Origin: a virus
Virus record (IMG/VR): IMGVR_UViG_3300042320_000415
Location: 1 to 23,332 of that record
Length of the DNA stretch: 23,332 nt
Strand: one strand, 5' to 3'
Positions 1-23,332 of this stretch are shown here, in pieces. Below the pieces are notes generated by a model. That model saw only the letters and a program-made list of their open reading frames with translations, searched no databases and was not told the origin of the DNA. The position numbers were made by a program, and so were the translations under genes. Numbering within the stretch: the first letter of the stretch is position 1; each line of letters begins with the position of its first letter.

Positions 1-29
1 GTCTCGCGTTCACCTGTTCTGGCACTGTA

Positions 30-407
30 TCAAGGAGACTCCTTAGTGCTAGTAATAGAACTATTGGACAATGGTTTCACTTGTGACAGACGTTGCTCTT
101 TTAATACAGCTTCATGACCCTTTGCTATAATGTAAGCAACAGAACCAGTCGCCACATGGCAGGCTTTGGAAACCTGTTCGAGTGTAAGCCCGCGTTCCCT
201 TAGGATGTAGGCCTGCCTGCACACCTCGGGTGTATGTTTGGTGATGCGGTCGTCGTAGTCGTCGTCTGGGTCGACAACGGGAGATCCGTCCTCGGTTGTC
301 TGTGTTCCGATTGGGTAGGACATCCAGCCAGCTTTGACTGCCTTCTTGAATAGGCTTGGCGCTTCACTGAGTAGCTTGACTCGTTCTAGGTCGTATGGTG
401 CTTTCAT
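30..407 (-). CDS. small phage helix-turn-helix protein
   Basis: A 125-residue protein of unknown role, starting at an ATG 3 bp after the stop of the DnaB-type helicase gene, so it probably belongs to the replication operon. Residues about 62-98 (CRQAYILRERGLTLEQVSKACHVATGSV, given here only as the region) have the spacing of a homeodomain-like helix-turn-helix: a first helix, the turn around GLTLEQ, and a recognition helix around ATGSVAYII. The N-terminal part is charged with an Asp-rich stretch (PDDDYDD) and the C-terminus is Ser/Thr-rich and probably disordered. The family is not one I can name. A DNA-binding regulator or replication accessory protein is plausible by inference. The stop codon lies within a 13-bp palindrome (AAGGAG-T-CTCCTT on the coding strand). 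Confidence 0.75.
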   Translation of the reverse strand: MKAPYDLERVKLLSEAPSLFKKAVKAGWMSYPIGTQTTEDGSPVVDPDDDYDDRITKHTPEVCRQAYILRERGLTLEQVSKACHVATGSVAYIIAKGHEAVLKEQRLSQVKPLSNSSITSTKESP

Positions 408-410
408 GTG

Positions 411-1706
411 TTAAAAGGTAGGTGATGGATCAGTGAACCGGCAGAACTGGCCGTCGTACCAGAGATGGACTAGGCCGCATTCGCCGTCCCGTTGTTTAGC
501 CACGGCAATCACTGCCTCGCCTTTGGGCTCATTGCGTACACGGTCGAGCAATAGAACCAAGTCGGCGTCACGTTCTATCTGGCCTGAGTCTGCTAGATCG
601 GTCAGCCGGGGCGCCCTGGGTGCATCTTTCTCGTTTGCCCGGTTGAGCTGTGCTAAGGCGATCACGGCTGTCTTGGTATCGGATGCCACGGCCTTGAGTT
701 TGCCGGATACCTCGGCGATCTCGTACGTTTTCTTTTCGGCTGCCTTGCTGCCATGGATCTTCTGCAGGTAGTCGACCAGGACCAGCTTCACGCCCCACTT
801 CCGAACAGCCCGCCGGATCACCGCGGTGATGGTGGCAATGCCTGAGATGCCCGAACCGGAGACAAAGTGAATCGGGCTGCCTGCGATCTTGGCGGTGGCT
901 GCACCCATGGCACGCATACCGCCTTCGTTGAGGTCGCCCGTTTTAATTTCCTGCATTGGGATGGATCCGATGGTCGAGACCATTCGCCGGACGATAGACT
1001 CGTCGGACATCTCCAGCGAGATAAACAACGTCGGTACCCGGTGTTCGATGGCCGCCGCCTTGGCAATGGCGATGGCGATGGCTGTCTTTCCGATGCTCGG
1101 GCGGGCAGCAATGATGGCCAGCTCGCCGAACTGAAAGCCATCGGTCATGGCATCGAGTTTGTGGAAGCCGGAGGTGATGCCGGAGAGTTGGCCTTTCCGG
1201 GCGAACCGTTCCTGGGTGGCGTCAATAAACCTGCCCACCACCGACTTGGACGATTGCACCTCTTCTTTAGAGGCCTCAATGCTGAGCCCTGCTTCGGCAT
1301 TAGAGACGATTTGATCGACGGATAGGGTGGAGACAGCGGAGTCACGGATTAAACGGTCCCCGGTGGATCGTAGCTGCCTCCGGAGGTGAGCCTCTAGGAC
1401 AGCTCTTGAGAACTCGGGATGGTTGGCTGGGCTGGGGCACATCTCGTCGCACTTGTTCAGAGCCTCGAAAGGCACCGGAGTTTGGCCCATGGAGCGCTTC
1501 CACTCCTTGACCACGGTGGTCATGTTGACCGGATCGCTCTTGGCAACGAGGCCTTTGGTGATCTCGAACACATGGCGCAGGTTGTCGTCCTGGAGCGCCT
1601 CGGTGGGGATCTTGGCGAATACCTCGTGGCAAACATCGGATCCACCGGAGAGACAGGCGCCGATGAGGCCGAACTCGTCGTCCTGGGCAAAGTAGGGGTC
1701 GCTCAT
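411..1706 (-). CDS. dnaB: DnaB-type replicative DNA helicase
   Basis: A 431-residue RecA-fold helicase that would unwind the phage replication fork as a hexamer. Visible motifs are a DnaB-like N-terminal helical domain (about residues 5-110), a linker, then Walker A ARPSIGKTA (201-209), SLEMS (230-234), Walker B LVLVDYLQ (308-315), the sensor stretch LAQLNR (351-356), the ADSGQIERDADLVLLL segment (372-387) and the arginine-finger region KQRDGECG (404-411). The usual Asn in KQRNG is replaced by Asp. Length is close to that of normal DnaB proteins. Its ATG overlaps the stop of the upstream DUF1376-type gene as ATGA, implying translational coupling of loader and helicase; there is no clear SD sequence. 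Function is assigned confidently from the motif order; whether it is self-loading is unknown. Confidence 0.96.
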   Translation of the reverse strand: MSDPYFAQDDEFGLIGACLSGGSDVCHEVFAKIPTEALQDDNLRHVFEITKGLVAKSDPVNMTTVVKEWKRSMGQTPVPFEALNKCDEMCPSPANHPEFSRAVLEAHLRRQLRSTGDRLIRDSAVSTLSVDQIVSNAEAGLSIEASKEEVQSSKSVVGRFIDATQERFARKGQLSGITSGFHKLDAMTDGFQFGELAIIAARPSIGKTAIAIAIAKAAAIEHRVPTLFISLEMSDESIVRRMVSTIGSIPMQEIKTGDLNEGGMRAMGAATAKIAGSPIHFVSGSGISGIATITAVIRRAVRKWGVKLVLVDYLQKIHGSKAAEKKTYEIAEVSGKLKAVASDTKTAVIALAQLNRANEKDAPRAPRLTDLADSGQIERDADLVLLLDRVRNEPKGEAVIAVAKQRDGECGLVHLWYDGQFCRFTDPSPTF

Positions 1707-2482
1707 AGGTAGTCATTCAAGTCTGCGCTGAGTGTTCCGCCCGCCCGGGACTCACCGATACCAGGAAGAAGACCGCTTCTAACCTTGTCGACCTCGCCGT
1801 TCCAGTTGTTCAACAAGGTCATCAGCTCACGGCGAAGGTATGGGTCGTTCGACTGGTAGCGTGCTTCTAAGGCAACCAAGTCTTCCTCTGGAGTGTTGAA
1901 GTCGAAGATCTCTTTCAAGGCCTTGATCTCCTTGGTGCTCCATTGTGTGGTAGGTCTACGGCGAACCATAGCACCGACTCGTAGACGGAAGGCTTCGAGT
2001 TCTGGACTCAAGGCCTTCTCCTTCTTTGTATCTTCTTTAGGAGATGGAGACGGAGATGGAGAGTTGAATTCCGGTTGATCATCCGGTTGCAACACCGGTT
2101 GAACCGCGGTTGGATTCTGGTTGACCTGCTTTTGGCGTTCTAAAGCATCCAACCTGCGTTTTTCCGCGGATAACTTACCTTTTACCGATTGGCTCTGCAG
2201 AAACTTACCCTTTTCCGTCCTTACGGATTCCAGTCGGATGTTCCTAAGGAGCCCGTCTTCGCATTCATCGAACTTAGCCAAGACGTCAACCGACACGCAA
2301 CCGCCGGCCAACCGCTGTTGCTTTTCGGTTTCAACCGGAATTGAACCGCGGTTCCACTGGTGGCACAGCAAACGAATCAACTGACCAACCTCGGCCTGCG
2401 ACATATCAAGCGTTCCGGCAAGGAAGTCGTCGGTGTAAAGTTGGAAGGCTGGAGCCTTACGGGTTTTCTTCTCTTCTTTCAT
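1703..2482 (-). CDS. DUF1376-type replication initiation / helicase-loader-like protein
   Basis: A 259-residue protein. Residues about 11-60 (APAFQLYTDDFLAGT, then a VGQLIRLLCHQWNRGSIP stretch) match the DUF1376 (YdaU-like) pattern of phage and prophage replication proteins. A low-complexity linker follows (about 120-155, QP-rich, then SPSPSPSP), and then a charged helical C-terminal domain. Proteins of this type often sit directly before a DnaB helicase and are thought to act in initiation or loading, as lambda O and P do; the ATGA overlap with dnaB fits. The start lies after a 180-bp non-coding leader without a strong SD. The gene contains two clusters of CAACCG repeats, annotated separately, so the replication origin may lie inside it. 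The domain call is moderately confident and the exact role is inferred. Confidence 0.85.
   Translation of the reverse strand: MKEEKKTRKAPAFQLYTDDFLAGTLDMSQAEVGQLIRLLCHQWNRGSIPVETEKQQRLAGGCVSVDVLAKFDECEDGLLRNIRLESVRTEKGKFLQSQSVKGKLSAEKRRLDALERQKQVNQNPTAVQPVLQPDDQPEFNSPSPSPSPKEDTKKEKALSPELEAFRLRVGAMVRRRPTTQWSTKEIKALKEIFDFNTPEEDLVALEARYQSNDPYLRRELMTLLNNWNGEVDKVRSGLLPGIGESRAGGTLSADLNDYL
2071..2123 (+). repeat. iteron-like cluster 1 (CGGTTG repeats)
   Basis: Inside the linker of the DUF1376-type gene the plus strand carries CGGTTG cores starting at 2072, 2084, 2096 and 2107 and a variant TGGTTG at 2118, so spacings are 12, 12, 11 and 11 bp. The first three are in codon phase (QP dipeptides); the last two are shifted out of frame. 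The spacing is therefore kept at about one helical turn rather than by the protein. The 11-mer GAACCGCGGTT lies at 2101-2111. The pattern resembles iterons bound by an initiator, as in the lambda origin inside gene O. Confidence 0.6.
2287..2353 (+). repeat. iteron-like cluster 2 (CAACCG repeats, inverted relative to cluster 1)
   Basis: CAACCG occurs at 2287, 2298, 2309 and 2332, with GAACCG at 2343: spacings of 11, 11, 23 and 11 bp. Because 11 is not a multiple of three, a protein repeat cannot explain it. The cluster ends with the same GAACCGCGGTT 11-mer (2343-2353) found in cluster 1. The two clusters point in opposite directions and are separated by about 160 bp that contains two similar blocks, CTTACCTTTTACCG and CTTACCCTTTTCCG. 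This is a candidate replication origin together with cluster 1. Confidence 0.6.
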
Positions 2483-2665
2483 GATTCAAACAGAAAACCC
2501 CACCCAGACCGTGGTGAGAACTCGCGCAGAACCAACGCGACGTAACACGGAAAGGGTGGGGAAAAGTTTGTTGAGCATGGGTCCTGGTTGTAGTGTCGGC
2601 GTTGGCTTCTCACGGCTCACGTCGACGGCCTCTCTCTATCTGCCGGCCTTGTATCTGTCCATGCC
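2483..2665 (-). other. non-coding leader of the DUF1376/dnaB operon with hairpins
   Basis: There is no credible gene in these 183 bp. The segment holds an 8-bp inverted repeat CCCCACCC (2498-2505) / GGGTGGGG (2554-2561) enclosing 48 bp, and inside it a small hairpin TCGCG-9 nt-CGCGA (2522-2540). The part just after the exonuclease stop has scattered AAGGC pentamers resembling a decayed version of the (NNGGC)n arrays near 9100. On the transcribed strand, AACTTTTC lies about 80 nt before the start codon, similar to the CAACTTTC found in other leaders here. It may carry a promoter or regulatory RNA; I cannot assign -35 and -10 boxes. Confidence 0.4.
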
Positions 2666-3328
2666 TTAGTACGCCGGTATTAGGATATCCGCCACTGCCT
2701 GGGTGAGCCTTACATCCTGCAGGCAGTAGTCGATGGCCGCCTGTCGGTCGGTATTCCACAACAGGCTGAAGTCGGCGCCATTGCCGGCCTTGTCACCGAG
2801 TCCCAGATGCCGACTGATGGCCCCAAGGCTCCCGGTTGCCCGGGTGTCTCCGAGCTGCCACACCTCGCGCAGGTCGACCACCAGGTCGTTCCAATACCGG
2901 CCTTGGCGCAACCAGTAGGGCGGGGCAATGCGGTGGCGCCAGGAGCGTTTGATCAGGAACGGCAGGTCGAAGGCCTTGATGTTAAAGCCGATCAACCTTG
3001 GGGTCCTTTCGTAGTAGTTCAGCAGCGCCCACCATTGCCGGAGCATGGCGGCCTCGCCATCGGCTTCTGCCGACAGGACCGCGGTCTCCTGGTAGTCCTT
3101 GCGGTATCCGATGCACAGCACCTGGCCGGACATGGCATCTAGGGCTGCGTTCTTGATGTAGTCCGCGGCGTGATTCTCCTCGGCCTTCTGGATCTTCTCT
3201 GCGATCAGGTCCGGGTTCTTGATGTTGCCCAGCTTCACGTCGGCCGGATTGAATGGCGGGATGTTGAGCTGTTCGACCGGCAGCGGCCCGGTCTCGATGT
3301 CGAAGATGATTGTTGGATTGGCTGGCAT
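2666..3328 (-). CDS. DEDDy-type 3'-5' exonuclease (DnaQ-like / PolB-exo-like)
   Basis: A 220-residue nuclease of the RNase H-like DEDD superfamily. The catalytic signatures are visible: Exo I FDIETG (Asp10, Glu12), Exo II GFNIKAFDLPFL (Asn116, Asp121) and Exo III YCLQDVRLT (Tyr201, Asp205), with the tyrosine marking the DEDDy subtype. It would remove nucleotides 3'-5' from DNA ends using two metal ions, for proofreading, recombination or turnover of host DNA. The ATG at 3328 is chosen over upstream in-frame codons because the fold begins with the MPANPTIIFDIETG strand and the extra upstream residues are Cys/Trp-rich non-coding translation. It has no polymerase domain, so it is a stand-alone exonuclease. 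It follows the sigma/alpha-CTD-like gene across a 101-bp leader. Confidence 0.88.
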   Translation of the reverse strand: MPANPTIIFDIETGPLPVEQLNIPPFNPADVKLGNIKNPDLIAEKIQKAEENHAADYIKNAALDAMSGQVLCIGYRKDYQETAVLSAEADGEAAMLRQWWALLNYYERTPRLIGFNIKAFDLPFLIKRSWRHRIAPPYWLRQGRYWNDLVVDLREVWQLGDTRATGSLGAISRHLGLGDKAGNGADFSLLWNTDRQAAIDYCLQDVRLTQAVADILIPAY

Positions 3329-3429
3329 ATTGCTAAATTGCTTTGTGTTAGTAGTTAATGCGCGTTTGTCCCGATGCGCGCCCCCGGTTACCCACGAGTC
3401 CCAGCAGCAACAGGCTGCCGGAAAGTGTA
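3329..3429 (-). promoter_or_regulatory. type B intergenic leader with two hairpins
   Basis: On the transcribed strand this segment reads ACACTTTC, then a hairpin CCGGCAGC-CTGTT-GCTGCTGG (3401-3421, 8-bp stem with one G-U pair), about 16 nt, GGTAACCGGGGGCGCG, a loop, CGCGC (stem at 3360-3364 and 3377-3381), and a short AT/CA-rich leader before the exonuclease ATG without an SD. The same order of elements occurs upstream of the lysozyme-like gene at 10404-10495. Role unknown; a promoter, antitermination or processing signal is possible. Confidence 0.45.
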
Positions 3430-3846
3430 TTATGTGTGCTTGCCGCAATGGATGCACGTCTTGTAGTGGCGTGGCTTCCTAGGCAATGGCTCGACTTCCA
3501 GCCATTCGCAGATTTCACGGTAGCTCTTCCAGCCGAATGACCAGACAGCGCCCGGGTACAGATGGCCGGACTTGTAGAGGGCCATGGCCTCGTCCTTGGT
3601 GTGGATGCAGAGATCCTCTAGGATGCGGAAGGTGCGGTTGGAGAACGGGAAGCCCCAGAGGGCCGTGATCTCTTCCATCTCCTTGGCGGAGGCAATGACC
3701 TGGTGGATCCGTTGGCGCGACAGGTTCAGCTTGTTGCCGATCTCCTGCAGGGTCATGCCCTCGGAGCGCATTTGGACTACCTGGGGCACCATCGGTGCCA
3801 CCTTCATGTAGACCTTTTTGGGCTTGGCCTCAGAAAGGGATGTCAT
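3430..3846 (-). CDS. sigma-region-4-like HTH protein with alpha-CTD-like domain
   Basis: A 138-residue protein, probably a DNA-binding transcription factor. Residues about 22-55 (GMTLQEIGNKLNLSRQRIHQ) match the helix-turn-helix of sigma factor region 4. Residues about 64-120 (FPFSNRTFRILEDL, then LYKSG, then FGWKSYREICEWL) follow the helix-hairpin-helix pattern of the RNA polymerase alpha-subunit C-terminal domain, including the FGxKSxxEI signature. The tail ends in CIHCGK, half of a zinc-ribbon motif. The start at 3846 is supported by AAGGAG 10 nt upstream and overlaps the SSB-like gene by 17 bp. By inference it could bind promoters and host RNA polymerase parts to redirect transcription. 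The HTH call is firm; the alpha-CTD similarity is by eye only. Confidence 0.8.
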   Translation of the reverse strand: MTSLSEAKPKKVYMKVAPMVPQVVQMRSEGMTLQEIGNKLNLSRQRIHQVIASAKEMEEITALWGFPFSNRTFRILEDLCIHTKDEAMALYKSGHLYPGAVWSFGWKSYREICEWLEVEPLPRKPRHYKTCIHCGKHT

Positions 3847-4558
3847 CTAAAGGGATCTCCTTGTTGGCCTTGATCTCTTCGAGGCGTGCGTTGACCGCGG
3901 CAATAAGGCGCTTGTCCTCGGCCGTGATGTCCTTGTTGGCCATGGCTTTCGGAATCCACACCTCGGCCAAGCCGTTGACGGCCGACTCGGTGAGGTCGGA
4001 GATGGCCGTGCCTTTGAACTTACCGACGTGCACCTGCACCTTGCTCAGGTCGAGCTTGGCGGGCGCCTGTGGCTGCCCCTGCTCGTCCTTGGGCGGCCTG
4101 TCCTCCAAGCGTACCCACAGGCCCGATGGCTTGAGTGGCTCACCGACCTTGTGTGGCATGATGAGTTTGATGTTGGCGAATGTCTTGGTGCCGTCTTGGC
4201 TCTTCTCATGGACGATCACCACGGTGGCCGGTCGGCCGATGAGGTTGTCGAGGTTCAGGCTGGTGGTGTCCTCCGCGGTAAGGGCTCGGCCATACCAGTC
4301 CTTAAGGAACCGGGTCAGGCCTGCCTTCTCGTGCAGGCTGGCGGTCATTGGGGCTGTCATGACCACCCAGGGCTGCACCGGGTTGCGAGTTTTGTCGATC
4401 AGGTCCAGCTCGAATGCGATCTTGAACTTCTGCTTGGTGCCATACTGCGTTTCGTAGGCCTTGAGGGGCGTGATGTCGACGCATACCGCGCGGCCTGTGT
4501 ATTCCGGGCACGGCTCGAAGTTGCCGCCGCCCTTGTTGCTTGTGACTGTGATTCCCAT
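3830..4558 (-). CDS. single-stranded-DNA-binding-like replication protein
   Basis: A 242-residue protein likely to coat single-stranded DNA during phage replication and recombination. The N-terminal two thirds contain alternating strands expected of an OB fold (VCVDITPLKAYETQYGTKQK, then FKIAFELDLIDK, then ATVVIVHEKS). The C-terminus is acidic and ends in LDDIPF, nearly identical to the DDDIPF tip of bacterial SSB that binds partner proteins. It is longer than E. coli SSB (about 178 residues) and has an extra region of about 60 residues before the tail. The leader contains repeated ACAAC and lacks an SD sequence. It lies in a replication/recombination neighbourhood. The family was recognised from the tail and overall pattern, not from a search. 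Confidence 0.82.
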   Translation of the reverse strand: MGITVTSNKGGGNFEPCPEYTGRAVCVDITPLKAYETQYGTKQKFKIAFELDLIDKTRNPVQPWVVMTAPMTASLHEKAGLTRFLKDWYGRALTAEDTTSLNLDNLIGRPATVVIVHEKSQDGTKTFANIKLIMPHKVGEPLKPSGLWVRLEDRPPKDEQGQPQAPAKLDLSKVQVHVGKFKGTAISDLTESAVNGLAEVWIPKAMANKDITAEDKRLIAAVNARLEEIKANKEIPLDDIPF

Positions 4559-4586
4559 GTGTTGCTGTGTTGTCGTTGTTGTTGTG

Positions 4587-4778
4587 TTATTTCGAGGCCT
4601 GCTTTTCGACCTCGGAAAGTTGCTTTGCCATCCGTGTGTATTGGCTCCAGTACTCGGGCCAGGTGGCCTTGATTCGGTTTAGGTTCTGCTGGTCGGCCAC
4701 CAAGGCAGCGGCGCCCAGTTTCCGCACAAAGCTGCCTCCGTATTCCATCATTGTCTCAATCGTTTTCTTGTCGGTCAC
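4587..4778 (-). CDS. small conserved phage protein with GGSFV motif
   Basis: A 63-residue protein read from a GTG that overlaps the previous stop as GTGA, with AAAGG about 8 nt upstream. A longer in-frame reading extends upstream, but its extra residues overlap the neighbouring gene and are low-complexity, so I reject it. The sequence (GGSFVRKLGAAALVAD, then WPEYWSQYTRMAKQL) is mostly helical and resembles a small protein type common beside phage replication genes, for which I know no function. It is cytoplasmic, with no membrane segment. It is the last gene before the SSB-like operon, and its stop is 28 bp from the SSB-like start. Confidence 0.75.
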   Translation of the reverse strand: MTDKKTIETMMEYGGSFVRKLGAAALVADQQNLNRIKATWPEYWSQYTRMAKQLSEVEKQASK

Positions 4779-4924
4779 TTGGTTGCCTTTCCGCGTTTGC
4801 GTGTCCAGTAGGACGTGTATTCCACCTTTTTGGCCTTGGTTGCTGCCACGATCTCGGAGATCTCGCCTTTCCGGAACCGATAGTGGCCGTTGCCTTCCCT
4901 CTGAATCTCTTTTGCGGTTCTCAT
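4775..4924 (-). CDS. 49-residue basic hypothetical protein
   Basis: A short basic protein (MRTAKEIQREGNGHYRFRKG...TRKRGKATK) fitted between two neighbours by ATGA at its start (4921-4924) and GTGA at its end (4775-4778). These coupled junctions are the main support. There are no recognisable motifs. The Lys/Arg-rich composition would allow nucleic-acid binding, but that is only a possibility. A longer reading starting at 4996 would overlap the preceding gene by 76 bp, so the internal ATG is preferred. Confidence 0.65.
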   Translation of the reverse strand: MRTAKEIQREGNGHYRFRKGEISEIVAATKAKKVEYTSYWTRKRGKATK

Positions 4925-5115
4925 TGGATGATGAAGTCGAAGTTGGTTTTCCAAGTGTCGCCGAGGCGGTTGAATGTATCGGCCTTGATCTTCCAAGTCC
5001 TAGGGTCACGGGTGGCGCCGGTGTGTCGGCATCGAATGCGAATGTCGATGTCCTGAATGGCGATGTTACGCAAACGGTGGTCTGGCGGTAGTTCGTGTAG
5101 GTGTTTGATGCTCAT
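4921..5115 (-). CDS. 64-residue hypothetical protein
   Basis: A small protein (MSIKHLHELPPDHRLRNIAI...WKTNFDFIIQ) with an ATG at 5115, five bases after the preceding stop, and GGAGGG about 11 nt upstream. The DIDIRIRCRH and TWKIKADTFNRLG stretches suggest a small beta-rich domain. No membrane segment or catalytic motif is visible. It is coupled by ATGA to the next gene. I do not recognise the family. Confidence 0.65.
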   Translation of the reverse strand: MSIKHLHELPPDHRLRNIAIQDIDIRIRCRHTGATRDPRTWKIKADTFNRLGDTWKTNFDFIIQ

Positions 5116-5119
5116 GGCT

Positions 5120-5335
5120 TCATCGTCCCTCCAACCATTTCTTGAGGTCGTCCAACTCGTTCACTTTGGCTTCGAGTTCTTTGATACGCTTGTTCGCTCC
5201 AGCCAGTTGCCGCTCCAACTGACGGGCGAATCCAGCCTTCACGAAGTGCTGGAACGCCACGGTGACAACCGGCTGTCGGTCTGTGCGCGGGGTTTTACTG
5301 ACGACCATTTTGTTGGCGTTAACAAGATGGCTCAC
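5120..5335 (-). CDS. small coiled-coil phage protein, PRTD/FARQLER family
   Basis: A 71-residue protein starting at the GTG of a GTGA junction, with AAGGAGG 7 nt upstream; an alternative ATG lies nine codons further in. It contains SKTPRTD near the N-terminus and FARQLERQLAGANKRIKELEAKVNEL, a coiled coil of about five heptads. The same layout recurs in the genes at 6482 and 7537, so these are divergent paralogs. Such small proteins are frequent in environmental phages and have no known function; oligomerisation through the coiled coil is likely. Confidence 0.8.
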   Translation of the reverse strand: MSHLVNANKMVVSKTPRTDRQPVVTVAFQHFVKAGFARQLERQLAGANKRIKELEAKVNELDDLKKWLEGR

Positions 5336-5565
5336 AGCTTGGCCTCCTTGGCTTTGTTTCTATTTTGATTGATGAAGCTAATTGGATTTGCTGAAAGCGT
5401 CTGCTTACCGCAATGGATGCATTTCCATTTTCTTTTAACATTGAATGCAACGTCCCAGTGAGAATGTGAGCCATGGAAACTGTCGTTTAGCGGTTGCCAA
5501 TAATGAGAACACGCAATTCCAAGAAACCGTTTGAGTATCTTTCCAATACAATTCATTGCGCTCAC
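5332..5565 (-). CDS. small zinc-ribbon-like protein
   Basis: A 77-residue protein starting at the GTG of a GTGA junction, with a strong SD (AAGGAGG) inside the preceding gene's last codons. An internal ATG three codons later is also possible. It has a C-x-H motif (ACSHYW) and a CIHCGK motif about 40 residues apart, suggesting one zinc bound by Cys-His-Cys-Cys. It ends with the shared AKEAKL tail, whose codons carry the next gene's SD. Its base composition is noticeably more AT-rich than the flanking genes, which fits separate acquisition. The CIHCGK segment is shared with the sigma/alpha-CTD-like protein at 3430. Function unknown. Confidence 0.78.
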   Translation of the reverse strand: MSAMNCIGKILKRFLGIACSHYWQPLNDSFHGSHSHWDVAFNVKRKWKCIHCGKQTLSANPISFINQNRNKAKEAKL

Positions 5566-5747
5566 AGCTTGGCCTCCTTGGCTTTCTCCCACATTTCGGA
5601 ACGTGGTTCGTCAGTGTAAAAATGCTGCACCATCAAATCCCCCGCCTCCTCCAGCCGCTTGACGTGCTGCTTAAGAGCCTCGTTCTCCTTCGCCATGTCT
5701 CCGATGGATTTGCACAAGCGTTCGTGCGCTTCGTATTCGGGGTTCAT
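5562..5747 (-). CDS. small coiled-coil protein with RLEEAGD motif
   Basis: A 61-residue protein starting at the ATG of an ATGA junction (5744-5747), with AAGGAG 8 nt upstream. The core MAKENEALKQHVKRLEEAGD forms a heptad coiled coil, followed by a short C-terminal segment and the AKEAKL tail. The RLEEAGD block is nearly identical in DNA to three other genes of the array. No enzymatic motif is visible. It is one cassette of the tiny-gene array. Confidence 0.78.
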   Translation of the reverse strand: MNPEYEAHERLCKSIGDMAKENEALKQHVKRLEEAGDLMVQHFYTDEPRSEMWEKAKEAKL

Positions 5748-6112
5748 CTCTTGTTCTCCTTTGCTCGCTGCCATGCGTTGGCCAGCAACCGATAGTTTGA
5801 GTCGGAAATAGCACCGTCCTTCAGCCACTCAAGCAGTTCGTCACCAGTACTCTTCATCAGCTTGATCCGATCTTGCAGGTACTCGACCAGCTCCTTCAGC
5901 TCGTTCACATCGGATTGAAGCTCGCGGATCTTTGTGGCCTGTGCGTCGGCAAACCATTGCTCCTTCATAATCCGAAGCACTTCTTTGGCTGCATCAGTAG
6001 CGGGTATGGATTCATTGACCGTGAACCCACCATCCAGATCGACCCGCATGATCTGCGTCGTTGGGTTGGATATCGGGTGGCTGTTGGTTGAAAAGTAGAT
6101 TGGTTCGCTCAT
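5744..6112 (-). CDS. coiled-coil protein with N-terminal beta motif
   Basis: A 122-residue protein beginning at the ATG of an ATGA junction, with AAGGAG 5 nt upstream. The N-terminal part (QIMRVDLDGGFTVNES, then DAAKEVLRIMKEQW) resembles the gene at 7250 (LLRIRSDGSFEIQG), so the two share a domain. It continues as a coiled coil (KIRELQSDVNELKELVEYLQDRIKL) and ends with WQRAKENKR in place of the AKEAKP tail. Proteins of this layout are common hypotheticals in phage genomes. It is cytoplasmic and its role is unknown. Confidence 0.78.
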   Translation of the reverse strand: MSEPIYFSTNSHPISNPTTQIMRVDLDGGFTVNESIPATDAAKEVLRIMKEQWFADAQATKIRELQSDVNELKELVEYLQDRIKLMKSTGDELLEWLKDGAISDSNYRLLANAWQRAKENKR

Positions 6113-6306
6113 TTGCACTCCTTCCATTTGAATTGAGGTTTCCCGTTCTTGTCGGCCACCCATTCGGCATGACCTGCTAGAACTGCCTGTTGCTGCATTT
6201 GATCAGTCCCGTTATCGAACCCTTTAATCAAACACATCGTAACCAAAACCACGAACAACAGCGTGCATGGAATTACTAGCGAGTATTGCCAGTGTTTGTC
6301 GTTCAC
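6109..6306 (-). CDS. small single-pass membrane protein
   Basis: A 65-residue protein starting at the GTG of a GTGA junction with AAGGAGG in the preceding codons. Residues about 9-28 (SLVIPCTLLFVVLVTMCLI) form one membrane helix preceded by a short charged N-terminus. The remainder (AVLAGHAEWVADKNGKPQFKWKE) matches a tail seen in many small phage membrane proteins (A-G-x-A-x-W...F-x-W). Topology, by charge, would put the C-terminal part either side. A role in the host inner membrane is likely, but what it does is unknown. Confidence 0.8.
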   Translation of the reverse strand: MNDKHWQYSLVIPCTLLFVVLVTMCLIKGFDNGTDQMQQQAVLAGHAEWVADKNGKPQFKWKECK

Positions 6307-6485
6307 GGCTTGGCCTCCTTCTCTTCCCACAGCAGCAGATCGGCGCGGAGAGCGTCGTTCTCGGATTCGAGTTGCTTGATCCGATCCTCCAGTTTTCGCA
6401 CCTGAAAGGCGATTGCGCGGAGTTCGCGTGGATGGTTGCAATCGGGAGACTCCGCTAGGAAAAGGATTCGTTCCTCAACACTCAC
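6303..6485 (-). CDS. small coiled-coil protein
   Basis: A 60-residue protein starting at the GTG of a GTGA junction, downstream of AAGGAGG. It is almost entirely helical: RELRAIAFQVRKLEDRIKQLESENDALRADLLLWEEKEAKP contains about five heptads. It ends with the EKEAKP tail. It has the DRIKxLE motif found in most array members, suggesting common ancestry or shuffling. No other motif is present. Function unknown. Confidence 0.75.
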   Translation of the reverse strand: MSVEERILFLAESPDCNHPRELRAIAFQVRKLEDRIKQLESENDALRADLLLWEEKEAKP

Positions 6486-6796
6486 GGCTTGGCCTCCTTC
6501 CATTTGGACCTTTTGGCTTTGCGAAAAGAAACGTAGAACTGAACCCATTCAGGCGTATCTTTCAGCCTGAATCCATTCACGTTCCATCGCTCGCTGCGAG
6601 CGCCTTCGACGATTTCCATCAGCGCATCCCCCGCCTCCTCCAGCCGCTTGGTGCGCTCATTGGCCGCGTTCAGTTCGCGTTCAAGTTGGCGGCACAGAGT
6701 GCCATCCATCCATGAGCGGTCTTGGCTGTTCCCAATGGCCGCATCCGTTCTTGGTGTATCGCTGACCATTTTGTTGGTGTCGCCAATATGGTTCAC
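6482..6796 (-). CDS. coiled-coil phage protein, SDTPRTDA/RQLEREL family
   Basis: A 104-residue protein starting at a GTG in a GTGA junction with AAGGAGG 7 nt upstream; an ATG nine codons in (6769) would give a start directly at MVSDTPRTDA. The SDTPRTDA N-terminus and CRQLERELNAANERTKRLEEAGD coiled coil identify it as a paralog of the genes at 5120 and 7537. The C-terminal part (NGFRLKDTPEWVQFYVSFRKAKRSK) is unique to this copy. It ends with WKEAKP. Function unknown. Confidence 0.78.
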   Translation of the reverse strand: MNHIGDTNKMVSDTPRTDAAIGNSQDRSWMDGTLCRQLERELNAANERTKRLEEAGDALMEIVEGARSERWNVNGFRLKDTPEWVQFYVSFRKAKRSKWKEAKP

Positions 6797-7059
6797 GGCA
6801 TGGCCTCCTTGGCTTTGTCGATTGTTTCGCGCGCACTTTGCGATGCGTACAGCCACTCACCTTCTTTCCACCAGTCGTTGTAGCAGTCACGCCAAGCAAG
6901 ACCCCTACTCAATAGCCAGTTCAATCGCTGCGAATCTTTTTCCAAAATATTCAATAGCCAGTTCAATCGCTGCGAATCTTTTTCCAAAAGCTTGATGCGA
7001 TCTTTGGCTGCTTTCAGATCCCATTGAGTGGCGATCAGTTCATGTTCAATATCAGTCAC
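6793..7059 (-). CDS. small coiled-coil protein with internal 14-residue tandem duplication
   Basis: An 88-residue protein starting at the GTG of a GTGA junction with AAGGAGG upstream. Its coiled coil contains LLEKDSQRLNWLL repeated twice in tandem, from a perfect 39-bp DNA repeat with a 42-bp period. Fourteen residues equals two heptads, so the coiled coil keeps its register. The second half (GLAWRDCYNDWWKEGEWL, then ARETIDKAKEAMP) matches a common small phage protein pattern (R-L-x-W-L...W-W-x...A-R-x-x-I-D-x-A). Function unknown. Confidence 0.78.
   Translation of the reverse strand: MTDIEHELIATQWDLKAAKDRIKLLEKDSQRLNWLLNILEKDSQRLNWLLSRGLAWRDCYNDWWKEGEWLYASQSARETIDKAKEAMP
6909..6989 (+). repeat. 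perfect 39-bp tandem direct repeat, 42-bp period
   Basis: The 39 bases at 6909-6947 recur exactly at 6951-6989, separated by TAT. The repeat lies within the coding sequence of the 88-residue coiled-coil protein and adds 14 residues in frame. Perfect identity suggests a recent slippage or unequal recombination event. Confidence 0.97.
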
Positions 7060-7253
7060 GGCTTTGCCTCCTTAATAATTAAAAGAATTCCCATATAAAT
7101 TATCCAAACGGCTCCAATAGGTATCAGCCAAAACAGCCGAAAGACCATTCCAAAGTCATACTGCCCGCTGGAACGGTATGGCCTGAACATGATGCACAGC
7201 AGGATTACGGTGATGAGTGCTGGCACGATCCACGATTTGATTGTGATGCTCAC
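7056..7253 (-). CDS. small two-helix membrane protein
   Basis: A 65-residue protein starting at the GTG of a GTGA junction with AAGGAGG 7 nt upstream. Two membrane helices are visible: about residues 7-23 (SWIVPALITVILLCIMF) and 37-60 (MVFRLFWLIPIGAVWIIYMGILLI), joined by a short polar loop (RPYRSSGQYDF). It ends with KEAKP. The size and topology are those of small phage inner-membrane proteins, including some holins, but its position in the tiny-gene array rather than a lysis cluster makes that uncertain. AT-rich relative to the flanking structural and replication genes. Confidence 0.78.
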   Translation of the reverse strand: MSITIKSWIVPALITVILLCIMFRPYRSSGQYDFGMVFRLFWLIPIGAVWIIYMGILLIIKEAKP

Positions 7254-7540
7254 GGTTTGTCCTCCTTGGCTTTGTTCCATTTTGAAACAGTGTGCTGCAC
7301 TGCATCCAACCGCTCATCGCGCAGCCATGCCTCCATCTTATCTCCCGCCTCCTCCAGCCGACGGATGCGGTCCTGCTGCTTCAGGAATGCGTGAACCAAT
7401 TCACCCAGCACAAACAGAGTTGGTGCGCCTCCCTGGATTTCAAACGATCCGTCTGAGCGGATCCTCAGAAGCTCAGCGTTTGGTTTTGCGTCGTTCCATT
7501 TGATAAGTGTTGCGTTGCTCATGTTGTTTGTGTCGCTCAC
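7250..7540 (-). CDS. coiled-coil protein with N-terminal beta motif and RLEEAGD block
   Basis: A 96-residue protein starting at a GTG in a GTGA junction with AAGGAGG upstream; an ATG six codons later (MSNATL) is a good alternative start. The N-terminal segment (ELLRIRSDGSFEIQGGAPT) resembles the gene at 5744. A coiled coil follows (LKQQDRIRRLEEAGDKMEAWL) with the shared RLEEAGD block, and the tail is KAKEDKP. It appears to combine modules found separately in other cassettes. Function unknown. Confidence 0.78.
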   Translation of the reverse strand: MSDTNNMSNATLIKWNDAKPNAELLRIRSDGSFEIQGGAPTLFVLGELVHAFLKQQDRIRRLEEAGDKMEAWLRDERLDAVQHTVSKWNKAKEDKP

Positions 7541-7788
7541 AGCTTGGCCTCCTTGGCTTCTGTCCAAATTCTCACTCGGGCCGCATATTCAAAGGGGTAG
7601 ATTGCTTCATCCCCCGCCTCCTCCAACCGCTTGATGCGCTCTTTTAACCGCAGGTTTTCTTCATCCAACAATTGCTGCTGCCGGATGATTGAGTTGGCTT
7701 CGTTGAGTCCGCGTTCCAACCTCCTGCACAGCATGCCGAGTTCGGCTACGTTGTGAGGAGTCGAGTCGGAGATAGGGGTGTCGCTCAT
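7537..7788 (-). CDS. coiled-coil phage protein, SDTP/RRLER family
   Basis: An 83-residue protein starting at the ATG of an ATGA junction (7785-7788). The N-terminus MSDTPISDS and the heptads in CRRLERGLNEANSIIRQQQ and LKERIKRLEEAGDEA make it a paralog of the genes at 5120 and 6482. Its C-terminal segment differs and ends with EAKEAKL, whose codons carry the SD for the next gene. Function unknown. Confidence 0.8.
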   Translation of the reverse strand: MSDTPISDSTPHNVAELGMLCRRLERGLNEANSIIRQQQLLDEENLRLKERIKRLEEAGDEAIYPFEYAARVRIWTEAKEAKL

Positions 7789-7988
7789 TTCGATTCCTCC
7801 ACTCGTTGCATTTCCACAAAGTCCAATGTGTTCTCTTCGTTGATTGCGATTCCCCAGCCATTGCGACGGCAGGACAGCTCGATGGCGTTGTACACTTCAT
7901 TGGCCTTCTCTTTTGGAAGATAGAGGTAAAGAACCCCCCTTAGTGTGATTCGATATTGCTCTTCTGATTTAGTTTGTTTTTTGCTCAT
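7785..7988 (-). CDS. 67-residue hypothetical protein
   Basis: A small protein coupled by ATGA at both ends, between the RuvC-like gene and the tiny-gene array. It looks alpha/beta: YRITLRGVLYLYLP (strands), KEKANEVYNAIELSCRRNG (helix), WGIAINEENTLDFVEMQ (strands). No membrane segment or catalytic motif is visible. I do not recognise the family. Confidence 0.7.
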   Translation of the reverse strand: MSKKQTKSEEQYRITLRGVLYLYLPKEKANEVYNAIELSCRRNGWGIAINEENTLDFVEMQRVEESK

Positions 7989-8440
7989 TTGAGCCCCTCC
8001 GCAATCATGGCGTGCTCAAGGATCAGCACGGCGTCCGCGGTCTTGAGTGTGATGTGCAGGTTCGGCTGACGCTGCTGCGCCAAGCCCTTCAGGTGGCCCT
8101 TCCAGCCCTTTCCGTGCGTCTTTGAGGTGCCAGCCCCAATCGTCTTCTGCCAGCGCTGTGGCGGAACCTCGATGCAGCGGGTGAGCATTGAGGCAATGAG
8201 CCCATGCAGGAAACCTACGTTGCGCCCAAAGTTGAACATCGAGGAACCCGGTGCTCCCTTGCCACCGATGTACCCGCCCACCTTCTCGATGTAGACCACA
8301 TCCGATTGCGACAGGTAGTTGATCATCACCTCCCGCACGTCGCCGTCGGTGTCGGGCATTGGCTCCAGGGTGACTCGGTTATTGGCATAGTGCGCCAAGC
8401 CGCCCGATAGGCCTGGGTCGATTGCTAGGATGCGTTTCAT
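7985..8440 (-). CDS. RuvC-like Holliday junction resolvase
   Basis: A 151-residue RNase H-fold nuclease that would cut four-way or branched DNA produced by phage recombination and replication, preparing it for packaging. Acidic active-site residues are visible: Asp8 in AIDPGLSGG, Glu52 in VVYIEKVGG and Asp136 in TADAVLILEH. The conserved segment SSMFNFGRNVGFLHGL lies between them. Length fits phage and poxvirus-like RuvC proteins. Its ATG overlaps the stop of a 45-residue gene and its stop overlaps the next start, both as ATGA. Confident fold call; exact substrate specificity is inferred. Confidence 0.9.
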   Translation of the reverse strand: MKRILAIDPGLSGGLAHYANNRVTLEPMPDTDGDVREVMINYLSQSDVVYIEKVGGYIGGKGAPGSSMFNFGRNVGFLHGLIASMLTRCIEVPPQRWQKTIGAGTSKTHGKGWKGHLKGLAQQRQPNLHITLKTADAVLILEHAMIAEGLK

Positions 8441-8574
8441 CGGGCGGCCTTCTTTAGCCAGGCAGCTATTGCCTTGTCGGCCACGGCCTGCAGTTTGAGG
8501 CCGGCGGCGAGGCAGTATTCTCGAAGGGCCTTGTGTGTGGTAGGTGTCACGTTGATGGTTTTTGGTTTGGTCAT
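8437..8574 (-). CDS. 45-residue ribbon-helix-helix-like protein
   Basis: A tiny gene that exactly fills the gap between its neighbours through ATGA overlaps at both ends (8571-8574 and 8437-8440). The protein begins MTKPKTINVTPTTHKALREY and continues CLAAGLKLQAVADKAIAAWL. A short beta strand (TINVT) followed by two helices is the pattern of CopG/Arc/MetJ ribbon-helix-helix DNA-binding proteins, which dimerise through the strand. It could be a phage repressor or accessory DNA-binding factor. Support is the pattern, the tight junctions and the lack of any other use of the gap. Confidence 0.75.
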   Translation of the reverse strand: MTKPKTINVTPTTHKALREYCLAAGLKLQAVADKAIAAWLKKAAR

Positions 8575-9047
8575 TGAGTGAGCTGCTTGGAGATCTCTTG
8601 GCCGAGACTGGATGATGCCCTGCCCAGGAGGGCTACTCGGTGCGCCATCTTCTCGGTGACGGCCTCATGCCTCTTCCTTTCGCATTCCGACAGCAGGTTG
8701 AGGTTCGTCTTAGTGCCTAGGATCACCGAGGCCTTGAGGCTGTTCATTGCCAGCCGGTTCATGCGCTCCATTTCGTCGGCGTTGGTATTGGGAGGCGCGA
8801 TATGGAAGCCAGCCCCGCGGAGGCCCCGTTGGCTGAAGTTCATTCCTCGGTGCCGCAGCACCATCCGGATGTTCAAGATTTCCATGTTAAATTCCACGGA
8901 TCCGAACTTCTCCTCTAGTGCTGCCTCCATCTCCTCGGTTGTCACGGTCAGGCCATAGGCCAGCCGGTGCTCGTTGCGTTCGATCCAGTCCTTCCAGAGC
9001 GGAAGGCGCCGGACCTCTTCTTCGTCGATCATGTCTTGTGTTTCCAT
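8571..9047 (-). CDS. hypothetical protein, mostly helical
   Basis: A 158-residue cytoplasmic protein with a charged N-terminus (METQDMIDEEEVRRLPLWKD), a helical middle (TTEEMEAALEEKFGSVEFNM), a short possible winged-helix segment (MVLRHRGMNFSQRGLRGAGF) and a long C-terminal helical stretch with many Arg/Lys/Glu. I do not recognise the family. The leader on the transcribed strand consists of the conserved hairpin with loop GCGGTA, then GCAACTTTCACAAC, then ATG, without an SD. It heads the operon with the ribbon-helix-helix and RuvC-like genes, so a DNA-related role is plausible. Confidence 0.75.
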   Translation of the reverse strand: METQDMIDEEEVRRLPLWKDWIERNEHRLAYGLTVTTEEMEAALEEKFGSVEFNMEILNIRMVLRHRGMNFSQRGLRGAGFHIAPPNTNADEMERMNRLAMNSLKASVILGTKTNLNLLSECERKRHEAVTEKMAHRVALLGRASSSLGQEISKQLTQ

Positions 9048-9060
9048 GTTGTGAAAGTTG

Positions 9061-9333
9061 CCCGGTGTTACCGCACACCGGAAAGCGTTGTTGCCATGCC
9101 CTGCCCGGCCCCGCCCTGCACTGCCGAGCCGAGCCCCGAAAAATTGTCTGAGTTACCGTACCCAGTGACGTGTTGCCTTGCTCGGCCATACCCGGCCCGG
9201 CCTGGCCTTTGCATGCCGGGCCCGACCCCGAAAAATTGTCCCGGATACCGCGCCGGGTCGCGTGTTGCCTTGCCAGGCCGCGCCTCGCCAGGCCGCGCCC
9301 TGCCTGGCCTAGCCAGTGCCTGCCTTGAAAAAA
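9061..9333 (-). repeat. three tandem intergenic units: (NNGGC)n array plus conserved hairpin
   Basis: About 270 bp of non-coding DNA made of three related units about 92 bp apart. On the transcribed strand each unit has an (NNGGC)n pentamer array of roughly 9-12 steps, then AAGGCAACACGC or similar, then a hairpin with a six-base loop RCGGTA, and in two cases ACAATTTTTCGGGG before the next array. Hairpins (plus-strand coordinates) are 9062-9081, 9148-9165 and 9240-9257. Stem sequences differ but still pair. CCCCGAAAAATTGTC is repeated exactly at 9134-9148 and 9226-9240. No gene is supported here. Confidence 0.85.
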
Positions 9334-9918
9334 TCAAACCACCTCGACGGTGAACCTGCCGAACTTTGGTCGCCAGTCGCCCAGGCCAATGATGGCGCCG
9401 GCCTCCCGTGTGGAGTCGATCACCTGCGCCTGGTTGACGATGCTTTCATCGAACTCGATGGTGCAAGCCAGCCACCAGCCGGTGGGCACCAGAGGCCGGA
9501 TCCGAATGATCCGGGCGAGCTGCACCTTGACGCCTTTTCGGATGGTGTAGGCCGGGTCCTCATAAATCTCCTCCTTTGACTTGCCGGCCTTGCGATGGTG
9601 CACAACCACCTCAGGCTCCGAGACAAACACCGCGGCTGCAAAGTCCTTGCCCAGGCGGCTCTTCTTGGCGCCCTCCTGGATGCAGCGCTCGATGTTGTCG
9701 GAAGGCATGACCATGCCGCCCTCGGCTTCGGACCAGTAAAGGCCGGCCTCCCATTCCAGGCGGTCGCGCTCTTGGTGATCGTGTATGGTCATCTTCTTGG
9801 ATCCCTTGGAGGTGATCTTTTTGATGGCCACGGTGTATGGGTTAGTCGGATCCGCCATCAGGCCATTGTGCATGATGAGGGGCCGCAGCCCGGTGAGTTT
9901 GACTTTGATTTGCTTCAT
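9334..9918 (-). CDS. conserved phage protein of unknown function (MHNG / GLGDWRP motifs)
   Basis: A 194-residue protein beginning MKQIKVKLTGLRPLIMHNG and ending IGLGDWRPKFGRFTVEVV. Other features are GAKKSRLGKDFAAAVFV in the middle and VQLARIIRIRPLVPTGWWL near the C-terminus. I recall this type as a common hypothetical protein of environmental phages and know of no assigned function. The strand-rich layout and glycine-rich GLGDWRP end are reminiscent of RAMP-like RNA-binding folds, but that is speculative. The start has no SD and a CA-rich leader. It is flanked on both sides by the pentamer/hairpin intergenic units, suggesting separate regulation. Confidence 0.82.
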   Translation of the reverse strand: MKQIKVKLTGLRPLIMHNGLMADPTNPYTVAIKKITSKGSKKMTIHDHQERDRLEWEAGLYWSEAEGGMVMPSDNIERCIQEGAKKSRLGKDFAAAVFVSEPEVVVHHRKAGKSKEEIYEDPAYTIRKGVKVQLARIIRIRPLVPTGWWLACTIEFDESIVNQAQVIDSTREAGAIIGLGDWRPKFGRFTVEVV

Positions 9919-9960
9919 GTTGTTTTGCTTTGGTTGCCTTGTTGTTGTTTACCGAAAGTT

Positions 9961-10056
9961 TCCGGTGATACCGCCCACCGGCAGGCGTTTATTGGCTTGC
10001 CGAGCCAGACAACGACTCGCCTGGCCACACCCAGCCCGGCATCGCCAGGCCTCGTA
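9961..10056 (-). repeat. fourth (NNGGC)n array plus conserved hairpin unit
   Basis: Between the lysozyme-like gene's stop and the leader of the next gene. On the transcribed strand an array of about 11 pentamers (GAGGC, CTGGC, GATGC, CGGGC and so on, perfectly in 5-bp phase) is followed by a hairpin CCGGTGG-GCGGTA-TCACCGG (plus strand 9962-9981) and AAACTTTCGG. It matches the units at 9061-9333 in layout and loop, with different stem and array bases. Confidence 0.8.
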
Positions 10057-10058
10057 AA

Positions 10059-10391
10059 TCATTTGATCACCTTCTGTATCCGTCGCCAGTAAGCCAGCGT
10101 GGCAGTCTTACGGTCCCCAGTCGGGCCACCATTCCAAATGCGGGCCTGCTCCTCGGTAGTCTTGCCGCGGCCGTAGTGCTTCAGGTAGGCCTCGCACACA
10201 GCCCTGGCCGCCACCCGGTTGGTCATGTCCTGATGGCGGTAGTGCGATCCGGTGATCCGGTTCACATCCTGCACGACGCCGCGGTGGATCTGCAGAGGGC
10301 CTAGGGCGCGTCCGTTGTCGCCGATGGCTAGATCGTTGCCCGAGGACTCTACGATGATCAGAGCGCTGATGAGATTGGAGATGGTGGTCAT
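10059..10391 (-). CDS. lysozyme-like lytic transglycosylase (possible endolysin)
   Basis: A 110-residue protein of the SLT/lysozyme-like superfamily that would cut the glycan strands of peptidoglycan. The probable catalytic glutamate is Glu15 in IIVESSGND. It is followed by AIGDNGRALGPLQI (23-35) and RIWNGGP (84-90), the usual Gly-Pro-Leu-Gln-Ile and Asn-Gly-Gly elements of the fold. It is short and has no signal peptide or cell-wall-binding domain, so export would need a holin or another route. It is separated from the holin-like genes by about 11 kb. The leader (10392-10504) contains type B hairpins. The fold call is good; endolysin versus virion-associated entry enzyme is undecided. Confidence 0.85.
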   Translation of the reverse strand: MTTISNLISALIIVESSGNDLAIGDNGRALGPLQIHRGVVQDVNRITGSHYRHQDMTNRVAARAVCEAYLKHYGRGKTTEEQARIWNGGPTGDRKTATLAYWRRIQKVIK

Positions 10392-10403
10392 GGTTTGGAA
10401 AGT

Positions 10404-10495
10404 TGTGCGCGTTGGCCAGTCGCGCCCCTGGTTGCCTTGTATCCCTCACAGGCCGGATGGGTGGCTTAATGGGCGCCACCGGCCCTGAAAGTGTG
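10404..10495 (-). promoter_or_regulatory. type B intergenic leader with two hairpins
   Basis: Upstream of the lysozyme-like gene the transcribed strand reads ACACTTTC, then a two-part hairpin (stem GGCCGG/CCGGCC at 10451-10456 and 10479-10484, inner TGGC/GCCA), about 16 nt, AAGGCAACCAGGGGCGCG, a 9-nt loop, CGCGC (stem 10407-10411 and 10421-10425), ACAACTTTCC, then ATG. Layout and much sequence match the leader at 3329-3429. No recognisable -35/-10 pair. Confidence 0.45.
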
Positions 10496-10504
10496 ATGCA
10501 GACT

Positions 10505-10726
10505 TCAGATCTGATCGTTGATGATCTTGCCGTCAGCAGGACCTCCAACCAAGGTGATCGTGGTATGGTGGAAGTCGCTGTCATCGTCGCCGCAGTACCA
10601 GCTCTTGCCATCGCAGCTCCACCAGCCGTTCTCCTCAATGACGTAGGCTCCCTCAATGACGCAGGCGGCATCATCCCAGATTGCGTTGAACTGAACGTTG
10701 GTAGTGGTGTTTTTTGTGTAGCTCAT
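10505..10726 (-). CDS. small hypothetical protein with LVGGPADG motif
   Basis: A 73-residue protein starting at ATG 10726 (MSYTKNTTTNVQFNAIWDD). A longer reading begins at a TTG at 10840 but runs through a strong hairpin and is rejected. The protein has an acidic, Trp/Cys-containing middle (NGWWSCDGKSWYCGDDD) and a C-terminal TITLVGGPADGKIIND motif seen in many small phage proteins without known function. An 18-bp imperfect tandem repeat (10633-10666) encodes CVIEGA/YVIEEN. No membrane segment. Confidence 0.7.
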   Translation of the reverse strand: MSYTKNTTTNVQFNAIWDDAACVIEGAYVIEENGWWSCDGKSWYCGDDDSDFHHTTITLVGGPADGKIINDQI

Positions 10727-10843
10727 GGTGTTGATCTCGTTGACGTGATCAAGATGGCCGAGATCATGCATCCCGTCTACAGAGAAAACTGTTTTTCTGT
10801 AGATTTTGAAGAAAACCCAATGTTTATGCGGGTCAAACAAGGG
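10727..10843. other. non-coding leader with a 12-bp-stem hairpin
   Basis: The sequence at 10776-10803 forms a hairpin with 12-bp arms (one mismatch, a G-T on the plus strand), loop ACTG, core TCTACAGA/TCTGTAGA. It is followed by TTTT on the plus strand, so it would look like a terminator for plus-strand transcription, although no plus-strand gene is present. For minus-strand transcripts it lies 5' of the small gene and could act as an RNA structure or operator. No clear promoter. Confidence 0.5.
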
Positions 10844-11026
10844 TCACTTTTCTGCGATCAAGACGAATTTGGCGAAGAACTCGACCTTAGGACGGCAGTG
10901 GATTTGACCGTCGTCGACCCTGCGGTAGACCACGGCGTCCCATTTGGTCTCACCGACGCGCAGCTTGGCGTCGAGGCTGACTACTTCGACTTCGATGGAT
11001 GGCTTGGATTTGTTGAAGAAACGCAT
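10844..11026 (-). CDS. 60-residue hypothetical protein
   Basis: A small protein (MRFFNKSKPSIEVEVVSLDA, then KLRVGETKWDAVVYRRVDDG, then FFAKFVLIAEK) that looks like a compact beta-rich domain. The ATG at 11026 lies within the last codons of the winged-helix gene (46-bp overlap) and has no SD; a later start is not available without losing the first strand. I do not recognise the family. Confidence 0.62.
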   Translation of the reverse strand: MRFFNKSKPSIEVEVVSLDAKLRVGETKWDAVVYRRVDDGQIHCRPKVEFFAKFVLIAEK

Positions 11027-11253
11027 CGGTAGTGTGGTATTGGGTAGGCTCCGCGGGTGGCTGTCGAGACTCGGAATCGCTGCATCTCTACAAGGCCCGA
11101 CTCTATGCCCTGGAGCAATAGCTTGTTTGTCTGGCTCAGGCACAGGTTCCACACAATGCCCCACTGCCGAGCGGTTTTCCACTCGGAATCAGGCACCTGC
11201 ACCTTTTTCCCCAGCTCGTCCCTGATGCGTTTTAGAAGCTCGGCAGATTCCAT
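10981..11253 (-). CDS. winged-helix DNA-binding protein
   Basis: A 90-residue protein with the layout of a small winged helix: helix 1 (SAELLKRIRDELG), a WKTARQWG turn, recognition helix (SQTNKLLLQGIESGLVE) and a wing (MQRFRVSTATRGAYPIPHYR). This pattern is common in small phage regulators. The start at 11253 has GGGAG about 9 nt upstream and overlaps the metallophosphoesterase gene by 22 bp. The last ~15 residues (SSTNPSHPSKSK) look disordered and overlap the next gene. It may regulate phage transcription; the target is unknown. Confidence 0.75.
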   Translation of the reverse strand: MESAELLKRIRDELGKKVQVPDSEWKTARQWGIVWNLCLSQTNKLLLQGIESGLVEMQRFRVSTATRGAYPIPHYRCVSSTNPSHPSKSK

Positions 11254-11981
11254 AGCTTTTCTCCCTGGGACCATTGGTGGACGTAGAGCTGGGCGCTGTC
11301 GTCGGTGTACTCGCCGAATACGATGCCATGGGACCAAGCCAGTGTGCCCCTCCGCCTTAGCGCATAATCCATGCAAGGCGCGTCCGCGAGCGTTCCCGGG
11401 GACAAACACACCGGATGGTCGCTCCGGCGCCCTGTAGCCATGCCTGCGCGATGCGCATGGGCCACCACGGTGTTGCCCCAAGTCTCCGCGGTGTCGCGCA
11501 GGAAGTTCTCGGAGTACAAAAGGCCATGGCCGAACTTGTAGCCGCCGAGCGTGTACCAGCTCCTGGGCAACACGTCGTGGTGTTTGATGAACACCCGGGC
11601 GTGCTTCTCAATGGGTTGTTTCATCTTGTCCCAGATGGCCTCGGCAAAACCACGCACCACGGTATTGTGGTGATGCAGGTATTTCAGCGCACGCTGGTCA
11701 TGGTTGCCGAGGATGAAAACGGTCGGCCTCAAGGCGTTCAGAAACTCTCGACCACATTCGATGTCGTCGAGATAGTCGTCGGCATGATCCGAGTCGTCAG
11801 GATTGGCCAGAGAGCCTGCACGGAGGCTGGCGAGGTCGTAGGCGTCACCCAGGTGAATCACTTCATCGGGTTTGTATTGCTCCCGGAACAACAGGGCAGC
11901 AGCCAGCGCGTCACGGTTGGCCCGGTTGCCATGAGAGCATCCGATAGCCATGACACGGCGTCGTGCCGGAACAATGTTCAC
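11232..11981 (-). CDS. calcineurin-like metallophosphoesterase
   Basis: A protein of about 249 residues in the dinuclear-metal phosphoesterase superfamily. Motifs in order are GCSHGN (14-19), HLGDAYD (43-49), LGNHDQR (91-97), the His region KHHDVL, GHGLLY (151-156) and AHAHRAG (174-180). In the first motif the usual metal-binding Asp (D-x-H) appears as Cys. I choose the GTG at 11981 so that the first strand (RRVMAI) is included; a TTG at 11993 and ATG at 11951 are alternatives. Substrate could be a nucleotide, nucleic-acid end or phosphoprotein. Located just after the virion genes, so possibly late-expressed. Confidence 0.85.
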   Translation of the reverse strand: MNIVPARRRVMAIGCSHGNRANRDALAAALLFREQYKPDEVIHLGDAYDLASLRAGSLANPDDSDHADDYLDDIECGREFLNALRPTVFILGNHDQRALKYLHHHNTVVRGFAEAIWDKMKQPIEKHARVFIKHHDVLPRSWYTLGGYKFGHGLLYSENFLRDTAETWGNTVVAHAHRAGMATGRRSDHPVCLSPGTLADAPCMDYALRRRGTLAWSHGIVFGEYTDDSAQLYVHQWSQGEKLWNLPSF

Positions 11982-12024
11982 GGATGATTGCAAGCATTAT
12001 TTCTGCTTAGAATCAAGCGCATTA

Positions 12025-12041
12025 CCTAAAAGCCTTTTAGG
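12025..12041. repeat. 17-bp palindrome at the stop of the 911-residue gene
   Basis: CCTAAAAG-C-CTTTTAGG is a near-perfect inverted repeat that includes the TAG stop of the 911-residue gene. As RNA it would fold with a 7-bp stem and 3-nt loop. There is no T-run after it on the transcribed strand, so it is a weak terminator or an mRNA end-stabilising hairpin at best. Confidence 0.5.
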
Positions 12042-14761
12042 TCAACGAAACTGAGAGTCAGATACTTCTGGTCGTTGGTTGTGGCGTCGAAATAACTGGC
12101 GATCACTTGGGTTTCCCGTTCAGAGTAGGAGCGGTATGGCTTAACCCGGGTGGCTGGAACCGCTGGAAACTCTGTCGGCTGCCCGTTTTCGGTCTGCCAG
12201 TTGCCCGATGTAAACCCAAACCGCCGGCACCATGTCTGAAGATTCTGAGGCGGAACAAACCAGTAATCGGTGCCAAAACTGTCCTGGCTGGCGTAGCATT
12301 GGACGCCATATCCGGTCAGCAAATCGTATCCAGCTTGATCAAGATACCAAGCGTCCAAGTCAAAGTCGGGCTCATATCCGGTCCCAAAGAATGCGGGCAG
12401 TCCTGGGGCCTTGTCCATTGTGCAAAGGCAGGTCGATCTTGTCCAAGATTCGAGGCGCCATTGAAGCAGATTCCACAGCCAGGCGCTTTTGGGGATCTTG
12501 TGGAAAAATGGTCCACAGCCTGGGCCTCCATTTTGGACCGCTATGGGAATGTAAGGCACCGCAAAAGTATTCCTCACACTATCATTCTGGTCGAACTTGA
12601 TTGAGGTCAGTGAATCGCCGTAATTAGACGGCGCGCCCACTTGTGGCAGCGGTACTGTGGAAGCAAACCTTGCCCCTCGTTCATCTTTGAAAATGTCTTC
12701 CGTCGCAACCTGAACAGAGGTCACAAAAGACGAGTTTGGGCCATCTGGTCTGATAGCATATTTCGGTGTCGTGTTTGGGCTCCCAGGTATGCGCACCGAG
12801 GCGTCAACACCGTTTGGTCCTCCCCATTTGTTTACCCAGAAGTCAGCCTCAAATCCGTAGTTCGATGCATAATTCGGGTCGCCGTGGACCGCACGCATCA
12901 ATTCATTGTCGTAATTGCCGGACGAGAACCCCCAAGGTCCTCCTGGTGGGATGTAGGCCGTGTTGATGGCTCCCTGATACAGAAGCGACGATGTTGGCAT
13001 TGTGGTGCCAATTTTGGTTGGAAACAGGTTTTGCCAAGGAATGCCGGGCGAAGTCCCTCCGGCGTTTCTTGATGGCCCAATCAAAACCGTGCTGTCGCTG
13101 GATGAAAAATAGAAGTTCTGCCAAGCGCCGACGCCGTAGCCGCTGTTTCGGCTGCGTATGTAAAGCTGGTTTGATTCGGCATAGCTTTCAAAGTCGATCA
13201 GAAGGTTGCCGTCAATTCCTGTTGGGCTTCCAACGCTGCACGCTAGGCCTTGCGGTGTCAGCCTAAGCAATCCAACACGATCCTCACTGATATCACTAAC
13301 TTCGTCATAACTGTTCAGGAAACCGGCCTCGACAGCCAGACGGCGCCGGACATCAATCACCTTCTCAAAAATGGTTGCCTCATTCCCTGAAGACCAGAAC
13401 GCATCCTGACTGCTGGTGTTTGGGTAAACCGTTGAAAACGTTCTTGGCGTGGTTGTGATCTCCCACTCCATAAAACCCCCGTCGTTGAAGATGTTGCAAT
13501 CAATGGGTGTGATCCGAAAGTTGCCGCGCCGGCTTGTCAGCGTGATGCTTGTCGGGTTCTGAACAACGGTAACGCCGAGATCGTGCAACCTCTGCAGGAA
13601 ACTGCCAACACCAGGGAAATTCACTTCATAGGTTTCAAAAGTCGGATTTGAAGCGTTTGGGTCGATAGTGTATTGCACTTGAGCCCGCCCCCAAGTGAAC
13701 ACCAGGTCACCAAGTTGCTGCCGAAAGTCGCCCGGATCCGCGTATGTGTTGTAGACCTGCCGGATGTCGTGGTTCACATCCGGGTCGATCTCGGCGCCAA
13801 TCGTGTGTAGCCAGTCGAACATGATGAACGGGTTTGCCACATTGTTGGCCTGAGCCGACCGTTCCAAAGCTAGGAAGGCCGACGTGTTGGGAGCCTGCCA
13901 GCTTGGTGGTCCTTCGGAGAAATACGGCACGTCACCCGGGAAGTAAGGGAAGAAATGGTAGCAGAAGCCGCCGTTAGGCCAGCGCGTAGCCCAGGTGCCA
14001 TCCTGGCGCCGTCTGAAAGCCCGGCAACCTCCAGGGCCAACAAACTGCCTGTCAGCGCTGCCATCGGGCAACTGCAGCAGAACCTGAATGGTCGTCGTGC
14101 CGCAATTATGAACACGCCAACAGTCGTACCGTTGATATGTGTTGAGGATTCGGAAAACAGTCAGTCCTTCAATGGCGATGTCAGCCACGGCCAGCTTGTG
14201 TTTGTGAATCCGTCCTGGCGGCAATGTGGGGTCAGATGGCCCAAGGCTTCCGCGCACATAGGATGTCAGTCCTGAATCAGGATCCGGATCCCATCCTAGG
14301 TGCACATCGTACTCGATGCCGGCCACCTCCCGACGGAGAAGCTCGAAGCTGTAGTGAATCGAACCGACGTCGCAAGTGAACGTATCCCCTACGGTGCTGT
14401 GATGATCGACGTAGACCTGGCCGCCGGTCACGTCGAGGTATTTGTTTTCGAGCTTGGACAATTCAATCTCTGCGGTCACCTGACTGTGCTCGTCCCGGTA
14501 ATAACCGATCCCGGGAATGCTTGGGTCGGGCACGACGCCATCGTCCTTGAGCCTTAAAGCTGTCTGGGGGTCGTTCCGGTAAACGTACCAGACGCCGTAA
14601 GGGAACGGCGCCGACCAATAGGCGGAAGAAAACCTTGATTGAGCCCAGAGCGGCCCCATCCCGTTCAACGCTGCCTGACATTTCTTGTCAAACCGCGCAT
14701 AAAGGCTGTTCAGGTTCCGGGCCGTGAACATCCGGTCGGTCCGGCTGGTGGCGAATGGCAT
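12026..14761 (-). CDS. large virion-associated protein, function unknown (911 residues)
   Basis: A 911-residue protein, the largest complete gene in the window. It is rich in Tyr, Trp, Gly, Pro and Asn and poor in long helices, as expected for a beta-rich tail tip, baseplate or receptor-binding protein. No transmembrane segment, catalytic motif or repeat is evident; several Cys residues (for example the stretch CLCTMDK and the pair in GGPGCGPF) may be structural. The N-terminus (FTARNLNSLYARFDKKCQAALNG) is helical and might attach to the virion. It starts 3 bp after a small conserved gene and is the last structural-type gene before the metallophosphoesterase. Role inferred from position and composition only. 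Confidence 0.85.
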   Translation of the reverse strand: MPFATSRTDRMFTARNLNSLYARFDKKCQAALNGMGPLWAQSRFSSAYWSAPFPYGVWYVYRNDPQTALRLKDDGVVPDPSIPGIGYYRDEHSQVTAEIELSKLENKYLDVTGGQVYVDHHSTVGDTFTCDVGSIHYSFELLRREVAGIEYDVHLGWDPDPDSGLTSYVRGSLGPSDPTLPPGRIHKHKLAVADIAIEGLTVFRILNTYQRYDCWRVHNCGTTTIQVLLQLPDGSADRQFVGPGGCRAFRRRQDGTWATRWPNGGFCYHFFPYFPGDVPYFSEGPPSWQAPNTSAFLALERSAQANNVANPFIMFDWLHTIGAEIDPDVNHDIRQVYNTYADPGDFRQQLGDLVFTWGRAQVQYTIDPNASNPTFETYEVNFPGVGSFLQRLHDLGVTVVQNPTSITLTSRRGNFRITPIDCNIFNDGGFMEWEITTTPRTFSTVYPNTSSQDAFWSSGNEATIFEKVIDVRRRLAVEAGFLNSYDEVSDISEDRVGLLRLTPQGLACSVGSPTGIDGNLLIDFESYAESNQLYIRSRNSGYGVGAWQNFYFSSSDSTVLIGPSRNAGGTSPGIPWQNLFPTKIGTTMPTSSLLYQGAINTAYIPPGGPWGFSSGNYDNELMRAVHGDPNYASNYGFEADFWVNKWGGPNGVDASVRIPGSPNTTPKYAIRPDGPNSSFVTSVQVATEDIFKDERGARFASTVPLPQVGAPSNYGDSLTSIKFDQNDSVRNTFAVPYIPIAVQNGGPGCGPFFHKIPKSAWLWNLLQWRLESWTRSTCLCTMDKAPGLPAFFGTGYEPDFDLDAWYLDQAGYDLLTGYGVQCYASQDSFGTDYWFVPPQNLQTWCRRFGFTSGNWQTENGQPTEFPAVPATRVKPYRSYSERETQVIASYFDATTNDQKYLTLSFVDLKGF

Positions 14762-14764
14762 GGG

Positions 14765-14968
14765 TTAATAGAACCAAGACTCCTCGGCTGTCTGGGTGAC
14801 GGCCGGCTGTGTCTTCAGCACCGTGCCGTTGGCGTTCTGTTCCACACGCTGACCGGGGCCGGCGACGATCTGCACCCGTCGCACGGCCTCGATCAGTTGG
14901 TTAATGGCCCGGGCATGGTCTGCCTTTAGACCGCGCTCCGAGAGTTTGGCTGGCAGTTGTAAAGCCAT
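14765..14968 (-). CDS. small conserved tail-region protein
   Basis: A 67-residue protein: an N-terminal helix (AINQLIEAVRRVQIVAGPG) followed by QRVEQNANGTVLKTQPA. Short proteins of this kind, with a helix and an NGT turn, are often found next to tail genes in environmental phages. Its function is unknown; it may be an adaptor or virion component. The start is 3 bp after the previous stop, with only weak SD resemblance. Confidence 0.75.
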   Translation of the reverse strand: MALQLPAKLSERGLKADHARAINQLIEAVRRVQIVAGPGQRVEQNANGTVLKTQPAVTQTAEESWFY

Positions 14969-14971
14969 AGC

Positions 14972-15355
14972 TTACAGCTCGCAGAACTGCACCATGATCT
15001 TGACCGTGCCGGCGCTGGATTTGACCAGTGTGGTCCAGCCTGAGTCGATGCGCGGAATCAGGCAGAACTCGCCGGGGGCGATTCGGATGGGCCAAACGAT
15101 ATTCGGCGAGATCACCGAGTCGTACCCACCCACCAGCACGCTGTTGATGGTGTCCAGGTTGCGGATTAGCACGCGGTAGGGCGTCGAGAGGTCGGCCGTC
15201 AGGTCGAGGGCCTCGGAGCCTGTGCCGACGTCCTGCGTCTGCTGGCCCATATCGGTGCCGGTCATGTTGGCCGTCACCGTGTAGGTCGTACCGTCGATGG
15301 TGGCCCCGCCCTTGGCGGCGAACAGCCTGGCCGACATTTGAACTTCGTTTGCCAT
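14972..15355 (-). CDS. virion-type protein, paralog A
   Basis: A 127-residue beta-rich protein. It shares with the next gene upstream the N-terminus MANE(V/I)QM(S/T)ARL, the segment NMTGTDMG(Q/S)QTQ, an EALD motif, PYR/KLLI/V-x-NLD, an APGE or PAGE turn and a final FCE, so the two are a tandem duplication at roughly 35-40% identity by eye. The composition suits a structural or decoration protein of the tail. A short insertion (YDSVISPNIVWP) distinguishes this copy. Exact role unknown. Confidence 0.82.
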   Translation of the reverse strand: MANEVQMSARLFAAKGGATIDGTTYTVTANMTGTDMGQQTQDVGTGSEALDLTADLSTPYRVLIRNLDTINSVLVGGYDSVISPNIVWPIRIAPGEFCLIPRIDSGWTTLVKSSAGTVKIMVQFCEL

Positions 15356-15368
15356 GGCGGGTGGTTCG

Positions 15369-15734
15369 TTAGATTTCGCAGAAGGTGGCCTGCACAGTCA
15401 CAGAGGCGGTATCAGCGCGGAAGTACAGCGTCTGGCCCGATGCAACGTAAGGGATCAGCATGGTCTCACCGGCCGGGATGCGCATGGTGTAGGTGCCGCT
15501 GACGAAGCCGAGGTCGACGAAGTTGGTGCTGTCGAGGTTGCTTACCAACAGCTTGTAGGGGGCTGTGACATCGACGGGCACATCCAAGGCCTCGACGGTG
15601 GTGCCGATGATCTGGGTTTGGCTGCCCATGTCGGTGCCAGTCATGTTCACGCTCTTGGTGTAGGTGACGCTGGGAAGGTAGGCGCCGCCCTTGTCTGCGT
15701 ACAGACGGGCCGTCATTTGAATCTCGTTTGCCAT
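15369..15734 (-). CDS. virion-type protein, paralog B
   Basis: A 121-residue paralog of the gene at 14972 with the same motif order. It contains SNLDSTNFVDLGF and MRIPAGETMLIPYV, typical of a beta-sandwich. The leader is CA-rich without an SD. Duplicate copies with moderate divergence suggest either two ring positions in the virion or two binding specificities. Function unknown. Confidence 0.82.
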   Translation of the reverse strand: MANEIQMTARLYADKGGAYLPSVTYTKSVNMTGTDMGSQTQIIGTTVEALDVPVDVTAPYKLLVSNLDSTNFVDLGFVSGTYTMRIPAGETMLIPYVASGQTLYFRADTASVTVQATFCEI

Positions 15735-15761
15735 AGATTGTAGGGGTGTTTGGGGTTGTTG

Positions 15762-16598
15762 TTAGATGATCGGGTAAATGTCGGTGTCGTACGGCGCGAA
15801 CGTCCAGGAGATGTTCTGCTCAACCATGTTGGTCTTGACGATCAGGCTCGACGAATAATTGGTCTGCTTCCAGCCCCATACCGTGCCGGCGGGCGCTGCA
15901 GGCCTTCCGGTCCTTGGATCAATAGGAACGGAAGGCAGCATCGAGTAGACCGAAAAAGGAAGGTTCCAAGCAACAATGAAGCTGGCCGGTGTGTAAACCG
16001 GCGGGATGCTCTGAGGCACCTGGGGAAGCCCTAAGCTGCCCGAGAACATGGCCACCCGGCTTAGGCTCACACGCCCCACCGGGAAGGAATCTTCGCCGCG
16101 GCAGAGTTTCTGGAAAACCTTTCTAGCCAGCGGCAGGTTTGCCAATGGCGAGACGTCGGTAAGTTGTTGGCCGCTGGCTACAGCGTCCTCGATGGTTTTC
16201 TTGTAGAAGGCTGGGTCACCTATCGACTGGGCTTCGTCGGCAACAGCCGGAAGCGCAAAAAGAGAGACGTCGAGATAGTCCGTCCGGAATTCATACCGGA
16301 TCTCCGGGGTCTCCTGGCCGGCGACCGGTACGGTTGCGGCGTCTATCGGATCGCCTGGGTCGGCTGTCGGGCCTGAGAAGATGACGGTGGCCGATGCGTA
16401 GGGGCCGTCCTCGTTGGTGCTGTACTTTGCGCCTATGCTCGACCAGTTGAGTGTGGCTAGCCGAATGGCATCCTTAGTGCCGCGGTATTCAATCGTCCAC
16501 ACTGGGCCAGTGCCGGATCCGGTTTGATCGAACCGGCGGCTGACCTCGATGTAGCCCGGGAAGGCCGACAGCTCGGTGGATTGTTGGATCGTTGCCAT
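15762..16598 (-). CDS. tail protein following the tape measure, function unknown
   Basis: A 278-residue protein, beta-rich (VWTIEYRGTKDAIRLA, SATVIFSG, EIRYEFRTDYLDVSLFALP), located directly after the tape measure gene, where siphophages usually encode distal tail or tail-tip proteins. No catalytic motif or membrane segment is visible. The C-terminus contains many aromatic residues (NISWTFAPYDTDIYPII). An AGGA 6 nt before the ATG gives a plausible SD. A distal tail role is inferred from gene order. Confidence 0.78.
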   Translation of the reverse strand: MATIQQSTELSAFPGYIEVSRRFDQTGSGTGPVWTIEYRGTKDAIRLATLNWSSIGAKYSTNEDGPYASATVIFSGPTADPGDPIDAATVPVAGQETPEIRYEFRTDYLDVSLFALPAVADEAQSIGDPAFYKKTIEDAVASGQQLTDVSPLANLPLARKVFQKLCRGEDSFPVGRVSLSRVAMFSGSLGLPQVPQSIPPVYTPASFIVAWNLPFSVYSMLPSVPIDPRTGRPAAPAGTVWGWKQTNYSSSLIVKTNMVEQNISWTFAPYDTDIYPII

Positions 16599-16599
16599 G

Positions 16600-17706
16600 T
16601 TATTCCTGAACGGCGTCGGCTGTTCTCTTGGTGTTCTTGGCGATGTCCCGGATGTCTTGGGCTTGCGTCCTTACGTTGCCAAAGTAGCGGTCCATGTTCG
16701 ATTGAAAAGCGGTGAATCCACCAGTGCGGGCGAGCTGGTCGCCGGTGGCTGACGATACCATGACCGTCTTGAACTTCTCGCCTTCGGGTTCAATCATTGT
16801 CCTTCGACGGGTCTCAGCACGTTTATCACGAGCCTCTCGGCGTGCAGCGAGTTCTGCATCCTGTTCTTCGCCTGCAGTTATGTAGGCTTGACGGGCTTGA
16901 TCCGCTGAAAACAAAAGCGATCCCATGCCTTTTGTAAAACCAAACGCTAAAAACGTCGCTTGAACCGACTTCCATCGAGCTTCAAACGTGCTGATTGCTG
17001 CACCAAGTTTGTCCAGAAAGTTCATGAACGGGACAATGATGCCAGCCGTTCCTGCACCTGCACCGGAGACCGCTGTTTTCTTGAAGATATCAATTCTATC
17101 GTTTGCCTCGTCCAGTGATTCGATCACGTCATTTGACATAATGATGCCAAGGCGCCGGGCTTGGTCTGCTGCATCAGCAAGTCCGGTTGCCATGGCTGGA
17201 ATCAATGCGCCTGCGCTTTTTCCTGCCAGCTCCCGGAATGGGGCGATTAAGTTTTGAGGGTTTGAGTCACCTTCAAACGCCTGGCCAATCTTTAGGAAAA
17301 TGTCCTCTATTTTGGATGTCCTGATTTCCTGTGCAGTAACTCCGAATCTAGCGAATGCATCAAGAAGGCCTTTATCTCCACCAAGCGCCTTTCCTCGGGC
17401 AATGGTGATCTTTTCAAGCGCCGTCGCCACATCGTCGAGGCTCGACCCACCTAGGTCTGCAGCGAACTGCATTTCTTGGAGGAATTGTGCAGAGACTCCA
17501 AGTTGTGTGGATAAATCCTGCAGCTTTCCCGCTGTTTCCACAGCCTCCATGCCAAACTGGGCCAGCTTGTCGACGGTGAAAATACTGGCTAGTGTCCCGG
17601 ATATCTCCCGGCCTATACCTTTGGCAAGAGACTGGGATCTTTTTAGACCGCTCTCAAACGAGGTGCCATCGAGGCCGAGTTTGGCGAGTAGAGAGAAGAT
17701 GGCCAT
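16600..17706 (-). CDS. tail tape measure protein
   Basis: A 368-residue, mostly helical protein beginning AIFSLLAKLGLDGTSFESGLKRSQSLAKGIGREI, the usual N-terminal pattern of tape measure proteins. The middle contains LQDLSTQLGVSAQFLQEM and hydrophobic stretches (VSGAGAGTAGIIVPFMNFL), which fit membrane interaction during DNA ejection. The C-terminal part is charged and helical. At about 0.15 nm per residue it would set a tail of about 55 nm, short for a siphophage. It lies between the chaperone-position gene and the post-tape gene, as expected. Confidence 0.85.
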   Translation of the reverse strand: MAIFSLLAKLGLDGTSFESGLKRSQSLAKGIGREISGTLASIFTVDKLAQFGMEAVETAGKLQDLSTQLGVSAQFLQEMQFAADLGGSSLDDVATALEKITIARGKALGGDKGLLDAFARFGVTAQEIRTSKIEDIFLKIGQAFEGDSNPQNLIAPFRELAGKSAGALIPAMATGLADAADQARRLGIIMSNDVIESLDEANDRIDIFKKTAVSGAGAGTAGIIVPFMNFLDKLGAAISTFEARWKSVQATFLAFGFTKGMGSLLFSADQARQAYITAGEEQDAELAARREARDKRAETRRRTMIEPEGEKFKTVMVSSATGDQLARTGGFTAFQSNMDRYFGNVRTQAQDIRDIAKNTKRTADAVQE

Positions 17707-17710
17707 GGTA

Positions 17711-18274
17711 TCAGTTCTTGATTGCTTCCTGCTGCTTCATCCAGCGCCACAAGGCTTCATCCTTCGGGCTCCACAGCTCGACGTCGCCATGGGTCTCTGC
17801 ACGGGCCAGAACAAGGCGCTCGGCATCACCGATAGGCATGGCCAGCACGGTGTCCTCGTCCAGCCCGATCTCAAGGCAGCAGGCCAGCATACGCTCTGGC
17901 CACGGCATCGAGAGCTGCCTGGAGCTGCCTTGCTTCATCAGGATTTCCGGCGCTGTCGACTGGCCGGCCATCCATTCGTTCCACTTGTCAAGCTCGGCAT
18001 CGAATGACAGGCGCTTCACCTTCCATGACCAGGCCTTCAAGGCTAAGTTCCGGAGGGGCGAATAGATCGCCGCCAGCGACTCCTGGATGGGCTGTGAACA
18101 GATGAGCACCGCGGTCATGAGATCCGCGCGGCCGACGTGGCCGCCGACAACCAACGGCGAGCCGATGCGGTGAAGCACTAGTGAGTGCCCCACCGAATAC
18201 GGCAACAGCCGGAGCCCCATGACCACCGGGCAGGGCTTGGCTGTCGCCGTCAGGATGTCGGCCAGTTGGCTCAC
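17711..18274 (-). CDS. probable tail assembly chaperone-like protein
   Basis: A 187-residue protein starting at the GTG of a GTGA junction with the tail tube gene; a longer upstream reading is His/Arg-rich and antiparallel-frame-like, so I reject it. Helical, with AELDKWNEWMAG and SPKDEALWRWMKQQE. It sits between the tail tube and tape measure genes, where tail chaperones are encoded in siphophages. I could not identify a frameshift product or slippery site, so the assignment rests on position. Confidence 0.6.
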   Translation of the reverse strand: MSQLADILTATAKPCPVVMGLRLLPYSVGHSLVLHRIGSPLVVGGHVGRADLMTAVLICSQPIQESLAAIYSPLRNLALKAWSWKVKRLSFDAELDKWNEWMAGQSTAPEILMKQGSSRQLSMPWPERMLACCLEIGLDEDTVLAMPIGDAERLVLARAETHGDVELWSPKDEALWRWMKQQEAIKN

Positions 18275-18750
18275 AGGGCAGTGGCAGCGCCGGTGACGGT
18301 GATGTTGGTGTACCGCTTCAAGGTGATCGTGCCAGTGGCCTTGCCGGTGGCAGTGGTCTTGATGGAACCACCGCCGGCGTAGATCCAACGGTTGCCGGTG
18401 GCGGCATTGATGGCGTCGACGTATCCACCGACCTCAATCACCGGGGCGCCAGAGATGACGCAAGTGCCATTCACATCAGGCAATGCGGCAGACAACAGCG
18501 CGTTGGCCACGCTGGTCGTATTGGCCGGGATGAAGTTCACGGTCAGCGTCAGCCGGTTGTTGTAGCCAATGTGGCCGACAACCTCGCCGGAGCTGTTCCG
18601 AACCTCTTCGGTGTCGGCCTCGTGCGTGATGTCGTATGACTCCATATCGGGCGAGACGTACCCGGTGACGACAAGGGCGCCCGCGGCGTCGTATAGCGCC
18701 AGGGTGGCCGGTGAACCGAAAATGTATTTGCTGCCTTGAGTGTTAGCCAT
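18271..18750 (-). CDS. probable major tail tube protein
   Basis: A 159-residue beta-rich protein beginning MANTQGSKYIFGSPATLALYD. Segments such as MESYDITHEADTEEVRNSSGEVVGHI and LTLTVNFIPAN resemble tail tube proteins, in which an early strand carries an E/D-rich loop. It ends with TITLKRYTNITVTGAA. The size and place directly before the chaperone-position and tape measure genes support the call. The leader has AACCCAAACCACAC and no SD, although a highly expressed protein would be expected to have efficient translation. Confidence 0.78.
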   Translation of the reverse strand: MANTQGSKYIFGSPATLALYDAAGALVVTGYVSPDMESYDITHEADTEEVRNSSGEVVGHIGYNNRLTLTVNFIPANTTSVANALLSAALPDVNGTCVISGAPVIEVGGYVDAINAATGNRWIYAGGGSIKTTATGKATGTITLKRYTNITVTGAATAL

Positions 18751-18762
18751 GTGTGGTTTGGG

Positions 18763-19245
18763 TTAGAGGGTTGCCGAACAGTAAAGAGTGAAGGTCCTGG
18801 TGAACGTCCTGGACCGATTAGAGATTGAAGCCGCCCCAAAGTCTAGAGGGGCTGCGAATTGCGCCGTAAACGGGCCGCTGGCGTCGTTTGATGGAGCATT
18901 AAGGGCGGAGGCCCCGGAGTCGTCAAAGAGCGGCAGGATCCGATTGTCGAGCACCTGCACGGTGGTCAGCACATCAGCCTCGTCGGTATCGTCGGCAGAT
19001 AGCTGAAGTTCGACGGAAACCTCAACCTCGTTTGTGAGGTCGACACGTTGAACAGGCCGCGCGGAATTGGTCGAGACAACCAACCTCGGGAAGTTGGGCA
19101 TGACGTCCTGCTCGTCTGGGTCGTCATAGAGGCCGCGGCTGTAGGACGTCAGGCAGGTGGGTATGCCTGAACCGGAGCCCGACCAGTCGGTGGCTGCCAG
19201 GTAGTCTGCTACGGCCTTCTCTGCTCTGAGTGCGACGGCGTTCAT
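18763..19245 (-). CDS. tail terminator / completion-like protein
   Basis: A 160-residue protein with an N-terminal helix (ALRAEKAVADYLAATDW), a middle of strands (FPRLVVSTNSARPVQRVDLTNEVEVSVELQLSAD is the region, only part quoted as key residues), and a C-terminal FTRTFTLYCSATL. A helix followed by strands, next to the tail tube gene, resembles tail terminator (gpU-like) proteins. Its ATG overlaps the upstream stop as ATGA. Assigned by position and pattern, not by search. Confidence 0.68.
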   Translation of the reverse strand: MNAVALRAEKAVADYLAATDWSGSGSGIPTCLTSYSRGLYDDPDEQDVMPNFPRLVVSTNSARPVQRVDLTNEVEVSVELQLSADDTDEADVLTTVQVLDNRILPLFDDSGASALNAPSNDASGPFTAQFAAPLDFGAASISNRSRTFTRTFTLYCSATL

Positions 19246-20039
19246 TTTATGGCGATACCGTTGTCCTCTAGTACCTTGCCGTTGGCAAGCATGGCCTCGG
19301 TCATGTGATTCGTTAGCTCGATGAGCTCGTCGTCCATGGCCTTCTGCATTGCGGTATTGTAGATGGTGGAAACCCGGTTGTATTGGTTGTCGGCCACGCC
19401 AGCGGTCATGACCACCGAGGCTGTTGGGTTGAAGCCGGGAACCGCTTGAATACCTCGGGCCTTGGTGCCCTTATGAACGGCGACGTTCTCCTCCGGCAGG
19501 CCGTACTGATTGGCCAAGGCCACAAGAGCGGCGTTTGTCTTCTTGGGCGCCTTGTAGCCTGCAGGCTTTGACAATGGCTTCCATTTCGGGCTTTGAAACT
19601 GGGTGAAGCCCCGATTGTAAATCCGGATTACCTTCACCACACCGGAGCGGAGGTAACCTACTGAGCCGATAGCTTTCCGCATCAGGGCCGAGGCGGCCGC
19701 CTTCATCTCCTCACCGTAGAGACCGCGGCGGCCTGCCTTGGCTTCGCGCGCTTGGGCTATCAGGTGCACCCGACGAAGCAATCGGGACTTGCCGATGCGC
19801 TTGCCGGTTTTCTTGCTCTTACGGTTCACATCGCCGAGGGGCTTGCCTAGGTAGTCGGCAATCCGGCGCCGTTCTTGTCCCGGGCTCTTAGGCGGCACCA
19901 AGACGAACAACCGAACCATCAGGAAAAAGAACCGGGCGTTGATCGCCTTGTGAAGGTCTCGGCTGGTCGACAGCAGATATGCCTTCATTGCCGCATCGAA
20001 GCGGCTGGAATCCACCGTCATGTTGACGACAGGCCTCAC
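19242..20039 (-). CDS. head-tail joining / minor tail-like protein
   Basis: A 265-residue basic protein. The start overlaps the upstream stop as GTGA (GTG 20039); an ATG at 20021 (MTVDSSRFDAAMKAYL) is an equally plausible start. FDAAMKAYLLSTSRDLHKAINARFFF followed by a Lys/Arg-rich region (RRRIADYLGKPLGDV, KSKKTGKRIGKSRLLRR) recalls HK97 gp10-like neck proteins with a basic extension, which is longer than usual. Possible DNA or connector contact is inferred from charge. Confidence 0.66.
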   Translation of the reverse strand: MRPVVNMTVDSSRFDAAMKAYLLSTSRDLHKAINARFFFLMVRLFVLVPPKSPGQERRRIADYLGKPLGDVNRKSKKTGKRIGKSRLLRRVHLIAQAREAKAGRRGLYGEEMKAAASALMRKAIGSVGYLRSGVVKVIRIYNRGFTQFQSPKWKPLSKPAGYKAPKKTNAALVALANQYGLPEENVAVHKGTKARGIQAVPGFNPTASVVMTAGVADNQYNRVSTIYNTAMQKAMDDELIELTNHMTEAMLANGKVLEDNGIAIK

Positions 20040-20491
20040 CGGGTTTTCGCTCCTAGTTCGAGGCTGTAGTAGGCACCGGAGGCATCCACACGGCAGGACA
20101 GGATCCGGAGAGTCCGGCCTTGGTACACCAGCGTGCGCCCGACCACCGGCCGAGGCTTGCAGAATGTCAGGGCGATGCGGTCGCTGTTCTCCTGGAGGAT
20201 GAACAGGCCGTCCTCCTTAAGCAGCCTTGAGAAGGTTGTGCCTTGGTCGAGCGTGTACAGCGTCGAGTCCATGGAGACCAGCGTGCTATCGCAAGTCTTC
20301 CAGTCGGAGAACATGACTAGGATCCGGGAGGTCACATTGTCCTGGAACCCGCCGGCCACCGGGGTATTGGCATCGGTGACCGCTGCTGGGATGCACCGGA
20401 TCGACGATCCCTCCCAGATGAACATCGGCGCCCCGAGCATTTGCTGGAGCACCGCCATGCCCTGCTGGAGACTGGATCCGATGGTGGTCAT
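20036..20491 (-). CDS. neck/connector-like protein
   Basis: A 151-residue protein with an N-terminal helix (SLQQGMAVLQQML) and a beta-rich C-terminus (GRTLVYQGRTLRILSCRVDAS, then YYSLELGAK). The arrangement and its location between a fibre-like gene and the gp10-like gene suggest a head-tail connector component. The ATG overlaps the upstream stop by one base (TGATG). I do not recognise a specific family. Confidence 0.65.
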   Translation of the reverse strand: MTTIGSSLQQGMAVLQQMLGAPMFIWEGSSIRCIPAAVTDANTPVAGGFQDNVTSRILVMFSDWKTCDSTLVSMDSTLYTLDQGTTFSRLLKEDGLFILQENSDRIALTFCKPRPVVGRTLVYQGRTLRILSCRVDASGAYYSLELGAKTR

Positions 20492-20991
20492 CAGGCGGTA
20501 AAGTAAGTGCCAGAGACTATTAGGCGGCTGGTGGCATGGAGATGGGGGGCCAGGCTATCGGCTGCTCCGGTCTCGAAGTGCGACAGCTCAAGGTAGCTGG
20601 TGCCGGCAATTAGCCTGGCGATGATTGCAGTCTTGGCCTGGTTGGGGGCATTGGTCAGCCACACCGCGGCGGCGGCCTCGTAGGTCACGGCATCAGGCAG
20701 CGACAGCCGCAGGTTGCCTGTGGCGGATCCGGTCACAGAGTTGACGGTGACGTCCGCGGTAAATGTGGTCACGCATCCGATGGTGGTGTGTCGGGCGGTG
20801 TTGGTGGTGATGGCGAAGGTGCGTCCACCCCCGGAGTCGATGAGGGTCGGCACCCAGGTCGTCGGTGTAACCAACGGCAGGGCGGCATATAGCTCGTCGA
20901 AGTTGTCGTTTATTTTCTGGCCGGCGCCGCGGAGGGTGTCCCCGGTGTTGTCGTTGGCGATGGTGCCGATGTTGATCGTTTGCTGGGCCAT
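20491..20991 (-). CDS. fibre-like structural protein with NDGTGDTLR-type N-terminus
   Basis: A 166-residue protein. The N-terminus (INIGTIANDNTGDTLRGAGQKINDNFDELY) has the well known pattern of an attachment or oligomerisation segment in phage fibre-like proteins. The rest is beta-rich with small residues. It has AAGGA 8 nt before the ATG, a good SD. Possibly a short tail fibre or a virion surface protein; the N-terminal pattern supports the structural call and position supports the rest. Confidence 0.75.
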   Translation of the reverse strand: MAQQTINIGTIANDNTGDTLRGAGQKINDNFDELYAALPLVTPTTWVPTLIDSGGGRTFAITTNTARHTTIGCVTTFTADVTVNSVTGSATGNLRLSLPDAVTYEAAAAVWLTNAPNQAKTAIIARLIAGTSYLELSHFETGAADSLAPHLHATSRLIVSGTYFTA

Positions 20992-20995
20992 AGTT

Positions 20996-21226
20996 TTATT
21001 CCTTAGGGAGAGCGTACCAACCTTCTGCGAGCGTTATACGGTTCCTGGAGCGCACAGGAGCCCCGTCCGCACCTTTGACCCAGACTCGAGCTTTAACGCT
21101 CTCAGCGAGGCGCACAGGCTCGCCGTGGGGCACATAGACCACTCGGGTCTGACAGCCACAGCTAGACGCCAGACTTATCAATGCGATCCAGCAGCTTTTG
21201 TTTAAGCTCGGGGTCTGGTTTGGCAT
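20996..21226 (-). CDS. o-spanin-like outer-membrane lipoprotein
   Basis: A 76-residue protein with a short N-region, a hydrophobic stretch SCWIALISLASSCGC (with a lipobox-like LASSC) and a periplasmic part (TRVVYVPHGEPVRLAESVKARVWVKG...GWYALPKE). Lipoproteins of this type are frequent in phages beside holins and may act as the outer-membrane spanin for host lysis. The ATG at 21226 overlaps the upstream gene by 65 bp in another frame, as is common for Rz1-like genes embedded in a partner. The lipobox is imperfect, so lipidation at this Cys is probable rather than certain. Confidence 0.72.
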   Translation of the reverse strand: MPNQTPSLNKSCWIALISLASSCGCQTRVVYVPHGEPVRLAESVKARVWVKGADGAPVRSRNRITLAEGWYALPKE

Positions 21227-21305
21227 CTTCGGCAGTGGGTTCAGTTTTAGCCAGGCCGGTCAGCCATTTCAGAATGGCCGTCACGATCTGCTCGATCACG
21301 TTCAT
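21162..21305 (-). CDS. 47-residue protein with N-terminal amphipathic/membrane helix
   Basis: A small protein beginning MNVIEQIVTAILKWLTGLAK, a hydrophobic or amphipathic helix, followed by an acidic/charged tail (TEPTAEDAKPDPELKQKLLD). Its start overlaps the upstream stop as ATGA. The layout (membrane anchor plus charged tail, overlapped by a lipoprotein gene) could be a reduced inner-membrane spanin partner, but it is much shorter than usual Rz proteins. Function uncertain. Confidence 0.66.
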   Translation of the reverse strand: MNVIEQIVTAILKWLTGLAKTEPTAEDAKPDPELKQKLLDRIDKSGV

Positions 21306-21484
21306 TCCGATTTTTTCTCGGCGTCCTTGGCGGCGATGAGGCCCACACCGGCGGTCACCGCGGCAATGGTTGCAGCGAGATCGACGTTGCTGCTGGGGTC
21401 GCCGTCGAACAAGGCCTTGAGAGCCCCACCGACTGCGACGAGGATGGCTCCGATACCGGCGAGAGTTGTCTTGGTGTTTTTCAT
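21302..21484 (-). CDS. holin-like membrane protein 1
   Basis: A 60-residue protein with two hydrophobic helices: TTLAGIGAILVAVGGALKAL and LAATIAAVTAGVGLIAAKDA, joined by a short polar loop (FDGDPSSNVD). The pattern matches small phage membrane proteins that resemble holins. It is coupled at both ends by ATGA. A holin role is inferred from topology and from the neighbouring lipoprotein gene; it could also be a structural membrane protein. Confidence 0.72.
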   Translation of the reverse strand: MKNTKTTLAGIGAILVAVGGALKALFDGDPSSNVDLAATIAAVTAGVGLIAAKDAEKKSE

Positions 21485-21654
21485 TTCTTAATGGCTTTGT
21501 AGAGGGCAACACAGGCCGCAAGGAGGCCAACCACGGCGGAGGCAAAACGGATCTCGTCGGTGAGCTGGGGCAGCATAGATGCAGACGTTGCTGCCGCTGC
21601 CGTGCCCAGCGACAAGGCTAGTCCATTCGTTCCGCCGTGGTTGGTTGCGTCCAT
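21481..21654 (-). CDS. holin-like membrane protein 2
   Basis: A 57-residue protein starting at ATG 21654 (MDATNHGG), with GGAG just upstream and an ATGA overlap at its end. A C-terminal membrane helix (FASAVVGLLAACVALYKAI) is followed by a KK end. A more weakly hydrophobic alanine/serine-rich segment (GLALSLGTAAAATSASML) lies before it. Possibly a second holin or antiholin. A longer reading would enter the upstream gene and is rejected. Confidence 0.68.
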   Translation of the reverse strand: MDATNHGGTNGLALSLGTAAAATSASMLPQLTDEIRFASAVVGLLAACVALYKAIKK

Positions 21655-21655
21655 G

Positions 21656-21811
21656 TTACTCGGAGGCTTTGGGTTGGGCTGCTGCGATGATGATGTCGGC
21701 CAAAGGAACGCCGACCTTGGCGTTCTGGTAGCCACCGGCCTTGATGGCGATGTCGATGAGCTGAAGCAGGCTGTTGGTCTGCTCCTGAGTCAGTGTGATG
21801 GTGATTTCCAT
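21656..21811 (-). CDS. 51-residue hypothetical protein
   Basis: A short protein (MEITITLTQEQTNSLLQLID, then IAIKAGGYQNAKVGVPLADI, then IIAAAQPKASE) starting one base after the upstream stop. A strand followed by a helix with the sequence NAKVGVPLADIIIAA looks like a small soluble alpha/beta protein. Small proteins of this kind are common in phage tail/lysis regions. No specific function. Confidence 0.68.
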   Translation of the reverse strand: MEITITLTQEQTNSLLQLIDIAIKAGGYQNAKVGVPLADIIIAAAQPKASE

Positions 21812-21812
21812 A

Positions 21813-22205
21813 TCAGGCGGCAGTGTCGGAAACGACGGGCAGCTCCGCAACCAAAACCGGCTCCACCTGAGGCACGATCATCACCACCGGCGGTAACCAC
21901 GGCAGCGGCGGAGCGATGATCGGAGGGTTGATCTGGTCGTTGATCTGCTGCGTCACGTTCGCTTCGATGGCCGCTTGATCGACGCCATTGGCGAAGCACC
22001 AGTCTAGCACCTGCTGCTCGGTCAGTTGATCGTACGGCGTGAACGATCCGCTCGGCGGCTGGAACGAGCAGGAGCCGTAGCAAGTGCCGCTGTACTGATC
22101 CTGCGAGCCGTTGCAACGCCAGTCGGCGGTGATGACGACATCGGTGAGAGTGCCTTCGGTGGGCTTAACGAGAAGGCGTTCGATGATCCAAGAGAGGGTA
22201 ATCAT
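21813..22205 (-). CDS. tail-region protein (DUF7936-like pattern)
   Basis: A 130-residue protein. The N-terminal MITLSWIIERLLVKPTEGTLTDVVITADWRC is followed by SFTPYDQLTEQQVLDWCFANGVDQAAIEANV and a Pro-rich hydrophobic segment (NPPIIAPPLPWLPPVVM). The FTPYxxLTExxVLxW motif is one I associate with small tail-associated proteins of marine and freshwater phages (DUF7936-like). Its start is close to the stop of the tail fibre gene. Function in the virion is unknown. Confidence 0.72.
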   Translation of the reverse strand: MITLSWIIERLLVKPTEGTLTDVVITADWRCNGSQDQYSGTCYGSCSFQPPSGSFTPYDQLTEQQVLDWCFANGVDQAAIEANVTQQINDQINPPIIAPPLPWLPPVVMIVPQVEPVLVAELPVVSDTAA

Positions 22206-22213
22206 GGTATTGG

Positions 22214-23332
22214 TTAGGCGTTAGCGATTGTGGTGATGGTGCCAGAGCTTCCACGGTACTTTAGCGCACCGGCTTCGACGTAGAGTTGACCGCCAGTGAC
22301 GTTAGCCGTAGGAGCAGTTCCGTTGGCAATCTGGATAGTCTTAGCAGCGGTGGTTCCGGCAGTGGTCAGACCGCCGACGAGCAAGTTGCCGGAGGAGTCG
22401 ATACGCATCCGCTCGGCAGAATTAACATAAAACACCAGCGGAATACTTGCTCCAGCATAGACCATTGCTGACGAATCAACCGTTCCGCCAATCATGTTGG
22501 CACCGTCACCGAAAGCGGCCAGCGTAGATGTTCCAGCAGTGTTGCTGACATAAAACGCGGCACTTTGCCCTGATCCACTTCCTCCACGAATGCGAGCGAC
22601 GCACCCAGTGGAACTGAAAACATCCAATTTCTGACCCGGCGTAACGCCTATGCCCACGTTGCCGGAGGAGTCGATGGTGGCTCGGATAGCCGAATTGGCC
22701 ACGAGATAAAACGGATTGTTGGTGAAGGTTCCAATGAATGCGGAATAAGCCGCGCTTCCGGTAATTGATGAACCGCCGGAAGATCCTTCGATACCGGCAA
22801 TCAAATCTCCACTGGTGTTGTTCAGATAAATCTGAGAACGGCCAGTCGTGATTCCGGTGGTCCGCAATGCATACTGGAAACCGGTTGCATTCGTCGATCC
22901 GATGGTCAGTCGAGAATTCGCAGCAGGTGCATCCCCCACGCCCAGCCCCGTGGAGTTGAGGGTCATGGCGGTGGAGCCGCTTACGGACCAAGTGCTTACG
23001 CCGTTGCTGTCAATTTCGTAGCGTTTTACATAGCCACCCGCTGCTTGGTTAGAAGTCCAGAAAGAACAGAATCCATCTCGGTTTGAAGCATTCTCAATAC
23101 CTGCGCGAATCTGTAAACCACCAATTGTGGTTGCGCCAATTCCAGTTTTAGCTCCTGCAAATATTGAGGAATAGTTTCCAATTACTGGAGACGATTCATT
23201 CCAATTGATAACTATACCTTCATTTCCAACTAAAAAACGAGCGTTGGATTTACCAATATCTGTACTAGGCCAAGCGGTTGTTCCAATTTGAGTTTGAGTT
23301 GTCGCACCAATCTGGACAGCCGTACTTCCAGT
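22214..23332 (-). CDS. tail fibre protein, 5' end outside the window
   Basis: The reading frame is open to the window edge, so at least 372 codons are present and the N-terminus is missing. The protein is Gly/Ser/Thr-rich with typical phage fibre repeats: AERMRIDSSGNLLVGG, IDSSGNVGIGVTPGQKLDV and an N-terminal repeat-like GATTQTQIGTTAW region. It ends with TGGQLYVEAGALKYRGSSGT. No C-terminal chaperone (peptidase S74) domain is seen, so it must either fold unaided or use another protein. An internal ATG at 22966 might look like a start but the upstream residues continue the same pattern. Probable role is host recognition. Confidence 0.88.
   Translation of the reverse strand, partial: TGSTAVQIGATTQTQIGTTAWPSTDIGKSNARFLVGNEGIVINWNESSPVIGNYSSIFAGAKTGIGATTIGGLQIRAGIENASNRDGFCSFWTSNQAAGGYVKRYEIDSNGVSTWSVSGSTAMTLNSTGLGVGDAPAANSRLTIGSTNATGFQYALRTTGITTGRSQIYLNNTSGDLIAGIEGSSGGSSITGSAAYSAFIGTFTNNPFYLVANSAIRATIDSSGNVGIGVTPGQKLDVFSSTGCVARIRGGSGSGQSAAFYVSNTAGTSTLAAFGDGANMIGGTVDSSAMVYAGASIPLVFYVNSAERMRIDSSGNLLVGGLTTAGTTAAKTIQIANGTAPTANVTGGQLYVEAGALKYRGSSGTITTIANA

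What the first reader, a model, noticed from the sequence alone, without database searches (positions are those of the whole stretch)
9061..10056. Repeated intergenic element: (NNGGC)n pentamer array ending in a hairpin with conserved RCGGTA loop and compensating stem changes
Four copies (three at 9061-9333, one at 9961-10056) share the same architecture on the transcribed strand. The stems are CCGGTGT/ACACCGG, CTGGGT/ACTCAG (one G-U), CCCGG/CCGGG and CCGGTG/CACCGG (plus a possible G-U), all around the loop GCGGTA or ACGGTA. Different stems that still pair indicate selection on the hairpin as RNA or DNA structure. The arrays keep exact 5-bp phase although individual bases vary, and the unit period (about 92 bp) is not a multiple of three. 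The element lies between gene stops and the next starts, and is followed by CAACTTTC or ACAATTTTTC. It could be an RNA-processing or antitermination signal, a protein-binding site or a mobile repeat. I know of no named element with this layout.
Basis: seen in the sequence. Interest (0 to 1): 0.85.

Follow-up and report, generated by a model that had tools for sequence, protein, structure and literature searches.

The report
VIPR guide-RNA array in a phage
The odd repeats are the guide-RNA genes of a VIPR system, a recently reported CRISPR-like weapon that phages use against rival phages, here in a phage group where it had not been shown; the kind of system is known, but this member adds independent support for its gapped code.

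Summary
Four (NNGGC)n arrays, each capped by a hairpin with an RCGGTA loop, lie on the transcribed strand (9062-9316 and 9962-10053). Shuffles do not produce them, and the hairpin stems covary strongly in relatives.

The explanation lies in the gene between the arrays (9337-9918, minus strand). It is a homologue of Vipr, a RAMP/Cas7-like protein (PDB 36pp, profile E 4e-50; high-confidence model that matches Csm3). The gene after the arrays (8574-9047) is a winged-helix-like Vap. The arrays are therefore vrRNA genes of a VIPR system, described in a 2026 preprint (PMC13142463): GGY scaffold, NN guide letters, structured 3' tail.

Two tests made here without knowing any target support the published one-base-skip code. 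Guides fall in codon positions 1-2 (95% of 469 guides), and guides are shared or tiled between different tails (20 pairs against 1.5 in shuffles).

The targets of this phage's own four guides were not found. Tail pseudoknot support is modest. Verdict: new member of a known, very young kind.

The parts
9337..9918 (-). vipr gene (194 aa, phrog_4652): RAMP/Cas7-like protein expected to bind the vrRNAs
   Evidence: profile vs PDB 36pp 'SUSP1 Vipr protein' E 4e-50; AF2 model pLDDT 95, Foldseek best hits Csm3/Cas7-type RAMPs; phrog_4652
8574..9047 (-). vap gene (158 aa, accessory protein, winged-helix-like, related to the protein next to Vipr in wV8, LESphi2 and LittleE)
   Evidence: alignment A2; profile A2 vs wV8 gp94 2e-19, LESphi2 P21_8 2.5e-24, LittleE gp33 4e-24 (E-values for a 3-sequence set); weak OmpR/CpxR winged-helix hits, E 0.17 and above
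9999..10053 (-). vrRNA 1 guide array, 11 units detected, several imperfect GGY units; NN = GA CT GA CG TG GT CA GA GT CT TC
9962..9988 (-). vrRNA 1 tail: ACGC (9988-9985), stem 9981-9975/9968-9962, loop GCGGTA 9974-9969
9267..9316 (-). vrRNA 2 guide array, 10 clean units (2 more possible 5'); NN = CT TA CA AG GC CT GA GC CT AA
9230..9263 (-). vrRNA 2 tail: ACGC (9263-9260), stem 9257-9253/9244-9240, loop GCGGTA 9251-9246, then ACAATTTTTC
9175..9229 (-). vrRNA 3 guide array, 11 units; NN = GG CG CC AT AA CA CG CG AT CG AA; shared with relatives of about 96% Vipr identity
9138..9171 (-). vrRNA 3 tail: ACGT (9171-9168), stem 9165-9160/9153-9148, loop ACGGTA 9159-9154, then ACAATTTTTC
9093..9137 (-). 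vrRNA 4 guide array, 9 units; NN = GG TC TC AG AG GG CG AG AT
9062..9088 (-). vrRNA 4 tail: ACGC (9088-9085), stem 9081-9075/9068-9062, loop GCGGTA 9074-9069, directly before the vap start

Best explanation
The window carries a VIPR locus (vrRNA1 - vipr - vrRNA2-3-4 - vap), transcribed on the minus strand. Each (GGCNN)n array plus its hairpin tail is one guide RNA (vrRNA). Copies of the Vipr RAMP protein line up along the GGY triplets and present the NN pairs. The NN pairs base-pair with double-stranded DNA that reads NNxNNxNN (one skipped base, usually a codon wobble position). Binding silences genes of competing phages, satellites or prophages in the same host. The structured tail (hairpin, probably with a 3-bp pseudoknot between CGY and the RCG of the loop) caps the RNA, as a crRNA handle does. 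The Vap probably assists on DNA. Shown here: the arrays, the Vipr and Vap homology, the RAMP fold, the tail covariation, the unbiased co-occurrence of arrays with Vipr, codon-register coherence of guides and guide sharing between tails. Inferred from the preprint: expression, complex formation, DNA silencing. Not shown: what these four guides target.
For: Vipr profile matches the solved SUSP1 Vipr chain with E 4e-50. The model of the window protein (pLDDT 95) matches Csm3/Cas7-type RAMPs. The Vap neighbour is related to the protein beside Vipr in Felixounavirus wV8, in LESphi2 and in LittleE. Unit counts of 9-11 fit the published 9-16. Tails covary and show a possible pseudoknot, as in the published clade. 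Target-free code test: a mixture fit puts 95% of 469 guides in the codon 1-2 register (66% sense, 29% antisense), log-likelihood -15777 against -15825 +/- 6 when NNs are shuffled among guides; in the window clade 99% of 81 guides. 20 guide pairs share 4 or more consecutive NNs against 1.5 expected (maximum 6), some under different tails and in shifted register, as if tiling one target gene.
Against: No target found. Exact 9-NN, one-skip patterns of all four window guides give no match in IMG/VR. Conserved-core patterns of two guide families give only hits that look like chance. A scan of held relatives shows no advantage of skip 1 over other skips. No RNA data. V1 and V3 have imperfect GGY units and may be decaying. 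The code test depends on pooled codon statistics of phage genes as reference.
Confidence: 0.93

Rival explanations
1. Cis-regulatory RNA: a ring or filament protein (as TRAP binds (G/U)AGNN x 11) binds GGCNN repeats in the mRNA leader and controls its own operon; the NN letters are meaningless spacers.
For: 5-nt period, about 10 units and arrays next to the gene of the binding protein would fit autoregulation.
Against: The neighbour is a RAMP protein related to a reported RNA-guided protein, not a TRAP. NNs are not neutral spacers: identical or overlapping NN strings recur under different tails and NNs carry coherent codon-register signal per guide. Loci carry up to 19 arrays.
Confidence: 0.04
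2. Mobile or passively expanding repeat (MITE/REP-like), with hairpins as transposition ends and arrays as slippage products.
For: Multiple copies, hairpins, rapid length change among relatives.
Against: Always on the transcribed strand in loci with real arrays; tied to one gene family in phages of very different kinds; arrays turn over while tails keep pairing; tails of unrelated phages share no sequence.
Confidence: 0.02
3. Transcription terminator or antitermination signal: hairpin followed by ACAATTTTTC.
For: V2 and V3 have a U-run 4 nt after the stem.
Against: V1 and V4 lack it; the U-run is not next to the stem; most distant relatives have no U-run; does not explain the arrays.
Confidence: 0.01

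Closest known systems
VIPR systems of the SUSP1 type (type II; PMC13142463; relatives in Felixounavirus such as wV8)
   Same: Vipr homologue (about 33% identity to wV8 gp95), Vap-like wHTH neighbour, one vrRNA upstream and three downstream of vipr, NNGGY arrays, structured tail with likely pseudoknot
   Different: Separate, well supported Vipr clade (14 rows, 100/99); the three downstream vrRNAs lie between vipr and vap (in SUSP1 downstream of both genes); GGC rather than the GGT of wV8; different tail sequences; several distinct tail families per phage
Class 1 CRISPR RAMPs (Csm3, Cas7)
   Same: RRM fold with glycine-rich loop; Foldseek E 5e-6; period along a guide RNA
   Different: No CRISPR array and no cas genes seen beside the locus; guide is gapped pentamer repeats, not a contiguous spacer
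TRAP/trp leader (GAG/UAG NN repeats; from general knowledge)
   Same: 5-nt period, about 11 units
   Different: Different fold and protein; NN letters there are spacers

Membership tests
VIPR system | Vipr protein: single-RRM RAMP homologue related to SUSP1 Vipr | tested here: met
   PDB 36pp profile hit E 4e-50; model and Foldseek
VIPR system | vrRNAs with 9-16 YNNGG repeats, GGY conserved, NN hypervariable, beside vipr | tested here: met
   9-11 units in the window; over 535 arrays 86% of triplets are GGC and 7% GGT, all 16 NNs used
VIPR system | invariable 3' tail with conserved secondary structure | tested here: met
   covariation score 0.811 vs 0.175 shuffled, 0/500
VIPR system | pseudoknot in the tail (reported for the SUSP1 clade only) | tested here: inconclusive
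   CGY/RCG pairs in 11/11 variants, but only one pair varies (C-G/U-A)
VIPR system | vap gene with predicted DNA binding | tested here: met
   homology to the proteins beside Vipr in wV8, LESphi2, LittleE; the DNA-binding prediction rests on weak winged-helix similarity
VIPR system | target read with one skipped base, at codon wobble position | tested here: inconclusive
   guide composition supports the codon 1-2 register; no target of the window guides found
VIPR system | vrRNA expression and binding by Vipr; silencing of target DNA | not testable with these tools
   needs sRNA-seq and reporter assays
CRISPR-Cas | repeat-spacer array with contiguous spacers and cas genes | tested here: not met
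   spacers replaced by pentamer arrays; vipr and vap are the only genes tied to the arrays in the loci studied
TRAP-controlled leader | gene for a TRAP (TrpBP) homologue | tested here: not met
   no TrpBP among Pfam hits of the Vipr members or the other genes tested; not every ORF of the window was scanned

The most novel reading that the evidence does not exclude
In this phage group guides move between several standing tail slots, and overlapping guides under different tails tile one target gene (for example vrRNA3 of the window, vrRNA1 of L155 and vrRNA1 of L160 all contain GG CG CC AT AA). This would mean that VIPR has a way to write or swap guides, a step not described in the preprint's main text.
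Probability: 0.25. Interest if true: 0.75.

Novelty: new member of a known kind. Interest (0 to 1): 0.58.

Why it matters
VIPR is a months-old, single-preprint system proposed as an ancestor of CRISPR. This window finds it independently from raw sequence in another phage clade, gives covariation support for a tail structure, and supplies a target-free statistical test of the gapped code on 469 guides. The clade's guide turnover, with constant tails, gives a natural data set for the open question of where new guides come from.

Tried and rejected
TRAP-like attenuation was my first model (5-nt period, about 11 units); rejected once the neighbour proved to be a RAMP/Vipr protein and NNs proved informative. 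Rfam search of the window: no hits. Nucleotide search of phage records: no hits. Target searches under the one-skip rule: all four window guides in IMG/VR (zero hits); conserved core of the vrRNA4-slot guide family of relatives (2 hits with the same sequence, stop codons near by in the matching frame, so chance); conserved core of the vrRNA3 family (1 hit matching L155's guide at 11/11 NNs, but my reading of the surrounding ORF puts the skipped base on codon position 2, so probably chance); same core in GTDB genomes (13 scattered hits, no extension to neighbouring guide units). Local scans of 1.2 Mb of loci and 0.56 Mb of clade contigs with skips 0-3: no skip stands out. Self-targeting of the window: none, 13-16 of 18-22 letters, as with control skips.

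Full report
What is there. The window is a 23,332-base IMG/VR phage contig with its genes on the minus strand. Between the stop of a lysozyme-like ORF (10059-10391) and the start of the next gene at 9918 lies one array-plus-hairpin unit; between that gene's stop (9334) and the next start (9047) lie three more. I confirmed all four, with their loops and stems, base by base. The arrays score 13, 20, 13 and 15; in 200 dinucleotide shuffles of the window one array reached 9 or more (maximum 10), and 1000 shuffles of the region itself reached 9.

Relatives. The gene between the arrays has 27 distinct relatives in IMG/VR. All near relatives and the distant ones with 57-65% identity carry the same kind of arrays, on the transcribed strand, with different hairpins. 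Tails stay constant while arrays change in length and in NN letters.

Link to one gene. Array lengths peak at 8-13 units and arrays sit on one strand in all but one locus, a simple GGCCC repeat. In 85 of the 120 loci an HMM grown from the window protein finds a homologue, usually beside the arrays. At least two of the rest are simple GC repeats (L045, L054).

Identity. The protein profile hits one solved relative, PDB 36pp, 'SUSP1 Vipr protein', E 4e-50. The AlphaFold2 model (mean pLDDT 95.4) matches Csm3- and Cas7-type RAMPs. The preprint PMC13142463 describes VIPR: a RAMP homologue in phages, vrRNAs of 9-16 YNNGG repeats with a structured tail, recognition of double-stranded DNA through NN letters with one skipped base, silencing of competing phages, and DNA-binding Vap proteins in some types. 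The window meets the sequence features that define this. The neighbour at 8574-9047 is related to the protein beside Vipr in Felixounavirus wV8, in Pseudomonas LESphi2 and in Mycobacterium phage LittleE. Vipr phylogeny puts the window clade in its own group (14 rows, 100/99), in a wider, weakly supported group with those phages. I do not assign a VIPR type, because the preprint's type references were not at hand.

Tail. Over 12 tail variants the six-pair stem is paired in 98.6% of cells with four pairs showing compensatory change; covariation 0.811 against 0.175 +/- 0.059 shuffled and at most 0.19 for slid controls. That suggests a small pseudoknot like the one reported for SUSP1, with modest support.

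Code. I tested the published code without targets. If NN pairs lie on codon positions 1-2 of coding targets, each guide should look like codon 1-2 dinucleotides, sense or antisense. A mixture fit over six registers puts 65.6% sense and 29.4% antisense in the 1-2 register, 5% elsewhere, for 469 guides; the fit is about 8 s.d. better than with NNs shuffled among guides. For the window clade (81 guides) 99% fall in the 1-2 register, 2.7 s.d.. Compositional differences between phages could contribute to the shuffle contrast, but not obviously to the preference for one register. Guides are also shared: 20 pairs of near-clade guides share at least four consecutive NNs, 1.5 expected. Some sit under different tails and in shifted register, as expected if they tile one target; others are simply the same guide drifting in the same slot.

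Targets. None found for the window guides (see 'tried and rejected'). The host is unknown.

Conclusion. A VIPR locus; known kind, new member. Expression, RNA binding and silencing are inferred from the preprint's experiments on homologues.

Noticed in passing
L199 (Mycobacterium phage LittleE) 1733-1930 and 3180-3400; L135 4999-4700 (-); also L047, L121, L031: vrRNA tails in these GC-rich phages contain a tRNA-like minihelix (T-arm GGTTCGANTCC plus acceptor-like stem; e.g. TCCGGG/CCCGGA with GGCGG-TTCGAGT-CCGCC), which could be a processing or end-protecting device. A simple finder gave 6 of 535 arrays against 0.08% background.
   Followed up: partly
L200 (Pseudomonas phage LESphi2) 1594-1886, 2001-3073: The LESphi2 prophage of P. 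aeruginosa LESB58 carries three vrRNA-like arrays, a Vipr homologue and a Vap-like gene downstream of its CI repressor gene.
   Followed up: partly
L198 (Escherichia phage wV8) 2259-2316 and 3652-3709: The 'DR_4' repeats annotated in the wV8 record lie beside the vrRNA arrays that flank genes 95 and 94.
   Followed up: no
window 10450-10398 (-): AAGGCAACCAGGGGCGCGACTGGCCAACGCGCACAACTTTC upstream of the lysozyme-like ORF resembles a vrRNA tail (GGCAAC ... ACAACTTTC) without an array; possibly a decayed vrRNA.
   Followed up: no
window 5303-7566: Repeated gene junctions in a row of small ORFs (GCTTGGCCTCCTTGGCTTT and variants, the reverse complement of an AAGGAGG ribosome-binding region) and a repeated CCGCCTCCTCCAGCCGCTTG motif inside them: looks like duplicated small genes.
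   Followed up: no
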